64,000 bases of DNA from Nitrospiraceae bacterium (lineage in GTDB: Bacteria > Nitrospirota > Nitrospiria > Nitrospirales > Nitrospiraceae): NCBI GenBank assembly GCA_019637075.1, contig JAHBWI010000002.1, positions 248,001-312,000 of the forward strand, written 5' to 3'. A program made the position numbers and the translations under genes. Shown here in pieces: positions 1 to 64,000 of this stretch. Positions within the stretch are counted from its first letter, which is position 1, and each line of letters opens with the position of its first letter. The notes beneath the pieces were generated by a model. It ran no database searches, was not told the origin of the DNA, and saw nothing but the letters and a program-made list of their open reading frames with translations.

Positions 1-67
1 GGATCCGTCGGCAATTTTCGACCGCGTCCGGCTCGTCGTCGACGATGAGGATCTTCGTCAGTGGCAT
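1..67 (-). CDS. response regulator receiver protein, partial (N-terminus only)
   Basis: Only the first 22 codons lie inside the window; the gene starts at ATG 67-65 and runs off the left edge. The translation contains KILIVDDEPDAVENCRRI, the first beta strand and acidic pair (DD) of a CheY-type receiver. It is nearly the same as the start of the NtrC-type regulator just upstream ([18 protein letters not shown]), so the two are probably paralogs from a tandem duplication. A hairpin at 172-193 separates them, so this gene may have its own promoter in the 155-base gap. The output domain cannot be seen. Confidence 0.75.
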   Translation of the reverse strand, partial: MPLTKILIVDDEPDAVENCRRI

Positions 68-171
68 AGTATTCCCCGTTCCAATTATGGCAAGGGACGG
101 CCCGGCAACCGTCCGAGCAGAACAGTTTCTACACGAAGCAAGTTGGATGCCGATGGTACGGAACAGGCAAG

Positions 172-193
172 AATGGGGCGAGATCGCCCCATT
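172..193 (-). terminator. hairpin downstream of the NtrC-type regulator
   Basis: A 9-bp perfect stem (AATGGGGCG / CGCCCCATT) with a 4-base loop lies 30 bases after the stop codon of the regulator at 223. There is only a weak T-run on the minus strand, so termination is plausible but not canonical. A second, 6-bp hairpin (GGACGG / CCGTCC) lies at 95-114. Confidence 0.45.
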
Positions 194-222
194 TCAAATA
201 CCCTGACTACTCGATGGAGGAA

Positions 223-1617
223 CTAGGACTCGCGGAGTCCGTGACGTTTGACCATGCGCTCGATCGTCTTGCGATCGACGTTGGCTTCCTGCGCCGCATT
301 CCCCATGTGCCAGTTATGACGTTTGAGCAGGTCTAGGAGGAAGGTCCGTTCGAAGGAACGAACCATTTCCTGTTTGGCTTCCTTGTAGGAGGCACCTTCC
401 TGAGCCAAGGCCTCTTCCCGCAGGGCCGTCCTGAGACGTTCCGGCAAATGGCGGGCTTGAATGACCGGTCCGTCGGCCAGCGCTGATGCCCGTTCGATGA
501 CATTTTGCAGCTCGCGCACGTTGCCGGGCCAGGCATACTGTTTCAACAGCGCCAGGGCCTCGACGGAAAACTGCGGTCCGCCAGGATAGGCTTGGCGGGC
601 CATGAAGCGGCGAAGAAAGGCCTGTGCCAGGAGTTCGACATCTCCCTCCCGCTCCCGCAGCGGAGGCAACACGATTGGGATGACGTTAAGTCGGTAATAC
701 AGATCCTCTCGGAACACACCCTTCTGACTCAGTTCCTCGAGGTCGCGGTTGGACGCGGCAATGACGCGGACATTGACGTCCGTGTACCTAGTGCCCCCGA
801 CCCGCCTGACGTGACGCTCCTGTAGGACACGTAACAAACGCGCCTGGAGCGTGTGGCTCATCCCGCTCACCTCATCGAGAAACACCGTTCCCCCGTTGGC
901 CACCTCGAACAGACCGGCTTTGGTCGCATGGGCGCCGGTAAACGCGCCGCGCTCGTGGCCGAACAACTCCGACTCCAGCAATGTATCCGGCATTGCCACG
1001 CAGTCCACCGGAACGAATGGTTTTGCCGACCGTTCGCTCTGCTCATGGACGGCAAGCGCGGCCAGTTCCTTGCCGGTTCCGCTTTCGCCGTAAATCAAAA
1101 TGTTTGCATCGGTCCGTGCCACCCGCTTGATCAGTTCCTTGACATCGACAACCGCTCGGCTCTTGCCGAGAATGCGGTCGGTGGCCCCCCGCTCCCCCTC
1201 CTGCCCAACGGCCTCCGACTGAATCGCCTCCCCGTCTGAGCCGGGTTCCGATAGCTTGGTTAAGGCACGGCGGGCGACGTCTTCCAAGTCCTTGCTGCTA
1301 TAGGGTTTCAGAATGTAATCAAGCGCGCCACGCCGCAGGCATTCCACGGCCGTCTGAACCGTCGCGTAGGCGGTCATCAATACCACGCCGATATTGGGAT
1401 CCACTCGCTTGGTCTCAGCCAGCACGCCGATCCCATCCAGCACCGGCATGCGCAGATCGGTAAATACCAATTCCGGACGCTCATGCTGGATGCGCTCGAT
1501 CGCGCGCAATGGATCGCTCTCCGTCATGCACTCGTAGCCCAAACGGCTCAAGATGCGCCGGCAATTGTCCAGCGCATCGATTTCATCGTCGACCACTAAT
1601 ATTTTGCCTGTCCCCAT
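223..1617 (-). CDS. sigma-54-dependent response regulator, NtrC family
   Basis: A 464-residue three-domain activator. Residues 1-120 are a receiver with the acidic pair at 10-11, phospho-acceptor Asp54 (VFTDLRMP) and the ILKP lysine. The middle is an AAA+ sigma-54 interaction domain with Walker A (GESGTGKE), the GAFTGA loop that contacts sigma-54, and Walker B (TVFLDE). The C-terminus is a Fis-type helix-turn-helix. It should bind upstream activator sites and drive sigma-54 promoters when phosphorylated. The gene overlaps the 3' end of the upstream histidine kinase by 22 bases, so the kinase is its likely partner. Its target is unknown; the only good sigma-54 promoter I found in the window is at 14649. 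Confidence 0.93.
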
Positions 1618-3626
1618 CCGGCCTCCTGTGGTGCGCCAGGCACCGATGCCAGCGCAGGGAGCGAGACCGAAGCCTCCGCCCCGCGCCGGCCGTTCTTGAT
1701 ATCAAGACGACCACGGTGGTCCGCCACGATGCCGTAGCTGAGAAACAACCCCAGCCCGGTACCGGCCCCTTCATCCTTGGTCGTAAAAAATGGGTCGAAA
1801 ATCCTGCCCAACATTTCCTCCGGAATGCCGGGGCCCGTGTCACACACACGAACTACGGCAAAAACCCCGTCCTTGCTCGTCTCGCGGTCAGACCGCAACG
1901 TGATCACGCGGGGCTTGGGGCCGTCGGCCATCGCATCGATGGCATTGTTGATGAGATTGATGACGACGGTTTCCAACCGGTCGCGATCGCCCATAACAGG
2001 AGGCAATTCGGAAGCAAGCTGGGTATCGATCGTGACATCTTTCACCGATGCCCGTTCCTTCGAAGCTTCAATACAGGTACGAACCACACAATTCAGGTCG
2101 ATCGGCTTCAGTGTCGTGGCGGCTCCCCGCGACAGAGCCAGCATGCTCCTGGTCACCCGGGAGATGCGATCGGCTTGGGAGCGAATCGCCGTCAGATCCC
2201 GCTGGAGTTCTTCCGGCAAGTGCAAGTAGGCCGCCTCTTCCTCCATGCATTCGATTCGGTTCAAAATGATCCCGAGCGGATTGTTGATTTCATGGGCGAT
2301 GCCGCTCGCAACCTTCCCCAAGGTCGCGAGTCGTTCCGCGAACTGCAATTTCTTCATCTGTTGGGTCACTTCAGCCGTCTTCTCCTCGACACGGCGAGCC
2401 AAGTCTTCGTTGAGCTTGGTGAGTTCCGCCCGGGAGGCTCGCAATCGATCCGACATCCGATGCACCGCCGCCGCCAGTTCCTCGAACTCGTCGCCTGTCT
2501 GAATATCGAGCGGGCCGCCATATGTCCCCTGACTGATTGCCTCCACTCCGGTATGCAGGACGTGAATCGGCCGGGCGATCCTTGCCGCGACGTAGCGTCC
2601 CATCGCCCACAGCAAGACGACCATCACGAGCCCGATGCCGGCCAGATTGCGAATCTGGTCCCGGATGGGGGCATAGCTTTCTTCCGGTTGCTGGCGGACA
2701 AACACGTGCCAGGTATTATCGGGCAAGGTCAAGCCGGTCACGGGTGCATAGCCGATGACCGTCTGTGTTGCACCGTGGCCGTCGTCCTCTGCAATCGCCC
2801 AGCCTGGAGCCGAAGAAACGATCATCGCCATCAACTGGCTGGGAATCCGGTGCGCCTGCCGAGGCAAGATAGGACAGACCAGCGGATTGCCCGCCGCATC
2901 AAACAGCATCGCATGGCCGGTCTCCCCGATCCGAAGCTGTTTGATCATGGCAAACATGGAATCGAACCGGAATGAGGCCTTGATGGCGCCGATCACCGTA
3001 TGTTGGCGGTCGTCGAGAATCGGCACGGCAATGTCGATCGTTTCTTCCGGCGTGCGAAACGACCCTTCCTGTCCGGCAATCAGTCCGCTCACATAGACCC
3101 GGTCAAGGCCGCCCGACTGGATCGCATTCCACCAGGGTTCCTGACCTAAAAAATAATGGTCGGGCTCAGAACTCGCAGCGACCAACGCTCCGTACCGATC
3201 AGTGATCAAGAGGCCGACCATCTTATCGCCGTCGCGCACCTTGGTCTCGCGCAGAAAACGCGAAAGCTCTCCGTCGAGGAGTCGCACTCCATGGTCCTGT
3301 CCCCGTTCCCACTCCTGAATCCGCACTTGGATAAGTTGCTGTGCAGCGGACCACTCATCGGGATACGACCGGTTGGCCATCTCGACCGGTTGCCGCACTC
3401 GAAGGGGAGCGGAGGCCAGCAGCCGTGCCCCCTGGATTTCGCTTTGCACCAATAGCGTCAACCGTTCGGCAGCCTGCTCGGCGATCGTCTGGAAATTGCT
3501 GCCGATGACGTCCCGGAGCGAGCGCATGCCGGAGACGTGGGCGAGGAGGAGGCCGATCAACAATGGAATACAGCCGACCAGCACGATGGCAAGTACGATG
3601 CGGCCTTTGATGGTTCGAATTCTCAT
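1596..3626 (-). CDS. membrane sensor histidine kinase with periplasmic Cache-like domain
   Basis: About 676 residues: an N-terminal membrane helix, a large extracytoplasmic region of dCache type (roughly residues 40-330), a second membrane helix, HAMP (ARPIHVLHTGVEAI), a coiled coil, a HisKA H-box (GIAHEINNPLG, His near residue 449) and a HATPase with N box (NLINNAIDA), G1 (DTGPGIP) and G2 (GTGLGL). It probably senses a small extracellular ligand and phosphorylates the overlapping NtrC-type regulator. The frame also opens with GTG at 3641; I prefer ATG 3626 because a TACAAT -10-like hexamer at 3645-3650 would place the transcript start near 3638. Neither start has a clear Shine-Dalgarno. Confidence 0.92.
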   Translation of the reverse strand: MRIRTIKGRIVLAIVLVGCIPLLIGLLLAHVSGMRSLRDVIGSNFQTIAEQAAERLTLLVQSEIQGARLLASAPLRVRQPVEMANRSYPDEWSAAQQLIQVRIQEWERGQDHGVRLLDGELSRFLRETKVRDGDKMVGLLITDRYGALVAASSEPDHYFLGQEPWWNAIQSGGLDRVYVSGLIAGQEGSFRTPEETIDIAVPILDDRQHTVIGAIKASFRFDSMFAMIKQLRIGETGHAMLFDAAGNPLVCPILPRQAHRIPSQLMAMIVSSAPGWAIAEDDGHGATQTVIGYAPVTGLTLPDNTWHVFVRQQPEESYAPIRDQIRNLAGIGLVMVVLLWAMGRYVAARIARPIHVLHTGVEAISQGTYGGPLDIQTGDEFEELAAAVHRMSDRLRASRAELTKLNEDLARRVEEKTAEVTQQMKKLQFAERLATLGKVASGIAHEINNPLGIILNRIECMEEEAAYLHLPEELQRDLTAIRSQADRISRVTRSMLALSRGAATTLKPIDLNCVVRTCIEASKERASVKDVTIDTQLASELPPVMGDRDRLETVVINLINNAIDAMADGPKPRVITLRSDRETSKDGVFAVVRVCDTGPGIPEEMLGRIFDPFFTTKDEGAGTGLGLFLSYGIVADHRGRLDIKNGRRGAEASVSLPALASVPGAPQEAGWGQAKY

Positions 3627-3879
3627 CGTCAACCGGATCACGATATTGTAAACAACGTACGCGAGAAAACGCCACCGGTCGGTCGAGGGAGGGGAACCAA
3701 GATGTGAAGAATGGGATCGAGAAGGCGGCCGTTCCCACCGTGGACAGGCCGGCCGAGGGCCGACGACGGGCCCCAGTCCCGGTCAGGCTGCCTGTGAGTA
3801 CGTCGGGAAGAGCACGCCACGAGTCGGAAGAATGTTCATGGCCAATGCGGGCAAGATGCGAGTGGCACAATAGCAGGCG

Positions 3880-4650
3880 CTATTTCATCTCTGCAGACAA
3901 CGACAGGATATAGTAAACCAAGTCCCAGGCTTCGTTGTCATTCCCGGCGACCTGATCGGCGTATGACGGCATCGGCGTCCCATCCAGGCCCGTCATCAAG
4001 CTTCGATAGAGGTCGCGCGGAGTGGCACCGCCTTTCAAGGAAGCGCGTTCGGTCAAATTGGCCGCTTTGATCCGCAACCCACGGCTGTCCTGGAGATGTC
4101 CCTCTGACTCTGGTCCGTCTCCGCGCCCTTCCGTCCCATGGCAGGTCTGACAGCCGTACTTGCCGTAGAGTGCACGCCCGCGCTGAATGCTTTCCTCGGA
4201 TGACGGATAGGGAGCAACGCCGATCGGCAACGGCACCGGTTTCTCCTCCTGGAACGCGGGATTGAACGATTTCACATAGGCAATGACCTGCCACCGCTGC
4301 TCCTCGGTAAGCAAGGCGAATGACGGCATATAGCCGGGAATACCTTGCGTCACAGTGCGGTAAAGGTCTTGGTCCGTCGGCAACTCCCCCGAAGCCGTGC
4401 TGCGAAACTTGAAATTCTCCTGAACGAAGTCCCTCGGACGCGGGGACGAGTACCGGCCCAAATAGAAAGCCACCGGCCCATCGCCTCGACCTCCTACGCC
4501 ATGGCACCAAATACAGCTGCGCTCGAAGATCTGTCGCCCCTTTTCACGGGTCAGCCGATTATCCTCCGGCTTGGCTGCGCGGACCGCAGCTTCTCCCGCG
4601 GCCATAACAATCAGACCGGCGGCAAGGCACGCAATGAGACGCAGACGCAT
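3880..4650 (-). CDS. exported dihaem cytochrome c
   Basis: 256 residues with a signal peptide (cleavage near residue 25) and two class-I cytochrome c modules. Haem-binding motifs are CIWCH (46-50) and CQTCH (167-171), each followed by a Gly-rich turn; likely axial methionines are in GYMPSF (near 108) and TPMPSY (near 240). It should carry electrons in the periplasm. It ends the minus-strand pair with the haem-bearing porin-like gene 11 bases upstream, so the two are probably co-transcribed and may exchange electrons. The terminal partner is not identifiable from sequence alone. Confidence 0.9.
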   Translation of the reverse strand: MRLRLIACLAAGLIVMAAGEAAVRAAKPEDNRLTREKGRQIFERSCIWCHGVGGRGDGPVAFYLGRYSSPRPRDFVQENFKFRSTASGELPTDQDLYRTVTQGIPGYMPSFALLTEEQRWQVIAYVKSFNPAFQEEKPVPLPIGVAPYPSSEESIQRGRALYGKYGCQTCHGTEGRGDGPESEGHLQDSRGLRIKAANLTERASLKGGATPRDLYRSLMTGLDGTPMPSYADQVAGNDNEAWDLVYYILSLSAEMK

Positions 4651-4661
4651 AGTGAAGTCTC

Positions 4662-6050
4662 CTAAAACGACACGTCGATGCCCGAAAAGAACGCATTGCG
4701 CAGGTTTCTGGCGGCACTGTCCCCGTCTTCCGGTTTCCGCACATTGAAGTCATTGCGGGCAAAGATCGCCACGTTGCTGCGAAGAAAATGCTTGGCCTGC
4801 AGGCCGACGAACGTTGAAGACTTTCTCTGGTCCAGTTGGCCGCCGGCGTCCAGGTTGTCGTATCGTACCGAGAGCATGGTGCGGTCGCTCACGTAGACAT
4901 CCGCTCCAATGGTCAAGCCGGTCGCGGTGGCATCGAAGTTTCCCTGCACGCTGCTGGGTAGCTTATTGATCCGATCCACGGCGTAGGCTGCATAGACATC
5001 CACCATTTTATAGGTGACGCGTGCGGAGACCCCGAACCGATTCCAATTGACGTCCTGTTGAGATTGGACCTTGGCATTGCTGTTGCCCATGTAGGCAAAC
5101 CCCGAGACATTGGCCGCAAAATACTGTGACTTGGCATAGTCGAACCGGACCATGCCATACAGGTCCTTGCCCTTGTTCGAATCGCCGAACCCTTCGTTGG
5201 CGCCGTTCAACACCCCGATCTGGTAAAAGAAAAAATCTCCGATGGGCCGGCCATGCACGTCAATTCCGGTTTCAGCGCCGGAATTGAATAGCGACGAGGC
5301 CAAGGGCGAAATGTACGTGCCGTCACGCTGGTAGAGCCCATAGAATTTTGCCGCAAAGGCACTGGGAGTAAGGCCGAAACGATTGATGGTGCAAGGGGAG
5401 AATGCGCCGGCCCCGCAGCCGTTCGACGAGAGATGCTCTCCAACATCATTCAATTGCTGTCTGATGGTCGAGTAGGAATACCATGCCGATGGATCGAATC
5501 GACCGACCCGCACATGCGCCAAGTCCTGGGAGCCCAGGTTGTTGAAGGTGACGAAGCCCCGCTCGACCCCCGTGCTCCCCGCCTCCACATCGTGGGCCAC
5601 TTCCACCAGAAACCCGACGTTGTTGGTCAAGGTTCCCGCCGTGAACATCGAGAACGCTTCAGGGAATGTGAATTCGGTCTTGTTTTCGGCGATCCCCGCG
5701 TCGACGCCGGAAGGATTTTGCCGTTTGAAACTCCAATGCCGCACACCGTTGCCGACCATGCGAAATCCCACGTAGTTCGACACATCATCCAAAGAGAGAT
5801 CCCCAAACTTTTTCTTGCCGACAATGCCCCCGTCTTCGGTTCCCGGCAATTGGTAACCGTTTTCCAGGAAGCGTTGACCAAAGGTATTCAGGATAGGCGG
5901 AGCCGTGTGGCAGGCGGTGCAGTTTAGCGCGTACTTTCTGGCAAAGGCAGGAATGGCTTGCGCCGGGGGTGCAAACAGGCCGGCAAGAAGGGAGCCGGAA
6001 CAAACCAGCCCCAGCAGGGCACAGACCGTCAAGATGCGGGGTCTCGACAC
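4662..6050 (-). CDS. porin-like outer-membrane protein with N-terminal c-type haem site
   Basis: 462 residues starting at GTG 6050 behind GGAGG. A signal peptide ends at AQA (residue 32) and is followed by a single haem motif CTACH (44-48) in a short cytochrome-like segment (APPILNTFGQRFLENGY). The remaining 380 residues have the alternating pattern, aromatic residues and terminal Phe of an outer-membrane beta barrel. One reading is a haem-porin that moves electrons across or at the outer membrane together with the dihaem cytochrome downstream. The barrel is my inference from pattern; the haem motif and signal peptide are seen directly. Confidence 0.8.
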   Translation of the reverse strand: MSRPRILTVCALLGLVCSGSLLAGLFAPPAQAIPAFARKYALNCTACHTAPPILNTFGQRFLENGYQLPGTEDGGIVGKKKFGDLSLDDVSNYVGFRMVGNGVRHWSFKRQNPSGVDAGIAENKTEFTFPEAFSMFTAGTLTNNVGFLVEVAHDVEAGSTGVERGFVTFNNLGSQDLAHVRVGRFDPSAWYSYSTIRQQLNDVGEHLSSNGCGAGAFSPCTINRFGLTPSAFAAKFYGLYQRDGTYISPLASSLFNSGAETGIDVHGRPIGDFFFYQIGVLNGANEGFGDSNKGKDLYGMVRFDYAKSQYFAANVSGFAYMGNSNAKVQSQQDVNWNRFGVSARVTYKMVDVYAAYAVDRINKLPSSVQGNFDATATGLTIGADVYVSDRTMLSVRYDNLDAGGQLDQRKSSTFVGLQAKHFLRSNVAIFARNDFNVRKPEDGDSAARNLRNAFFSGIDVSF

Positions 6051-6350
6051 AACCGGCCTCCATTCATCACACGCTGGAAACAGCCCAGACCCTACGTACT
6101 ACCAGGTGAGTACCAGTCGTCGCGTCAAGAGTCAGAATAACAAAACCGACTCCAGTCGCAACCAAATTGCCCAAACCGGACAGAACGGCTTTCTGCGATC
6201 AACACCGCATGCTACCCGACAGTTCATATGGTCAAGGCGCAACCGAACAAAGTGGGAGCGTGGCCGACGTTTCCCCCATGCTTGACGCCAAGATGCCCCC
6301 TGTTACCCTTTAATACTGGGGAAATTCCCCAAGAATTCCAAGAGGCTGAC
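6051..6350. promoter_or_regulatory. divergent control region with imperfect dyad at 6096-6113
   Basis: This 300-base gap lies between the divergent haem-porin gene (start 6050) and the cupredoxin-like gene (start 6351). It holds an 18-bp imperfect dyad with arms GTACT / AGTAC at 6096-6113, overlapping a direct repeat of TACCAG, about 45 bases upstream of the porin start. It could be an operator for one or both genes. No convincing -35/-10 pair was found by eye. No gene is seen here. Confidence 0.3.
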
Positions 6351-7151
6351 GTGTTACGAATCGCTCTATTGTGGGTACTGTGCGGTCTGGCCATTGCATG
6401 GCCTGGTCTCGCGGGGGCCGGCGGAAACATCCATGGCACGGTCTCGTACCAGGGCGCCTCGGTCAGGGAGGAATTCCCCACGACCAAGCTGCCCAACGGC
6501 GATTACTGCGCAACCCTCGCTCAACAGAAACCCGAAGTCTTCTTGCATGAGGGAAAAACCAGACTACTTCAGACAATCGAGGTATCGCCGAACGGCGCGC
6601 TGAAGGATGCGATTGTCGCAGTGCAGGATGTGATCGATCCCGCATTCCTCGCCTCCTACCAAGGAACCACCGTACAGATCGAGGAATGCGAGTTCCATCC
6701 CTACACCAGTGTGGTCGTGGAAAAGCGAAACTTCCACGTGCTCAATCTCGACCCCACCGATCATCGCATTGCGCAGAATATGACGGTGAGCGCGGCTCAC
6801 AATCCCCACGGGATGGAAGTCCAAGGGTCCAACTCACGGACGCTGTTCAACATCGGCCTCGCGCAAAAAGGCGCACAGTTGAACAAGCCCGTGGTCTTGC
6901 GGAAACGACCTCTCGGCTCCTCACTCCTGCTGCTCTGCGACCAGCACCCCTACATGCAGGCCTGGTTCTTACCGATCACGAACCCCTACTATGCCGTCAC
7001 CGCGAATGCCGGGACGTTTGAGATCACGAACGTCCCCGCCGGCCATCACAAAGTCAAAGCCTGGCACCCTCGCGCGGGAATGATGGAGAAAGAGATTGTC
7101 GTACCGGAAAGCGGTGACGTCACCGTCCTCTTCGACATTCCTGCGAAGTAA
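6351..7151 (+). CDS. exported cupredoxin-like protein with C-terminal regulatory-like (Ig) domain
   Basis: About 266 residues. The frame is open from 6228, but GTG 6351 is chosen because it directly precedes a signal peptide (LLWVLCGLAIAWPGLAGA) and has an AGAGG site 6 bases upstream. The middle carries a blue-copper-like motif, C-x2-H-x2-M in CDQHPYMQ, and an upstream His in NFHVLN, as in cupredoxins. The C-terminal 70 residues (FEITNVPAGHHKVKAWHP) resemble the carboxypeptidase regulatory-like fold. It is probably a periplasmic copper or redox protein, and sits beside two cytochrome genes. Copper binding is inferred from the motif only. Confidence 0.75.
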   Translation: MLRIALLWVLCGLAIAWPGLAGAGGNIHGTVSYQGASVREEFPTTKLPNGDYCATLAQQKPEVFLHEGKTRLLQTIEVSPNGALKDAIVAVQDVIDPAFLASYQGTTVQIEECEFHPYTSVVVEKRNFHVLNLDPTDHRIAQNMTVSAAHNPHGMEVQGSNSRTLFNIGLAQKGAQLNKPVVLRKRPLGSSLLLLCDQHPYMQAWFLPITNPYYAVTANAGTFEITNVPAGHHKVKAWHPRAGMMEKEIVVPESGDVTVLFDIPAK

Positions 7152-7160
7152 CCATCCGCG

Positions 7161-7958
7161 TCAGACTTCCAACCTGCTCGACATACGCGACGTCGAACCA
7201 GTCGGCGAGCCCACTCGGTGCTCCTCGGTTGCCTTGGCTCGTCGTGCCCGTGCACGATGTGAGAGCCAAAGGGACACACCGGACAGGCCCATCAGCAACA
7301 ACGGCAAACCCGGCACATTGAGTAAGGTTTTCTCGAACCCAAAGAAATTGAGTTGGTGGAGCTGCATGACGAAGAAGTGCACCTTGCGCCATCGACCTTC
7401 GTCTTCGAGGATTTCCCCGGTGTAGCGGTCCAGAATGATCTCCGTCGCATTGGCGTCGTCGAAGCGTACTCGGACGGCGTCGTGAGTCCGTTTCTTCTTG
7501 CGCGGTTGATACCGTTCCAGGTCAACCCCGATGACCTTCGCCGGCGGTGCCACATACTGCTCCGCTAACGCTGGCGCCAATTCGGCGGAGATTGGCGACA
7601 GGCGTTCGCCGGTCGAGGCATCGATCAGGACCGTCACGGATGAACCCGCACCACCCAACCGGATCTCATACAACAAGCGGCCGAAATCAGACCGCAACAC
7701 CACCTGCTCGACAAACGTCCGACCCGCGGAGGCGGCCCGCGCGAGGTCGATGGCGTCCGGCAGCGACACCTTCGCAGCCGTCACCGGTGGACCGCCGACG
7801 GCACGCATCTTCTCCTTGTAGTGGTCGTCCCAATAGAGAAAACGCGCATCGGCCCACAGCAACCCCGTGATCAGCGAGAGAAAGAAAAACCCGCCCGCCC
7901 AGGCCGCGAGCCATCGATGCGCCCCCCTCGTCATCCGCTCATGTCCCGCGCGGCTCAT
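7161..7958 (-). CDS. PepSY-domain membrane protein
   Basis: 265 residues: an N-terminal membrane helix (WLAAWAGGFFFLSLITGLLW), two PepSY-like repeats in the periplasmic part (one includes IDASTGERL, the second LDRYTGEIL) and a C-terminal helix (NVPGLPLLLMGLSGVSLWL). This is the PepSY-associated TM family, often encoded beside TonB-dependent receptors for iron or other metals. The start ATG 7958 follows the stop of the DUF4198 gene by one base (TGACATG), so translation is coupled. The frame is open further upstream but that would overlap the upstream gene. It is the last gene of the TonB unit. Confidence 0.82.
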   Translation of the reverse strand: MSRAGHERMTRGAHRWLAAWAGGFFFLSLITGLLWADARFLYWDDHYKEKMRAVGGPPVTAAKVSLPDAIDLARAASAGRTFVEQVVLRSDFGRLLYEIRLGGAGSSVTVLIDASTGERLSPISAELAPALAEQYVAPPAKVIGVDLERYQPRKKKRTHDAVRVRFDDANATEIILDRYTGEILEDEGRWRKVHFFVMQLHQLNFFGFEKTLLNVPGLPLLLMGLSGVSLWLSHRARARRAKATEEHRVGSPTGSTSRMSSRLEV

Positions 7959-7959
7959 G

Positions 7960-8766
7960 TCAGGGCCTCTCGGCACGATCGGTCCGTACTTGTACGGCCA
8001 ATGTGCTGCGGTGTCGAACCACCTCGTAGGGCTTGCCTTGAAACTCTCCCCCGGATTTTTCGACGTGAAGCAGTTCGAGGACATATCGTCCCGGCCACAT
8101 CGGCGTGAACGTCGTGACCCCGTCGGAGCCAGTATGCAGTTCCTTGTCCCATCCGATAGGCGCATGCACGATTACCTGGACGGAGGGCAATGCCTGCCCC
8201 TTGAACATCGCGCGCACGACGATCTCCCCGCCCGGAGCGTGCGCCACCTGGCCGGTCGCCAGATTCACCCCCCGACTCAAAGGGATGATGTCCAGATCGA
8301 GCGGCACCGGCGCCTGCCTCTCCTGCTCGCTCACTCTGCCTTCCTCCAGGCAAATGAACGACGTGCGCGCGTAGTACATGGGTTTCACGACGCCGAGATC
8401 GTGCGACCGTAAGTCCTGCACCGGCGCATCCCGCTGTTCGGCCACCACCTCATGCCGACCGGGTGCACAAGCCGACATGTTGCCGGAGAAGCGGTTGATG
8501 TCCTTGCTCAAGGCAACCTCCGACGGTCCCTGCTTTGGGTGGGTGACCCGCAGTCGGATGCCGTCCATCGTATCCAGCCGCCCACCTCGCTCTTCCCGAA
8601 GAAACTCGCTGTACTCGCCGAAATAGACATGCATTGTTTGGCCGGAAGCGGGAGCGGCCGTCGCCTCCGCCTCGATCCAAGCAAAATGGGCCCGGGCGGG
8701 CCCAGCCGCAGCCAAACTCATCGAGAGCCCCAACATCCACATCCCGCCCTTTGTGATGGTTTTCAT
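7960..8766 (-). CDS. DUF4198-type exported protein of metal uptake
   Basis: 268 residues from ATG 8766, chosen because it begins a signal peptide ending in ARAHFAW; the frame is open to 8949. The mature protein starts with His, as is usual in this family, and has a C-terminal Ig-like part (GSDGVTTFTPMWPGRYVLEL). DUF4198 proteins are periplasmic or membrane-anchored accessory factors linked with nickel, cobalt or other metal transporters and TonB receptors. Here it lies between a TonB-dependent receptor (50 bases upstream) and a PepSY protein. The transported metal cannot be read from the sequence. Confidence 0.78.
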   Translation of the reverse strand: MKTITKGGMWMLGLSMSLAAAGPARAHFAWIEAEATAAPASGQTMHVYFGEYSEFLREERGGRLDTMDGIRLRVTHPKQGPSEVALSKDINRFSGNMSACAPGRHEVVAEQRDAPVQDLRSHDLGVVKPMYYARTSFICLEEGRVSEQERQAPVPLDLDIIPLSRGVNLATGQVAHAPGGEIVVRAMFKGQALPSVQVIVHAPIGWDKELHTGSDGVTTFTPMWPGRYVLELLHVEKSGGEFQGKPYEVVRHRSTLAVQVRTDRAERP

Positions 8767-8816
8767 AGCGACCCTGCTCCTTCTGTTGTGTTCGTTCATT
8801 CCTGCTGCCGTGCTGT

Positions 8817-10967
8817 TCAGAATCTCACGGAGACTCCGCCGTAGAAATTTCGGATTTCCCCCGGCTGGATTCCCACAAAGCTCGCGGTCTGTCGCTGGGC
8901 GATAAACGCTTCGTCGAACAAATTGCGAATGCCGGCAAAAATCGCCCATCGCGAATTCGGCGGCTCATAGTTCAGCCGCAGGTTGCACAGTGTGTAGGAG
9001 GGAATGACCCCCACGGTGCCAAGGACATTCTCCGGTGTGGTATTGGCAAGGTCCGTGAATTGCCTTGCGATATAGGTGGCATCCAATTCGACGGAAAGAC
9101 CGCTGTGATGGAAGTACCCGAGTGCGCCGTACACGGTCATCCGAGGCGCCAGCGGCAGATCCTTTCCGTCCGTGGCACCAGAAAGTGACTTCGGCCGCAA
9201 CAGCGTGATATTTCCCCGAGCCACAAATCCCTCGAGCGGTTCGACCAACTGTCCTCCATCCAGGATCACCGAACTCTCGATGCCCTCATGTACCGTCCGC
9301 CCACCGTTCACGAGCCTGCTGCCCTCCTGCACGATCTGGTTGGAAAAGTCGATGCGGAACAACGCGACTTCCGCCGTGACACCCCGCACCACTTGCCCGC
9401 GCAGGCCGATATCGGAACTCAATCCTCGCTCCGCCGCGAGATCCCGATCCGCACCGTTGGTGGGATCGATGGCGTTCGCAAACGTCGGTGGACGAAACGT
9501 CGTATGGATATGGCCGAATAGGGACAGATCCATCGGCAGGTCGTACTTCACGCCGGTTCCGTACACCAATCCCTGCGTGGTGGAGGAACTGCGGAAGTTC
9601 GGCACAGTCGCCGGGGGAATGGCATTCAAAGTTTCGCGGCTTTGGTTGACCTGTTCGAAGCGAAAGCCCGGCGTCAAGGTCAATCGATCGGTGATGCGCA
9701 GAACGTTTTCGACGTAGGCGGAATAGGCAATCGCTTCCAAATCCGCATTGTTCGTCGTCCGCGAGATCTTGGATCCGGCCGTCCCAATGCCGGTGATGTC
9801 GGTCAATCGCTCAGCGTGGTATCGCCCGCCGATGATCAGTTTGTGTTCCTGCCCAAACAGTCCGTAGGTGATCTGGTGTTGCGGCACCACGCCGAATACG
9901 TTGAACTTGCGCAGAAAGTTCGTGCTGGTCGGCAGGAGCGCTCCGGTCGTTCCGCTCTGGTCCTGAATGTACCAATTGCGTTCGAACACGTTCCCGTAGA
10001 CGATGAGCTTGCTCGTGTGATGGCTGTCGAACTCATGCATGGCGGTCACGTCGATGCTGCCCCGTTGCCCTTTGAACTCATCGAGTAGTTTGCCTGCCCT
10101 GGTTCGATCAGCCGCGAATTGCGCCGGCGTGATCCCGCCAGGCGTTTGCGAGGTTTCGTTGTACCAATCGACATTCGCTACGACGCGGGTGCGGAGGTCC
10201 GGATTCATCTCCAAGCGGAAGGTGAAGTCGTCCAATTGCGAAGCACCATGTTCGCGAAACCCATCGGACTGCCGCCGTACGTAGCCCATCTGCGCCCCGA
10301 GATTGCCGAAGCGCCCGCCGTAGGTCGTGCTGCTCTGAAACATATTGAAGCTGCCGAACGTGTTGGTCGTAGAAAAGCTCGGCGAAGACGGAATATGCTT
10401 CGTGACAAGATTAACCAATCCACCTTGCGTGTTCGGCGAGTAGAGCACGCTCGCCCCACCCTTGATGACCTCGATGTGATCGACCCGTTCGATCGGCACC
10501 ATGTAGTACATGGCCGGATCGCCGAACAGGGCCGGCTGAACGGGGATCTCGTCCACCAAAACCAGCACATTGCGACTGCGCGTGGGATTGAGGCCACGGA
10601 TACCGATGTTCGGCCGCAAGCCCTGTCCGTACTCCTCCATGATGGTCACCCCAGGAATGCGCCGCAGCATTTCATCGGCATTCTTAGGCCGCGCGCGCTG
10701 CAATTCCTCCCGGGTCACGACATTGACGACGCCGGGGATTTCTTTCACCGCCTCCTGATCAGGCAGGTCGCGCTGCTGCGCCCCTTGCACCACTACCTCG
10801 GGCAACTTGACCGCATTGGAGGGCGGCGCCTCGCGGCCCTCCGCTGTGGCCTCGACCGGCGTTGCGGGTGTCGCTTCCGCGTCTTGTGCCAAGACCGTCG
10901 CTCCTTGCCCCACTATCGCCACGAGACAACATATCGCGCCCACCACCCGCACAAACCTCAACAACAT
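8817..10967 (-). CDS. TonB-dependent outer-membrane receptor, FecA-like
   Basis: 716 residues from ATG 10967 (GGAGC site 5 bases upstream; the frame opens at 10994 inside the leader). It has a signal peptide ending VLAQ, then a TonB-box-like region near LPEVVVQG, a plug domain (IPGVVNVVTREEL, LVDEIPVQPALFG, YSPNTQGGLVNLVTK) and a 22-strand-type barrel that ends in GGVSVRF with terminal Phe. It imports a scarce substrate, probably a chelated metal, across the outer membrane using the TonB protein encoded upstream. The plug resembles FecA and other Fe(III)-citrate or siderophore receptors, but the DUF4198 neighbour leaves copper, nickel or cobalt possible. It is preceded by a terminator-containing leader. 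Confidence 0.92.
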   Translation of the reverse strand: MLLRFVRVVGAICCLVAIVGQGATVLAQDAEATPATPVEATAEGREAPPSNAVKLPEVVVQGAQQRDLPDQEAVKEIPGVVNVVTREELQRARPKNADEMLRRIPGVTIMEEYGQGLRPNIGIRGLNPTRSRNVLVLVDEIPVQPALFGDPAMYYMVPIERVDHIEVIKGGASVLYSPNTQGGLVNLVTKHIPSSPSFSTTNTFGSFNMFQSSTTYGGRFGNLGAQMGYVRRQSDGFREHGASQLDDFTFRLEMNPDLRTRVVANVDWYNETSQTPGGITPAQFAADRTRAGKLLDEFKGQRGSIDVTAMHEFDSHHTSKLIVYGNVFERNWYIQDQSGTTGALLPTSTNFLRKFNVFGVVPQHQITYGLFGQEHKLIIGGRYHAERLTDITGIGTAGSKISRTTNNADLEAIAYSAYVENVLRITDRLTLTPGFRFEQVNQSRETLNAIPPATVPNFRSSSTTQGLVYGTGVKYDLPMDLSLFGHIHTTFRPPTFANAIDPTNGADRDLAAERGLSSDIGLRGQVVRGVTAEVALFRIDFSNQIVQEGSRLVNGGRTVHEGIESSVILDGGQLVEPLEGFVARGNITLLRPKSLSGATDGKDLPLAPRMTVYGALGYFHHSGLSVELDATYIARQFTDLANTTPENVLGTVGVIPSYTLCNLRLNYEPPNSRWAIFAGIRNLFDEAFIAQRQTASFVGIQPGEIRNFYGGVSVRF

Positions 10968-10994
10968 GATCGCTCCTTTATGTTGCGGACACAC

Positions 10995-11066
10995 AAAAGC
11001 CCAAGGCTGCTCACGCAGGCTTGGGCTCTGGACTGACAGTCCGCTGGCCTTGTTCGACTGATCTCG
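10995..11066 (-). promoter_or_regulatory. leader element 1 of the TonB unit: conserved loop hairpin plus intrinsic terminator
   Basis: This minus-strand leader lies between the Com-like gene and the receptor. In transcript order it has a small hairpin (AGUC / GACU stem, loop with AAGGCCAGCGG, plus-strand 11041-11051), then a terminator hairpin at 10998-11027 (AGCCCAAG, CUGC, GUGA loop, GCAG, CUUGGGCU) and a U-run. The receptor ATG is 28 bases beyond the U-run. The same arrangement and near-identical conserved bases recur in front of tonB at 12965-13030. The repeated pattern suggests a cis-acting attenuator or riboswitch; the ligand is unknown. A simple terminator for the upstream genes is the alternative. 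Confidence 0.55.
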
Positions 11067-11087
11067 CCTACTGCGATCCGGTTCGCT

Positions 11088-11330
11088 TCAGAAGGGACAA
11101 CTTCCCCTGATCGCAGCAAAAGCAATCGTCACAAACCGCCGGCATCGTTTGCACTTGATCACGATCCCCCGCTCATCCCACCGGGCAATCAATTGCCCGC
11201 ACTGACAGCGTACATCGTCGTGCCGCAAGGAACGTGGCGCAGCCTGCTTCGTCGCCCGAGTCATTGGCGTAGCCCTTTCCGCCGACCGGGCGGATTGGTC
11301 GGTCGCGCTTGTCCGCAGCCCCCGGTTCAT
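11088..11330 (-). CDS. small Com-like zinc-ribbon protein
   Basis: 80 residues. The C-terminal half is VRCQCGQLI...IKCKRC, the four-Cys pattern of the Mu Com family, a small RNA-binding zinc finger that in phage Mu controls translation of mom. No phage genes are near. The start ATG overlaps the upstream stop by one base (TAATG), so it is translationally coupled; a second in-frame ATG at 11264 is possible because the first 22 residues look poorly structured. Its place between an exported protein and the receptor leader is striking: a zinc-ribbon RNA binder encoded next to a regulatory leader. Function here is unknown. Confidence 0.65.
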   Translation of the reverse strand: MNRGLRTSATDQSARSAERATPMTRATKQAAPRSLRHDDVRCQCGQLIARWDERGIVIKCKRCRRFVTIAFAAIRGSCPF

Positions 11331-11800
11331 TACTTGAACACCAACTTCTTCAGATCTCCGACCGGCACCTCCACATCGCCGAAGTCGGACTGGCCCTTGA
11401 ATCGGCCGGGAATCGCCATCGTGAACTCGCCGGTCTTACCGTCGAGAAGCGTAATAGCCACCGCTGTGGCAGCGCCTTCGGTCGAAGGCTTGACCTCGAC
11501 GGTTCTAATCGCATCGAACTTGATTTTGATTGTGGCCGTCCCGCGCTTGACCGGCACTTCCTTCAACTCGTGCGGCACAAACGACGTCTCGGTAACCTTC
11601 TCTTCCCAGTAGAACAACAGATTTCTGACTTCGGTTTCGATTCCCTTTGCATCGGTGGCCACGGCATGAAAGGATCTTTCCGATTTCGATTCGGCCCACA
11701 CCGCTCCGGCAGAAAGCAGCAGACCCAATACCCCGATCCCTGATCGCACCATCAACCGGCAGGCCTTAACACCGAATGTCCTGTCCCGTTCTCCCATCAT
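11330..11800 (-). CDS. exported protein of unknown function in the tonB operon
   Basis: About 156 residues from ATG 11800 (AAAGGAG site upstream; a second ATG follows immediately at 11797, and the frame is open to 11989). The signal peptide ends VWAES. The mature part is a mostly beta domain (TATIKIKFDAIRTVEV, TAVAITLLDGKTGEFTM) that ends in VPVGDLKKLVFK. I do not recognise the family. It is 38 bases downstream of tonB and overlaps the Com-like gene, so it is part of the same operon and is expected to act in the periplasm. Base and codon use match its neighbours. Confidence 0.7.
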   Translation of the reverse strand: MMGERDRTFGVKACRLMVRSGIGVLGLLLSAGAVWAESKSERSFHAVATDAKGIETEVRNLLFYWEEKVTETSFVPHELKEVPVKRGTATIKIKFDAIRTVEVKPSTEGAATAVAITLLDGKTGEFTMAIPGRFKGQSDFGDVEVPVGDLKKLVFK

Positions 11801-11838
11801 GTGTCTCCTTTGATCGAACACGTGAACGACTTTCCACT

Positions 11839-12915
11839 CTACCCCGCTAAACGGTAGGCAATTGGCACGAGGATCGTCACCTGATCCCGTCCGAGCGGAT
11901 GCTTGAGCGGCAGCGGCGATGCTCGCCGCAGTACGGTCAAGGCATCCTGATCCAGCACGCCATGTCCGGAACTTTGCGCAATCTGACAATCCAAGATCTT
12001 CCCATCGTGTCGAATCACCGCTTCGACGATGACCTTACCTTCCCAACGGCGAGACCGAGCAATCGAGGGATACCGCTTGAGATCCTCAATCCGTTTCCAA
12101 AGCGACTCCGCAAGCCATCCAAAGTCCGCCTTCGCCGGAGCCACCGTTTCAACCCGTCGTTGGGGCACAGGCAAAACCGTCACGGTTTCGGTCGGCGGTT
12201 CCGCCGTCGGCACCGGTTGAGTGATCGCTTCTACCGGCTCGAGCACGGGCCGACCCACAATCTGCTGCGCCACCTCATGCGGTAACGCGACGCCCTCCGC
12301 TGATACTGCTACTGGCATTGCCTTCGCTTCTACCTCATGGACCTGCTGAACCTCCTGTTGGACAATCGCCTGCGTCACACCGGTCGCCTCGCGCGCTTCC
12401 CGCACCATCACCCGCTCTATGGGTTCGCCCATCGGGCGATCCTGAGTGGCGAGTTGCTGAATTGGGTGGCTTGTCTCCACGGGCTCAGCGTGAATGGGCG
12501 GCGCAGTCTCAACGGCAACCTCCCGCTCAACGGGAGTCGTCACTGACATCGGCCGCTGTTCGGTCTGCGCAGCCTGTATCGGCTGCACCATCGCCGTCCG
12601 CTCCACTACCCGCCGCTCAACGGGTTTCGGAAGGGCGACTGGCACTGGCTTGGACCGCATCGCTTGTTGTGGCGGGACCGTTGGTGGAGGCTGCACCACT
12701 GGGATCGAGTCGCTCGGTGAACGGGGCGGAGGAGGCGTGGGCGCCAACACTACATCCCAACGAAAGGGGGCAGGTTCACGCTTTGGCTGGAGATCGACGA
12801 CACCTTGCAGCGCTAAGGCAAGGGCACCGCTATGCAGCAGGACGGAAATCAGCCAGCCGCTTCGGCGAAAATCCTCCGGCCTTGACCACTCCACTCCCAT
12901 TCCAACTGGTGTCAT
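11839..12915 (-). CDS. tonB: TonB energy-transducing protein
   Basis: 358 residues. The start ATG 12915 has GGAG 5 bases upstream; earlier in-frame codons lie inside the leader terminator. An N-terminal membrane helix holds the S-x3-H motif of TonB (SVLLH). A long Pro/Val/Glu-rich periplasmic linker follows (APTPPPP, then many PVE/VE repeats). The C-terminal domain has YPSIARSRRWEGKV and SSGHGVLDQDAL, typical of TonB. It carries proton-motive energy from an ExbB-ExbD complex (not in this window) to the receptor encoded downstream. It heads the unit and is preceded by a promoter at 13090-13117 and a terminator-containing leader. Confidence 0.92.
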   Translation of the reverse strand: MTPVGMGVEWSRPEDFRRSGWLISVLLHSGALALALQGVVDLQPKREPAPFRWDVVLAPTPPPPRSPSDSIPVVQPPPTVPPQQAMRSKPVPVALPKPVERRVVERTAMVQPIQAAQTEQRPMSVTTPVEREVAVETAPPIHAEPVETSHPIQQLATQDRPMGEPIERVMVREAREATGVTQAIVQQEVQQVHEVEAKAMPVAVSAEGVALPHEVAQQIVGRPVLEPVEAITQPVPTAEPPTETVTVLPVPQRRVETVAPAKADFGWLAESLWKRIEDLKRYPSIARSRRWEGKVIVEAVIRHDGKILDCQIAQSSGHGVLDQDALTVLRRASPLPLKHPLGRDQVTILVPIAYRLAG

Positions 12916-12964
12916 ACCGGCTCCGTTTCTCAAATCCCGCCTTCGCAATCGAGCGAGAGACAAC

Positions 12965-13083
12965 AAAAAAGCCCAAAGCTGCCGAGAAGGCAACCTTGGG
13001 CTCTGATCTCGTGGGACCGTTGGCCTTATGAGTCTGCGCGCTGGGCGAAACGGTGGCTTTGGAGCGCGCTCTTCTTGATTTCA
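12965..13083 (-). promoter_or_regulatory. leader element 2, upstream of tonB: conserved loop hairpin plus intrinsic terminator
   Basis: Transcript from the promoter at 13090-13117 would start near 13083. It contains AAGGCCAACGG (plus-strand 13017-13027) in the loop of a short hairpin (GAC / GUC), then a very strong terminator: 14-bp stem 12970-12983 with 12989-13002, 5-base loop and six U (12965-12970). A 6-bp alternative pairing, ACCGUU with AACGGU, would pull the conserved loop out of its hairpin. Since there is no gene between promoter and terminator, the terminator can only act on tonB expression. It shares with leader 1 the order, the conserved 11-mer (10 of 11 bases) and CAGAGCCCAAG. 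Confidence 0.6.
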
Positions 13084-13089
13084 ATTCTC

Positions 13090-13117
13090 AATATCATATA
13101 ATGGAAAGCTCTGTCAA
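13090..13117 (-). promoter_or_regulatory. sigma-70-type promoter of tonB
   Basis: On the minus strand TTGACA (13117-13112) and GATATT (13095-13090) are separated by 16 bases: a perfect -35 and a 4/6 -10. The predicted start is near 13083, giving a leader of about 170 bases before the tonB ATG. Confidence 0.6.
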
Positions 13118-13540
13118 GGGCCTCTCCGCAGAAGAGATCCCTAACCTCGGGGACATCATATTGCCTAGTGAACGTCGGATGCAGAAGATGCAATGCCGGA
13201 TCCGCTCAAAAGCTCGCTGCAGGCGGCAACACCGGCATCACCGAAGGAGTCTGGAGTCTACGCCGCCAAATCGCCTTTGGGGTGAACGCTCCATGTAACT
13301 GCCGTAGAATATTTCCTCAGTAGGACTCCCCCGCCAATCAAGGAATCGAATGATCCGGAAATTACGCTTCCTTACCAATGAAGCATCGTCGTGCTATGCC
13401 ATCACCAAACACCGAGCCGGCGAAGGCAACGACACCAACCTGGATCGAGACTGCAATTCAATCATTCTTACCTCGCTTTCCCGAACGAAGTGTCCTATGA
13501 TACAAACTGAAATCCGGCAACACTCAAGGTTGTACCCCTC
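13118..13540. other. intergenic region, no gene seen
   Basis: The region between the divergent tonB promoter and the PAS sensor gene has several short open frames but none with a ribosome site and gene-like composition. It probably holds the promoter of the PAS sensor gene; I could not place it with confidence. Confidence 0.5.
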
Positions 13541-14476
13541 GTGTCGCAGACTGAGTCAGCGCGGAGGATCATCATCCTGTCGCCGGTCGACCTGACGACG
13601 CTCATTATCACCGGACTGGTCTTCGGGCTCGATATTCTGACCCCGACCGGAGTCGCCGTCGGAGTCCTCTACGTCGCACCTGTTTTTTCTACGCTGCGGT
13701 CTACCCGCCCGAACTCTACCATACAACTGTCCAGCCTATGCACGTTGCTCGTCCTCCTCGGGACGTTTCCCTTGCCGACCACCGAAGTCCTGACTCCTTT
13801 CGTGATTACGAACCGCCTTCTTGCCTTATTCAGCATTTGGGTGACCGCCCTCCTCGTCAGAAATTATCGTCGCACTGCAGGGGAAATGGCACGGCTGGCG
13901 GCTATCGTGACCTCGTCCGATGATGCAATCATCGGCATGTCCCTTGATGGGAGAATCGACACCTGGAACGCCGGGGCTGAGCAGATGTACGGCTATAGCG
14001 CCGAGGAGATCAAGAAACAGCCGATTACAGTGTTGCTGCCGGACGACCGAAAAGATGAATTGATTGAGATCCTCGCGCGCATCAGACGCGGCGAACACGT
14101 ACGGCATTTCGAAACCGTGAGAAAGAATAAGCGCGGTGAACTGCGTCACGTCGCCTTGACGGTCTCTCCAATTATTGACGAACAGGGTACGATCCTCGGC
14201 GCCTCGAAAATCTCTCAAGACATTACAGAAGAAAAGGAGGCGCGGGAAGAACGTGCGAGGCTGCTCAACGAGTTGCAGGCCGCTCTCGCCAAGGTGAAAC
14301 GACTCGAGGGCTTTCTCCCAGTGTGCTCGGCCTGCAAAAAGATTCGGGACGATACCGGTCAGTGGGTCCCATTCGAACGCTACATCACCGAGCATTCCGA
14401 AGCGGTATTCTCGCACGGGTACTGCCCAACCTGTTTTGAATCGACGATGCAGCAGCTCAAGCACAAGATCACGTGA
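13541..14476 (+). CDS. membrane PAS sensor protein with C-terminal Cys-rich module
   Basis: 311 residues, GTG start at 13541. The N-terminal 110 residues form about four membrane helices (LDILTPTGVAVGVLY, LLALFSIWV), then a PAS domain (IIGMSLDGRIDTWNAGAEQMYGYSA to SQDITEEK), a short coiled coil and a C-terminal module VCSACKKIRDDTGQW...HGYCPTCF, with two CxxC pairs. There is no kinase or other output domain, so it may pass a signal by contact, with the CxxC module binding metal. The membrane part resembles that of the histidine kinase at 28281, and the CxxC module recurs alone at 26840. Confidence 0.85.
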   Translation: MSQTESARRIIILSPVDLTTLIITGLVFGLDILTPTGVAVGVLYVAPVFSTLRSTRPNSTIQLSSLCTLLVLLGTFPLPTTEVLTPFVITNRLLALFSIWVTALLVRNYRRTAGEMARLAAIVTSSDDAIIGMSLDGRIDTWNAGAEQMYGYSAEEIKKQPITVLLPDDRKDELIEILARIRRGEHVRHFETVRKNKRGELRHVALTVSPIIDEQGTILGASKISQDITEEKEAREERARLLNELQAALAKVKRLEGFLPVCSACKKIRDDTGQWVPFERYITEHSEAVFSHGYCPTCFESTMQQLKHKIT

Positions 14477-14561
14477 TCCCGTCTCGAAATTGACACAGCT
14501 GTAGCCTGAATTGTGACGCCTGGTCTTGACGGAACCGTCAGGGATTCACAGGGGTTGGAGT

Positions 14562-14590
14562 GGAATGCGGCCGGTCAAACAGGCCGTTCC
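14562..14590. promoter_or_regulatory. possible activator (UAS) dyad for the sigma-54 promoter
   Basis: An interrupted inverted repeat GGAATGCGGCC ... GGCCGTTCC (14562-14572 and 14582-14590) lies about 60-85 bases upstream of the -24 element at 14649. That is where an NtrC-type activator would bind. Identity of the activator is inference. Confidence 0.35.
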
Positions 14591-14648
14591 CCGCGCCATA
14601 CAAGGAGTAGGCCAAGATCAAGGTTTGCAACCATTAAAGCACCAGCCC

Positions 14649-14664
14649 TGGCACCAAGATTGCT
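14649..14664 (+). promoter_or_regulatory. sigma-54 (RpoN) promoter
   Basis: TGGCAC, five bases, TTGCT: the GG (14650-14651) and GC (14662-14663) are exactly 10 bases apart, which is the hallmark -24/-12 spacing. It points to the small gene at 14757; the transcript should start near 14675. Confidence 0.72.
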
Positions 14665-14756
14665 TTTCATGTTAGATAGAAAGAAGAGACGCTTCGAAAC
14701 GACCACCCATCGGGAGCACGTGCAAGAGACCGCTCACGGATCCACAAGGAGGCAGC

Positions 14757-15011
14757 ATGGCATTGAGTCACAGCAACGCTGATCCGACCGGAAACCTGAC
14801 CGCCGCTTCGAGCACAAGCGACGCCATCCCCCGTAGCCTGACGTACGATGAAAAGAAGGCGGCCGAGGCCGCGTTCCGCGGGGAGCCGTTCAATCCAACC
14901 TGGTCGGCCGGTGCACGACGGGTGTATGAAGGTATCGTGCTCGCCAAGGGGGCCCGTGCCTTACAGGCGTTGAGCGAACCAACGTTGGAAGATGAGTGCG
15001 TCGCGCCCTGA
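14757..15011 (+). CDS. small conserved protein (LTYDEKKAAEAAF family), long form
   Basis: 84 residues with a strong AAGGAGG site 4 bases before ATG 14757. The core LTYDEKKAAEAAFRGEPFNPTWS...RRVYEGI is almost the same as in the 66-residue protein at 42154, so the two form a paralogous family. There is no signal peptide or membrane helix; the core looks helical and charged. The gene lies behind a clear sigma-54 promoter, implying conditional expression under an NtrC-type activator. I do not know a function; a small regulatory or complex-associated subunit is possible. Confidence 0.8.
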   Translation: MALSHSNADPTGNLTAASSTSDAIPRSLTYDEKKAAEAAFRGEPFNPTWSAGARRVYEGIVLAKGARALQALSEPTLEDECVAP

Positions 15012-15033
15012 TTGCGAGTGCAGGCGAAGCAGA

Positions 15034-15678
15034 CTAAGGCCCGCCCTGGGCTTTCTGGCGATTGGCACTTCCCTGCAGATCCATATCGAATACCATCGGC
15101 CCGTCCGGTTTTTGGGGATCGAATCGAAACGGCATACGGTCCGCCACCAACTTCACAATCGGTACCGCCACGATGACCGGTGCCTTCTCGGTTGGGCTTG
15201 AGTGTAGCGCCAGACGCAACGTCTTCGGCCGTTGAGCCGCAGTCAGCTCCGCCAGGTTGTCCCGTCCCACAAATCCCACGACCATCCCGCTGCCATCCGC
15301 GAGTTTGTGCACCTCAAACATACCGCTATTCTGCGCCACCCGCTCCAGCCCCAAGTCCGGACTCTGCGTCACCAGCGCCATTCCCAGCATGCGGGCGGAA
15401 ATGAACCCAAATCGCTCGATCGGAGCCCGCGAAAAAGATCCATTGCCGCTCAGCTCAGAAACCCCGTTTTTTTCCCGCAAGGCTTTCCGGAGTTCTTGCT
15501 CGCTGGCCTGACGGTCCACCGTCACCACTGACGGAGCCGCTTTCTGCATCGGCAGCACTTCGGTCTTGCCCCCACCCCGTGCCGCCTCCGCCGAGGGCGC
15601 CCACTGACCCCACACCGCCGCTCCAATGATCGCCATCATCAGCCCGACTCGATACAACCGCCGCGTCACGCTTCCCAT
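15034..15678 (-). CDS. exported protein of unknown function
   Basis: 214 residues from ATG 15678, chosen for its signal peptide (LYRVGLMMAIIGAAVWGQW...AEAA); the frame is open much further upstream but that part would overlap ada. The mature protein has a Lys/Glu-rich helix (QASEQELRKALREKNG) and an alpha-beta region (LGLERVAQNSGMFEVHKL, MVVGFVGRDNLAEL). I do not recognise the family. It is convergent with the sigma-54-controlled small gene, 22 bases away. Confidence 0.65.
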   Translation of the reverse strand: MGSVTRRLYRVGLMMAIIGAAVWGQWAPSAEAARGGGKTEVLPMQKAAPSVVTVDRQASEQELRKALREKNGVSELSGNGSFSRAPIERFGFISARMLGMALVTQSPDLGLERVAQNSGMFEVHKLADGSGMVVGFVGRDNLAELTAAQRPKTLRLALHSSPTEKAPVIVAVPIVKLVADRMPFRFDPQKPDGPMVFDMDLQGSANRQKAQGGP

Positions 15679-15775
15679 CGGATCAACCTCTTCCGCTACA
15701 TGTCTGTCACAAAAATTCCGCCTGCTCATTCTTCGGACCGGCTCCGGCGATTCTATGAGTCGGGACCGCAGAAAA

Positions 15776-16858
15776 TCAAACCACAACCCGCCTGGGCCGG
15801 CCACGACCTGCTGAAGAGACTTGCTCCAAGGCGAGCAATCGTCGCTTCCGTTCGATACCCCAGCGGTAGCCGGCCAAACGGCCGTCGCCTCGCACCACCC
15901 GGTGGCAAGGAACCAGAATCGCCAAGGGATTGGCGGCGCAGGCCCTCGCCACCGCACGGGCGCCTCCTGGGGAACCAATCGAATCAGCAATCTCTTGGTA
16001 CGACCTGGTCTGCCCACGCGGAATCCCCTGCAGTGCGCGCCAGACCAATCGTTGAAACGCCGTCGCCTTCACACTCACCGGCGGACGTATGATCGTCTCT
16101 CCCGTCAGACTGTCACACACTGCCTGCAGGAATCCTCGCAGCCCAACACGATCACGACACACCACCGCATAGGGATAGTCCTCGCGCAACGACGCCAGCA
16201 GCGAATGGTCGTCATCGCCGAGACTGACGGCGACGAGCCCACGCTCCGTCGCCGCCACCAGCACTCGCCCCAATTCGGTCGAGGCCGTCGAATACCGCAG
16301 TGTCACGCCGCGGCCACCAGCACGGAACCGCCCCGGCGTCATTCCCGTTTCGGCGCAGAACCGCTCATACACGCGGCTCCCGGAACCAAACCCCACGTCG
16401 TAAGTGGCATAGGTCACCGTGTCGCCTGCCTGCAGGAGCCGTTTCAACCGTTCCGTACGCTGGACTGACTGATAGGCCTTCGGAGACAAACCCACCCGCT
16501 CGCGGAAGATTCGTTGGAGATGCCAGGGACTCACCCCTGCCTCCCGGGCCAGGCAAGCCAGCGTGACCGGCTCTGTCAGATGCTCATCCAAGTAGCGCCG
16601 TGCTTGCGTAACGAGTTCGTCGCTGCGGCTCCCGCCCGGTGCTGCTGGCTGGCAACGCAGGCACGCACGGTAGCCGGACGATTCAGCTTCGTTCGCCGTC
16701 GGGAAGAAGGTCACATATGCCCGGGCAGGACGCCGGGATGGGCAGGTGGGACGGCAATAGATTCCCGTGGAGCCGACCGCGTACACGAATCGGCCGTCAA
16801 AGCGACGATCGCGATGCAATACGGCTTGCCACGCGCGGTGTGGGCTGATGGTTTGCAT
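15776..16858 (-). CDS. ada: bifunctional Ada: AraC-type regulator and methylated-DNA methyltransferase
   Basis: 360 residues in the Ada order. The N-terminal zinc domain has the methyl-phosphotriester acceptor Cys in GIYCRPTCPSRRP and the CLRCQP pair; then an AraC helix-turn-helix region (LACLAREAGVSPWHLQRIF); then the C-terminal O6-methylguanine methyltransferase with active-site PCHRVV and the RAVARA recognition helix. It repairs alkylated DNA by suicide methyl transfer and, when methylated on the N-terminal Cys, activates the adaptive response. The first AraC helix region is full length, so regulation is likely retained. No alkB or alkA neighbour is seen. Confidence 0.93.
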   Translation of the reverse strand: MQTISPHRAWQAVLHRDRRFDGRFVYAVGSTGIYCRPTCPSRRPARAYVTFFPTANEAESSGYRACLRCQPAAPGGSRSDELVTQARRYLDEHLTEPVTLACLAREAGVSPWHLQRIFRERVGLSPKAYQSVQRTERLKRLLQAGDTVTYATYDVGFGSGSRVYERFCAETGMTPGRFRAGGRGVTLRYSTASTELGRVLVAATERGLVAVSLGDDDHSLLASLREDYPYAVVCRDRVGLRGFLQAVCDSLTGETIIRPPVSVKATAFQRLVWRALQGIPRGQTRSYQEIADSIGSPGGARAVARACAANPLAILVPCHRVVRGDGRLAGYRWGIERKRRLLALEQVSSAGRGRPRRVVV

Positions 16859-17108
16859 TGCGTACTCCCAACGGCAGTCCCATCCTACCCCTGCCGCGAA
16901 CCTCGTACCATCCGATTCTTGCGGTCAAAGTTGGAGGGACAACATCGGCCACGGCACGCGGTGAGAGGCACCGGCAAGATCAACGATCACCTTCACCTGA
17001 CAGGGATTTATGCAGTTCCTCCATCAAGTGAAAGGATTCCTGGCCTCATCCCATCTCCTCTTGTGAGACCCAGACCACATTGGCCAAGTCGGGCGAACGG
17101 AGGATGAG

Positions 17109-18008
17109 ATGGGATACGCCGACGAGAAGACAGAAACAGGCAAGCTATCGTACTGGCAAGACCCACGCTTGTACCAAATTGCAAGCCTCAGTACCTTGTT
17201 AACCTACGGACTGTTCCGGCTCGACTTCGGCCTGTCGACCTGGCAGATCGTCATCACCATCAGCACAGCCTTGCTCACACAGTATGCCGGCACGCGGTTC
17301 GCCGGACTGCCCCGCTTTGATCCCAAGAGCGCGCTGATCTCGTCTCTTTCGCTCTGCCTCCTGCTCCGCACCAACGACCCCGTGGCCGCAGTGCTCGCCT
17401 CGCTCATTGCGATCGGGAGTAAGTTTCTCTTCCGCTGGCATGACAAACACATCTTTAACCCGACCAACCTCGCACTGACCGTCCTATTGGCCAGCGGCCT
17501 CGGCTGGATCTCTCCGGGACAATGGGGGCAGGTCGCGTGGTTCGGCTTCCTCATTGCCTGCTTGGGGAGCCTGGTCGTGACCCGCGCCGCTCGGGCCGAC
17601 GTGACGATCTCGTTTCTCGGGTTCTACATCGGTCTCCTCATCGCCCGTACTGTCTGGCTCGGCGATCCGCTCACAATCCCGTTGCACCAAATCCAAAGCG
17701 GCGCCTTGCTCATCTTTGCCTTCTTCATGATTTCAGACCCGAAGACCACACCTGATTCCCGGGCGGGCCGGATCCTCTACGCACTGTGCGTGGCCCTGGT
17801 CGCCCTCTATGTCCAATTCGGATTCTTCCGCCCGAATGGTCCGCTCTGGGGACTGGTCTTCTGTGCACCCCTCGTCCCCGTGATCGACCGCTGGCTTCCT
17901 GGCATCCGCTACGCATGGAAGGCCCCTTCAATCGGGCACGTGCCTTCAACTCCGGCTCTCTCCCTTCCAGTGCCACTGTCCATCTCACAACCAAGGAGGA
18001 TCTCATGA
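17109..18008 (+). CDS. RnfD/NqrB-like membrane protein
   Basis: 299 residues, with about eight membrane helices and a GGAGG site before ATG 17109. It contains the family's conserved stretches (DPRLYQI near the N-terminus, GSKFLFRWHDKHIFNPTNLAL, FFMISDPKTTPDSRAGRILYAL). In Rnf and Nqr complexes this subunit carries covalent FMN at a Thr in the S/T-G-A-T motif; I do not see that motif clearly here. The other Rnf/Nqr subunits are absent, so this is an orphan form. It overlaps the DUF2330 gene by 4 bases (ATGA), which suggests the two act together. Confidence 0.82.
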   Translation: MGYADEKTETGKLSYWQDPRLYQIASLSTLLTYGLFRLDFGLSTWQIVITISTALLTQYAGTRFAGLPRFDPKSALISSLSLCLLLRTNDPVAAVLASLIAIGSKFLFRWHDKHIFNPTNLALTVLLASGLGWISPGQWGQVAWFGFLIACLGSLVVTRAARADVTISFLGFYIGLLIARTVWLGDPLTIPLHQIQSGALLIFAFFMISDPKTTPDSRAGRILYALCVALVALYVQFGFFRPNGPLWGLVFCAPLVPVIDRWLPGIRYAWKAPSIGHVPSTPALSLPVPLSISQPRRIS

Positions 18009-19354
18009 CACGTTGGCTGCCCCCCATGCTCACCCTGATGGTTTGGCTGCTTCTTTGGAGCGGCGAGGCCTCAGCCTTTTGCGGGTTCTATGTCGCAAAA
18101 GCCGACAGCTCCCTCTTCAACAAGGCATCCGAAGTTGTTATTGCGCGCCATGACAATAAAACCGTCATTACCATGGCCAACGATTTCAAAGGGGATGTGA
18201 AGGAGTTCGCGATGGTCGTGCCGGTTCCCACACTCCTCGAAAAGGAACAGATTCACATAGGCGATCCGGCCGTCATGAAACACCTGGCTGACTACTCGGC
18301 CCCGCGACTGGTGGAATACTTCGATTCGAATCCTTGTCTTCGCTATGAAATGATGGAGGACCGTGCGCTCGGCGCCGCAAAAAACATGATGCCAGCGGCA
18401 TCCGCCGCACGTGAACGTGAGAAGGCGCTGGGCGTGACCATCGAGGCGCAATACACGGTCGGGGAATACGACATCCTGATCCTGTCGGCGAAAGAAAGCG
18501 CCGGACTGGAAACCTGGCTGACGGAAAATGGATACCGGATCCCCTCCGGAGCTTCCCCCGTACTGCACAGCTACCTGAAACAGGGCATGAAATTCTTTGT
18601 CGCCAAGGTTAACCTGGGCGAACAAGCCAAACTCGGCATGACGCATCTTCGACCGCTGCAGATTGCCTTCGAATCACCGAAATTCATGCTGCCAATCAGG
18701 CTGGGGACTGTGAATGCCGACGGCGCCCAGGAACTGTTCATCTACATGCTGACGAAGCAAGGCCGGGTGGAGACGACGAACTATCGGACGGTGCGGCTCC
18801 CCGAAGCCCAGGAAGTTCCCCTCTACGTGAAGGACAAGTTCGGTGACTTCTACCGCGACCTGTTCACGCAACAGGTCAAACGGGAGCAGGAACGGGGCGT
18901 CTTCTTGGAGTATGCCTGGGACATGAATTGGTGCGACCCCTGCGCGGCCAACCCACTCTCGGCAGACGAACTACGTAGCTTGGGTGTCTTCTGGCAGGAC
19001 GGTCACGGTCGAAGCGGAAAAGGCGCCGTGCCCCAGGGGCAAAACGTTTTCTTGACCCGCCTCCACGTCCGCTACGATGCCACCCACTTTCCCGAGGACT
19101 TGCTGTTCCAGGAGACCTCAGACCGCGCCAACTTCCAGGCCCGCTATATCCTTCGTCATCCTTGGGTGGGAACCGACGAATGCGCGGCCGCCACGGCTTA
19201 TCGGCAACAGTTGCGCGAGCGGTACGAACGCGAGGCTCAAACCTTGGCATCGCTGACCGGCTGGAACATCGAGGAAATCAGGCGCACGATGAAAATCGAC
19301 ACGGCCGCTGCACCGGGCGAGCGAAAATGGTACCAACGGTTATGGTCGAATTGA
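18005..19354 (+). CDS. DUF2330 exported protein
   Basis: 449 residues from ATG 18005 (AAGGAGG site; ATGA overlap with the RnfD-like gene). A signal peptide ends ASAF and the mature protein opens CGFYVAKADSSLFNKASEVVIARHD, the typical DUF2330 start. The family has no established function. Odd features are a Cys-pair region WCDPCAANPL in the second half and a basic C-terminus. Coupling to an RnfD-like membrane subunit suggests a membrane-associated redox role, but this is inference. Confidence 0.85.
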   Translation: MTRWLPPMLTLMVWLLLWSGEASAFCGFYVAKADSSLFNKASEVVIARHDNKTVITMANDFKGDVKEFAMVVPVPTLLEKEQIHIGDPAVMKHLADYSAPRLVEYFDSNPCLRYEMMEDRALGAAKNMMPAASAAREREKALGVTIEAQYTVGEYDILILSAKESAGLETWLTENGYRIPSGASPVLHSYLKQGMKFFVAKVNLGEQAKLGMTHLRPLQIAFESPKFMLPIRLGTVNADGAQELFIYMLTKQGRVETTNYRTVRLPEAQEVPLYVKDKFGDFYRDLFTQQVKREQERGVFLEYAWDMNWCDPCAANPLSADELRSLGVFWQDGHGRSGKGAVPQGQNVFLTRLHVRYDATHFPEDLLFQETSDRANFQARYILRHPWVGTDECAAATAYRQQLRERYEREAQTLASLTGWNIEEIRRTMKIDTAAAPGERKWYQRLWSN

Positions 19355-19373
19355 GGAAACGAACGGCGGAGAT

Positions 19374-19397
19374 GGAGGCCGGGCACACCCGGCCTCC
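19374..19397. terminator. perfect hairpin between convergent genes
   Basis: GGAGGCCGGG, loop CACA, CCCGGCCTCC: a 10-bp perfect stem between the convergent DUF2330 and DUF3617 genes. It has no U-tract on either strand, so it may end transcripts in both directions or protect 3' ends. Confidence 0.5.
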
Positions 19398-19413
19398 TCA
19401 TGGACAGGTTCCG

Positions 19414-19851
19414 TTAGTGGCCCTTGTCACAATCGCCGGTGCGCTTCCCGTCCAGCTTCATCGACATCGCCACTCCCTTCCCAGACTTGGACTTGGCGCT
19501 ACGCAGGACGGAAAACTCGGTAGCGGAGGCGGTCCCTTCGACGTGGATGTTCGACGCCGGGGTATCGACGTCATACCTGATCTTGCCGCTCTGGGCCGAG
19601 AAATTCAGCACCTTGTGTCCCGGAAGCGGCGTATATTTTTTGGCAAATGCATACGTGAACACTCCCTCCGGATCGCCGAGGTGCTCCGGCGTCAGACAAC
19701 GATCACGCGCCTCGGTACTGCCGCCCGGCAACCCGGACACCTGCACCTCGTAATACCCTGCCGTAAGCGGCAGGGTTTCCCCCGCTGCCGCAGCGGCCCA
19801 GAACATGATCGCTCCCAACGTAAACCAAGCCCCGAATCTCATCATTCTCAT
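19414..19851 (-). CDS. DUF3617-like exported protein
   Basis: 145 residues with a signal peptide (FTLGAIMFWAAAAAGE). The mature protein has the DUF3617 layout: GYYEVQVSG near the start, a Cys in RCLTPEHLG, a central beta region and a C-terminal Cys (TGDCDK), probably forming a disulfide. Function in the family is not known. It has its own promoter at 19908-19936. Confidence 0.75.
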   Translation of the reverse strand: MRMMRFGAWFTLGAIMFWAAAAAGETLPLTAGYYEVQVSGLPGGSTEARDRCLTPEHLGDPEGVFTYAFAKKYTPLPGHKVLNFSAQSGKIRYDVDTPASNIHVEGTASATEFSVLRSAKSKSGKGVAMSMKLDGKRTGDCDKGH

Positions 19852-19907
19852 CCCCTCCTCGAGTGGGAACCGGCATCCGATTCAATACGCCTCTCGCCGA
19901 CTCAGGC

Positions 19908-19936
19908 ATTTTGATAGTTCCCCGAAGGTCTGTCAA
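19908..19936 (-). promoter_or_regulatory. sigma-70-type promoter of the DUF3617 gene
   Basis: Minus-strand TTGACA (19936-19931), 17-base spacer, CAAAAT (19913-19908). Perfect -35, 4/6 -10. The transcript would start near 19901, 50 bases before the ATG. Confidence 0.5.
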
Positions 19937-19990
19937 CGAAAGCCCTCCGATGATCCTCGTCTGTACGATGCGCAGGACTCCGGCAGCAAC

Positions 19991-20018
19991 ATGACAATTT
20001 CAGATATTGCGGTATAGT
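19991..20018 (+). promoter_or_regulatory. sigma-70-type promoter with no close downstream gene
   Basis: ATGACA (19991-19996), 16 bases, TATAGT (20013-20018): 5/6 at both elements. The predicted start is near 20025, but the first credible gene begins at 20394. The 370 bases between carry no gene that I can support, so they could be a long leader or a small RNA. A second -10-like element, TGTGGTATAGT, is at 20336-20346. Confidence 0.4.
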
Positions 20019-20025
20019 TGAGACA

Positions 20026-20393
20026 TTGCTACGCATCGGACCCGAGGCGCGTCGCAGACCACGGCGCAAAGGACACCATCGATGGATGACCGTAGCCCAC
20101 AGATTCGCCCCACGCACGAAGACCGGCTTGCCACGCGCTGGACAAAATCCCCCGCCGTGTCACCACAGCAGGAGGCAGAGTCGATTCAGTATTTACAACT
20201 GCCCTCGCCGTCGAATCCAGGGCACAACTATATTTTCCCCCTCGCACTCTGTTCCGCAACACCGCGCCCCCGCAAATCCTGACCGCGCGTCTCCCTTCGA
20301 TACCGGCCTGGCGCCGCGCTACAAAATTACCGGAGTGTGGTATAGTGCGCCGAAATCGAAGGGCCGGACGACCTTGACGGAAGGAGCCTTGAA
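20026..20393. other. intergenic region, no gene seen
   Basis: Open frames here lack ribosome sites and have composition unlike the neighbours (many Arg/Pro, low-quality residues). The extended -10-like TGTGGTATAGT at 20336-20346 may be the promoter of the lipoprotein gene at 20394. Confidence 0.4.
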
Positions 20394-20795
20394 ATGCGCG
20401 CGTTGCCTTCTCGCATCACCACATGTCTCAGCACACTCTGTGTCCCACTACTCTTTGCCGCCTGCAGTTTCAAAGCCACCTTCAAAGAAACGACCGATAC
20501 GACCTCGAATATCACCGGCACCACCTCCGGCCGTACCTGGTGGAATGAAGACGGGATACTGAAGCCGGAACACAAGATCGCTGCCTTTGCCGCCTATAGC
20601 CATGAGAACCTTGAAACGGACCTCGCCCGGGGACGCGGAGAATACTTGGCCTCGCTGGAAACCTTACTGGACATGCCGAATCCGGGCCAATTCTCGCCCA
20701 ACGCCCAGGTCTCCTACGAAACGGGGCGCGCCGCCGGCGACCGCTCGCCCGATCAGTTAGTCCATCGGTTCCGGGAACAGGGCGCCACGCACTGA
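20394..20795 (+). CDS. DUF3015-like lipoprotein
   Basis: 133 residues with AAGGAG upstream of ATG 20394. A lipoprotein signal (LLFAACS) gives a lipidated Cys near residue 24. A Thr-rich linker (TTDTTSNITGTTSG) is followed by a helical region ENLETDLARGRGEYLASLETLL, which is the conserved end of DUF3015 proteins. It sits in the periplasm or outer membrane; function unknown. It precedes the universal stress protein by 67 bases and may be co-transcribed with it. Confidence 0.72.
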   Translation: MRALPSRITTCLSTLCVPLLFAACSFKATFKETTDTTSNITGTTSGRTWWNEDGILKPEHKIAAFAAYSHENLETDLARGRGEYLASLETLLDMPNPGQFSPNAQVSYETGRAAGDRSPDQLVHRFREQGATH

Positions 20796-20862
20796 GACGC
20801 ATGCACCGACGTCGGATGTCGCCAACAGGCATCGCCGGCCGCATCGGGGGAATGTCATCCCT

Positions 20863-21708
20863 ATGACCACGATCCCTGATGCCGTCGGCCTCCAACGTAT
20901 TTTCCATCCCACGGACTTTTCCCCAGACAGTCAGGTGGCTTTCGCCCATGCACTCAAGCTGGCACTGCTCCACCGAGCGGAACTCACCATCATGCACGTC
21001 GACCCGACGGTGGAGCCGGAGGGCTTCGAAGATTTTCCTCGCGTGCGCCCGACGCTGGAGCGGTGGGGCGTCCTTCCGGCCGGTAGTTCCAAGCGTGACG
21101 TCGTGGACCTCGGACTTCAGATCAAGAAAGTTCGAGCGTTGGCGGACAATCCGAAACTCGCCATTCTCGACCATCTGAGTTCACATGCCATGGACCTGAT
21201 GGTGTTGACGACCCACCAGCATGAGGGAATCACTCGTTGGTCACACCACCCTGTGGCGGAACCGGTTTTGCGGGCAGCCCATGTGCGCACGCTTTTTGTC
21301 CCAAATCACGTGCAGGGGTTCGTCTCGCTGGAGGACGGTCACACGTCCTTGAACCGGCTGCTCCTCCCGATCTCCGCCGACATCCCCTCGCAACCGGCGC
21401 TCGATATGGCTGAGGCCCTCGTGACCAGCCTGGGTAGCTCCTCCGCTGAGTTTACGTTGGTCCACGCAGGAGCAAAGGATGGGGCGTCCGTGCTGACGCT
21501 CCCGGAACGAGCGGGTTGGCACTTCGAGCAATTATTCGGGAAGGGTCATCCGGTGGAGTGGATTCTGGCGGCCGGTGAGGAGTTCGATGTCGACCTGATT
21601 GCGATGACGACCAAAGGCCGCGACAGCTTCTTGGATGTTCTCCGCGGCAGCACGACCGAACGGGTTCTGCGCGGGGCCAGATGCCCGCTGCTGGCGATTC
21701 CGGTATAG
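20863..21708 (+). CDS. tandem universal stress protein (UspA) domains
   Basis: 281 residues formed by two UspA folds. The first starts IFHPTDFSPDSQVAFAHALKLA; the second is LLLPISADIPSQPALDMAEAL and ends TTKGRDSFLDVLRGSTTERVLRGARCPLLAIP. The second domain keeps the G-x9-G-S-T part of the ATP-binding loop; the first domain's loop (TTHQHEGITRWSHHPVAEPVL) has lost it. Such tandem proteins are cytoplasmic and respond to stress or energy limitation. Start at ATG 20863 fits the family's first strand. Confidence 0.87.
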   Translation: MTTIPDAVGLQRIFHPTDFSPDSQVAFAHALKLALLHRAELTIMHVDPTVEPEGFEDFPRVRPTLERWGVLPAGSSKRDVVDLGLQIKKVRALADNPKLAILDHLSSHAMDLMVLTTHQHEGITRWSHHPVAEPVLRAAHVRTLFVPNHVQGFVSLEDGHTSLNRLLLPISADIPSQPALDMAEALVTSLGSSSAEFTLVHAGAKDGASVLTLPERAGWHFEQLFGKGHPVEWILAAGEEFDVDLIAMTTKGRDSFLDVLRGSTTERVLRGARCPLLAIPV

Positions 21709-21858
21709 CGGGGCGCGACGTCGGTGGTTCGTGACTCGTATCTCGACGGAAAAGAGAGCCTGGACCGTACGGTTCATGGCACGGGCAGGGAGCGGAATTC
21801 GTCATCGCGCTGCAAGCGAGACTGCAAACCCACTCTTGAACAAACTATTAACGACGCT

Positions 21859-24800
21859 TCACAAGATACGTTGTAGCCGCTGAACGGCTGCCTGGCCTTT
21901 CGAATCCTTCCCCAACTCCGTCCTTACGACCTGGCCGTCGCGAACAATCAAGAAATTCGTCGGAATGGCGGGCACACGCGCCCCTGGCAGAATGATCCCG
22001 ACCAAATTCAGCGGGTCGGCAGCACACAGCTTGATCTCTTGCGAAGCGGTAGTCGAGCCCTGCTTCTTCACCGCGCGCAAGGCTTCGACCGCCTCCGGCA
22101 GTGCGTACTGTTCCCCGGTAAATCCTGACACGAATCGACCGCCACGGATTTCCCCCGCCATTTCCAGACGCCGATAGCAGACCAGCAGATCCCGCCAGGC
22201 CGACACGAGCGATTCCCGCCCCAACAAATCACGAAACACGACGCCGTACCGGCGCAAGAGTTGCCGGGCGAGATGCTCGCTGGCCGATGATGACTGTGGT
22301 GCATTCGGTGGTGCATTGGGACTCATCTGGCTGAGCGCTGACGGCTGATGGCGTTCAGCAGGCCTGAGCAGCGACCATCGCCCGCCGACATGCCGAGGTC
22401 GCCGACTTCGATCTCCCTTGTCCGCTCGCCGCCGCTTCGGGTCAATGAGCGCCCGCAGATTGTCGAATCCATCGGCCGTTACCGACCCAGCCGCGACCAA
22501 CTCCCACAACCCCTCTTCCACCTCGGCGGGCAGGAGCCGCGTCGCATGCAGGACCTCGTCGAAAAAGCTGGCTCCGCGGGACTGCAACATCGTGCGAATC
22601 GCTTGAGCCACCGACGACAATCTCGAATCGAGATCGATCCCCTCCACATTCTGCATAGCAAGCCCTCGCCACAGCGAGGCGTTGTCCCTCGTGAAGAGAC
22701 TGACCGGCGCCACCCGTGTCGGCACGACACGCCGCCCTGCCATGCCCCCCAATTCTTGGAGGAGCTTCGGAGGGGGCGTGAGCCGCCCCCACATCACGGT
22801 CCCGCCGAGACAGAGCCGGTCGAGATGGACAGGATCATATTTGGCCACCCGCACGCGCAGCAGATGCGGCTCCCAGGTCGAGGCGGGAGCCTCAAACCCT
22901 TCAAGCTGCTTGACCACCTCCAACACTCCGGTATCCCCGTGCAGCCTGGCGCCGGGAGAGACATGTTGCCATTGGAAAAGGAACCGCATGAACTCGGCCG
23001 CGGTAACCGGCTCGATTTCCTTGCGGAGCCGGCCGACGGTCAAGCGATGGATTCGCGCCAGAAGTCGGCGATGGCACCACTCCTGAGACGAAAGTCCTGA
23101 GGCTTCAGCCGAACCATCCCGTATCCCCCCGCTCCCTTCCGGCGCCTGACGAAAGTGCCCCCGTAAGACTTGCCCCTGGGATTCGAGTCGCAGCATCGCG
23201 CCGTTGATATCATCCGGAGACACATGAATCCTTGCAGCCAGCTCGGCGCTTGTCGTCGGGCCGATGCATTCCATCCAGCCTAAGACGATCGCGTCGACCG
23301 TCGCCTCATCACCCGTGATGAAGCAGGCCGCAACTCGCTCCCGGTTTTCTGCTGCGATCCAGCCTGAGGCCTCGGAGGACGTCAGACGTGAGACGGGAGG
23401 CGATAGGAGATATGCGCGGCCGCTCCGCTCGAGCTCATGGAAATAGTGGATCCAAAGCTGGGCTGACTCGCCGGGCACCCACATCAACGACAACAAGGCA
23501 TCGTGCGCCTCATCCATGTCGCGGACCACCGGCCACGATTCCTCGACTACCTGGTCGATTGCCGCCTGGTCCAAGGCGCCGAGACTGCCGGCCAGTTCGG
23601 CCGGTAAGCTTCGCCGCATCTCAACCGCGCGGGCCCGCCGTTCTTCCAGCGGCGCATCATCGAGGAACGCGTAGGGATTGGCGTTCAAAATCTCATGGCA
23701 GAACAGGGACGGGGTCGGCGTATCCACCGCAACACAACGGATCGTGCCCTCGTCGATCGCCCGCAAGACCGTTTCCAATCCCTCGATGTCCATCGCCTCG
23801 GTCAAACAGTCTCGGATCGTTTCCTGCACGAGCGGATGGTCGGGAATCTGGCGCACGGTCCGCTCCCCCTGGAAGTTATCTTGGCAGGCGATCGCGTCCG
23901 GAAAAACCGTCGACAGTAAATCCTCGGCCCGCATCCGCTGAATCTGCGGCGGCACCTTCTTGCCGCCGGAAAAGCGCAACAGGGCCAACGCTCGCGCCGC
24001 GTTCCAGCGCCACCTGGTCATGAACATCGGCGCCTGAAGGACGGCCTGCACCAGAACTTCCCGTATTGTCTTCACATTGAGAAAGGCAAAGACCGTGTCC
24101 AGCGGAAAACTGTGACGCTCGCCGAGCGAGAGGACCAACCCTTCGTCGGTTGCCGCCGCTTGCAGTTCGAAATCAAACGTCACGCAGAACCGCTTTCTCA
24201 AGGCCAAGCCCCACGCCCGGTTCACCCGGCCGCCAAACGGCGCGTGGATCACCAACTGCATCCCCCCGCTCTCATCGAAAAACCGTTCCGCGACAACCAT
24301 CTGTTGTGACGGAATAGTCCCAAGGACCATTCGTCCGGACGCAATGTAGAGTACCGCCTGCTCCGCGCCGCGTTGATCTAGTCCACATTCGGCCTTCAAC
24401 CAGGCTGCGGCGGACGACCGGAGCATCGAAGCCGACTCGGCCCGTTCATCCAACCGGTTCGCAATCTCCACCCGAAGACCGGCCACCTCGGCCGACAGAT
24501 CGGCCGTTCGCGCAGGCGCCTCCCCCCGCCAGAATGGGATCGTCGGCGGTGCGCCGTGGGCGTCCTCGACACGCATCTTGCCCGTTTCGACGCCGCGAAT
24601 CCGCCAGGAGGTGTTGCCGAGCAGAATGATGTCTCCAGCCAGGCTCTCTACGGCGAAATCCTCGTCGACGGAACCCACCACCGTGCCATCGGGCTCGGCA
24701 ATCACGGCATAGTTGGCGGTTTCCGGTATGGCACCACCGGACGTAATAGCGGCCAACCTCGCACCCCGACGGCCTCGAATCCGGCGATTGATCCGGTCAT

Positions 24801-26277
24801 GGTGTAGATACGCATGTCTCCGCCCACGATTGGTTGCGATGCCCTCGGACAACATCGTCAGAATCGCGTCGAACTCGCGTCGAGCCAATTCCCGGTAGGG
24901 ATCCGCGTGTCGGCAGAGGGTGTACAGCTCATCTTCGTCCCATGACTGGGTGGCAGCGGCGGCAACGATCTGTTGCGCCAGGACATCAAGCGGAGCCGGC
25001 GGCACCGAAATCCGATCGAGCAGGCCGGCCCGCATGGCCCGGATCAGCGCGGCACATTCGATCAATTCGTCTCTCGTCGTGGCAAACAGCCGGCCTTTGG
25101 GCACAGCGTGAATCCAATGCCCCGCCCGCCCCACTCGCTGCAGGCAGGTAGCGATCGCACGAGGCGATCCGATCTGACACACCAGATCCACGGTGCCCAC
25201 GTCGATGCCGAGTTCCAACGAGGCCGTCGCTACCACCACGCGGGCCGCGCCGGCTTTCAATCGATCCTCCGCCGAGAGTCTGATCTGTCGGGAGAGGCTG
25301 CCGTGATGTGCCGCGACGACTCCATCGCCCAGGTGCTTCAGCCTGTCTTCGAGATAATGCGACACTCGCTCGGCCAGCCGCCTCGTGTTCACGAATACCA
25401 GCGTCGATCGATGGGCTTGCACGAGTTCAGCCACACGGTCGTACAGATCGCTCCAAATGGCATTGGTGGCGACCGCGCCAAGCTCATCCTTCGGCACTTC
25501 CACCGCGAGATCCATCTTCCGTCGGTGGCCGACATCCACGATGGTCACGCCCGTCCCCTTACCCTCGTGGGTCGCAAAGGAGTCAAAGAGCGGCGCGTCT
25601 TGCTGCACGAGCGGCAACGCCCGGTCTCCTGTCAAGAATCGCGCGACGGTCTCGATCGGACGTTGCGTCGCCGAAAGCCCGATGCGCTGGGGCGGAGCAC
25701 TGGTCAGAGCTTCCAGCCGCTCGAGTGACAGGGCCAGATGTGAGCCCCGCTTGTTCGGTGCCACCGCGTGAATCTCGTCCACAATGACCGTGCGTACGGT
25801 GCGAAGCATCCGGCGGCTCTTCTCCGCCGTGAGGAGAATAAAGAGGGACTCAGGCGTGGTGATGAGGATATGGGGCGGGCGCTTGAGCATGTTCTGCCGT
25901 TCGAGCATCGGCGTGTCACCGGTTCGAACGACCACCCGGAGTTCCGGCAGCAACAGCCCCGTCGCCATCGCCGCCTGGCCGATCTCCGTGAGCGGCTGCT
26001 GGAGATTCTTTTGAACGTCGTTGCTGAGTGCTTTGAGCGGAGAGACGTAGAGTACCTGCGTCTCGTCGCGCAGGTCTCGATCCAGAGCTTGCCGGAAGAG
26101 GCTGTCGATACAGGAAAGAAATGCCGCCAGTGTTTTGCCGGATCCGGTCGGCGCGGCGATCAGAACGTGCCCACCGGATTGAATGGCGGGCCAAGCTTTG
26201 ATCTGAACGTCGGTCGGCACACCGAACCGCCCACGGAACCACTCATCGATGACGGAATGGAACGGGAGGACGGCCAT
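21859..26277 (-). CDS. lhr: large ATP-dependent helicase Lhr
   Basis: 1472 residues. The N-terminal core has the Q-motif region, Walker A (APTGSGKT), DEIH box (VDEIHAV), SAT motif (LSATQRP), helicase C motifs (FVNTRRLAER, QRVGRAGHW) and is followed by the winged-helix and Lhr-specific domains. The long C-terminal part (winged helices and beta-barrel, about residues 880-1470) matches the full-length bacterial Lhr rather than the short Lhr-Core. It moves 3' to 5' on single-stranded DNA and unwinds DNA or RNA-DNA hybrids in repair. It is alone; its start overlaps no neighbour. The short Arg/Pro-rich stretch around residue 1350 looks like an unstructured linker. Confidence 0.93.
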   Translation of the reverse strand: MAVLPFHSVIDEWFRGRFGVPTDVQIKAWPAIQSGGHVLIAAPTGSGKTLAAFLSCIDSLFRQALDRDLRDETQVLYVSPLKALSNDVQKNLQQPLTEIGQAAMATGLLLPELRVVVRTGDTPMLERQNMLKRPPHILITTPESLFILLTAEKSRRMLRTVRTVIVDEIHAVAPNKRGSHLALSLERLEALTSAPPQRIGLSATQRPIETVARFLTGDRALPLVQQDAPLFDSFATHEGKGTGVTIVDVGHRRKMDLAVEVPKDELGAVATNAIWSDLYDRVAELVQAHRSTLVFVNTRRLAERVSHYLEDRLKHLGDGVVAAHHGSLSRQIRLSAEDRLKAGAARVVVATASLELGIDVGTVDLVCQIGSPRAIATCLQRVGRAGHWIHAVPKGRLFATTRDELIECAALIRAMRAGLLDRISVPPAPLDVLAQQIVAAAATQSWDEDELYTLCRHADPYRELARREFDAILTMLSEGIATNRGRRHAYLHHDRINRRIRGRRGARLAAITSGGAIPETANYAVIAEPDGTVVGSVDEDFAVESLAGDIILLGNTSWRIRGVETGKMRVEDAHGAPPTIPFWRGEAPARTADLSAEVAGLRVEIANRLDERAESASMLRSSAAAWLKAECGLDQRGAEQAVLYIASGRMVLGTIPSQQMVVAERFFDESGGMQLVIHAPFGGRVNRAWGLALRKRFCVTFDFELQAAATDEGLVLSLGERHSFPLDTVFAFLNVKTIREVLVQAVLQAPMFMTRWRWNAARALALLRFSGGKKVPPQIQRMRAEDLLSTVFPDAIACQDNFQGERTVRQIPDHPLVQETIRDCLTEAMDIEGLETVLRAIDEGTIRCVAVDTPTPSLFCHEILNANPYAFLDDAPLEERRARAVEMRRSLPAELAGSLGALDQAAIDQVVEESWPVVRDMDEAHDALLSLMWVPGESAQLWIHYFHELERSGRAYLLSPPVSRLTSSEASGWIAAENRERVAACFITGDEATVDAIVLGWMECIGPTTSAELAARIHVSPDDINGAMLRLESQGQVLRGHFRQAPEGSGGIRDGSAEASGLSSQEWCHRRLLARIHRLTVGRLRKEIEPVTAAEFMRFLFQWQHVSPGARLHGDTGVLEVVKQLEGFEAPASTWEPHLLRVRVAKYDPVHLDRLCLGGTVMWGRLTPPPKLLQELGGMAGRRVVPTRVAPVSLFTRDNASLWRGLAMQNVEGIDLDSRLSSVAQAIRTMLQSRGASFFDEVLHATRLLPAEVEEGLWELVAAGSVTADGFDNLRALIDPKRRRADKGDRSRRPRHVGGRWSLLRPAERHQPSALSQMSPNAPPNAPQSSSASEHLARQLLRRYGVVFRDLLGRESLVSAWRDLLVCYRRLEMAGEIRGGRFVSGFTGEQYALPEAVEALRAVKKQGSTTASQEIKLCAADPLNLVGIILPGARVPAIPTNFLIVRDGQVVRTELGKDSKGQAAVQRLQRIL

Positions 26278-26358
26278 GGGTTGTCATCGTAGCATCCGGC
26301 ATCAATGGAAACCACCGGTCACGATAGGCGACCTCAAGCCGCGGCGCGAGTCCCCAAC

Positions 26359-26784
26359 TCAACAGGACGACGAGGGCGCAAGGGGCAATGGCTCGACTTG
26401 TTGGTCGAGATCGGCCAAGGGCCTCGGGGCCATTCCACCATCCGCTTGCATGAGTACCAAGATCTGGAAATCGCGATCGCCCTCATCGACGCTGTGCACA
26501 GCCATGCCCGTCAGTCGAAAGCGTCGGACCGGCAGCAGGGGATCGGCTGCCGGATCGACGTCCACAAGGTCTTCGACCTTGCCCCACCACTGCTCGCGTA
26601 CGCGCGATCCCAACAGGATCAGCTTGAAGAGAAAACTCTGACGGTCCAGGACATCCCGTCGCTTCAGGCCCGCCACCGCCAACATATCGCCGGCGACTTT
26701 ATTCGCATATCGCAACTGCATAGCGCTGCTGAACAGCACCACGCCGATGGTCGATGTTTGGGAGTCATTCGCCTCACCCGGCAT
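26359..26784 (-). CDS. small PAS-like sensor protein
   Basis: 141 residues with an AGGGA site before ATG 26784. The N-terminal part reads like a PAS fold (GVVLFSSAMQLRYANKVAGDML) with a later strand FRLTGMAVHSVDEGDRDFQILVLMQ. The C-terminus is acidic and probably disordered. There is no output domain. It closes the minus-strand signalling cluster that begins with the histidine kinase at 29420 and may sense or tune that pathway. Confidence 0.65.
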   Translation of the reverse strand: MPGEANDSQTSTIGVVLFSSAMQLRYANKVAGDMLAVAGLKRRDVLDRQSFLFKLILLGSRVREQWWGKVEDLVDVDPAADPLLPVRRFRLTGMAVHSVDEGDRDFQILVLMQADGGMAPRPLADLDQQVEPLPLAPSSSC

Positions 26785-26839
26785 AATTCCCTCACCACGC
26801 GCCGATCGCGACGCTCATCACATTCACGAGTCCTCGTCG

Positions 26840-27040
26840 TTACATGCCATAGGTCTTGAGAATATCGTAGGAGGTCAAACATTCGTTGCAGTAGCCGCGA
26901 GAGAACAGCACCTGGGAGGGTGGGATGACGTGACGCGCGAGGTAGTGGTGGAAATCCACCCATCGAATCATCCCCATGCCGGACGACCCATCGTCTCGCA
27001 CCCTCCGGCAGAGACCACACATCGGTATGACACGCACCAT
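26840..27040 (-). CDS. stand-alone CxxC/RDD module protein
   Basis: 66 residues from ATG 27040, which has a near-perfect AAGGAGGA site; the frame is open further upstream but would overlap the receiver gene. It holds PMCGLCRRVRDDG...W...YCNECLTSY. The same layout (CxxC-x-(K/R)-x-RDD-x-W-x(n)-(H/R)GYC-xx-C) forms the C-terminal end of the PAS sensor at 13541. Two CxxC pairs suggest metal binding. It lies between a receiver-only protein and a PAS protein, so it may act as a detached sensory or interaction module. Confidence 0.72.
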   Translation of the reverse strand: MVRVIPMCGLCRRVRDDGSSGMGMIRWVDFHHYLARHVIPPSQVLFSRGYCNECLTSYDILKTYGM

Positions 27041-27057
27041 CCGAATCCTCCTTCGGG

Positions 27058-27474
27058 TCACTCTTTCCGAGGAGCCAACGTCCGCGTCGAGATGCCTTCC
27101 GGACACTGAACCCGCTCGCCTTGCATCACACGGTGCAAGCAATGCACGAGATCCCCCGTCAGATGTTTCACCAAATATCCCGCCGCACCGACCTCGAATG
27201 CGGCCGTCGCATAGACAGGATCTTCATGGGACGAGAAAAAGACGACTCTGGTTGTAGGAGTGAGTTCCTGAAGCCGTCGGCCGACCGACAGCCCGTCGAG
27301 AAATGAGAGGGAGAAATCGAGCACGACGAGGTCAGGGGTGAGGGACTTAGCCGCCAGCACGAGGGCTTCCCCATCCGTGACCGACGCAACCACCTCAAAC
27401 TGGCTCTCGAGCAGGATCTCCATAAAGGCCAACATGGCCCGGGACGAATCGCCCAGCAACACACGGGGTCGCAT
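27058..27474 (-). CDS. receiver-only response regulator with altered acidic pocket
   Basis: 138 residues from ATG 27474 (a TTG 15 bases upstream is in frame). It is a CheY-like receiver with phospho-acceptor Asp53 (VVLDFS) and the switch Lys in GYLVKHL, but the usual DD acidic pair is reduced to GDSS (Asp9, Ser10). The ~20-residue tail after the receiver has no DNA-binding domain. A receiver without output in a NarX/NarL-like cluster can act as a phosphate sink or a protein-binding switch. The Ser substitution may weaken Mg binding. Confidence 0.8.
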   Translation of the reverse strand: MRPRVLLGDSSRAMLAFMEILLESQFEVVASVTDGEALVLAAKSLTPDLVVLDFSLSFLDGLSVGRRLQELTPTTRVVFFSSHEDPVYATAAFEVGAAGYLVKHLTGDLVHCLHRVMQGERVQCPEGISTRTLAPRKE

Positions 27475-27639
27475 GATTTTCTCTCTCAACTCCCTACGAA
27501 GTCGCTGATCGAAAATGGATGGGTATGTTAGGCCCCTGTAGGACTAACCACACGCGTACAAACACGAGGTCTATGCCTGTAAAGATACGAGCATATGGGC
27601 TGGTATTTTGTGTGAAACAGGGTCGAAAGAAGGGGAGGA

Positions 27640-28284
27640 CTAGAGCTGACCGGTCAGGCCCTGTGCCATGGCATATTTGACCAATTCGACGGTACTGTGG
27701 AGGTTCAACTGCTCCATGATTTGCCCCTTGTGAAACTCGACCGTTCTGGGGGAAATCCTTAATTTTCCGGCAATATCCTTGACGGTATGGCCCTCTGCCA
27801 AGAGCTGGAGCACTTCCCGCTGCCTGGTAGTGAGCTCAGGCCCCATTGCCGAAGCACTGTCTCCACCGCGGAGCATTCCCTCGACCACCTCTTTGGTGAT
27901 CAGGGGGGTGACGTAAAAATTCCCGCTCCGCACGGCACGCATCGCCTGCGCCAGCTCCTCCCCCACACAGCGCTTGAGGAGATAGGCGGACGCCCCGGCC
28001 TCAAAGGCTGCCCGAACGTAGGCCGGATCGGCATGCATGGTGATGAACACAATCTTGATCTGGGGGTGCTTGGTCCTGAGGACACGGGCCGCATCGATAC
28101 CATTGAGCACCGGCATGGAGATGTCCAGTATCACGATGTCGGGCTTGAGTTGCGGGATCGCGTCGAGCAGCGAGCGGCCGTCCCCGACCGTGCCAACGAG
28201 CTGGCATTGATCTTCCAGCAATCGCCGAAACCCTTCGACCACCAGGGTATGGTCGTCCGCCAGCAAGACACGAGGCTTGGTCAT
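27640..28284 (-). CDS. NarL/FixJ-family response regulator
   Basis: 214 residues: receiver with Asp54 (VILDISMP), acidic pair DD (10-11) and Lys in YLLKR, then a LuxR-type helix-turn-helix (TTRQREVLQLLAEGHTVKDIAGKLRISPRTVEFHKGQIMEQL). It overlaps its kinase gene by 4 bases (ATGA), so the pair is translationally coupled. It should bind DNA and control genes in response to the membrane kinase's signal. A 150-base gap separates it from the receiver-only gene. Confidence 0.93.
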   Translation of the reverse strand: MTKPRVLLADDHTLVVEGFRRLLEDQCQLVGTVGDGRSLLDAIPQLKPDIVILDISMPVLNGIDAARVLRTKHPQIKIVFITMHADPAYVRAAFEAGASAYLLKRCVGEELAQAMRAVRSGNFYVTPLITKEVVEGMLRGGDSASAMGPELTTRQREVLQLLAEGHTVKDIAGKLRISPRTVEFHKGQIMEQLNLHSTVELVKYAMAQGLTGQL

Positions 28285-29420
28285 GGATGCACCTCTCCGA
28301 TCGGCACATGCACGGAGACGGTGGTGCCCTGCCCCGGCGCCGATTCAATGCGACAATGCCCGTCCAGCGCCAGTAGCCGCTCCCGAATGTTCAAGAGACC
28401 CAGGCCGCCTTGCGCGGGTTCGCCTACTTGCGGTTGGAATCCGATTCCGTTGTCCCGCACCACCAGTTCAACTTCCTCTCCGCCTCCGGTCAGTTCGACC
28501 TCCACCCGAGAGGCGTCGGCATGCCGCACGATATTGGATAAGCACTCCTGCACGACACGGTAAAGGGCTGTGGCGGTTGATTTGCCCGGCGGCGGATCAA
28601 GCGGCTGTCGGACGAAGAGAGTCTTGATCCCCGTTCTCGCCGAAAACTCATCCAGCAACCGTTGCAGCGCCGCTTCCAACCCCAAATCATCGAGGATCGA
28701 CGGATGATACCGGTACGCCATGTGGCGCACATCGTCTGACAACGCAGCCAATCCCCGTAGCGCGCTGCGGACTTCGCGTTGCACCTCGTCGGGAACCGAT
28801 CCGTTCCGCCGTTCAACGCCCTGAAGCCCGAGCGTGAGAATGGCCAATCGCTGATTCACATCGTCGTGCAGGTCCCGCGCGATCCGCCGGCGTTCTTCCT
28901 CCTGTGCCGTCAGAATTCTGCCGGTGAGGGCATGCAACTGCACTTCGTTGCGCTGAATCGCCAACCGGCTTTCCGCAAGATCCGCCGTCCGTTCGGAAAC
29001 GCGCTGCTCCAGCCGCTCATTGGCCTCCTTCAAGAGCGCTTCCGTACGCCGACGTTGAAAGACAAATAGCACAGGGACCCAAATGGAAAACAGTCCTAGC
29101 AGGTGGTTGCCCCAACCGAACCACGTCGGGAGTCCAGGCAAGGAAGGTCCTAAGACGGTCCCAACCATGTGCAGGATCGAGCAGGCCAACGCGGTCCATG
29201 CCGGAAGCGTACGTCGCTCGGAGACGCCGGCCAGCACGACCACCAGACTGTACAGAACCCCGTTGGCTACGCCTAAGGGAAGATGCAGATCCAGGACAAA
29301 AAACAAGCAGGCAAGAATTCCGCCGGCAGCAAGAATGAGCTCTTCCCGCCACCGGGGCGCTCCCGCATCCGGTTCGAAAGAAGCCCGTGACGGCCTTCTC
29401 TGAAATGAACATACCGGCAT
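28281..29420 (-). CDS. membrane histidine kinase, NarX/LiaS type
   Basis: 379 residues. The first 110 residues hold about four membrane helices with LDLHLPLGVANGVLY and LLGLFSIWV, much like the PAS sensor at 13541. A coiled coil follows, then HisKA_3 with the phospho-His in RIARDLHDDVNQRL and a HATPase (NIVRHADASRVEVEL, DNGIGF, GGLGLLNIRERL). It donates phosphate to the coupled NarL-like regulator. The ligand is unknown; the short periplasmic loops suggest that it senses something in the membrane or its electron-transport state. Confidence 0.9.
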   Translation of the reverse strand: MPVCSFQRRPSRASFEPDAGAPRWREELILAAGGILACLFFVLDLHLPLGVANGVLYSLVVVLAGVSERRTLPAWTALACSILHMVGTVLGPSLPGLPTWFGWGNHLLGLFSIWVPVLFVFQRRRTEALLKEANERLEQRVSERTADLAESRLAIQRNEVQLHALTGRILTAQEEERRRIARDLHDDVNQRLAILTLGLQGVERRNGSVPDEVQREVRSALRGLAALSDDVRHMAYRYHPSILDDLGLEAALQRLLDEFSARTGIKTLFVRQPLDPPPGKSTATALYRVVQECLSNIVRHADASRVEVELTGGGEEVELVVRDNGIGFQPQVGEPAQGGLGLLNIRERLLALDGHCRIESAPGQGTTVSVHVPIGEVHP

Positions 29421-29517
29421 AGGGGGATCATCTTAGCATGATCACCTGCAATGGAACTATGTCTGCCGGCTGTCCCACCGACGGCAAATGAGGCCCCTGT
29501 TCGGGTAAGATGGACGA

Positions 29518-30339
29518 ATGCGCATACCGCCGATCGTCATCCTCGGGTCAGGCTATACCGGTCGCGTAATTTTCGAACTCCTGGGACGCCGCCACATTCA
29601 CGTGTGCGCAACCAGCCGTGAACCAGACGTGAAGTTACCCTACGTCCCGGTTGATCGACGACTGCGGTTTGACCTGGCTGTCCCCTCGACCTGGACAGCG
29701 ATTCCCAAAGAAGCTGGCCTCATTTGGACCTTTCCCGCGACGCCCCCGGAGCAGGTCCAAGCCTTTGCGCACACACATTGTCTCCCCGGACGCCCTCTCG
29801 TCGTATTGGGTAGCACCTCGGCCTATGATGCGAACTCCCAGCCGGCCAGCGGGCCGATCCCCTGGCTGGATGAATCGGCGCCAATCGATCACGCGCTTCC
29901 CCGCGTACAAGGAGAAGAACATCTCCGGACTCAATATGGAGCCGTGATTCTGCGCGTTGCCGGTATCTATGGGCCCGGGAGAAACCCGCTGGACTGGATC
30001 CGCCGAGGCCGTGTCGGCCCAAGCAACAAGCTCGTCAACCTCATCCATGTGGAAGATCTTGCTGAGATTGCCGTTCGCGCACTGGAGCGCGGGAAGAGCG
30101 GCGAGACTTACAATGTCAGCGACGGCCAACCTCGCGCCTGGCGTGAAATCTGCGAGGAAGCACGTACGCGATGGGGAGTGGTGCCAAGCGAAGCCCGGGA
30201 TCGACGGGATCCCGGCAAACGGATCTCGAATAGAAAACTCGCCGGCTCCCTGGGCTACGACCTTCGCCATGCGGACTTATATCGTGCAATCGAGTGCATC
30301 GAGCGTCCGGAGAAATCGCAGCCTCGTTCCCCGTCCTGA
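29518..30339 (+). CDS. NAD-dependent epimerase/dehydratase family protein
   Basis: 273 residues with the Rossmann motif VILGSGYTGRVIFELL (G-x2-G-x2-G) at the N-terminus and a segment VILRVAGIYGPGRNPLDWIRRG typical of the extended SDR family. The usual YxxxK catalytic pair is not evident, so it may bind a nucleotide sugar without the standard reaction or be an atypical SDR. A -10-like TAAGAT (29506-29511) lies 7 bases before the ATG with no Shine-Dalgarno, so the mRNA may be leaderless. Confidence 0.8.
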   Translation: MRIPPIVILGSGYTGRVIFELLGRRHIHVCATSREPDVKLPYVPVDRRLRFDLAVPSTWTAIPKEAGLIWTFPATPPEQVQAFAHTHCLPGRPLVVLGSTSAYDANSQPASGPIPWLDESAPIDHALPRVQGEEHLRTQYGAVILRVAGIYGPGRNPLDWIRRGRVGPSNKLVNLIHVEDLAEIAVRALERGKSGETYNVSDGQPRAWREICEEARTRWGVVPSEARDRRDPGKRISNRKLAGSLGYDLRHADLYRAIECIERPEKSQPRSPS

Positions 30340-30367
30340 GAGACTTCACCGGCCCGGCTGGCGGTTC

Positions 30368-31666
30368 TCACCTTTCCGAGCGAGGACGCAGGACTTCCTG
30401 TAACGCATCCGCCACCACCTGATGTCCTGCCGCCGTCCAGTGCGTATCATCCAAGTAATAGGTCAGCCGGCCTTTTACGGATTCCCGACGCAGAGCGGCA
30501 GTGAGGTCCACGAATCCGATTTGGGGATCGATCGCACCCACAAGTGACCGCACACGTTCGGGCAAGTCGTTGAGGCCCCAGTGTTTCATGACATCGCCGG
30601 TTTCACTGAAATCCGCGACGTCTCGATAGACGCGAAATTTCGCCGGAGCGAATGCCACCACGAAGTCGATATGCCGCTCGCGGCACAGTGCATAGGCCAC
30701 TTCCAAAACTCGGCGAGTCTCCTGCAGCATCTGCGAATCGGATGACGACACCTCGTCAAGAGGCGTCACAAAGTACATCCGCTGCGTCTGCCCCTGCTCA
30801 TCTCGAACCTTGCCGAACTGCTGCTGAATCCGGCTGTGCGGCACACAAGTTCGCGGCGCAACGATCGCGGCAAGAAGGTTCCGCATGAACGACCGGTCCC
30901 AGAGCACGTCAAATTGGGTACGGGCCTCCACCATCCTTCGACGCTCGGGATACAACCGCATCTCGGCCAGATCGTTTCCCTCGAAGAACACCCACACGAT
31001 CGTGTTCGGTTTCAGATCGAGCGCGTAGCGCCTGAGTACGGCCAATTCCTGGTAGGGGTTGTATCCAAGTTGGCCCAAATTCGCGACGCTCCGGTTCAAC
31101 TGCCGCCCAAGTCGGTTCGTGAATAATTCCGCGTCCGCCGCCATCGGAGCCTCGACGTTGGAATCCCCGATCACCGCTAAATCAGCCTGCTTGAGATCGG
31201 GGGAGTTGCGAAATCCGTGGGCGTCATATTGCACATCGAAGCTGGTGCCGGATTCTCGATCCACGCATAAGGCCTCCCCGATGTTTCCGCGGGCCAAGGT
31301 CCCCGCCACCCGAGAAAAGGGCTTACGGACCCATATGAGTTCGCGGTCCTGCACATACCCAGGTTTCGTCCAGAGCTCAACGGTCGCTGAAGGCAGAAGC
31401 ACTCTATAGTCCACCCATCCCACAGCAGCGGGAATTTCCAGGCAACCCAGACCGACGAGCACGGCGGCTGTCATCAACGTGAACCGTTGACGGATTTCCG
31501 CACGCGGGAGATCAGACAGAAACGCATAGGCGCCCCAGAGCAAGAGGTACACCGCGATGAGATCGTCAAACAGGTGCCGCAAATTCGTAACGCCGGTCGA
31601 CCACAACAAGGCCAAGGCCACCGCAAACACAGTCACCGTCACCTGAACCGATCGATCCTTCAACAT
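30368..31666 (-). CDS. membrane-anchored SGNH/GDSL-hydrolase-like protein
   Basis: About 432 residues from ATG 31666 (other in-frame starts at 31687 and 31771). Two or three N-terminal membrane helices (TVTVFAVALALLWSTG, AVYLLLWGAYAFL, TAAVLVGLGCLEIPA) lead to an extracytoplasmic SGNH domain with the block I Ser in VIGDSNVEAPM, an oxyanion block FFEGNDLAE and the catalytic block V YYLDDTHWTAAGHQVVAD (Asp and His). Such proteins de- or trans-acetylate extracellular polysaccharides, as in AlgX/AlgJ. No polysaccharide gene is next to it, except the epimerase-like gene on the other strand. Confidence 0.75.
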   Translation of the reverse strand: MLKDRSVQVTVTVFAVALALLWSTGVTNLRHLFDDLIAVYLLLWGAYAFLSDLPRAEIRQRFTLMTAAVLVGLGCLEIPAAVGWVDYRVLLPSATVELWTKPGYVQDRELIWVRKPFSRVAGTLARGNIGEALCVDRESGTSFDVQYDAHGFRNSPDLKQADLAVIGDSNVEAPMAADAELFTNRLGRQLNRSVANLGQLGYNPYQELAVLRRYALDLKPNTIVWVFFEGNDLAEMRLYPERRRMVEARTQFDVLWDRSFMRNLLAAIVAPRTCVPHSRIQQQFGKVRDEQGQTQRMYFVTPLDEVSSSDSQMLQETRRVLEVAYALCRERHIDFVVAFAPAKFRVYRDVADFSETGDVMKHWGLNDLPERVRSLVGAIDPQIGFVDLTAALRRESVKGRLTYYLDDTHWTAAGHQVVADALQEVLRPRSER

Positions 31667-31977
31667 CCGCACGCCGGCTCCCGTCATGGACTCAGTCCGC
31701 AGCTGGATCGGTTCCCCGCGCCGAGGCGGAGATTCTCTCCCTACCTGTCGCCACAGCGTTCGCCTCGACAAGCATCACCTCCCATCGTCATTCAACCTAG
31801 CATCTTACTGGACGCATGTACAGCATAGCTGGACACATGCTTCGCGCGACCTCCCCGGCACCCCGAATCTTCATCTTCGGCCAAGACGCATACCGCCTGT
31901 GTGCGGCGGTTGCGGACGGGCGCGAAACATGATAGATCTGCACCCCGATTCACGCCCTGGAGTCCTGGCTTTCTACG
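31667..31977. promoter_or_regulatory. divergent control region with 11-bp direct repeat (31808-31818, 31829-31839)
   Basis: CTGGACGCATG and CTGGACACATG are repeated with a start-to-start distance of 21 bases, two helical turns, so a dimer could bind both on one DNA face. The region lies between the SGNH-like gene and the XRE-cupin regulator, whose family often represses its own or neighbouring genes. The repeat is seen; the operator role is inferred. Confidence 0.35.
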
Positions 31978-32583
31978 ATGGCTGCACGTTCATCCGCACG
32001 CGCCTCCAACCGAGGCGCAGCGACGCCGATTAAGGAAACCCACGTCGGCGATATTCTTCGCCGGTTCCGAAAGTCCCGACACTTGTCTGTCCGCACGCTG
32101 GCCGACAAGTGCGGGTTCTCCCCCAGCTTCATTTCACAGGTGGAACTGCGTCAGGCATCCCCTTCGATTGCCTCCACCGAGAAAATCGCCTCTGCCCTCG
32201 GCATGACGCTGGGCGAGTTCTTCCATGCCCTCGCCCCATCCTCCCCCTCCGTCATTCGCGCCGACGCCAGGCCCGTCGTCCAGAGTGAGTGGTCGCGCGC
32301 CAAGATCGAAACTCTGGGACCCGTCGGTGAGGACAGCCAGCTGGAGCCGATGGTGATTACGATTCAACCCGGAGGGCGAAGTGGGCATAAACCCTACACG
32401 AGAGCCGGAGAGCAGTTAGCCGTGATTTTGCAGGGGAGCGTTGAACTGACGCTGGGAGAGGAAATCCATCAATTAAAGCGTGGAGATGCTGCCTGCATTC
32501 CGGCTAGACATCAGCACTGCTGGCGAAACGGGAGCCGGAAACCGTCTCAAATCCTGATCGTCACGGTCCGCCGACGCGCATAA
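31978..32583 (+). CDS. XRE-family transcriptional regulator with cupin sensor
   Basis: 201 residues. The N-terminal HTH (ILRRFRKSRHLSVRTLADKCGFSPSFISQVELRQASPSI) is XRE type, and the C-terminal double-stranded beta-helix (GRSGHKPYTRAGEQLAVILQGSVELTLGEE, PARHQHCWRNGS) is a cupin with possible His metal ligands. Members such as PuuR and SutR-type proteins control polyamine, amino-acid or sulfur metabolism by binding small ligands in the cupin. Targets here are not known; the direct repeat upstream may be its site. Confidence 0.87.
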   Translation: MAARSSARASNRGAATPIKETHVGDILRRFRKSRHLSVRTLADKCGFSPSFISQVELRQASPSIASTEKIASALGMTLGEFFHALAPSSPSVIRADARPVVQSEWSRAKIETLGPVGEDSQLEPMVITIQPGGRSGHKPYTRAGEQLAVILQGSVELTLGEEIHQLKRGDAACIPARHQHCWRNGSRKPSQILIVTVRRRA

Positions 32584-32608
32584 GGCCGTCGGTATCGGCT
32601 CTCTCCCT

Positions 32609-34102
32609 TCACGCCCGCAACAGCGCCATCACGCTGAGACAGACCAGCAGATTATTGATCGCATGGCCGATCATGCCAGGCCAAAGGCTTCCCGTCCGCT
32701 CATAGGCCCAGGCCCACACAATCCCGCTCCAAAAGACACTGAAAAAACCGATGATTCCGTACCCATGCGCGATCGCAAAAATCGCCGCGCTCGTCGCCGC
32801 CGCCGGTCCCCACTGAAACCGGCGCCGCAACACGCCGAACAGCAAGCCTCGGAACGCCAATTCCTCGAACAGAGGCGCGAACACCACATATTCCATCAAG
32901 CTGATGACCAGCACCGAGGGCGGCGCCCATACAAGATCCGCATCGAACCACTCGGTCCAGTGACTGGAGAGTTTGAGAGGCTCGGCAATCCGACCCATGA
33001 CCCATTCTCCCAATAGTCCCGCCGCGACCACAGCCAGGACAGCCAGTAGCAGCCTGCCCAGATGATGGGGCTCGATGCGCAGGCCAAATCCGCCCCCGAA
33101 CGATTGTCCTTGAGGCCTAAGCAGGTGGTAATAGGCCAGCGCGAGCAGCGGCAGGTTCGACAGCGGCACCACCAACACGCGCACCGAGGAGTAATCGGCG
33201 GAAGCGAAAAGAAACGCCATCGTCAGCAAAGCCCCGATCGCTCCGCCGCGCAACAGCACCGCGACGCCCAGACTGCCGGCCCAGAGAGGCGGTAGTTCCG
33301 AGGCAGCCACGCGAATCATATCGGTTCGCCCCCGGCGCGCAAACCACAGCACCAGCACGGTACCGCCCAGCACCATCAAGCAGATCTCCGCCACGGCGAA
33401 TGCGCGCGACCGCCACAACAGCGCCCCGGTTCTGGCATTGGCCGAATCCTGCAGCGTCGCCAGCAGCGCACGGTCACCGGACACCTCCGCGAGATGGGTC
33501 GCCAGCCGCCCATAAAACCATCCCGTGATAGGTTGTTCCGCCAGCTCCGCCTGAAGGTCCAGCGCTTCGTCCGGAGACAGATGCCCACGCAAATACCCCG
33601 AGGCGATCAGGTCCGCGTATAAGGGGTACGGCTCGCCCAGGTGTTCCCACTGCGGCACCTTTCGACGCAGATCGTCGAGTCGCCCATCCTCGCCCTCGAG
33701 AATGGCCAGGTGCAAATCGGCCATGGGATCCGCCGACTCCTCCACCAATTCCTGATACCACTCGATTGCCTGCGTCCGTTCGTTGACGTCGCTGCCCATC
33801 GTCATTTCGTAGAGGTACCGTTCCCAGGGCGGCAGTGTCTTGAACCCCTCCTCAGTGTCCATAAGGCGGCCGACCATGTGGTCGAGCGCCCGGCCCGCAT
33901 CGGCCACGCGGCCGAGCCGCGGCACCTCGAACGCAAGCCACACGACCACCCCGATCGAGGCGAGCAACACCACCGCCGACAGCAACGTGATCAGCCGAGA
34001 AAACTTGGGATTGTAGTAGACGGGAGGAGGCGGCGCGCCGACGCACTCGGGCGTCGGAGAGGTCGAAGCAGTATGTTGCGACAGCTGGTCGTCGAACTCC
34101 AC
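32609..34102 (-). CDS. CPBP-family intramembrane metalloprotease
   Basis: 497 residues, GTG start at 34102 with GAGGA upstream. A cytosolic or membrane-linked N-terminal half (one helix near residue 35-60 and a hydrophilic region to about 240) precedes a membrane half with CPBP motifs: FEELAFRG (motif 1, EExxxR), FAIAHG (motif 2) and MIGHAINNLL (motif 3). These mark glutamate proteases of the CAAX/Abi type. The long N-terminal domain is unusual. Substrate unknown. Confidence 0.85.
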   Translation of the reverse strand: MEFDDQLSQHTASTSPTPECVGAPPPPVYYNPKFSRLITLLSAVVLLASIGVVVWLAFEVPRLGRVADAGRALDHMVGRLMDTEEGFKTLPPWERYLYEMTMGSDVNERTQAIEWYQELVEESADPMADLHLAILEGEDGRLDDLRRKVPQWEHLGEPYPLYADLIASGYLRGHLSPDEALDLQAELAEQPITGWFYGRLATHLAEVSGDRALLATLQDSANARTGALLWRSRAFAVAEICLMVLGGTVLVLWFARRGRTDMIRVAASELPPLWAGSLGVAVLLRGGAIGALLTMAFLFASADYSSVRVLVVPLSNLPLLALAYYHLLRPQGQSFGGGFGLRIEPHHLGRLLLAVLAVVAAGLLGEWVMGRIAEPLKLSSHWTEWFDADLVWAPPSVLVISLMEYVVFAPLFEELAFRGLLFGVLRRRFQWGPAAATSAAIFAIAHGYGIIGFFSVFWSGIVWAWAYERTGSLWPGMIGHAINNLLVCLSVMALLRA

Positions 34103-34304
34103 AGATTCCTCGTGCGAGCGGAGTATACCACCGCATCCGCTCAGCGCGAAGCCGAACCCGCCAACCGCCCAGGGTCCCGCCGTACGGATTGCCTCATAGC
34201 TGAACCCATCCGGTTTTCGCTATACTGGCGGCGCAGGTGCCCGGAACCGCGACTGGACAACGGTTGCTACCACCGGCGATTGCGGCTTACATTCACGACG
34301 ACGT

Positions 34305-35522
34305 ATGGCTCCAACAAAGACCTTCAGCGATTTTGCTCCGCCTCAACGTCTGCTCCTGGGCCCAGGGCCTAGCCAGGTGCATGATCGGGTTCTGAGGGCA
34401 TTGGCTCAGCCGCTCTTGGGACATTTGGATCCGGTCTTCCTCGAGTTGATGAACGAAATCCAGAGCTTGCTCCGCTTCGTCTTTCGAACGCAAAACCCCT
34501 TCACGATTGCAGTGTCGGGCACCGGTTCCGCAGGCATGGAAGCGGCGGTCGTCAATTTCATCGAGCCTGGAGACCGAACCGTCGTCGGGGTGAACGGCGT
34601 ATTCGGAATGAGGCTCGCCTCCACGATCGAACGCTGCGGCGGTCAAGCCATACGCGTTGAAGCCTCCTGGGGCGAACCCATCCCCATCGAGGCTATCGAA
34701 TCCGCCTTGGCTCAATCGGCACCTGTAAAGGCTGTTGCCTTGGTCCATGCCGAAACCTCCACCGGCGCATGGCAGCCGCTGGAGGAGATAGGCTCCCTCT
34801 GCCGACGATACGACGCACTCCTGATCGTCGATGCCGTGACCTCGCTCGGCGGCGTACCGGTCGAAGTCGACCAATGGGGGATCGACGCCTGTTACAGTGG
34901 CACGCAGAAATGTTTGAGCTGTCCGCCAGGACTAGCCCCCCTGACCATCAGCCCCCGAGGCATGGAGGCCATTGCTCGGCGACGAACCCCCTGCGTCAGC
35001 TGGTACTTCGATGCGACGTTGGTGGCCGACTATTGGGCGGAAGGGAAGCGCGCCTACCACCACACGGCGCCCATCTCGATGTTGTATGGCTTGCGGGAGG
35101 CGCTCCGCCTAGTGCAGGAAGAGGGCCTTGCAACGCGCCATGTTCGGCACCAACTGAACAGTCGCTCGCTGCTGGCCGGTTTGGAAGCCTTGGGTCTGAT
35201 GCCGTTGCCTCCGCCCGGTCTCCGCTTACCGATGCTCAATTGCGTAACCTTGCCGGCGGGGGTCGAGGACAAACTGGTTCGGGCACAACTCTTACACGAT
35301 CACGGCATTGAAATCGGAGGAGGACTAGGGCCTCTTCAAGGCAAAGTGTGGCGCATTGGGTTGATGGGGGAATCCTCCCAGCAAGCCCACGTCTTGACGT
35401 TGTTGAACGCGCTCGAAGAGATCTTCGCTCAACACAGCTGGCTGACGAACCCCGGAAGCGCCGTTCAGGCTGCGGTCGAGGCCTATGAGGCAGCCGAGTT
35501 GTCGACAAGGAGGTCCGGATGA
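34305..35522 (+). CDS. class V aminotransferase, alanine/serine-glyoxylate type
   Basis: 405 residues of PLP fold type I. Motifs are LLLGPGPSQVHDRVL at the start, SGTGSAGMEAAVVNF (phosphate-binding loop), LIVDAVTSLGGVP (Asp that pairs with the pyridine nitrogen), the Schiff-base lysine in SGTQKC (near 202) and PPGLAP. It moves an amino group between an amino acid such as Ala or Ser and glyoxylate or pyruvate. It overlaps the downstream haem protein gene by 4 bases, so it leads a three-gene operon. A TATACT -10-like element is at 34221-34226. Confidence 0.9.
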   Translation: MAPTKTFSDFAPPQRLLLGPGPSQVHDRVLRALAQPLLGHLDPVFLELMNEIQSLLRFVFRTQNPFTIAVSGTGSAGMEAAVVNFIEPGDRTVVGVNGVFGMRLASTIERCGGQAIRVEASWGEPIPIEAIESALAQSAPVKAVALVHAETSTGAWQPLEEIGSLCRRYDALLIVDAVTSLGGVPVEVDQWGIDACYSGTQKCLSCPPGLAPLTISPRGMEAIARRRTPCVSWYFDATLVADYWAEGKRAYHHTAPISMLYGLREALRLVQEEGLATRHVRHQLNSRSLLAGLEALGLMPLPPPGLRLPMLNCVTLPAGVEDKLVRAQLLHDHGIEIGGGLGPLQGKVWRIGLMGESSQQAHVLTLLNALEEIFAQHSWLTNPGSAVQAAVEAYEAAELSTRRSG

Positions 35523-36124
35523 ATCGAAGCGGGTTATGGATCATCAGCGCGGCGGTCGCCGGATTTATCGCCACAGTTACCTACTGGGTGATTGCCCTAG
35601 CGGTAGCGGAATCCCGCAAGGAGGATCGGGTTTCCCCTGAGCGCGTGACCGGGTTCATCCAGGCGCTCATCGACGCCAATCGAGCCAACTACACGCAGAA
35701 CGTGGTTGAAAAGCTTCACAACCAGGGGGTGGTTGAAGCCGTCGAGCATTGGAAGGAAGAAAAGGGCTTGCCGTTGCCGGCTCAATTCCTCTTGGAATCC
35801 GGCCGCCTCGTGGCGCAGAAGGACCTCAAATTCAGCTTCCGCCTGGCCAGCCTTACCCCGATCTATGTGTGGAACGGCCCCAACAGCGAGTTCGAACGTC
35901 GTGGGCTGGAAGCCGTTTCCAAGGCCCCCGAGAAACCTTTCACGGGATTTTTCCAGCAAGGCGGGGTCCGGTACTTCCAGGGAATCTATGCAGATCGAGC
36001 CGTTGCGGAGACTTGCGTCTCTTGCCACAACTCCCATGCCAACAGCCCACGCCGGGATTACAAACTCAACGACGTGATGGGCGGACTCATCATCACTATC
36101 CCCATTTCGGAGACCGGCACATGA
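35519..36124 (+). CDS. membrane-anchored haem protein with DUF3365 (Tll0287-like) domain
   Basis: 201 residues. An uncleaved N-terminal helix (GLWIISAAVAGFIATVTYWVIALAV) anchors a periplasmic alpha/beta domain of DUF3365 type. Near the C-terminus CVSCHNSHANSP carries one c-type haem motif, followed by the typical LNDVMGGLIITIPI end. Such domains are found in sensors and small haem proteins and are thought to be redox or ligand sensors. It overlaps the genes on both sides by 4 bases (ATGA each), so it is bound tightly to an aminotransferase and an amidohydrolase, an unusual setting. Confidence 0.85.
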   Translation: MNRSGLWIISAAVAGFIATVTYWVIALAVAESRKEDRVSPERVTGFIQALIDANRANYTQNVVEKLHNQGVVEAVEHWKEEKGLPLPAQFLLESGRLVAQKDLKFSFRLASLTPIYVWNGPNSEFERRGLEAVSKAPEKPFTGFFQQGGVRYFQGIYADRAVAETCVSCHNSHANSPRRDYKLNDVMGGLIITIPISETGT

Positions 36125-37329
36125 CGATTGCGATTCAACACCTGAGAATTTTGACCGGCCTCGGAAACACGGTGGAACGCGCAACACTCTTAGTCGACGG
36201 AGAACGGATCACCGGGATGGGATCTGACCGTACGGTTCGAATCCCCCGTGGCAGCACCAAGATCGATGGCCGCGGTCTGACCGTCCTTCCCGGCTACATT
36301 GACTGCCACGTACACCTCTGCCTCGGCGCAGAGGCCGACGTCGTGGCGGCGAGCGAGCAAGAATCATCCGCCCTAAGCCTGGTGAAAGCGACGGAACTGG
36401 CGCGCCGCACCCTGGAAGCCGGCTTCACGACCGTGCGGGACGTGGGGTTTCGAGATCACGGAATTTTTACGCTCAAACGGGCCATTGAGCAGGGCCTGGC
36501 GGCAGGGCCCCGCATCGTCGCAGCCGGGCTGGCGATCTGCATGCCGGGCGGCCATGCCCGATTCATCGGCCGCGAAGCGGACGGAGTGGAAGCGGTCCGG
36601 GCCGCCGTGCAAGCGCAACTCGATGCCGGCGCCGAAGTCATTAAGCTGATCGCTTCCGGCGGCGTCCTGACTCCCGGCACCTCTCCCGACCAAGCACAAA
36701 TGACGGTGGAGGAACTCACAGCCGCCGTACAAGTAGCCGACGCCCACGGGCGACATGTTGCCGCCCATGCCCACGGGTCGAGCGGGATGAAAAATGCCGT
36801 CCGTGCCGGGGTCCATTCCATCGAGCACGGTACGTTGCTGGATGAGGAAGCAGGGAGCTTGATGGCGGAACGCGGCGTGTACATGGTACCGACCTTGTCG
36901 GCCCTGGCGACCACCGCAGCCTGTCCGGCCGGATGCGGCATTCCCGATAGTGCGCGGGACAAGGCTCGGAGCATGGTGAAACAGCATCAAAAAAGCTTCC
37001 GGTCTGCACGGCGCCGAGGCGTGCCCATCGCATTCGGCACGGATGCGGGAACCCCGTTCAATCATCACGGAGAAAATGCTCAGGAGTTTGAGCGGATGGT
37101 GGCCTTCGGCATGTCGCCGATGGAGGCGATCATCGCCGGCACGTCGGCTGCCGCCCGCTTACTGCGGCTGGACCAGGAAATCGGATCGATCGCCGTGAGG
37201 AAACAAGCGGACTTGGTGTTTATCGAGGGAAACCCTTTGAAGAAAATCGAACTGCTCCGCCGGAAGGACAAACTGGTCGGCGTCATGCAGCGGGGACGGT
37301 TCGTGGCTGGTCCCCTGTCTAAGACGTGA
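36121..37329 (+). CDS. amidohydrolase-family protein
   Basis: 402 residues; ATG 36121 overlaps the preceding stop by 4 bases, although the frame is open to 35749. It has the metal-dependent hydrolase pattern: HVHLCLG (HxH), IKLIASGG (candidate carbamylated Lys), HVAAHAHG and HSIEHGTL (metal His), and FGTDAGTP (catalytic Asp). It resembles the imidazolonepropionase and Xaa-Pro-dipeptidase-like group. It hydrolyses an amide, lactam or related bond in a metabolite likely linked to the aminotransferase step. Cytoplasmic, no signal peptide. Confidence 0.85.
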   Translation: MTIAIQHLRILTGLGNTVERATLLVDGERITGMGSDRTVRIPRGSTKIDGRGLTVLPGYIDCHVHLCLGAEADVVAASEQESSALSLVKATELARRTLEAGFTTVRDVGFRDHGIFTLKRAIEQGLAAGPRIVAAGLAICMPGGHARFIGREADGVEAVRAAVQAQLDAGAEVIKLIASGGVLTPGTSPDQAQMTVEELTAAVQVADAHGRHVAAHAHGSSGMKNAVRAGVHSIEHGTLLDEEAGSLMAERGVYMVPTLSALATTAACPAGCGIPDSARDKARSMVKQHQKSFRSARRRGVPIAFGTDAGTPFNHHGENAQEFERMVAFGMSPMEAIIAGTSAAARLLRLDQEIGSIAVRKQADLVFIEGNPLKKIELLRRKDKLVGVMQRGRFVAGPLSKT

Positions 37330-37394
37330 GATGTAAGATGTGAGCTGCAAGGCAAGAGAAGGAATGTCTTCGTCTTCCGTGTGACGGTTGCCGA

Positions 37395-38033
37395 CTACCG
37401 TCTTTCATACAACAGCTCCAGCGCGGTCAGGAAACCGGTGATCCGCCCCTTCCGGAACGCGTCCTCCAGTCGTCCGCGAAGCGACCGGACACCGCCCTCG
37501 TCCCCCCGTTTGGCCACGCCCTGTGAGATCATCATCTGCAGGGCCACCTCCACCAGCCGTTGCTTGCGCGCATCCATCTCGGCCGTCAGAAACTCGTCCA
37601 TGACCTCTGCCGCGCGTTCTTCAATGACGGATTCCTTGAACGAATCGTAGCCCTGTTCCGCCACGGTCCGCTCCCGGACGATCTTGAGTTCCGCTTTGAC
37701 CCGAGATAGGTCCTTCATGAGGATCGCGAAGATCTCCTTGCGTCCTTCATCGGCCAACTTCTTCTCCATTTCATGGAGGATGAAGGATGGATCAGCCGAC
37801 TCGCCGCGCGGCTCGTCCCCCCAGTGGAGACGGTCGTACGTGCGCCGACGATCGGGATCGCCGATGACTTCATAGGCCGAGTTGATCTCCCGGATCTTCT
37901 CTTCCGCCTGCGTGTTGCCAGGATTGCGGTCCGGATGGTGCTGGAAAACGAGCTTGCGATAGGCCTTCTTGATGTCCTCGTCGGAGGCCTCGCGCGAGAC
38001 TCCCAGGACACGGTAATAGTCGAGACGCGGCAT
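37395..38033 (-). CDS. DnaJ-domain co-chaperone
   Basis: 212 residues starting with a full J domain, including the HPD loop (HHPDRNPGN), which stimulates DnaK ATPase. The rest (from residue 75) is a charged helical region without the Gly/Phe or zinc-finger parts of DnaJ, so it is a type III J protein with its own client region. It is convergent with the amidohydrolase gene and is followed by a small Cys-containing peptide gene on the same strand. No DnaK is in the window. Confidence 0.88.
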
Positions 38034-38078
38034 ATGGAGGCAGACTATAGCATGCAGGCTCTGCCTCGTTCATCAGCC

Positions 38079-38201
38079 CTAAGGCGTATCTCGTGAAGCG
38101 TCATTTGTCTCGCGTTTACGACTGGCGCGAAGGTCCGAGGCAGTTGGCACAGCACCGTATTGCTCGCAGTGCTTGCAGTGAGTCTTTTTCGGCTTTGCCA
38201 T
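38079..38201 (-). CDS. short CxxC peptide (40 residues)
   Basis: Minus-strand ATG 38201-38199 to TAG 38081-38079 gives a 40-residue basic peptide starting MAKPKKTHCKHCEQYG. It has one CxxC (HCKHC) and many Lys/Arg, as in small zinc or ribosome-associated peptides. No clear Shine-Dalgarno is seen. It is 45 bases upstream of dnaJ on the same strand, so the two may be co-transcribed. It is shorter than usual annotation limits and may be missed elsewhere. Confidence 0.4.
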   Translation of the reverse strand: MAKPKKTHCKHCEQYGAVPTASDLRASRKRETNDASRDTP

Positions 38202-38337
38202 TGGCCGTTCGCTATATGCTGTGTCCCCTCTAGTGAAATACGCTTCACCCTGTTCCGATCTGATCCCATCGGCTTGACAGTGCCGCGTCGCCCCCGTAGC
38301 CTTGCGCGGTCCGAATTCCAGCGTAAAGGAGGTTGCA

Positions 38338-39618
38338 GTGTCGTGGACGAAGGGAATTACTCGGTATCAATGGCTCGTCTTGTTCGTGGCCTGGCTCGGC
38401 TGGGTCTTCGACGCGATGGACGCCACCATCTACGCCATCGTCCTGCATCCGGCTCTGCATGATCTCCTCCATAACGGGTCCGGAGACGGCGCCGCGTCGG
38501 CCGAGCAGATCGGCTGGTATGGCGGCATTATCTTCTCGATCTTTCTCATCGGTTGGGCCATCGGCGGGATCTGCTTCGGGTTGATTGCAGATCGCTTCGG
38601 CCGAACGAAGACCCTGATTGCCACCATCCTCATCTATGCGCTGTTCACCGGCATGGCCGCTCTGTCCCAGGATTGGTGGCACCTGGCGATCTATCGATTC
38701 CTGACCGCGTTGGGGATCGGTGGTGAGTGGGCGGCCGGCGCGGCAATCGTCGCGGAAACCTGGCCCGAGGATCGTCGGGCCAAGGCGGCCGGGGTACTGC
38801 AGTCGGCTTGGGCGGCCGGCTTTTTCCTTGCCGCGTCGTTCAATCTGCTCTTGAAAGACTACGGATGGCGCACGCTGTTTCTCGTGGGCATCGTGCCGGC
38901 CTTCGTCGCCCTCCTGGTCCGTTGGTGGGTGAAGGAGCCGGAGCGGTGGGTTCAGGCGCACGACCGTGAATCAGGTTCGACCGCCGGCAGCCTCACACAT
39001 TTGCAGGAACTTTTCGGACCGACATTGAGCCGTAACACCTGGGTTGGCTCGATCCTGGCCTTCGTCGCGGTGTTCGGGCTCTGGGGCGCCACGAATTGGA
39101 CACCGACCCTCGTGCGGGCGATGCCGGAAATCAAAGGCCTGGACCCGGCCTCCGCCACCGTCTCGGTGAGCCATGCGATCATGATGCTGAACGTCGGGGC
39201 GCTGCTGGGCTATCTCAGCTTCGGTCCGCTGGCGGATCGAGTGGGGCGGCGAGTCATGTTCGGCATCATGTGTCTCGGAAGTCTCGTGATGCTCCCCGTC
39301 GTCTACCTGTTCTCGTCCAATTATCGCGATGTGCTTTGGTTGTTGCCGATGCTCGGCTTCTTCAACAACGGCATCTTCAGCGGCTTTCCCATTTACCTGC
39401 CCGAACTGTATCCGACACGTCTTCGAGCCACCGGTGCGGGCTTTTGCTTCAACGCCGGCCGTGTCCTGGCCTCCGCCGCCCCCTTCATCACCGGCTGGCT
39501 GGTGACCGCGCTCGGATCCTTCAACAAGGCGGCAAGCACGATCGCGCTGATCTATATCGTCGGTCTGGTGGCATTGCCGTTCGCTCAGGAAACCAAGGGG
39601 AAGCCGCTACCGGAGTAA
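38338..39618 (+). CDS. major facilitator superfamily transporter
   Basis: 426 residues with 12 predicted helices, GTG start at 38338 behind a perfect AAAGGAGG site. It has the MFS loop motif (GLIADRFGRTKTL, and SFGPLADRVGRRVMFG at the second repeat) and a FDAMDATIYAIVLHP first helix as in the aromatic-acid/sialate-type (AAHS) transporters. It lies 16 bases before pxpB and therefore probably brings in the substrate for the 5-oxoprolinase genes or a related organic acid. Confidence 0.88.
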   Translation: MSWTKGITRYQWLVLFVAWLGWVFDAMDATIYAIVLHPALHDLLHNGSGDGAASAEQIGWYGGIIFSIFLIGWAIGGICFGLIADRFGRTKTLIATILIYALFTGMAALSQDWWHLAIYRFLTALGIGGEWAAGAAIVAETWPEDRRAKAAGVLQSAWAAGFFLAASFNLLLKDYGWRTLFLVGIVPAFVALLVRWWVKEPERWVQAHDRESGSTAGSLTHLQELFGPTLSRNTWVGSILAFVAVFGLWGATNWTPTLVRAMPEIKGLDPASATVSVSHAIMMLNVGALLGYLSFGPLADRVGRRVMFGIMCLGSLVMLPVVYLFSSNYRDVLWLLPMLGFFNNGIFSGFPIYLPELYPTRLRATGAGFCFNAGRVLASAAPFITGWLVTALGSFNKAASTIALIYIVGLVALPFAQETKGKPLPE

Positions 39619-39634
39619 GGAGAGGCCTGCGACA

Positions 39635-40345
39635 ATGCTGGGACCACGCGGTTCATACCCTACCCCTCGCATTCTGTCCCTCGGGGACCAGGCCCTGACC
39701 GTCGAGTTCGGCGATCGTATCGACCTCGCGGTGAATGACCAGGTGCTCGCGTATGCGGCGGCACTTGAACGCTTGCGACTATCGGGCATCGAGGAGATCG
39801 TGCCCACCTACCGTTCCATCACGATCTATTTCGATCCATTGACCCTCAGCTCGAATGAATTGACAGCTCACCTCGCTGAACTATTTGCCCAGCCGTCGCA
39901 GCGGGCGAAGCGCAAAGGCGCAAGCCACACGATTCCCGTCCTCTACGGTGGTGCTGCAGGACCGGACCTTCAAGACGTCGCCACCCATGCCGACCTGACT
40001 CCCGAGCAAGTGGTGGATCTGCACACGTCCGTGCAATACCGCGTATACATGTTGGGCTTCAGTCCAGGATTTCCCTATCTTGGGACTGTGGCCGAGCCGT
40101 TGATCATGCCCCGGCTTTCGACACCGCGCAAGCACGTCCCGGCGGGATCGATCGGTCTAGCCGGCGCGCAAACCGGGATCTATCCCCAGGATAGCCCCGG
40201 TGGATGGCGGATCATCGGACGCACGCCGCTCGAGCTCTTCAGCGTCACAAGGAAGAAACCGTTCCTGTTGCAACCGGGCGACCGGGTGAAATTCGTCCCG
40301 ATCGATGTAGCTGAGTTTGACAACCTTACCAGGGACCTTCAGTGA
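39635..40345 (+). CDS. pxpB: 5-oxoprolinase subunit B (KipI-like)
   Basis: 236 residues with AAGGAGAGG before ATG 39635. It has the KipI/PxpB hallmarks: SLGDQALTVEFGDRIDL at the start, the central VYMLGFSPGFPYLGTV and LSTPRKHVPAGSIGLAG, and GGWRIIGRTP. PxpA, PxpB and PxpC together cleave 5-oxoproline (pyroglutamate) to glutamate with ATP. It overlaps pxpA by 4 bases, and follows the MFS gene closely. KipI in Bacillus also inhibits a histidine kinase, but the gene order here fits the enzyme. Confidence 0.93.
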   Translation: MLGPRGSYPTPRILSLGDQALTVEFGDRIDLAVNDQVLAYAAALERLRLSGIEEIVPTYRSITIYFDPLTLSSNELTAHLAELFAQPSQRAKRKGASHTIPVLYGGAAGPDLQDVATHADLTPEQVVDLHTSVQYRVYMLGFSPGFPYLGTVAEPLIMPRLSTPRKHVPAGSIGLAGAQTGIYPQDSPGGWRIIGRTPLELFSVTRKKPFLLQPGDRVKFVPIDVAEFDNLTRDLQ

Positions 40346-41118
40346 GCAGCTCCCCTCGCCTCGACGTGAATTGCGACCTCGGTGAAGCGGAGACACCGAG
40401 CGGGATTTCCCAGGACCTGCGACTGCTACCCTTCGTCACTTCAGTCAATATCGCCTGCGGCGGACATGCAGGTACCGCGGAGAGCATGCGGCGACTCGTT
40501 GCAGCAGCGATCGAGCGAGGCCTCGCCATCGGCGCCCATCCAGGGTTCCCCGATCGAGCGACAGGCGGAAGACAGGAGCAGCCGTGGACTGCCGAGTGGA
40601 TCAAGAATGAACTGGGGAGCCAGATCAACAGACTGCAGACAATCGCACGGGAACTCGGCGCTAGGCTGACTCATGTTAAACCGCACGGAGCGCTCTACAA
40701 TATGGCGGCTCGGGACCTCAGACTGGCCGACGCTATCGCTTCCACCGTCCAGGCGTTCGATCGGTCATTGATTCTCGTCGGGTTGGCCGGTTCCGAGCTC
40801 CTGGTCGCGGGGCAGAATGCCCTACTCAGGGTGGCGGCCGAAGGCTTCGCCGATCGCGCCTATTACTCCAATGGGCATCTCATCCCTCGCTCCCAGCCCG
40901 ATGCGCTTGTAACCGACGAGGCCCTCGTCGTCGCGAGGGCCCTGACGCTGGCCCTCGAACATTCGGTAATCGCCGGCGACGGCACGAGCCTGCGACTTCA
41001 TGTGGACACACTCTGTTTGCATGGCGATACAGCGGGAGCGCTACGCCTAGCCAAAGCCGTGTACGACGCCCTCCAGAACGCAGGCGTCATCGTGAGACGG
41101 ATCGATCGTGGCAACTGA
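40342..41118 (+). CDS. pxpA: 5-oxoprolinase subunit A (LamB/YcsF family)
   Basis: 258 residues, GTG start overlapping the pxpB stop by 4 bases. It begins with the LamB/YcsF signature LDVNCDLGEAE and SVNIACGGHAG, then IGAHPGFPDR and VKPHGALYN. This subunit acts with PxpB and PxpC in 5-oxoproline cleavage; the conserved His, Asp and Glu line the active site. It overlaps pxpC by 11 bases. The operon order B-A-C is the usual one. Confidence 0.94.
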   Translation: MSSSPRLDVNCDLGEAETPSGISQDLRLLPFVTSVNIACGGHAGTAESMRRLVAAAIERGLAIGAHPGFPDRATGGRQEQPWTAEWIKNELGSQINRLQTIARELGARLTHVKPHGALYNMAARDLRLADAIASTVQAFDRSLILVGLAGSELLVAGQNALLRVAAEGFADRAYYSNGHLIPRSQPDALVTDEALVVARALTLALEHSVIAGDGTSLRLHVDTLCLHGDTAGALRLAKAVYDALQNAGVIVRRIDRGN

Positions 41119-42076
41119 ATACGCAACGATCCATATACTCCGCCCCGGACTGTCCACGACAGTCCAGGATCTGGGGCGCCATGGGTTCCGCCGTTATGGT
41201 GTTTCTGTAAGCGGGGCGATGGATCGATGGGCGCTGACGGTGGGCAATCGCTTGCTCGGCAATCACGATGGCGCAGCCGGATTGGAAATAACGCTTCAGG
41301 GTCCAGAGTTACTGTTCGACAAGAGGAGCTGGATCGCGATTACCGGCGGCGACCTGAGCCCAAGTTGCCGAGGACAGGCACTGCCGATGTGGACGGTGGT
41401 CGAGTTGCCGGCCGGCGCTCGTGTGGAATTCGGGGCGCGGCGGAAGGGAGCCCGAGCCTATCTCACCGTGGCCGGAGGAATCGAAGGTCCGCGGATTCTT
41501 GGAAGCCACTCGACCCATACACGAAGCCGCCTCGGAGGGATGCAGGGGCGCTCGCTGAAGAAATGGGATCAACTGGCGATCGGCGCACCGCCAAACCGGA
41601 TACCTCCACCCGCCGGACGGGCACTTTCGCTTTCGCACAGACCGGACTATTCCTCCACCCCCACCCTCAGAGTTTTGTCCGGCCCACAGCTCGACTATTT
41701 CACGAAGGATTCGCTGGCCACCTTGGTCGAAAGCGGTTATCGCATCACATCGGAATCGGATCGAATGGGGTATCGGCTCGCCGGCCCAATACTCCAATTC
41801 AAAGGACAAGCGGACATCGTCTCTGACGCCGTGGTCTGCGGCGCAATTCAGGTCCCGCCGGACGGGCAACCCATTCTTCTGATGGCGGACTGTCAAACGA
41901 CGGGGGGATACGCGAAACCCGCGGTCGTCATCTCCGTCGATCTACCCAAGGCAGGCCAGTTACTACCGGGAGACTCCGTCGGCTTTCGATGGGTTTCCGC
42001 GGAGGAGGCATCCTCACTGCTTCGGACGACGCGGGCGGAACTTGATCGTCTGCTCCCACCTGCAAGCCCGGAGTAG
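41108..42076 (+). CDS. pxpC: 5-oxoprolinase subunit C (KipA-like, carboxyltransferase family)
   Basis: 322 residues, GTG start inside the end of pxpA. It shows the KipA/PxpC start (ILRPGLSTTVQDLGRHGFRRYGVSVSGAMD), the middle TVAGGIEGPRILGSHSTHTRSRLGG and the final IQVPPDGQPILLMADCQTTGGYAKPA. It completes the three-subunit enzyme. The last gene of the operon; the small gene at 42154 has its own promoter. Confidence 0.94.
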   Translation: MATEYATIHILRPGLSTTVQDLGRHGFRRYGVSVSGAMDRWALTVGNRLLGNHDGAAGLEITLQGPELLFDKRSWIAITGGDLSPSCRGQALPMWTVVELPAGARVEFGARRKGARAYLTVAGGIEGPRILGSHSTHTRSRLGGMQGRSLKKWDQLAIGAPPNRIPPPAGRALSLSHRPDYSSTPTLRVLSGPQLDYFTKDSLATLVESGYRITSESDRMGYRLAGPILQFKGQADIVSDAVVCGAIQVPPDGQPILLMADCQTTGGYAKPAVVISVDLPKAGQLLPGDSVGFRWVSAEEASSLLRTTRAELDRLLPPASPE

Positions 42077-42119
42077 GGGAACGCCCCTTAAGTGGGAGGC
42101 AGGGTTATCGCGTGAGTCC

Positions 42120-42147
42120 TTGACAAGCGCTGGAAGCGATCTATGCT
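42120..42147 (+). promoter_or_regulatory. sigma-70-type promoter giving a leaderless small mRNA
   Basis: TTGACA (42120-42125), 16 bases, TATGCT (42142-42147). The predicted start is at about 42154, exactly the A of the ATG. No Shine-Dalgarno is present, so translation is probably leaderless. Confidence 0.55.
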
Positions 42148-42153
42148 TAAACC

Positions 42154-42354
42154 ATGGATACACCACTGACTCCTCGAGAACTCACCTACGACGAGAAAAA
42201 GGCGGCAGAAGCCGCTTTTACCGGTCGCCCGTTCAATCCTAAATGGTCCGACGCGGCTCGCACGGTCTACGAGGGCATCCTCACTGCCATGGGCAAAGAT
42301 GCTCGCGACATCGTGATTTTGGAAGAACTCGAGCCGGCCAATCCGTTGGCGTAA
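42154..42354 (+). CDS. small conserved protein (LTYDEKKAAEAAF family), short form
   Basis: 66 residues. The core LTYDEKKAAEAAFTGRPFNPKWSDAARTVYEGI matches residues 28-60 of the protein at 14757, with near-identical spacing; only the N- and C-terminal tails differ. There is no signal peptide or membrane helix. It is read from a strong promoter that ends at its start codon. I cannot assign a function. The two paralogs under different promoters suggest condition-specific versions of the same small protein. Confidence 0.78.
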   Translation: MDTPLTPRELTYDEKKAAEAAFTGRPFNPKWSDAARTVYEGILTAMGKDARDIVILEELEPANPLA

Positions 42355-42374
42355 CAGTCGACGTCACGTTTCAG

Positions 42375-42447
42375 CCGGGAGGCGACTCCCGGAGGTCGGA
42401 ACGTCTGACCCGCTTGCCATGCTTTGCGGGGGCCTGCTCAAGCGGGA
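42375..42447. terminator. two hairpins between convergent genes
   Basis: CCGGGAG / CTCCCGG with a GCGA loop (42375-42392), then an 8-bp stem CCCGCTTG / CAAGCGGG (about 42409-42447). They lie between the small gene and the convergent nucleotidyltransferase gene and have no U-tract. The rest of the 180-base gap holds no gene. Confidence 0.4.
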
Positions 42448-42535
42448 CAGGCTCGGCCACATCCTTACCCCGAAAGCAGCATCGCTGTCGCTGCGCTCCC
42501 AACCCCACTCATCTTTGCCGGAACGAAACTATAGA

Positions 42536-45202
42536 CTACTCCGCGGATTTGGCATGCGTGAGGCGCGAGACCAAGGCTCGCTCGTCGGCTTCCGTGTGAA
42601 CCTCGCCATCGAGCCTTGCCTCAGTGAGACGGGCCAGAATCGTCCGGAACAGCGGACCAGGCTTGAGGCCGATCAATTGCAGGGCCTTCCCAGTCAAGGC
42701 GGGCTTGGTGTGCTGGTAGGTCGTGAGGTAGGCAGACACACGGCGCTTGGCCGACTCCGACTTGGCGCTTGCGAGGACGAAGACCAGGGTCTCATGCGGC
42801 AACCCCGACAGCAGCCGCACCACTTCCGAAGGACGAACGGTTCCACGGGCATGCAAACGGCGGGCGATGGAGCCCGGAAGACACCTTGCGGCCCGCAGCA
42901 TGGAGCGTTCTTTCTCGGAGAACGGGAACCGCTTGAGTAGTTCCTGTAGGGCTCGGTCCGGCAGAACCTGGAGCAGCGCCATTACATATACCAGCCACGC
43001 TTCCATCGGGCGATCCAAGTAAGACAGCCGATACCAGTCCAAAGCTTCTTCAACGGCCATGAGGAGCCGTTCCAAGCGGGCTGACCAATTCAACCTGGGA
43101 TGGATGAACGGCAAAAGGTCCAATTCCGCCATCCGCCGAACCGCGCCTGCCGGCGCGCGCTCGGAGAAGAGTAGCCGCAACTCGTCGAGCAACCGATGGC
43201 CGGAGAGACGATGAAACAATTCCATCTTCACCGCCCCACGGATGAGCGCCAACGTTTCCTTGCTCAAGTGGAAACCGAACCGCAACTCGAACCGGATGGC
43301 TCGAAAAACCCGGGTGGGATCTTCCACGAAGCTCAGACTGTGCAGGACGCGGATCGTTCGTTCTTTTAAGTCCCGCTGTCCGCCATAGAAGTCGATCAAC
43401 TCCCCGAATGACCCGGGATTGATTCGCACCGCCAACGTATTGATGGTGAAATCCCGGCGGTACAAATCCTTCTTGATCGAACTCTGTTCCACGGTAGGCA
43501 ATGCGGTCGGATATTCATAGAACTCCGTCCTCGCAGTCGCGACGTCGAGTTTGAACCCGTCAGGCAGCACAACCACGGCGGTGCCGAACCGCTCGTGAGC
43601 CTTCACTCGACCTCCCGTTTCCTTGCCCAGCGCCCTCGCGAACGCAATGCCATCCCCTTCAACCACCAAGTCCAGATCCAGGTTGTCGATTCCAAGCAAA
43701 AGATCCCGAACTACTCCTCCCACGACGTAGGCGGCACAATCCCGGCGTTCGGCCAATTCGCCGGCTCGCCGGAGCAAATGGATGAGGGGCTGTGGAAGCC
43801 GTTCGGCCAGGATGCCGCGGATGTCACGCTTTCGCATCGGCCCGCCCTGCGAACCAGAGGCTGGAAGGCCGGCTTGCCCCCGCGCAGCGGACAACACATC
43901 GTCGTGCAACGTGCGCAAGAGGTCTGTGCGGGTGATCACGCCGATGACCTTGTTGCCGGACAACACCGGTACAAAGCGTTGATTGCGTTCGATCATTCGA
44001 GATTCGACCTCATGAAATGCGGTATCCGGCGAAGCGCTGTACTGGTCACTCTGTACAAAATCGGCGATTGCGGCCTGCCCGAGCTGGTGAAACAGCGCCT
44101 TTTGCACCGTCTCACGAGACACGGTGCCCAAGAATCGTTCGTTTGGGTCGAGCACCGGCAGCACGTTGACGCTTGCCGTGGTCATCATCCGCTCTGTCTC
44201 GGCCACGGTCGCCTGCGCCCCAATCACCTTGACCGGCTTCGTCATGACATCTTTCGCCAACAACGTCGGCCGATACCGTTCCGTCAACAACGACCGCAGC
44301 CGTTCGCGGACTTCAACAAGCGTCTTGCCCTTGACGCTCGCGGCGGCGGCGACCGCATGCCCACCCCCACCAAATTCCCGCGCAATCCAGCCCACATCGA
44401 TGTCCGGTCTTCGGCTGCGACCAATGATCTCCACCTTGTCGTCTAACGCCATGGCGACGATGACGGCGTCCAGGCCCTGCATTTCAGCCACCCGCTGCAC
44501 GGCCTCGGCCAAGTCCCCCGGATACTTGTCGTATGTGCTGCTCGCCAGCAGGATCTTGCGCCCTTCGAGGTAATAGGTTTCGGCACTTCCCAGCAGATCA
44601 TCGAGCAGCGCGATTAGTTCCGAATCCAACGGATGTTTGATGATCTCGCTGACCAGGTTCAGATCCGCCCCGGTCCGGACCAGCCAAGCCGCCGCCTCAA
44701 GGTCAAGCGGTGTGGTGGAGGCAAACGCAAAGGAGCCGGTTTCTTCATAAAGCCCCAAGGCAAGCACCGTCGCCTCGTCCGGAGTCAAGGTTATGTTTCG
44801 ACTCCGCAGCAAGCCCGCGAGGATAGTAGTCGTCGCCCCGACCTCTTGCACTTCACAGTCGAGTTCGCCTATGCGGCTGACACGGCCTTTTTCAATGCCG
44901 GCTCCGTCGACGTGATGGTGATCGTAGATCTGCACGGCCACATCCGGATTGTCCCACAGCACTTTAAACGGTCCGATGCGCTCCGGCTCCTGCACATCCA
45001 CGAGGACCAATCGACGGATCTGATCGAGCGGCACGTCTTTCAGACGGCGTATTCCGACGTCGTGGGTGGAGAGGAACCGTCGCACCGACTCCTGGGCGCC
45101 GCCGGGAAATACCAACAGCGCCCCGGGATACAATTTCGCCGCCGCAACCATAGAGGCAAGCCCGTCGAAGTCGGCATTGAGGTGGGTCGTAATGAGGTCC
45201 AC
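42536..45202 (-). CDS. DHH-CBS-tRNA nucleotidyltransferase fusion
   Basis: 888 residues from GTG 45202, which starts the family sequence VDLITTHLNADFDGLASMV; GTG 45262 is a longer in-frame option. Order: DHH phosphoesterase (NADFDG, DHHH at YDHHHVDG), DHHA1 (GGGGHAVAAAASVKG), two CBS domains (about residues 305-440), then a poly(A) polymerase / CCA-type nucleotidyltransferase head (YVVGGVVRDLLLGIDNLDLDLVVEGDG with the catalytic DLD) and the RNA-binding domain. Such fusions are A-adding or CCA-type enzymes that complete or repair tRNA 3' ends and may also hydrolyse small nucleotides. The CBS pair could sense adenylates. Confidence 0.9.
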   Translation of the reverse strand: MDLITTHLNADFDGLASMVAAAKLYPGALLVFPGGAQESVRRFLSTHDVGIRRLKDVPLDQIRRLVLVDVQEPERIGPFKVLWDNPDVAVQIYDHHHVDGAGIEKGRVSRIGELDCEVQEVGATTTILAGLLRSRNITLTPDEATVLALGLYEETGSFAFASTTPLDLEAAAWLVRTGADLNLVSEIIKHPLDSELIALLDDLLGSAETYYLEGRKILLASSTYDKYPGDLAEAVQRVAEMQGLDAVIVAMALDDKVEIIGRSRRPDIDVGWIAREFGGGGHAVAAAASVKGKTLVEVRERLRSLLTERYRPTLLAKDVMTKPVKVIGAQATVAETERMMTTASVNVLPVLDPNERFLGTVSRETVQKALFHQLGQAAIADFVQSDQYSASPDTAFHEVESRMIERNQRFVPVLSGNKVIGVITRTDLLRTLHDDVLSAARGQAGLPASGSQGGPMRKRDIRGILAERLPQPLIHLLRRAGELAERRDCAAYVVGGVVRDLLLGIDNLDLDLVVEGDGIAFARALGKETGGRVKAHERFGTAVVVLPDGFKLDVATARTEFYEYPTALPTVEQSSIKKDLYRRDFTINTLAVRINPGSFGELIDFYGGQRDLKERTIRVLHSLSFVEDPTRVFRAIRFELRFGFHLSKETLALIRGAVKMELFHRLSGHRLLDELRLLFSERAPAGAVRRMAELDLLPFIHPRLNWSARLERLLMAVEEALDWYRLSYLDRPMEAWLVYVMALLQVLPDRALQELLKRFPFSEKERSMLRAARCLPGSIARRLHARGTVRPSEVVRLLSGLPHETLVFVLASAKSESAKRRVSAYLTTYQHTKPALTGKALQLIGLKPGPLFRTILARLTEARLDGEVHTEADERALVSRLTHAKSAE

Positions 45203-45388
45203 GGGCCCATTGTAGCAGGAGGGGCCGAGCAATTCAGGTGGCACATTGACGAAGGGCCACACAGGAAAGCAGCATGGCGGACGGGCGGCGAGTCTGCTGC
45301 CCTCGCGGTTCTAAGATGTACGCCATCCGCTGATTGATAAGCGGGACAATCGAAAGACAGCCGCCTCGAGTCCGAGACCAAAACAACA

Positions 45389-45414
45389 GCGCCCGCAACG
45401 ATTGTTGCGGGCGC
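45389..45414 (-). terminator. intrinsic terminator of the small exported protein gene
   Basis: Minus-strand GCGCCCGCAAC, loop AATC, GTTGCGGGCGC (11-bp perfect stem), followed by TGTTGTTTTGG. It lies 50 bases beyond the stop codon of the gene at 45465. Confidence 0.7.
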
Positions 45415-45464
45415 CGCCTACTATCGGATGCGCACCAAGCCGCCGAAGCAGGAATACCTGACAG

Positions 45465-45776
45465 CTACTGGCGGTCGTGCTTTTGCTTGGCGATGTGCCG
45501 CGACGTGCGATTCTGCGCCGCACCGATGCGGGCACGTTCCTTCTTGGTCACCACGCCGTCGGATTTCGCCTTATCCTCCATCTTATTGATGTGTTCTTCC
45601 TGCTTGTTCAGACGATTGGTCTCGCGTTGGTTCAGTTCACCGCTGGCAATACCCTGATCGATTCGCCGTTCCTGGTTGGCTTGACGCTGATCGATGCCCG
45701 GTGTGTTGGCCTGAGCGAACGCCATGGATCCCACAAAGACCGACGCAACCCCCATTACACAGATAACCTGTCTCAT
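45465..45776 (-). CDS. small exported helical protein
   Basis: 103 residues with a signal peptide ending MAFAQAN. The mature part is a charged helical repeat (INQRQ-like: GIDQRQANQERRIDQGIASGELNQRE in pieces, then RLNKQEEHINKMEDKAKSDG and AQNRTSRHIAKQKH). This is a common small periplasmic family with no assigned role; it resembles EF-hand-less helical spacer proteins. It has an AGGAGG-like site upstream, its own promoter-like TTGTCA-17-TACGTT (weak) and a good terminator. Confidence 0.75.
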   Translation of the reverse strand: MRQVICVMGVASVFVGSMAFAQANTPGIDQRQANQERRIDQGIASGELNQRETNRLNKQEEHINKMEDKAKSDGVVTKKERARIGAAQNRTSRHIAKQKHDRQ

Positions 45777-46185
45777 AGCTCCTCCTTTGAGAGTGGGTAC
45801 CCCGATCCGACACCCGTTACAACGTACTAGTGGCCGATGCGGTTGACAATGAAATTACGGATTCGACTTCAGGGAAGAAGCCACAGAAGCCCCAACACCC
45901 TGCATTCATCCGAAATGTGTCGGTTGACCGCCTCCGCCGATTCCGTTATCACCGAAGTGCCGCGGATGATACGTGAGTCCACTCATCATGGGGCCTATCT
46001 GTACTGGGCATATTTGAACAGTCCCTGCCGTTTTTTTCCTGGCAACCTTCCCCTCCCCCTCCAACAACTGGAAGCAATCGACAAAAGGCTGTGAGATCCC
46101 ACATTTTTCCGCACGATCCCCCCGGCATATGCCTTGCTGAGATTTCCCTAAGACCGCTTCCACTCACGTCTTCAAGGAGGAGTAC
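45777..46185. other. intergenic region, no gene seen
   Basis: About 410 bases between the divergent small exported protein genes. It has a T-run at about 46030 and scattered AT-rich spots but no gene that I can support. It probably contains promoters for both neighbours; they were not clear enough to place. Confidence 0.4.
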
Positions 46186-46587
46186 ATGAGACAGATTGCC
46201 AAGACTCAGGTGATGGCTGCCACGGCGGCACTAATGGCCCTGACTATGATCGCAGCCCCGGCCTTCGCCAAGGAAAAATCCAAGAAGTCGACCCAGATGT
46301 CGGCCAAATCCGCTGCCGCTGCAGCTCAACAGATGGGATCGGTCCCCGAAACGATTCCTGCTCCGAAGCCAGGGCAACATGACTCGCGGCCCGGTCCAGC
46401 CTGGAAAACGGTCGGCGGAACGGTGAAGGGCATCCAGGGCGACGTCTATACCGTCGAAGACTATGACGGGCAGGAAATGAAGATGTACGTGGGGCAGGGA
46501 ACCAAACACCTTCGCGGCAACAAGAAGGTGGGAGACACCATCCGGGCTGAAATCACGCACGGTGGCTTCGCGAACTCCGTTCAGTAA
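46186..46587 (+). CDS. exported beta-domain protein
   Basis: 133 residues with AAGGAGGA before ATG 46186. A signal peptide ends AAPAFA. A Lys/Ser/Ala-rich linker is followed by a compact beta domain (TVGGTVKGIQGDVYTVEDYDGQEMKMYVGQGTKHL) with the shape of a small OB or PRC-like barrel. I do not know the family's function. It is convergent with the DUF3047 gene; a hairpin separates them. Confidence 0.75.
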   Translation: MRQIAKTQVMAATAALMALTMIAAPAFAKEKSKKSTQMSAKSAAAAAQQMGSVPETIPAPKPGQHDSRPGPAWKTVGGTVKGIQGDVYTVEDYDGQEMKMYVGQGTKHLRGNKKVGDTIRAEITHGGFANSVQ

Positions 46588-46629
46588 CCCATTCACTCCG
46601 CGAACCCACATCAACCCGCCGGTGTCCTT

Positions 46630-46662
46630 GGATGGGCTGACCCTGCACGGGTGAGCCCATCC
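46630..46662. terminator. hairpin between convergent genes
   Basis: GGATGGGCT / AGCCCATCC (9-bp perfect stem) with a further inner pairing GACCC / GGGTG. No U-tract on either strand. It lies between the convergent genes at 46186 and 46680. Confidence 0.5.
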
Positions 46663-46679
46663 ACAGCTCCTCGGGCCGT

Positions 46680-47435
46680 TTACTTCGGCGTCGCGCCGGC
46701 CTTCACAAAAACGATATCGCCATAGTAGGCGGTTGCCTGCTCTCCCGTATTATCCGTGTCCGTCATGATGGCGACACCGCTGATCATCGGTGGTTCGCCG
46801 CCGAACGCCTGCCGGTAGTCCTCGTAGACGTTCCGCTCCTGCTCTACCCATGCTCCCACATGCTGGGATCCGCTCTGCACGACGACCATTTTGGCAAAAT
46901 CGGTGAAGGCGTTATCGATGATGGTCCCGACCGGCGCGCGGCTCTCCCAAACGTAGTTCAATGCAGCGATGGGAATGTCTCCGAAGAGTGCGCGGCCCGC
47001 TTGATACTTGAGCTTCCGACCAAAGCTGACACGGTCGGGCTCATACAGAAAGGTGATGTACAGGCGCGCGGGATAGTCATCGCCGTCCTTTCTCGTCATG
47101 TCGCTTTTCTGCAGCACATTCTCGACCCGCCAACGCCATCGGACGATGGGGTATTCTTTCGGATCGATCGTCACCGCCTTCGTGAGTCCGGAAGCCGAAG
47201 CCTGACTCGTGGCCTTTACAATGGTCTGCCCCTGCTCGCGCACCACGACATAGTGTGTATGTTTGGGGATCTTCTTGAACGTCAGCGGCGTCCACCCCTC
47301 GGGGGCGGCTTCTCCCGGTACAGCGGCTGAGAATGTTGCCACCGGTATGCTTTCAGGGCCCTGTGCCGAGCCGGATGATGCCGGCGGGACAAGGGCGCTG
47401 ACCGTGCACAAGGCTATGGCCATCGCCGACCGCAT
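46680..47435 (-). CDS. DUF3047 exported protein
   Basis: 251 residues from ATG 47435, which overlaps the stop of the upstream flavoprotein (TGATG). The signal peptide runs to about residue 25. The body is DUF3047: PIVRWRWRVENVLQKSD, the DDYPARLYITF pocket region and IDNAFTDFAKMVVVQSG. The family has an unknown role in the periplasm. Here it is coupled to a flavin disulfide reductase and a TVP38-like membrane protein. Confidence 0.82.
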   Translation of the reverse strand: MRSAMAIALCTVSALVPPASSGSAQGPESIPVATFSAAVPGEAAPEGWTPLTFKKIPKHTHYVVVREQGQTIVKATSQASASGLTKAVTIDPKEYPIVRWRWRVENVLQKSDMTRKDGDDYPARLYITFLYEPDRVSFGRKLKYQAGRALFGDIPIAALNYVWESRAPVGTIIDNAFTDFAKMVVVQSGSQHVGAWVEQERNVYEDYRQAFGGEPPMISGVAIMTDTDNTGEQATAYYGDIVFVKAGATPK

Positions 47436-48982
47436 CAACGCCTCATCCAGGCAAATACCTTCATCAACCAGGCTTTGGTTCCGGGGCTGAAGTGCGCCTT
47501 TCGCCAGAGATTTACGACCTTCTTATTGACTTCAGCCTGCGTGGGATAGGGATGGATGGTCGAGGCCAAGGTCTTCACGCTGGCCCCCGATTTCATGAGA
47601 ACAGACCACTCGCTGATCAAATCTCCCGCATGAAGCGCCACGACCGTCGCGCCGAGCAGTTTGCCCGTGCCCTTCTGGACGTGAATCCGCGCGAACCCCT
47701 CCTCGGATCCGTCAAGAATGGCACGGTCTACTTCATCTAACTTATAGGTGTAGGTCTCAACCTCGATGCCCTGCTTGCGCGCATCAGCCTCGTACAACCC
47801 CACATGCGCCACCTCCGGTTCCGTAAACGTGCACCAGGGCATGACCAACGATTTCGTACTCGCGTAGCCCAGCCCCAATGGATGGGGAAACAGTGCGTTC
47901 TGGATCACGATTTGCGCCATCGCGTCCGCCGCATGGGTAAATTTATAGCGGGAGCACACGTCGCCGGCAGCAAAGATCTCGGGGTTACTGGTCTGGAGCC
48001 TTTCATTGACGGTGACGCCCGACTTGTCATGGACGACTCCGACCGCCTCGAGCCCCAACCCCTCGACATTCGGCATCCTTCCGGCTCCGACGAGAATCTC
48101 GTCGACCGTTATATCATAGCGGTGGTCGTGCGAATGGACCGTCAGACGCTTTCCTCCCTCAACCTTCGACACCTGCAGATCTTGTCCGCAACAACGCAGT
48201 GTCACCCCATCTCGCAGCATCGCCTGTTGCACAATCGCCGCCGCATCCCGGTCCTCGTTCGGCATGATCCCATGGGCTGCCTCGATCAGAGAGACCTGGC
48301 TGCCGAACCGTGCGAAGGCCTGCGCAAGCTCACATCCGATCGGACCGGCACCGATGACTCCGATACGCTCCGGGAGCGCGGTGAGACCAAAAACCGTTTC
48401 GTTCGTGAGATATCCGGTGTCTTGGAGGCCGGGAATCGCCGGCTCGGACGGGCGAGCCCCCGTACAGATAACCGCCTTGACATAGTCGAGCGTACGGTGA
48501 CCTGCCGCCCCCTCCACCGTGACGCGATTTCCCGCAGCAAAGCGCGCGGCCCCGATATAGACATCCACTCCGAGCGACTGGTACCGGTGAGCGGAATCGA
48601 CATGGCTGATCCGTGCGCGCAATTTGCGCATTCGCGCCATGGCAATCCCGAAATCATACGTGACGCCGGCCGGAATCCCCAGCCCGAACTCAGCGGCCCG
48701 GCGCAGATCCGACCACGCGCGAGAAGCCCGTATCAATCCCTTGGACGGCACACAGCCGACGTTGAGACAATCCCCTCCCATCAAATGCCGCTCAACAAGC
48801 GCAACTCTGGCCCCCACCCCTGCGGCAATCACGGCCGTCACCAGGCCCGCGGTGCCGGCCCCGATCACGACCAGATTGTACCGGCCGGCCGGGGTGGGAT
48901 TCTCCCAGTCTGAAGGATGAACGTTGTGCAGCAATGTCCGGTTGTATTCGTCATCCGGCAACATGGTGGGCTGATCAGACAC
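47435..48982 (-). CDS. flavin-dependent pyridine nucleotide-disulfide oxidoreductase (mercuric-reductase-like)
   Basis: 515 residues from GTG 48982 with AGAGAGG 7 bases upstream; ATG 49036 and 48964 are other starts. It shows the FAD motif VVIGAGTAGLVTAVIAA, the redox Cys pair GGDCLNVGCVPSKG, a second dinucleotide motif IGVIGAGPIGCELAQAF, the FAD-binding GDV stretch (EIFAAGDVCSRY) and the interface domain with the C-terminal His region (IHPYPTQAEV). It is in the dihydrolipoamide dehydrogenase / mercuric reductase group and has no mer genes nearby. The pairing with TVP38-like and DUF3047 genes is common in this type. Confidence 0.9.
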   Translation of the reverse strand: MSDQPTMLPDDEYNRTLLHNVHPSDWENPTPAGRYNLVVIGAGTAGLVTAVIAAGVGARVALVERHLMGGDCLNVGCVPSKGLIRASRAWSDLRRAAEFGLGIPAGVTYDFGIAMARMRKLRARISHVDSAHRYQSLGVDVYIGAARFAAGNRVTVEGAAGHRTLDYVKAVICTGARPSEPAIPGLQDTGYLTNETVFGLTALPERIGVIGAGPIGCELAQAFARFGSQVSLIEAAHGIMPNEDRDAAAIVQQAMLRDGVTLRCCGQDLQVSKVEGGKRLTVHSHDHRYDITVDEILVGAGRMPNVEGLGLEAVGVVHDKSGVTVNERLQTSNPEIFAAGDVCSRYKFTHAADAMAQIVIQNALFPHPLGLGYASTKSLVMPWCTFTEPEVAHVGLYEADARKQGIEVETYTYKLDEVDRAILDGSEEGFARIHVQKGTGKLLGATVVALHAGDLISEWSVLMKSGASVKTLASTIHPYPTQAEVNKKVVNLWRKAHFSPGTKAWLMKVFAWMRR

Positions 48983-49054
48983 ACGGAACCTCTCTGGCTT
49001 CTGGAGAAATGGAACCGCACTTATAGAACTCGGCACCCCACACGCGGGACCGGA

Positions 49055-49792
49055 TCATGCAGTTTTGCCCATGTACTTCTTGTACAGAACAGGCATCAGA
49101 GTCAGCAGGCCCAACAGCGTAAAGGCCAATAACACATTGGGAGAGGCGATTTCCTTGATCGAGTTGATGGTTCCGAGCTGGCGGCCCGCATAGGCGAAAA
49201 TGAAACTCCCAGGGATGATCCCGAGCGCGGTCGCGAGCATGTAGGTCCCGACATTCACGCGGGTGAGGCCGGAGACCATATTCACCAGAAAAAACGGGAA
49301 CAGCGGAATCAGGCGCAGCGTCATCAAGTAACTGAAGGCATTCTTGGCAAATCCATCTTGAATCGGCCCCAGCCTGTGCCCGAACTTCCGTTCGACCCAA
49401 TCCCTCAGCAGATAGCGCGATGACAGAAAGGCCAGTGTCGCGCCGGTTGTGGCCCCAAGATTGACGTAGAGTGTGCCGAGCAGGCTCCCGAACAGAAAAC
49501 CTCCCGCGAGCGTCATGATCGTGCCGCCGGGCAACGATAACCCCACCACAGTGCAATAGACCAGCACGAAGAGGCCTACGGCCGCGCCATAGTGTTCTTG
49601 GGTAAATGCGAGGAGTCGATCTCGATTGGCTTTCAAGACATCGAGGGAGAGCAAGTGCCCAAGATCGAAATAGAAAAAGGCGGCAATACCCAAGGCTAGG
49701 CTGAGCCCAAGAAGAACCCGGCCCGAGCCGGCGTTCCTACTCGAGCCGGATGGTTCAATCGACGTCGTCATCGCCACTTGAGTGGATATCAT
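49055..49792 (-). CDS. TVP38/TMEM64 (VTT-domain) membrane protein
   Basis: 245 residues from ATG 49792 with GGGAGG 9 bases upstream. It has five to six helices and the VTT (SNARE-associated) core: the LPGGTIMTLAGGFLFGSLLGTLYVNLGATTGA stretch, in pieces, and the later RLIPLFPFFLVNMVSGLTRV. In other bacteria these proteins act in membrane lipid flipping or transport. It starts the three-gene minus operon with the flavin reductase and DUF3047. Confidence 0.88.
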   Translation of the reverse strand: MISTQVAMTTSIEPSGSSRNAGSGRVLLGLSLALGIAAFFYFDLGHLLSLDVLKANRDRLLAFTQEHYGAAVGLFVLVYCTVVGLSLPGGTIMTLAGGFLFGSLLGTLYVNLGATTGATLAFLSSRYLLRDWVERKFGHRLGPIQDGFAKNAFSYLMTLRLIPLFPFFLVNMVSGLTRVNVGTYMLATALGIIPGSFIFAYAGRQLGTINSIKEIASPNVLLAFTLLGLLTLMPVLYKKYMGKTA

Positions 49793-49974
49793 GGTGTCTT
49801 GCCTCCCTGGTGTCAATCCTTCAAGGACGTCACGGCCATTTCCCTACAAGCTCAGTCGTCCTGAGAGAGAGGATCTTACCGGCATAGTCCCTGTGGCGGA
49901 GGAGATCTCCGGCAGTGTCTGCCAGGAAGACGAGGAAATGAATGGGAGTGAACGGCGGAACGGAGACCGAATAG

Positions 49975-50664
49975 TCAGTGCGCAGGCACGCGAGTCACCG
50001 CAACCCGCTTGCGCGGAGGCGGTTGTTTCACGGCACGAGGCAATTGGACCTGCGAGGGCTCCTTCGGCAACTCGACGACCGAGGAGAAGGTGTGGCTACG
50101 CAGGAGCACAGGGTCACCCTGGTGCAGGCGTTCGACCAGCATATCGACTCCTCGCAGCCCAATATCACCCTTAACGCTCATATCGATCCGCCCCATGGCT
50201 CGTTCCATCGGATCGACCACGCCATCTCGATTACGATCAAGGTCACGTTGCGCACGAGAAGGCACGTGAGGGGCGACCTCATCCAGGATTGAAACTTCAG
50301 TATCGATTGAGGGCAGCGCGCAACGGGCTGGCAGCACGGCATGTCGATCCTGAATTGGCGCCACATCCGACTTTGCCCTTCCCATTTCAGTCCGATTGCC
50401 CAAGACAACCGATCCAGCCGTCGTACAGTTCGTACTCGGCTTCACCGCTACATTTGCCTTTGTCTTCTTCACCGACGATTTTGAAGCACCACCCCGATCA
50501 CAGACGTCTTGATGCTGCGCAAGTAGACTGCCCGATTTCGAGCTAGTTGCTTTGCCGTTACCCTGCCGTCTTTCTATGCTCTCCACCGGCGCTGAGAACG
50601 CAGGGATATCACATACGGAGGAGACGACCAAGATGGAAAGGATCAGGGAATCGGGGAGTTTCAT
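49975..50664 (-). CDS. exported protein with EF-hand-like loop
   Basis: 229 residues from ATG 50664, chosen because it starts a signal peptide (SLILSILVVSSVCDIPAFSA). No clear Shine-Dalgarno. The middle is Lys/Ser-rich and poorly ordered. A loop DLDRNRDGVVDPMER has the D-x-D/N-x-D-G spacing of an EF-hand calcium site. The end is rich in Pro and basic residues. Family unknown; the reading frame is long and its composition is plausible, but there is little conserved sequence to rely on. Confidence 0.5.
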   Translation of the reverse strand: MKLPDSLILSILVVSSVCDIPAFSAPVESIERRQGNGKATSSKSGSLLAQHQDVCDRGGASKSSVKKTKANVAVKPSTNCTTAGSVVLGNRTEMGRAKSDVAPIQDRHAVLPARCALPSIDTEVSILDEVAPHVPSRAQRDLDRNRDGVVDPMERAMGRIDMSVKGDIGLRGVDMLVERLHQGDPVLLRSHTFSSVVELPKEPSQVQLPRAVKQPPPRKRVAVTRVPAH

Positions 50665-50826
50665 ATAGCAGTGATGGGTTTTCTTCAAGTGTAGCAGGCC
50701 CTTGCGAGCCCCGCCCCCCGCACCCCATCTCACTGCCGTGGTTCGCTGGAATTTACTGGCGCACAGGCTCAAGAACTCACCCCCGCCCACCGAAAGATCT
50801 ATTGTCGGTAGAAAATCGGGGGCTTT

Positions 50827-51027
50827 ATGGTGACCACACACGCGCTCATCGAACTCGTTGAACCGACCATGTCGACCAAGCCGACTCCCATCCCCCGCCG
50901 TGCTGATGCCGACAGCAGAACCGGTCTCCATGTCTGGATGCGTGCATGTCCTCAATGTCGAGCTCCACTCACAAAAGAAACTCCAGAAGATTCATGGGCT
51001 TGCGGTTGCGGGTGGCAAAACTCATGA
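50827..51027 (+). CDS. small zinc-ribbon-like protein
   Basis: 66 residues from ATG 50827 (ATG 50869 is a second choice). The C-terminal half has CPQCRAPLTKETPEDSWACGCGW, two pairs of Cys arranged as a zinc ribbon. No other domain. It is followed after 33 bases by a very small membrane peptide gene with a strong ribosome site, so the two may be co-transcribed. Function unknown. Confidence 0.5.
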   Translation: MVTTHALIELVEPTMSTKPTPIPRRADADSRTGLHVWMRACPQCRAPLTKETPEDSWACGCGWQNS

Positions 51028-51060
51028 AGTGGTAGAATTCTCCTAGAGGGAGGTGAGACA

Positions 51061-51210
51061 ATGGTCCCTCTTACGATGCACGATATGAAAGGCGGATTTT
51101 TCCTCATTGCCAGTTTTGTCCTGTTGGCGACTATTTGCGCCATCGCAGCATTGGGCACGTTGATGCGCCCGGAGCGGTGGTGCGAACGGGAGACTAGGCT
51201 CCACGTCTAG
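51061..51210 (+). CDS. small single-helix membrane peptide (49 residues)
   Basis: ATG 51061 to TAG 51208-51210. A strong Shine-Dalgarno (AGGGAGGTG) lies 6 bases upstream. The translation contains one hydrophobic helix (GFFLIASFVLLATICAIAAL, residues 12-31) and a short basic tail with two Cys-free Arg/Glu-rich stretches. It is shorter than common annotation limits. The helix and ribosome site make it likely real. No function known. Confidence 0.6.
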   Translation: MVPLTMHDMKGGFFLIASFVLLATICAIAALGTLMRPERWCERETRLHV

Positions 51211-51544
51211 CCTTCGCAGTCACCTCGGGTAGCGCAGGGGTAGGCACACAATCCCCCTGCCGTGTCGGTGTGTGATCTCCGTACTCCATTCCTCCAACGC
51301 CGTTTCCTCAAAGTTCTCTCTTACACAGCCGGTGGGACCCATCATCCCTCCCAGTTGAAGTTCCCGCTCCGTCCACGGCCACAAACGTGCCTACGTACTG
51401 AAACTAGGTCCATTCGCCGGCTGCTGTGTAGAGGCCAAAAACCAATCGTCGATGCCCCATCGAACCTGCAAACCTCTTCGCGCTTGGCTTAGAAAAGAGT
51501 GAGTATTCCGTCAGCCGCACTTTTTCTAACGAAAGAGGCTCTTG
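51211..51544. other. intergenic region, no gene seen
   Basis: No frame here has a ribosome site and gene-like composition. It probably carries the promoter of the LuxR-type gene at 51545, which I could not place. Confidence 0.4.
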
Positions 51545-51832
51545 ATGAACAGACCTACCGTGCGCCGCCAATTGAAACAGTGGAAGAAAGTATCGCCGTC
51601 CGCCGCACCGAAAAAACCCCTCGCGATCAGCATCCGACTGCGACAACCGACCCCACGCGAAGTCCAGGTGGTCCGCCTGATCTGGGCCGGACTGAAGAAC
51701 CGTCAAATCGGAGAACGCCTCAATATCAGCGTGCGGACGGTTGAAGCCCACCGCTCATCGGTGATGCTGAAGCTAGGCGTTTCCAACACCGCACAATTGC
51801 TTCGCGCCGCTATCCAACAACGGCTCGTATAG
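51545..51832 (+). CDS. LuxR-type HTH protein without receiver
   Basis: 95 residues from ATG 51545 (AAGAGG site upstream). The C-terminal two thirds is a LuxR/GerE HTH (PTPREVQVVRLIWAGLKNRQIGERLNISVRTVEAHRSSVMLKL); the N-terminus is basic and short. There is no receiver or sensor domain, so it may bind DNA constitutively or interact with another protein. It is followed by the molybdopterin oxidoreductase gene on the same strand, 146 bases on. Confidence 0.82.
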   Translation: MNRPTVRRQLKQWKKVSPSAAPKKPLAISIRLRQPTPREVQVVRLIWAGLKNRQIGERLNISVRTVEAHRSSVMLKLGVSNTAQLLRAAIQQRLV

Positions 51833-51978
51833 CAGCATACGAATCTGCACGGGACATCCCTTTCGGTTCTTATCCCCTTCTACGGCCACGGAGCCTTGCC
51901 CCCACTGTTCCGTGTGCACATCCAAACAGCCTTGTAAGATACAGGGCTCTTGCCCTACCCTGTACAAGGAGGCTGGAC

Positions 51979-52623
51979 ATGGATCAAAACGACCGATTGA
52001 CCAAGGCAAAGGAAAACTGGGCTAAAGCCCGTCGGGGTGGGGAAGAACGAGAAGTCTTTTACGAAGGAGATGACCGGCTCCCGCCCGGACAACACCTCGT
52101 TGAAACCTGGCCTGTGCTGGATTTGGGGTTCAAACCAGAGATCTCGCTCTCCGAATGGACGCTAGCCATCAAGGGATTCGTCCAAACTCCCGTAACCTGG
52201 ACGTGGAATGATTTTCAGGCGCAACCGCAATTCAGAGACATCTCTGATTTTCACTGCGTCACATCTTGGAGTCGCTACGACAACGAATGGGAAGGCGTAA
52301 GCTTCAAGCAACTGATCGCCGTCGCCCAGCCACTGTCCCTCGCCAAGTACGTGCTGTTTAAATCATACGACGACTACACGACAAACCTCCCCATGGAAGC
52401 CTGTGACGACGACGACGTGCTGCTCGCCCACAAATGGAACGGCCAGCCGCTCACCAAGGAACACGGAGGCCCGGTTCGCGTCATCGTCCCCAAACGCTAT
52501 GCCTGGAAGGGCGCGAAATGGGTCAAGGAGATCACATTTTCGGATCGCGACGAAAAAGGCTTCTGGGAAGTCCGCGGCTATTCCAACACAGCCTTCCCCT
52601 GGAAGAATGATCGGTACGGCTGA
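51979..52623 (+). CDS. sulfite-oxidase-like molybdopterin oxidoreductase, cytoplasmic
   Basis: 214 residues with AAGGAGG before ATG 51979. It has the molybdopterin domain of the sulfite oxidase / YedY (MsrP) family: the Mo-ligand Cys in DFHCVTSWSR, the GGPVRVIVPKRYAWKGAKWV segment and FWEVRGYSN. It has no Tat or Sec signal, so it acts in the cytoplasm. It is shorter than SUOX (no haem or dimer domain). The substrate may be an oxidised sulfur group or another oxoanion. Confidence 0.87.
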   Translation: MDQNDRLTKAKENWAKARRGGEEREVFYEGDDRLPPGQHLVETWPVLDLGFKPEISLSEWTLAIKGFVQTPVTWTWNDFQAQPQFRDISDFHCVTSWSRYDNEWEGVSFKQLIAVAQPLSLAKYVLFKSYDDYTTNLPMEACDDDDVLLAHKWNGQPLTKEHGGPVRVIVPKRYAWKGAKWVKEITFSDRDEKGFWEVRGYSNTAFPWKNDRYG

Positions 52624-52659
52624 TGACTGACTTGTCGGCTGCGACGCCCTGATACCCGC

Positions 52660-53760
52660 GTGAACGCGAACTGCATTCAGCGCATCCACCTCTGGCCGGT
52701 CGACATTCCGATCACGGATCCGTTCGTCGTGGCGACCGGTTCACGCGTCACTGCACAAAATGTCTTTGTCCGCGTCACCTTGGTGGACGGTACGACCGGC
52801 TACGGCGAAGCCGCCCCATTCCCCGAAGTCGGCGGCGAGGACCGCGCGTCCTGCCTCGCAGCGGCCACAAGGCTTGCCCGTTCACTTATCGGACGATCGG
52901 CCTCAGACTATGAACAAATTGCGGCAGACCTACAGCAAACGGCGCTTTCCCATCCCGCTGCTCGTTGCGGACTGGAAACAGCCATCCTCGACGCCCAGTG
53001 CCGCTCGCAACATATTCCCTTCTGGGCCCTCTGGGGATCGGCCGAGGTGCGTGCGCACGGCACCGACATCACCATTCCGATTTGCGATGCCGAAAAGACG
53101 ATCCAACTCGCCAAAGGTTGGTATGCGAGAGGCTTTCGGCTCTTCAAAATGAAAGTCGGACTCGATGTGGACGAAGACATCCGCCGGCTGGAGCTTGTGC
53201 ATCAGGCTCTACCTGGGATCGCGTTCATCGGGGACGGAAACCAGGGGTTTTCCCGCGAAGAATGTCTGGCGTTTGCGCGGGGAGTGGCGGGATTCGGCGG
53301 ACGGCTGGTGCTGCTGGAGCAGCCGTTGGTCAGGGAGGATCTCGACGGACTTCATGCGATTCGCCACCTCACCGGCATTCCCGTCGCCGCCGACGAATCG
53401 GTCCGCTCCCTTGAGGATGCTCGTCGGGTAGTTGAGTCCTCCGCCGCCGACTATATCAACATCAAAATCATGAAGACCGGGGTCATCGAAGCGTTCCATA
53501 TTGCGAAGCTCACCCTCGAAGCCGGCCTCCGCTTGATGGTCGGCGGGATGGTCGAAACCCGAGTGGCGATGGGATGCTCCTTCAGTCTAGTACTGGGGCT
53601 TGGACATTTCGATGTTCTGGATCTCGATACTCCGCTATTGCTTGCCGATGATCCCGTGACCGGTGGCTATCGGTATGATGGCCCGCACCTGCAACCCTGG
53701 CGTGAACCGGGTCTCGACATGACGATCCTTCCGCCTCCCGACGCCATCATCGTCAGCTAA
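52660..53760 (+). CDS. enolase-superfamily racemase/epimerase, dipeptide-epimerase-like
   Basis: 366 residues, GTG start at 52660. The N-terminal cap and C-terminal barrel show the enolase-superfamily ligands: the catalytic pair FKMKVG (KxK), Asp and Glu metal sites in FIGDGNQG and LEQPL, DESV, and the second-half Lys KIMKTG. It resembles L-Ala-D/L-Glu (dipeptide) epimerases more than muconate cycloisomerase. The neighbours (molybdopterin oxidoreductase) give no clear pathway. Peptidoglycan or dipeptide recycling is a likely role. Confidence 0.82.
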   Translation: MNANCIQRIHLWPVDIPITDPFVVATGSRVTAQNVFVRVTLVDGTTGYGEAAPFPEVGGEDRASCLAAATRLARSLIGRSASDYEQIAADLQQTALSHPAARCGLETAILDAQCRSQHIPFWALWGSAEVRAHGTDITIPICDAEKTIQLAKGWYARGFRLFKMKVGLDVDEDIRRLELVHQALPGIAFIGDGNQGFSREECLAFARGVAGFGGRLVLLEQPLVREDLDGLHAIRHLTGIPVAADESVRSLEDARRVVESSAADYINIKIMKTGVIEAFHIAKLTLEAGLRLMVGGMVETRVAMGCSFSLVLGLGHFDVLDLDTPLLLADDPVTGGYRYDGPHLQPWREPGLDMTILPPPDAIIVS

Positions 53761-53951
53761 TCCCTGCCGAGATTCGCCCCACAGGGCAACCCTCACAGAC
53801 GCCATCGCGGCTGCCCATGACCTGCAAATTTCCTGAAATCTTTTGCCGTTTCCGGCCTTTTCTGAAAAATTAGCCTCAAGGCACGCTGCTGACCCCGACC
53901 GATGAGCTCGCGAAAGCGGTCGCATTGCACTTTCATAGCAAGGAGCGCCCC

Positions 53952-54779
53952 ATGAATCCGAACATGCTTCGCCCCCTCCCCCAGACCGTTCTTCCTCGGC
54001 CTCGGCAGTCCCCCCGCCTGGCTTGGATTGCCGGGACCATCCTGCTTCCTATGGTGGGATGCGTCTCCACCAACACCTATGAGGCGGCTAGGCAACAGGC
54101 AAAAGAACGATACGGTGAACTGGCGAGGACGCAGGCGGACATTCAAGGACTGGAGAGACAACGGGACGCACTCCACAGCACCAACCGGCAAGACGAGCAG
54201 TCGCTGTCCAATCTGCAGAACGAGCTCAAGAACATCCAAGCGGCATACGCGAAGATTCAAAAGACCAATCGGGACAAACTCGCGGCATTGCAACAGAACA
54301 TTGCGGCCCTGCGCGCCCGTCATCAAGCGATGCTGAAAGAAATTAGCGACACGAAGCGGCAGGAGAACAAGCTCAAGTCCGTTACCAACACTTATGAAAA
54401 GGTGATGGGGAAGACGTTGGACGGCCCGGAAACCCAGGCGGAACCGATCAGTGGGGCCGCTCCTGAGCAGAAACTCGTGGCCGTCGTCACGCCGCAGTCA
54501 AACCCGGCCGAGGCACCGCAGGCTCCTGCATCCTCAGCCGCAGCGTCCCGTCCCGATCTGATTGCGCCACCTGCGGCCCCAGTGCCTGCACCGGCCTCCG
54601 CTCCAGCTCCGGCAACCTCCTCCGCGCCTGCAACCCAAGCCCCTGAGGTCGCCAAGGCTGCCCCCCCGGCGCCAAGGCCGACGGCGCAACCTGTTGCCCA
54701 GCCTGCGCCGCAGGACGAATCCTGGCTCTCGTCTCTAACCGCCTGGTTCTCCTCACTCCTCGATTGGATCTGGGCATAG
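53952..54779 (+). CDS. coiled-coil lipoprotein
   Basis: 275 residues from ATG 53952 (AAGGAGC site). A lipoprotein signal (GTILLPMVGCVS) gives a lipidated Cys near residue 37. A coiled-coil region (roughly 40-150, rich in Gln, Leu, Lys, Arg) is followed by a Pro/Ala-rich low-complexity linker and a C-terminal amphipathic segment (LSSLTAWFSSLLDWIWA). It is probably an outer-membrane-linked structural or envelope-stability protein. A hairpin terminates it at 54790. Confidence 0.75.
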   Translation: MNPNMLRPLPQTVLPRPRQSPRLAWIAGTILLPMVGCVSTNTYEAARQQAKERYGELARTQADIQGLERQRDALHSTNRQDEQSLSNLQNELKNIQAAYAKIQKTNRDKLAALQQNIAALRARHQAMLKEISDTKRQENKLKSVTNTYEKVMGKTLDGPETQAEPISGAAPEQKLVAVVTPQSNPAEAPQAPASSAAASRPDLIAPPAAPVPAPASAPAPATSSAPATQAPEVAKAAPPAPRPTAQPVAQPAPQDESWLSSLTAWFSSLLDWIWA

Positions 54780-54789
54780 ACCGATCCCT

Positions 54790-54823
54790 CCGGGGGCAGG
54801 CCCAGCGATTGGGAAGCCCCCGG
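54790..54823. terminator. hairpin between convergent genes
   Basis: CCGGGGGC / GCCCCCGG (8-bp perfect stem, 18-base loop). No U-tract. It lies between the lipoprotein gene and the convergent DUF3565 gene. Confidence 0.45.
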
Positions 54824-54834
54824 GTGCTTCAAGC

Positions 54835-55038
54835 TTACAGCTTCGGCGGATCCGGTTCCTCGCAGCGCTTGCAGTTGAGCACCATCCCCAGCCTCGTCCG
54901 GCGTCCTTCCTCGGTCAACACCCACAGGCGCGTAGTCAGCGGCGGTTGATGCCGCACATGTTGCCCGTGGCCGCAGGCCAGATCCGCGACCCAGTGTCCT
55001 TCTTCGTCCTGATGGTAGCCGACTATCTTCTGTTGCAT
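54835..55038 (-). CDS. DUF3565 zinc-ribbon-like small protein
   Basis: 67 residues. The sequence has the DUF3565 pattern: IVGYHQDEEGHWVADLACGHGQHVRHQPP and ending with NCKRCEE. The CGHGQHxRH and CxxC pairs suggest metal binding. The family is small and uncharacterised; it is often found in proteobacteria near stress or redox genes. Start ATG 55038 fits the family length of about 65 residues. Confidence 0.88.
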   Translation of the reverse strand: MQQKIVGYHQDEEGHWVADLACGHGQHVRHQPPLTTRLWVLTEEGRRTRLGMVLNCKRCEEPDPPKL

Positions 55039-55160
55039 CCCTTCCCCCTAATCACGGCACGGCGTACATTCACGTAAACCCTCACCGCCATCCGCCCTAC
55101 TCTTGCGTTTATGCTACACTCCCGGCGGCGGAATCGTATCACGGCAGACAGGAGGAACGA

Positions 55161-56060
55161 ATGACGACGGCAGAGTTTCGCATTGGAATAGTCGGGGTCG
55201 GCCGGATGGGGGCCAACATGGCCCGCCGATTGAAAGATCGAGGCTATACGGTAGTGGCCGTGCAGGATGCCGACGCACGGCGCGCGCAGGAACTGGCCAA
55301 GGAGCTGAACTGCGACGCCTCTGCCACGCCCGCCCGTCTCGCAGGACTCTCGAACACCGTACTCACCGTCATATCCGACGACACCGCCATGCGCCACATT
55401 TTCTCCGCCAGCGGACCCGATAGCCTCTTGCAGCACGCCAAGGATCGCCTGTTCATCAATTGCGCAACCCTGTCACCCGGTATCCATCAAGAAATCCAGA
55501 CGCTGGTCGAGCAGCGTGGAGGCACGACGCTGGAAGCCTGCATGGCCAGCAGTATCCCGCAAGCCCGTCAAGGCACTCTGTACCTCATGTGCGGCGGCCG
55601 ACGCGAGGTCTTCGATCGTGCCCGTGCGTTGTTGGAGGATTTGAGTGCGCACCTGCGCTACATCGGACCGGCCGGCACCGCGGCCAACGTCAAAGCCTTG
55701 GTCAACATGGTGATGAATGCCAACACGGCCGCCCTCGCAGAGGGGTTGGGATTGGGCGCCGCGCTCGGGCTCGACCTGACCATGCTCCGGGAAGTCTTCG
55801 CCCAAACCGGCGCGAACTCCCGCGTGCTCGAAACGGACGGCGAGGACATGCAGCGGCGCGCCCACGATTGCTACTTTTCAGCCTCGCATGCAGCGAAAGA
55901 CTCAGGCATCGCCCTCGCGCTGGCGGAACAGGTCGGGCTCACCCTTCCGGTTGCGCAAGCGACCTATGCGCAGTACAGCCGGCTGGTGGAGGAAGGCAAG
56001 GGGGAGTTGGACAAGTCCGCCATCGCCGAGCTGACATTCAAAGACAGGCTGGCCGGGTAA
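55161..56060 (+). CDS. NAD(P)-dependent beta-hydroxyacid dehydrogenase family
   Basis: 299 residues with GGAGGA before ATG 55161. It has the Rossmann motif GIVGVGRMGANMARRL and, further on, the family's catalytic loop residues: the NPVT-like (TLSPGIHQEI) region, substrate-binding GPAGTAANVKALVN with the catalytic Lys, and a C-terminal helical domain ending AKDSGIALALAEQVGLTLPVAQ. It resembles 3-hydroxyisobutyrate or 2-hydroxy-3-oxopropionate dehydrogenase. Substrate is not clear from context. Confidence 0.9.
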   Translation: MTTAEFRIGIVGVGRMGANMARRLKDRGYTVVAVQDADARRAQELAKELNCDASATPARLAGLSNTVLTVISDDTAMRHIFSASGPDSLLQHAKDRLFINCATLSPGIHQEIQTLVEQRGGTTLEACMASSIPQARQGTLYLMCGGRREVFDRARALLEDLSAHLRYIGPAGTAANVKALVNMVMNANTAALAEGLGLGAALGLDLTMLREVFAQTGANSRVLETDGEDMQRRAHDCYFSASHAAKDSGIALALAEQVGLTLPVAQATYAQYSRLVEEGKGELDKSAIAELTFKDRLAG

Positions 56061-56165
56061 GCCTCGCGACGCCGCCCGGGAGAAGCGGCGGTTTCGTTGA
56101 CAGAACGGGCCAGTCCCGCTAGGCTTTCATGGACTACGCAGTCCTGCTGAGGACGATCCTCCACA

Positions 56166-57161
56166 GTGCCGCGCAGGAAGAGGGAGGGGATTCTGACTCA
56201 CTCCGGCTTGGGCTTTGTCATTCGGCTGTGCTTCGTCCTCTGCGGCCTTGTGGCCCTTCCCCAGTCGGGCCGGGCCGCCGAACAAACGCCCCACACGCCG
56301 TCGGCCCCAGGCCCCTCCCTCCTCTACATCTCGGACTATTTTTCCTTCGTCGGCACCGATGCCCAGGGGCATGTGTCGTTCATCCTCGACAATAATCGGG
56401 GAAAGGACGGCGCAAAATATCAGGCCGAGCACCTCGTACTCCTGCATGACGAACAGCAAGGCTGGGTGGAACTGGCGGGCAACGGGTCCTATCCCAACCT
56501 TCACCACGACACCGCCCGCATTCCGGATTCCCCGAATTTCCGGTTCGAGGGCACTCCGGAATCTGGCATCACGATCAGCAGTTCATCGAACAATTTGGTT
56601 CTAAAGATCGGAAGCCTGACCCGCCATACCCAAAACCAGCACAACGGCGGAGAAACCTGGATGAGCGCCGGACCGGCCGAACTCACGTGGCGCGGGCGCA
56701 CGATTCCCGGCCGGGTCATCTACGAATATGTGATGATGCCGAACTTCAACCGCCTGACCAAGACCTACTGGGGCATGTGGAAAGGCTTCCAGGGGCTGTA
56801 CCTGTCTGCGGCAAACCCGACCGATCTGTACCTGCATAGCCACCAGAGCGACCGTCTCGCGCTGCTGGTCAGTAAGCTGATGGGATTTACCGTCAACGGG
56901 GACGTCCCCGAATCGATGCAGGACATCCGCATCGAAGTGCTCGACGAGGACTTCGCGCCCGGCATGTACCGCTGGCCGAAACAATGGCGCATTTCCTGGA
57001 TGAGCAGCGCCGGACCAGGCACCATGAACATCAGCCTGTCCTTTCGGAAGACCCTCAGCAGTTGGTTCATCGGCGGCTTTTCGATGGGCATCGTCACAGG
57101 GGAGATTACCGCGGGAGAACGGACAGTTCCGGTTTATGGACTTGCCGAACTGATCATGTAA
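56166..57161 (+). CDS. exported protein of unknown function with beta-sheet body
   Basis: 331 residues from GTG 56166; internal starts are possible. The signal peptide lies at about residues 18-38 (LCFVLCGLVALP). The body is beta-rich with DYFSFVGTDAQGHVSFILDNN, WRGRTIPGRVIYEYVMM and a C-terminal KQWRISW and GEITAGERTVPVYGLAELIM. This recalls the CrtC / hydroxyneurosporene synthase or lipocalin-like folds, but I cannot confirm. A later GGAGGGG in the N-terminal part suggests the start could be nearer residue 9. It precedes the SnoaL-like gene by 16 bases. Confidence 0.65.
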   Translation: MPRRKREGILTHSGLGFVIRLCFVLCGLVALPQSGRAAEQTPHTPSAPGPSLLYISDYFSFVGTDAQGHVSFILDNNRGKDGAKYQAEHLVLLHDEQQGWVELAGNGSYPNLHHDTARIPDSPNFRFEGTPESGITISSSSNNLVLKIGSLTRHTQNQHNGGETWMSAGPAELTWRGRTIPGRVIYEYVMMPNFNRLTKTYWGMWKGFQGLYLSAANPTDLYLHSHQSDRLALLVSKLMGFTVNGDVPESMQDIRIEVLDEDFAPGMYRWPKQWRISWMSSAGPGTMNISLSFRKTLSSWFIGGFSMGIVTGEITAGERTVPVYGLAELIM

Positions 57162-57177
57162 TCCAACAAGAGTCCCC

Positions 57178-57552
57178 ATGCACAGCACTGCACCAGACCA
57201 GCTTCATCGAGCCTTCACCCAAGCCTTCAATAGCGGAGACTTGGACGCTGTGATGCGCCTGTATGAACCGGAGGCAGCGCTGGTCCCACAACCGGGTCAG
57301 ATCACAATCGGTGCCGCCGCGAACCGGCAAGCGCTGGAGCAGTTCATGGCCCTCAAGGGCCGGATGACGATCTCAACCGTCTATGTCGTCCAGACAGAGG
57401 ACCTTGCTCTCCTGCGAGGCGACTGGCACCTCACCGCCAAGGCGGCTGACGGGCAGCCCATTGAAATGCGCGGGCAGAATATCGAAGTGGCTCGCCGGCA
57501 AGCCGATGGCCGTTGGCTCTTCGTGATCGACCATCCCTTCGGCGCCGGCTGA
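57178..57552 (+). CDS. SnoaL/DUF4440-type NTF2-like protein
   Basis: 124 residues with the NTF2-like pattern: an amphipathic helix (LHRAFTQAFNSGDLDAVMRLYEPEAAL) followed by beta strands (TISTVYVVQTEDLALLRGDWHLTA and WLFVIDHPFG). Such proteins are small steroid-isomerase-like or binding proteins with a deep pocket. No signal peptide. It follows the exported gene by 16 bases and may be in one unit. Confidence 0.8.
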   Translation: MHSTAPDQLHRAFTQAFNSGDLDAVMRLYEPEAALVPQPGQITIGAAANRQALEQFMALKGRMTISTVYVVQTEDLALLRGDWHLTAKAADGQPIEMRGQNIEVARRQADGRWLFVIDHPFGAG

Positions 57553-57585
57553 CCCGAGCTCCTCAAGAGCATTTTGCTCGGCTTG

Positions 57586-57626
57586 TTGTCATATTTAGTA
57601 CTAGTGCTAGAATCACCTAGTACTAA
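57586..57626 (+). promoter_or_regulatory. promoter overlaid by two TAGTACTA palindromes
   Basis: TTGTCA (57586-57591), 16 bases, TAGAAT (57608-57613), 5/6 at both elements. TAGTACTA occurs at 57596-57603 inside the spacer and again at 57618-57625 over the expected start, 22 bases apart; the flanking bases make TTAGTACTAG and CTAGTACTAA a perfect inverted pair. A repressor dimer could bind both copies and block the promoter. The ATG follows directly at 57626, so the leader is only about six bases. Confidence 0.5.
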
Positions 57627-57991
57627 TGACGATTCCAAGCGGAACGGACATCTCGGATTTTCTTCACGGCGCCGACGGGTTGGGCTGGCTACTCCTTGTG
57701 GTAGCGCTCGGTTACGGCGGGTATCGGCTTCAACGAACCCTTCGAGTACCACAGATCCGGCCAGACAGGGTCAGCCCACCATCGCACGCTCCGAAGCCAG
57801 ACCGCGCGACCATCCTAGGCCTCTATTGTTGTGGCGCCTTCCTGGTGTCTTCCGCTATCCCCTGCTGGCGCCTCATGGCAAGGGACGAGAGCGCCCCCTT
57901 CTTCAACCAGATTGGTCTTACGATCGTTGCACTCGGCGCCGCGACCATTGCAGCCGCGATACTCTTAGGCGCACGCAATAGAGCTCGCTAG
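57626..57991 (+). CDS. small membrane protein of unknown function
   Basis: 121 residues with three likely helices (GLGWLLLVVALGYGGY, ILGLYCCGAFLVSSAIPCW, IGLTIVALGAATIAAAILL) and a Pro/Arg-rich cytosolic loop between the first and second. No ribosome site; the promoter at 57586 gives a nearly leaderless mRNA. Three Cys lie close together at the second helix (YCC and PCW). Family unknown. Confidence 0.6.
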   Translation: MTIPSGTDISDFLHGADGLGWLLLVVALGYGGYRLQRTLRVPQIRPDRVSPPSHAPKPDRATILGLYCCGAFLVSSAIPCWRLMARDESAPFFNQIGLTIVALGAATIAAAILLGARNRAR

Positions 57992-58054
57992 CGTGCGGTC
58001 TCGTACCTCTTCGGATGGCCCCACGGCAATAGACGGGTCCGCCGACATCGGCAG

Positions 58055-58513
58055 TTAGAGTTTTTCAAACGGCAGTTCCTGCCGCTCCGCCTTGGGAAAG
58101 AACCGCCAGCGTTTCTGCGCATCGGCATCGAATGCCCCAAGATACTGCCCCTGTCGGTCCCAGGCTTGGAACTCGATCAGCCGAATCAAACAGGTCCCCG
58201 GTTCGATCACTCGGACATCATATTGCCCAACGATGCCGATCCGCCCAGAGGACTGACGATAGACGTTGCGCCGGCCTGCGTACCCTGTGTCGGGAAACAA
58301 TTCGGCCGTGGCCGTGCAGCCCCCGAGTTGCTCGACGCGCAACGTCAGGTTGTGACGAGAAAGAAAGGGGTGGGTCGCCACCCTCGTAATGCGAACCAGA
58401 AGCCCTTCAGGAGCCAGCGTGAACTCGGCCGGTTCCGGCCGATCGCTGTTGCAGCCGCTCAGCGATAGAACGAGCAGCAGCGTAGACAGCACCGATCCGA
58501 ATTGACGGCTCAC
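58055..58513 (-). CDS. lipoprotein of unknown function
   Basis: 152 residues, GTG start at 58513 overlapping the stop of the GlcG-like gene by 4 bases. A lipoprotein signal (LVLSLSGCNS) gives lipidated Cys near residue 21. A beta-rich body follows (LLVRITRVATHPFLSRHNLTLRV, IVGQYDVRVIEPGTCLIRLIEF) with two further Cys that may pair. Family not recognised; translational coupling points to a joint role with the haem-binding neighbour. Confidence 0.7.
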   Translation of the reverse strand: MSRQFGSVLSTLLLVLSLSGCNSDRPEPAEFTLAPEGLLVRITRVATHPFLSRHNLTLRVEQLGGCTATAELFPDTGYAGRRNVYRQSSGRIGIVGQYDVRVIEPGTCLIRLIEFQAWDRQGQYLGAFDADAQKRWRFFPKAERQELPFEKL

Positions 58514-59028
58514 TTGCCCGTCGGCACCTTGGGTGCAGCTCCGATCGCATCGAGTCCAGCCTCGGCACAGGCATCGTCTAGATGAGCGCCTGGGGCGCCC
58601 CCGACCCCGATCCCTCCGACCACTTCCCCACCGATTTCGATGGGCAGACCGCCGCCGACCATGAGGATCTGTTCGTTCATGTCGCGGAGCGCCTGAAGCG
58701 TCGGGGTTTTGGAGATCATATCGGCGAGTTCGCTGGTGGGACGGCGCAAACTGGTTGCGGTATAGGCTTTCTTCCGGCTGCTGTCGATGGTATGGGGACC
58801 GGCGCCATCGGCCCTGGTCATGCTCCGCAACAGACCCGAGCGATCCACCACCGAAGCGCTCACTCGATACCCGTCTCTTTTACAATGCTCGATCGCCGCC
58901 TGTACGGCCTTGGCCGCCAGTGCCGACGGCAAAACCGATTCCTTCGGCAGATCTTCCGTCGCCCCTGCCAGTCCTGGACTCACCGCCACCGCACACAGAA
59001 AGGCCACAGCCATACCGACAGTCTTCAT
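58510..59028 (-). CDS. exported GlcG/HbpS-like haem-binding protein
   Basis: 172 residues from ATG 59028 (AGAGGTG site; the frame is open to 59073). It has a signal peptide ending LAGATE, then the GlcG/HbpS fold: AAIEHCKRDGYRVSASVVDRSGLLRSMTRADGAGPHTIDSSRKKAYTA in order, QILMVGGGLPIEIGGEVVGGIGVGGAPG and the final DDACAEAGLDAI. Members bind haem or small molecules. Here it is a periplasmic form, coupled with the lipoprotein downstream. It may scavenge haem or sense oxidative stress. Confidence 0.85.
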   Translation of the reverse strand: MKTVGMAVAFLCAVAVSPGLAGATEDLPKESVLPSALAAKAVQAAIEHCKRDGYRVSASVVDRSGLLRSMTRADGAGPHTIDSSRKKAYTATSLRRPTSELADMISKTPTLQALRDMNEQILMVGGGLPIEIGGEVVGGIGVGGAPGAHLDDACAEAGLDAIGAAPKVPTGK

Positions 59029-59170
59029 GAAATTTTCACCTCTATCGTGACTCGCGCAATAGGCCGGCATCATGATTCTCTCCTTGTGGTTCTCGGGCGA
59101 CGATCGGCCCGCGATTTCATTGGAGGGTACGGCGGCACCGGAGTGCTGTCAAGAGCGGGAGCTGGCGAGG

Positions 59171-60181
59171 TCAGCGGTACAATGCAAAGCGGGCCATGGG
59201 TGAGAGGGCAGCCCGGCGCGGTGCATCGATCAGGCTATAGCGCGTGGAATCCAGACCGGCGTTGGAGGTGTAGACGCCTATGAGTACGACACGAGGCTTG
59301 GTATGCGACCGACCTCCACGATGCAGCCCGCCGGTATCCGCCAGCACGACCGTACCAGCTTCGCCGATGCAAGATAGGACCGGAATCGATCGCGCTTTCA
59401 CCTGCGCGGCGAGCGCTGCCGGTTCTGGATAGCAACCGGTGGGGGGAACAGCGGGAAACAGAGTGCCGAACGCCCCGCCCGGTTGCGAGCCCCGCAGGTA
59501 GGTCAGTGGTCCCATCGTCTCGTCGATCGCTTCAAGGTAAAGAAAAACCTTGAGCACATGCTTGTCCTCGTGGTCCCGATGCCAATACTCGGCGCTGATC
59601 GCTGGCTCGCCGTCCCGGACCGCGAAGTTGTGCCAAACGTCGACGTAGTTCAACCGGGGTTGCACACCAAAGTAGGCGCTCGCAATCGCCAACATCCGTT
59701 CGTGGAGAAAAAACTCGCCGAAGCTCGCCGGAATCGGCTGCCGGCGCGCGCGATGGCCGATCGCCCGCACGACGTACCACTTTCGATCGAGGCTATGGCT
59801 TCGACGCTGGATTCGTGCCTGCACTTCCGGCACGGCCAGGAGCCGTCCGGCGTCGGCCCGCAAGTCGTCGAATAGCTCGGCTCGTCCGAGCAGTCCCGCA
59901 ATCGAGGTTTGGTAGAGCCCGTCTTTTCGCAAGGAACGCACTGCGTGGAAGGCCGGTAGGTCAAGCCGCTGGCGATGGGCCGCATACAGACGGCGAGATC
60001 GACGGTTGATCGCCTGATAAACGGGAGCCAGCCAACGAAGCCGATACAGCCAGCGACCCACAATCGAAAGCGGCCAGACGTGGACGAGGAGCGCACGAAT
60101 GACATGCTTGGGCCGTTTGCCCCGAAGCTTGGCTCGCCATCCGCCTTGGCTCCCATCCCACCCCTGGTGGTCGTCCAGCAT
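59171..60181 (-). CDS. phytanoyl-CoA dioxygenase-like non-haem iron oxygenase
   Basis: 336 residues. The central region has the 2-His-1-Asp facial triad: WHRDHEDKH (HxD, with His and Asp as Fe ligands) and the distal His in GGLHRGG, followed by Arg for 2-oxoglutarate in SHTKPR. This fits phytanoyl-CoA dioxygenase / ectoine hydroxylase relatives. The N-terminal 90 residues are basic and helical. The substrate is unknown; typical ones are fatty acids, amino-acid derivatives or lipids. Confidence 0.8.
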   Translation of the reverse strand: MLDDHQGWDGSQGGWRAKLRGKRPKHVIRALLVHVWPLSIVGRWLYRLRWLAPVYQAINRRSRRLYAAHRQRLDLPAFHAVRSLRKDGLYQTSIAGLLGRAELFDDLRADAGRLLAVPEVQARIQRRSHSLDRKWYVVRAIGHRARRQPIPASFGEFFLHERMLAIASAYFGVQPRLNYVDVWHNFAVRDGEPAISAEYWHRDHEDKHVLKVFLYLEAIDETMGPLTYLRGSQPGGAFGTLFPAVPPTGCYPEPAALAAQVKARSIPVLSCIGEAGTVVLADTGGLHRGGRSHTKPRVVLIGVYTSNAGLDSTRYSLIDAPRRAALSPMARFALYR

Positions 60182-60319
60182 CCCCGTTCGTCACTCCGCA
60201 CGTCTGCTCGCCGCAGTCGGCCGCGAGACCTCGCGCACATGGTGATACCACAAGCAAGAACAACGACCAATCCTGGTCGGCACTATAGGCTGTCGTGTTT
60301 AGGACGAAGGAAGAAGCGG

Positions 60320-60814
60320 TCAGAAATTCGAGATGGGATGCAATTCCGGATTGTCCGATCCGGGCCGCCGCAATTCTTGGATCCAAACCCTGGCCTGCTC
60401 GACGTAGAAGGTATATTCCATCTCGGGGTAGCTGGCCACCACCGAGTGAAGCAGCTGCTCGGCTTCTCGACCACGTCCGGCGCTCAAGCTCGTCCGCGCC
60501 GCCTGCAACGTGCAAGATGCCGCCATGGCTTTCGGGTCTACAGTAGTTCTCACCGGCTGCCGCGCCACGAACCGATCGAAACTCTTCGGCAAATCCGCTG
60601 TCGGCACCACATGGGTGTCGGCGGACTGACGCAGTTCCTTCGCCGCAGTCAGTACTGCTTCCACGTCACTGCTCGTTTGGCAGTAGCGATAGAGATCCCA
60701 CATCGACATCACGCTGGGCGGATGCGAAGCGGGAAGAGTACCGGCTGGCTCGAGCATTTGACATCCCGAGAGGAGGATCCCAAGTGCCAGCAGTGTAGAT
60801 CTCATAGGACTCAT
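60320..60814 (-). CDS. lipoprotein with helical repeat region
   Basis: About 164 residues from ATG 60814 (ATG 60805 is a second choice; the frame is open to 60883). A lipoprotein signal (LLALGILLSGCQ) is followed by a Pro/Ser linker and a helical region (DVEAVLTAAKELRQSA, AARTSLSAGRGREAEQLLHSVVASYPEMEY) like a TPR pair. No other domain. No good ribosome site. Function unknown. Confidence 0.6.
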   Translation of the reverse strand: MSPMRSTLLALGILLSGCQMLEPAGTLPASHPPSVMSMWDLYRYCQTSSDVEAVLTAAKELRQSADTHVVPTADLPKSFDRFVARQPVRTTVDPKAMAASCTLQAARTSLSAGRGREAEQLLHSVVASYPEMEYTFYVEQARVWIQELRRPGSDNPELHPISNF

Positions 60815-61055
60815 AGAAGTGCGTCGACGACGAAGTGCAATCCTTACCGGATCGCTCCAACGAGTGTCAAGGCAAATGCGCACCGACCATCAACAGACTG
60901 AGGCACGCTCCCCAGTCTGATGTCGAACTTTTTCGGAGTGCCCGACCTTCGCAGGGCGACAGAAAGATATCGAGAATCGCGGGCGGCTCTGGCATCATGC
61001 AGCGCACACGCGCACTGAGCATCCAGACACAACCACCAGGTTTACAACGGCAACA

Positions 61056-61967
61056 ATGGAAACAGATATGGTGCGGTCATCCCTGATTCGCTTCGGCACC
61101 AGTTCATGGGCCTATGAAGGATGGCAGGGCCAAGTCTACCAACGTACCTATCCAACGAGCCGGTTCTCCAAAGACAGTTTGGCCGAGTATGCGACTTACG
61201 AATATGACGGCCATCCGCTCTTCCGCACCGTCGGGATCGACCATACGTTTTATCGACCGGCATCGGCGGCGCAACTTAGGCACTATGCCGCGCAGGTGCC
61301 GCCCAATTTCCATTTTTGCTCCAAGGTTTGGGAAGAGCTCACGATTCCGGCTTACGCCAATCTCCCGCGATACGGTGCGAAGGCCGGCAAACCGAATCCC
61401 AGATTCCTCGACCCCGGAACATTTCACGATCTGGTGCTCGGTCCGTTCGTCGAAAGCCTGCCCGGACGCCTCGGACCGTTCATCTTCGAGTTCCAACGCA
61501 CCGGTCTCGAGCCGGCGCAGTTCCTCGACGCGCTGGATGCGTTTCTCGGCAAGCTCCCGCCCGGTTATCCCTATGCCGTTGAAATCAGGAATCCCGCCAT
61601 TCTCGGCAGGAGGTACCGTGACATCTTAGGGGCCCATCGCGTGGGCCACACCTACAACCACTGGACCGGGATGCCGCCCTTGTTGGTGCAGCATCGCCTC
61701 TTGGAGGAACAGTTCACTGCGCCGTTTCTGGTCATGCGGCTGCTGACGCCGTTGGGACTGGCGTTTGCCAAGGCAGTTGAACGCTATGCGCCCTACAACC
61801 AAATCGTGAAAGCTCAGCCGGAAATGCGTCGCGAGGCCGCAGTCCTCGCGCAACAAGCGGATCAGCAGGGCGTGACGCCCTATGTGCTGGCGAACAATCG
61901 CGCGGAAGGCCATGCGCCGAAAACGGTTCAGGCTATCGTCGAAGAACTGCAGCGCCTGTCTACGTGA
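61056..61967 (+). CDS. DUF72-family protein
   Basis: 303 residues. The start (RFGTSSWAYEGWQGQVYQRTY) and the later YPYAVEIRNPAILGRRYRDIL, IVKAQPEMRREAAVLAQQA and ANNRAEGHAPKTVQAI are typical DUF72 (YecE-like, TIM-barrel) motifs. The family binds a metal or a nucleic-acid-like ligand and has an unknown reaction. A -10-like TACAAC is 7 bases before the ATG and there is no ribosome site, so a short or absent leader is likely. No clear pathway from neighbours. Confidence 0.85.
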   Translation: METDMVRSSLIRFGTSSWAYEGWQGQVYQRTYPTSRFSKDSLAEYATYEYDGHPLFRTVGIDHTFYRPASAAQLRHYAAQVPPNFHFCSKVWEELTIPAYANLPRYGAKAGKPNPRFLDPGTFHDLVLGPFVESLPGRLGPFIFEFQRTGLEPAQFLDALDAFLGKLPPGYPYAVEIRNPAILGRRYRDILGAHRVGHTYNHWTGMPPLLVQHRLLEEQFTAPFLVMRLLTPLGLAFAKAVERYAPYNQIVKAQPEMRREAAVLAQQADQQGVTPYVLANNRAEGHAPKTVQAIVEELQRLST

Positions 61968-62134
61968 CTGTCTTCCTCCCGCATTCCGCATCCGACCGGA
62001 CAATCCAACTCAAACCCCGCTCCGAAGCGGCTCCCCGACATTGATGCCCCCACAGCTGCGTGATAGCATGAAGTGGCTCCACTATGAGGGCCCTGCCGGA
62101 TTGACGTGTAGCCAGAGAAAGGAAGGTGGCTTGT

Positions 62135-62863
62135 ATGACTCCTCTCCTGTCCCTGTCGAGCCTCGGCATCCTGCTCCTCGCCACCCAGAGCTTGGCCCTC
62201 GCTGCGCCGTTGGACGCCTACGCAGACAGCGGCCGTATTGAAGTCACTGGTGACTACCGGTACGCATTTCACGAACCGGAAACCGCAGCCGAGGCAAAGC
62301 AAACGGCCTGCACGGAAGCCCTGCACCAGGCTATCAGCACATCCGCGCCGGTTCGCGAGCAGATGATCGGCATCGTGGATTCCACGCTCTTCCGCAACCT
62401 TGTGCACCAACTGGCGACCAAGCATGTCACCGAGCAGCAGATCCTACAGCAGAGCGAAAAAGGACGGACCGTCTACTGCAAAATCAAGGCGCTGTTTCAA
62501 GCCTCCGACGTCGAGCGCGTATTCCTCACGCAGACAGCAGGAGGCAGCGAACCGGGGTTGGACCAAAATCGTGCGCTGAAGATCCTCAGTGTGCGCGAGG
62601 ACGCGGACGGTACCGTGATTATCGTCTACAAGGCCTTGAAGCGGCTGGACTGGCTCGGCACCGCCTATCAAGGCAGCCTACGCGAGTCAGCGGACGTCAT
62701 GGTGGATTTCTATGATGAGCAGGGCGCTCTGTTGCGAAGTACCCGCTACCCGGCCAGGCGCACGGCCGGCGGGGACGATGTAATGAATCCCGGAGAGGTC
62801 GGCACCTTGAAGATAGCCAAGCCCCTGAACACGAAGACCTACCGGGTCTGGCTGGTGAAGTGA
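62135..62863 (+). CDS. exported protein resembling LPP20/FlgT N-terminal type
   Basis: 242 residues from ATG 62135, which has AAGGAAGG upstream; an in-frame GTG at 62126 is also possible. The signal peptide ends ALAAPLD. The mature part starts with the LPP20/FlgT-like segment (IEVTGDYRYAFHEPETAAEAKQTACTEAL) and continues with a beta-rich half (IIVYKALKRLDWL, VMVDFYDEQGALLRSTRYPA). In FlgT this domain contacts the flagellar H-ring, but no flagellar genes are here. It is convergent with the SPFH lipoprotein. Confidence 0.7.
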   Translation: MTPLLSLSSLGILLLATQSLALAAPLDAYADSGRIEVTGDYRYAFHEPETAAEAKQTACTEALHQAISTSAPVREQMIGIVDSTLFRNLVHQLATKHVTEQQILQQSEKGRTVYCKIKALFQASDVERVFLTQTAGGSEPGLDQNRALKILSVREDADGTVIIVYKALKRLDWLGTAYQGSLRESADVMVDFYDEQGALLRSTRYPARRTAGGDDVMNPGEVGTLKIAKPLNTKTYRVWLVK

Positions 62864-62875
62864 GCGGCCCGCGGC

Positions 62876-62905
62876 GGGAGAGCCAAGGAACATCCCGGCT
62901 CTCCC
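62876..62905. terminator. hairpin between convergent genes
   Basis: GGGAGAGCC / GGCTCTCCC (9-bp perfect stem, 12-base loop) between the convergent genes at 62135 and 62921. No U-tract. Confidence 0.5.
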
Positions 62906-62920
62906 ACGGGTTGTTCGAGA

Positions 62921-63757
62921 TTAGCGATCCGCCGCGAGTGGCGGCATATTGATCCCCACCCGCTCCAACCCCATGATGACGGTCAGGGCCGAAGGTGAGT
63001 GCTGCACGATCTCCTTCTGGACCTCAATCCGGCGAAGGTCCACGAACTCCGGCGCGGTCAACCCCAGCGATTCGCGATAGGCGCGATCGGCAATGCCGCG
63101 CTGCTTCTCGGCCTTCTCGCGTGCCTCCTCTGCCTTCTGAAATTCGACCATCGTAATCTTGCGCTGTTCCTGCACGATGGTCTGGGTCGTCTGTTCGACC
63201 ACGCCCTTGGGGGGAAGGATGCTGCCCACGACGACCCGGTTGAGCCTGATCGGAATATTCTGCTTCTCGATCAGCTTGGTCTGGACTTCCCGCGCGATGG
63301 CATCTTGCAGTTTGGTCCTCGTGGTCGGGTCGGTGGTCAGCTGAAAGAGGGGATACTTTTGCACCTCCTCCCGGACGAACGTCCTGAAGGCTTCCTTCAC
63401 GTTGTTTTGATACCAACTTGAGCCGTAGCGGCTGATGAGTTCCGGCGATCGTCCCTCCACGACGTTGGCGATCAGGAAGGCATCGAACGACACCGGTGCG
63501 TTTTCAGCAGAGATGATGTCGAAATGCTCCGAATATTGAACGGGACGGACATCGACATCGATGACCTTGGTCGTCGGAGCCACCCAAACGCGACCGGTTT
63601 TGGTCGGTACCGGATCGACTCCGCCGTGCCCGAATAAGAAGGGCTGTTCGACCATCACCCCTTCATGCCCAGCTTCAATCGCCGCGCAGCCGGTCGTCAG
63701 CAACAAGGCGCCCACTCCGATGACCCCTCCCAGCATGGACCCGACTCCCTGTTTCAT
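62921..63757 (-). CDS. SPFH-domain (prohibitin-like) lipoprotein
   Basis: 278 residues. The N-terminus has a lipoprotein signal (GALLLTTGCAA) with lipidated Cys near 24. The SPFH/prohibitin domain follows (VDVRPVQYSEHFDIISAENAPVSFDAFLIANV), then a coiled coil rich in Glu, Lys and Gln (RKITMVEFQKAEEAREKAEKQRG). Stomatin- and prohibitin-like proteins form ring assemblies on membranes and often control proteases. A lipid anchor rather than a helix is unusual. It is the last complete gene on the right. Confidence 0.82.
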   Translation of the reverse strand: MKQGVGSMLGGVIGVGALLLTTGCAAIEAGHEGVMVEQPFLFGHGGVDPVPTKTGRVWVAPTTKVIDVDVRPVQYSEHFDIISAENAPVSFDAFLIANVVEGRSPELISRYGSSWYQNNVKEAFRTFVREEVQKYPLFQLTTDPTTRTKLQDAIAREVQTKLIEKQNIPIRLNRVVVGSILPPKGVVEQTTQTIVQEQRKITMVEFQKAEEAREKAEKQRGIADRAYRESLGLTAPEFVDLRRIEVQKEIVQHSPSALTVIMGLERVGINMPPLAADR

Positions 63758-63976
63758 AGCTCCCTCCTGTGATAAGGCCCAGCCAACACCACCCCTCCCG
63801 CGCGCACGTGGACCTGCGTTCCCGCTGCGCCTGCACTGCAGTTACCTTACGAACCAAAACCGATCTTGTCAAAGGGGGCGAACCCGAATGCTGACGAGGG
63901 AGAGACGAGCGAGAGCCCGTCAGTCGACGAGGAGACGGGAGATCAGAAACGATCGACGTTTCACGAGATACGTGAC

Positions 63977-64000
63977 TTAGAAGATGCCGGCCTGCTTCTG
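63977..64000 (-). CDS. possible C-terminal end of a minus-strand gene (partial)
   Basis: A minus-strand frame open to the right edge ends QKQAGIF at TAA 63979-63977. Seven codons are too few to identify it. It could be chance. The 220 bases between it and the SPFH gene hold no clear gene; they contain a run of short repeats of GAGACG-like bases near 63895-63945. Confidence 0.25.
   Translation of the reverse strand, partial: QKQAGIF

Follow-up and report, generated by a model that had tools for sequence, protein, structure and literature searches.

The window analyzed here, a stretch of 64,000 nucleotides from a Nitrospiraceae bacterium, carries on its minus strand a unit of genes that runs from tonB through a hypothetical secreted protein, a zinc ribbon of the Com family and a TonB-dependent receptor to DUF4198 and PepSY proteins (Table 1). 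A homolog of the secreted protein occupies the equivalent place behind tonB at another locus (L077). Two related leader RNA elements lie in the unit, one ahead of tonB and the other ahead of the receptor gene, and both are located on the minus strand where the original prediction had put them. The receptor copy starts 34 nt past the com stop codon. The tonB copy stands directly between a promoter-like site (TTGACA box at 13117-13112 and an imperfect -10 sequence, GATATT) and the tonB ATG at 12915; that no gene intervenes, as had been claimed, is borne out by the sequence and the terminator scan. As in an intrinsic-terminator attenuator, the predicted terminator with its U-run sits between the promoter-like site and the start codon. 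Two further genes of the window lie outside the unit. A secreted protein with a weak carboxypeptidase-regulatory-like domain is encoded divergently beside it (6228-7151, plus strand), and a secreted protein with the same kind of weak domain is found directly after an element elsewhere (L289:789-1664). An ORF at 15776-16858 (minus strand) resembles an Ada-type DNA repair methyltransferase/AraC regulator and is unrelated to the attenuators.

Table 1. Leader elements, their parts and the surrounding genes, in window positions.
Feature	Position	Strand	Basis
Promoter-like site of the tonB unit	13090..13117	-	TTGACA, 16 nt, GATATT; 10/12 consensus matches; predicted from sequence alone
Element 1, tonB leader	12963..13030	-	Full covariance-model match, 59.8 bits (cmsearch with R1 and own-genome search)
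Core of element 1	12998..13025	-	GGCCAACGG-UCCCACGAGAUC-AGAGCCC (sequence)
Intrinsic terminator, element 1	12968..13004	-	Terminator scan (16 pairs) and fold; 5′ arm AGAGCCC common to core
tonB	11839..12915	-	TonB_C, E 1.3e-17
Hypothetical secreted protein, 156 aa	11330..11800	-	ORF list; no Pfam match
Com-family zinc ribbon, proposed RNA-binding regulator of both elements	11088..11330	-	Relatives in family genomes, hhalign, profile search
Element 2, receptor leader	10991..11054	-	Full covariance-model match, 72.1 bits (cmsearch)
Core of element 2	11023..11049	-	GGCCAGCGGACUGUCAGUCCAGAGCCC, P2 GGACU/AGUCC (sequence, fold)
Intrinsic terminator, element 2	10995..11029	-	AGAGCCCAAG...CUUGGGCUUUU; fold -28.6 kcal/mol, z -3.2
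TonB-dependent receptor, proposed target of element 2	8817..10967	-	Plug and beta-barrel domains
DUF4198 protein, downstream, co-directional	7960..8949	-	Pfam, E 2e-15
PepSY/PepSY_TM membrane protein, downstream, co-directional	7161..8165	-	Pfam, E 2.5e-13

Anatomy of the two leaders

Both leaders share one layout, consisting of AAGGCCARCGG, a short variable stem, CAGAGCCCAAG and a terminator with a U-run. In each, CAGAGCCCA comes after GGCCARCGG and the small variable hairpin, and its AGAGCCC doubles as the 5′ arm of the intrinsic terminator. The combined pattern AAGGCCANCGG-N2-20-CAGAGCC has exactly two matches in the window and none in 100 dinucleotide shuffles of it. Covariance-model searching of the 4.06-Mb genome of the organism itself found only three strong elements: the two in the window and one at C7:25264-25326 (55.1 bits; 4265-4327, minus strand, in the locus G000:C7:21000-31000, L290). 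The claimed terminators with U-runs are present in both leaders, the tonB copy being found by the scan and the receptor copy, a 10-bp stem followed by UUUU, by folding.

The original prediction had placed GGCCARCGG in a hairpin loop, which is wrong. It supplies the 5′ half of a hairpin whose GGC is able to pair with the GCC of AGAGCCC, with a variable inner stem enclosed between them. The inner stem of element 1 (P2) is GGUC/GAUC (13018-13015 with 13008-13005), with compensatory changes in relatives, and its candidate outer stem (P1) is GGC/GCC (13025-13023 with 13001-12999). Folding predicts this small hairpin, composed of P1, the internal loop CARM/RGA and P2, once the 3′ arm of the terminator is removed; in the full-length sequence, the terminator is predicted to outcompete it. 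A 6-bp alternative pairing, ACCGUU/AACGGU, had also been put forward as a means of opening the hairpin. The pairing does exist in the tonB copy, but it occurs only there and not family-wide: upstream complementarity of at least 6 matches was found in 5.8% of 103 elements and in 7.2% of shuffles. It was rejected as a switch pairing because it is not above chance across these elements, and its occurrence in the tonB copy is probably chance.

An RNA family with a covarying inner stem

A relaxed pattern run over 296 genomes of the phylum returned recurrent copies with differing inner stems. A covariance model, R1, was built from 15 copies, including both window copies. With a threshold of E ≤ 0.1, it has matches in 125 of the 147 genomes that belong to the window's family, and as many as 8 in the best genomes. 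With the second model, R2, 107 of the 296 sampled phylum genomes have a match at E ≤ 0.01 and, under the stricter limit of E ≤ 1e-4, 97 still do; these matches are strongest in the window's family and in its order and class. The most divergent elements (G217 and G241), when read by eye, retain the layout GGC-NAGA-GGC...GCC-CAAA-GCCC. Matches of a pattern scan across the whole contig collection are mostly chance, and the only clear element among those listed is from a Nitrospira sp. (L200, 50.6 bits); a Desulfosarcina match (L210, 28 bits with R2), which lacks a Com-like gene, was set aside as probably chance. Two genomes, G139 and G293, each have several weak matches of 27-34 bits (L349, L350, L353, L354, L358 and L361), which could represent either elements that have diverged or just a widespread type of terminator. 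A tandem pair of elements about 100 nt apart overlaps the start of a diverged Com-like frame in L303:5323-5488.

Alignment of 77 distinct strong elements from fetched loci to the covariance model gave the consensus RGGCCARMG - P2 - C-RGAGCCCA - terminator. In this alignment, 98% of cells are paired and 12 of 18 pairs are altered on both sides; doubly changed cells number 207, whereas shuffles give 56 and sliding the structure along the alignment never gives more than 56. The informative helix is P2, as it is located ahead of the terminator; compensatory changes occur at all four of its pairs (45 cells), with variants such as GGAC/GUCC, GGUC/GACC, GCAC/GUGC and GAGC/GCUC. Eight of the 14 terminator pairs are altered on both sides. 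In the upper stem of the terminator, variation is free and compensated, whereas the GAGCCC of the 5′ arm hardly varies. Because P1 (GGC/GCC) shows no variation at all, covariation gives no information on it. All 77 elements have G in column 34, opposite U in 48 of them and C in the other 29, which indicates that the 5′ arm is constrained beyond pairing. AGAGCCC is thus conserved for a second reason, as would be expected if it is also part of the small hairpin or of its binding site.

The leaders belong to an RNA family in which P2 and the terminator covary and AGAGCCC is used twice in the sequence. The original prediction was open to refutation by a failure to find further copies before TonB-related genes of Nitrospirota or covariation in them; a covariance-model search found further copies before such genes, with compensatory changes, and the attenuator reading survived this test. 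Rfam (4227 families; gathering cut-off or E ≤ 1) has no match in the window and, at E ≤ 1, none in five element-bearing relatives. The original prediction had likewise seen no match to the core motifs of cobalamin, TPP, NiCo/czcD or fluoride switches, and the known riboswitch classes were rejected for want of an Rfam match. This attenuator RNA family is real, conserved and previously unlisted. A literature search of partial coverage found no published account of such a family, and we know of none.

Some copies of the core have no terminator. Three loci (L325, L337 and L342) have a second core copy about 110-150 nt after the first, without a U-run and directly before the Shine-Dalgarno sequence and start codon of a gene for a beta-barrel-like protein. 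The 3′ half of the core is predicted by folding to pair with the Shine-Dalgarno region in L325 and L337, although the L325 fold is weak (z -0.8), and this predicted pairing resembles that of Mu mom. These second copies could represent a translational form of the switch. In four close relatives (L074:2362, L032:1822, and L111 and L114, both minus strand at offset 1696), a terminator-less core, GGCCAGAGGAC(A/G)UGAGUCCAGAGCCC, with AUG or GUG in its loop, lies between com and an AraC-type gene. The existence of terminator-less copies indicates that the core is a self-standing unit and the terminator one of several outputs.

The linked Com-family zinc ribbon

The gene between the two window elements was first noticed because relatives of the element directly flank such genes. 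It has 80 codons and encodes a basic zinc ribbon with the motif RCxCGQL..AR...IKCxRC, relatives of which are present in 127 of the 147 family genomes. Pfam and NCBIfam by themselves give it no name: matches to PF10122 (Zn_ribbon_Com) are weak, with a score of 20.9 bits, below the curated cut-off of 22.9, and 10 of 26 members match at E ≤ 0.1 (best E 1.7e-4). Comparison by hhalign with four phage Com proteins gave a probability of 97.0% (E 1.1e-10), and the profile of the Nitrospirota proteins retrieves phage Mu Com with an E-value of 4.8e-4. The aligned segments read DVRCGGCNRLLARA..LQIKCPRC in Nitrospirota and DVRCRCGQLVARW..IEIKCKRC in phage Com. At the level of profile comparison, the zinc ribbon is shown to be homologous to phage Com. 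A search for solved structures close to the Com-like proteins found nothing convincing.

The element is linked to a Com-family gene across families. A Com-like gene is found less than 10 kb away, and always on the element's strand, for 108 of the 150 listed elements. When Com was searched for a second time with a profile, 16 elements were added, so that 124 have a gene of this kind within 10 kb, without one exception as to strand, and 26 have none listed within that distance; each roughly 4-Mb genome has one to four Com-like genes. The distances fall into classes. Elements that precede com are either 29-72 nt from it, in the leader of com itself, or about 1.65 kb from it, as the tonB leader. 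Those that follow com stand at 31-101 nt, where a receptor or other gene comes next, or at about 3.4 kb. The distance from com to the element downstream of it is 27 nt (G157) or 28 nt (G163 and G265) in other families; for genomes from other classes of the phylum, it is 88 nt (G006) or, with a diverged Com, approximately 15-20 nt (G217). Both features are present in 93 of the 296 genomes (element at E ≤ 1e-4), the element alone in 4, Com alone in 17 and neither in 182, while the corresponding numbers outside the window's family (E ≤ 1e-5) are 20, 1, 20 and 176; the genomes in both counts are related, and significance is overstated. Com occurs without a detected element in about 20 of the 296 genomes. 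Taken alone, the linkage is compatible as well with com being a mere member of the regulon.

In phage Mu, the mom mRNA has a stem that masks the mom start and, next to it, a small hairpin to which Com binds, activating translation (PMC6483171). SELEX with Com defined two GAG/CC half-motifs around a variable stem of 3-4 bp (PMC6483171); the motif, CC(N)2-3GAG / GAG(N)2CC, occurs twice around the short variable stem and was obtained with a distant Com (PMC6483171). The Nitrospirota loci are similar in having a homologous zinc ribbon, with com directly upstream of the target, and a small hairpin with CC/GAG-like half-motifs adjoining an inhibitory stem that begins with CCCA. CC-ARMG and CC-RGAG-CC flank a variable stem of 3-5 bp in the Nitrospirota element, with the CCCA...UGGG terminator immediately next, and the stem following the Com hairpin in Mu is CCCAC...GUGGG. 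The match to the SELEX motif is a resemblance and not an identity, however, with a spacing of CC-N1-GAG in the Nitrospirota element as opposed to CC-N2-3-GAG. The first zinc knuckle also differs, Mu Com having CxxC...CxxC and the Nitrospirota proteins CxC...CxxC. Furthermore, an intrinsic terminator usually serves as the inhibitory stem in Nitrospirota, chromosomal uptake genes are targeted, and a genome may hold several elements, some far from com, with no Mom. In contrast to the translational control of mom, only some of the Nitrospirota copies look translational.

Proposed control of an iron-type regulon

The first genes after representative elements encode, according to Pfam, a TonB-dependent receptor with an STN domain, an ECF sigma factor, FecR, ExbB, TonB, AraC-type regulators, HD_5 proteins and a di-heme peroxidase-like protein. 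A Bfd-like [2Fe-2S] protein is also found downstream of an element, with a best score of 26.6 bits against a cut-off of 26. The sigma factor is of the FecI type, and the receptors are FecA-type STN receptors. Judged by these domain assignments, the downstream genes form a predicted iron-type regulon; TonB, ExbB, FecI/FecR, the receptors and Bfd support the original proposal that metal-uptake genes are controlled. The third element of the organism's own genome belongs to a cluster with tonB, a Com-like gene and porin-like, FMN-binding and HD_5 genes, near two genes for ferritin-like proteins and an ApbE-like gene. The genome has two copies of fur, one of which is 5-15 kb from the third element on the same contig. 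The window's unit, with its receptor, DUF4198 and PepSY genes and without FecI or Bfd, is compatible with iron but is no proof of it, and this composition leaves some room for another metal, such as copper. For another bacterium, a paper that mentions TonB as well reports an operon that responds to copper (PMC9426467). We regard a metal other than iron as a doubtful, though not negligible, candidate, considering that other loci have the element before genes for a FecI-type sigma factor, FecR, FecA-type STN receptors, ExbB, TonB and Bfd and that the third copy lies close to ferritin-like genes and fur.

We propose that each element is a protein-responsive transcription attenuator, in which termination is averted when a Com-family protein binds to the hairpin, and we consider this account reasonably probable. 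The small hairpin GGC-CARM-(P2)-RGA-GCC would be transcribed first. Without the protein, the AGAGCCCA segment would be drawn into the longer terminator hairpin, and transcription would stop before tonB or the receptor gene. The Com-family zinc ribbon, encoded between both elements, would bind the nascent small hairpin and retain AGAGCCC, thereby blocking the terminator and allowing antitermination. Such a system would be self-amplifying because com sits behind element 1 and before element 2 and elsewhere has an element in its own leader. The input is presumably a shortage of iron or another metal, as the composition of the regulon suggests. We infer Com binding, the sense of the control (antitermination as opposed to enforced termination) and the metal signal from these comparisons.

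As the main rival to Com-dependent antitermination, the element could be a small riboswitch through which the iron regulon senses a metal or cofactor; the ligand would choose between hairpin and terminator, with com merely regulated. The conserved unpaired CARM/RGA, the switch-like overlap with the terminator, the iron-type genes of the regulon and the location of several elements far from every com gene would all fit a riboswitch. We nevertheless consider it unlikely. The core of about 27 nt is small and consists mostly of two short half-sites around a free stem, and a riboswitch leaves unexplained both why com is the one constant neighbor in different families and classes, the other genes being variable, and why the architecture is like that of Com/mom. 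Of the earlier alternatives, attenuator or riboswitch, the attenuator is supported by recurrence and compensatory changes; the constant Com linkage and the architectural match to Com/mom favor a protein-responsive attenuator over a riboswitch.

Alternatively, the Com-family protein could bind the element and act as a repressor, either enforcing termination or blocking translation at the terminator-less copies. The linkage and homology apply equally to such a protein, and an element in the leader of com itself would then be ordinary negative autoregulation. Since Mu Com is an activator (PMC6483171), the terminators are strong unaided in folding and the proposed binding hairpin has AGAGCCC in common with the terminator, with which binding should compete, we judge repression to be improbable. 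Ordinary intercistronic terminators with a meaningless conserved sequence, or a mobile repeat, are already disfavored and very improbable: the terminators are indeed strong by themselves in fold and scan, but GGCCARMG is conserved upstream of them, P2 covaries, the tonB copy sits between promoter and start codon, the copies have unrelated flanks, some have no terminator, and the genome contains just three of them.

The proposed Com-dependent antitermination can be compared with other systems that control such genes or use such leaders. Attenuators with a ribonucleic antiterminator (RAT) of the BglG/LicT type also combine a short hairpin with a terminator so that the 3′ side of the former extends into the 5′ arm of the latter and, as proposed here, undergo protein-stabilized antitermination. 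However, their RNA sequence and protein family are unrelated, and the Nitrospirota system has no PTS-regulated domains; RAT/BglG antitermination was rejected, as the linked protein is a Com-type zinc ribbon and Rfam contains no family that matches the RNA. Metal riboswitches (NiCo/czcD, Mn yybP-ykoY and fluoride) and cobalamin riboswitches likewise place a terminator-bearing leader RNA before transport genes, whereas the Nitrospirota element is without an Rfam match, has a much smaller core and is linked to a gene for an RNA-binding protein. Fur-controlled FecI/FecR/FecA systems have the same kinds of target genes; unlike them, the Nitrospirota control would operate at the RNA level, and Fur may act on the regulon in addition.

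Across much of the phylum, a chromosomal relative of Mu Com may regulate the host iron-uptake regulon, mainly by antitermination on a new family of hairpins of about 27 nt and in some lineages by unmasking the Shine-Dalgarno sequence, a generalization whose chances we judge to be evenly balanced. If true, iron uptake would be controlled at the RNA level in a group that includes nitrite-oxidizing and comammox bacteria, and the mediator would belong to a protein family so far known from Mu-like phages. Com would gain a large set of natural RNA targets, useful for the unsolved question of Com-RNA recognition, and a single RNA-binding switch would be seen to shift between translational and transcriptional control. 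The element would also provide a new RNA family for annotation and allow regulon prediction in many genomes without cultured representatives.
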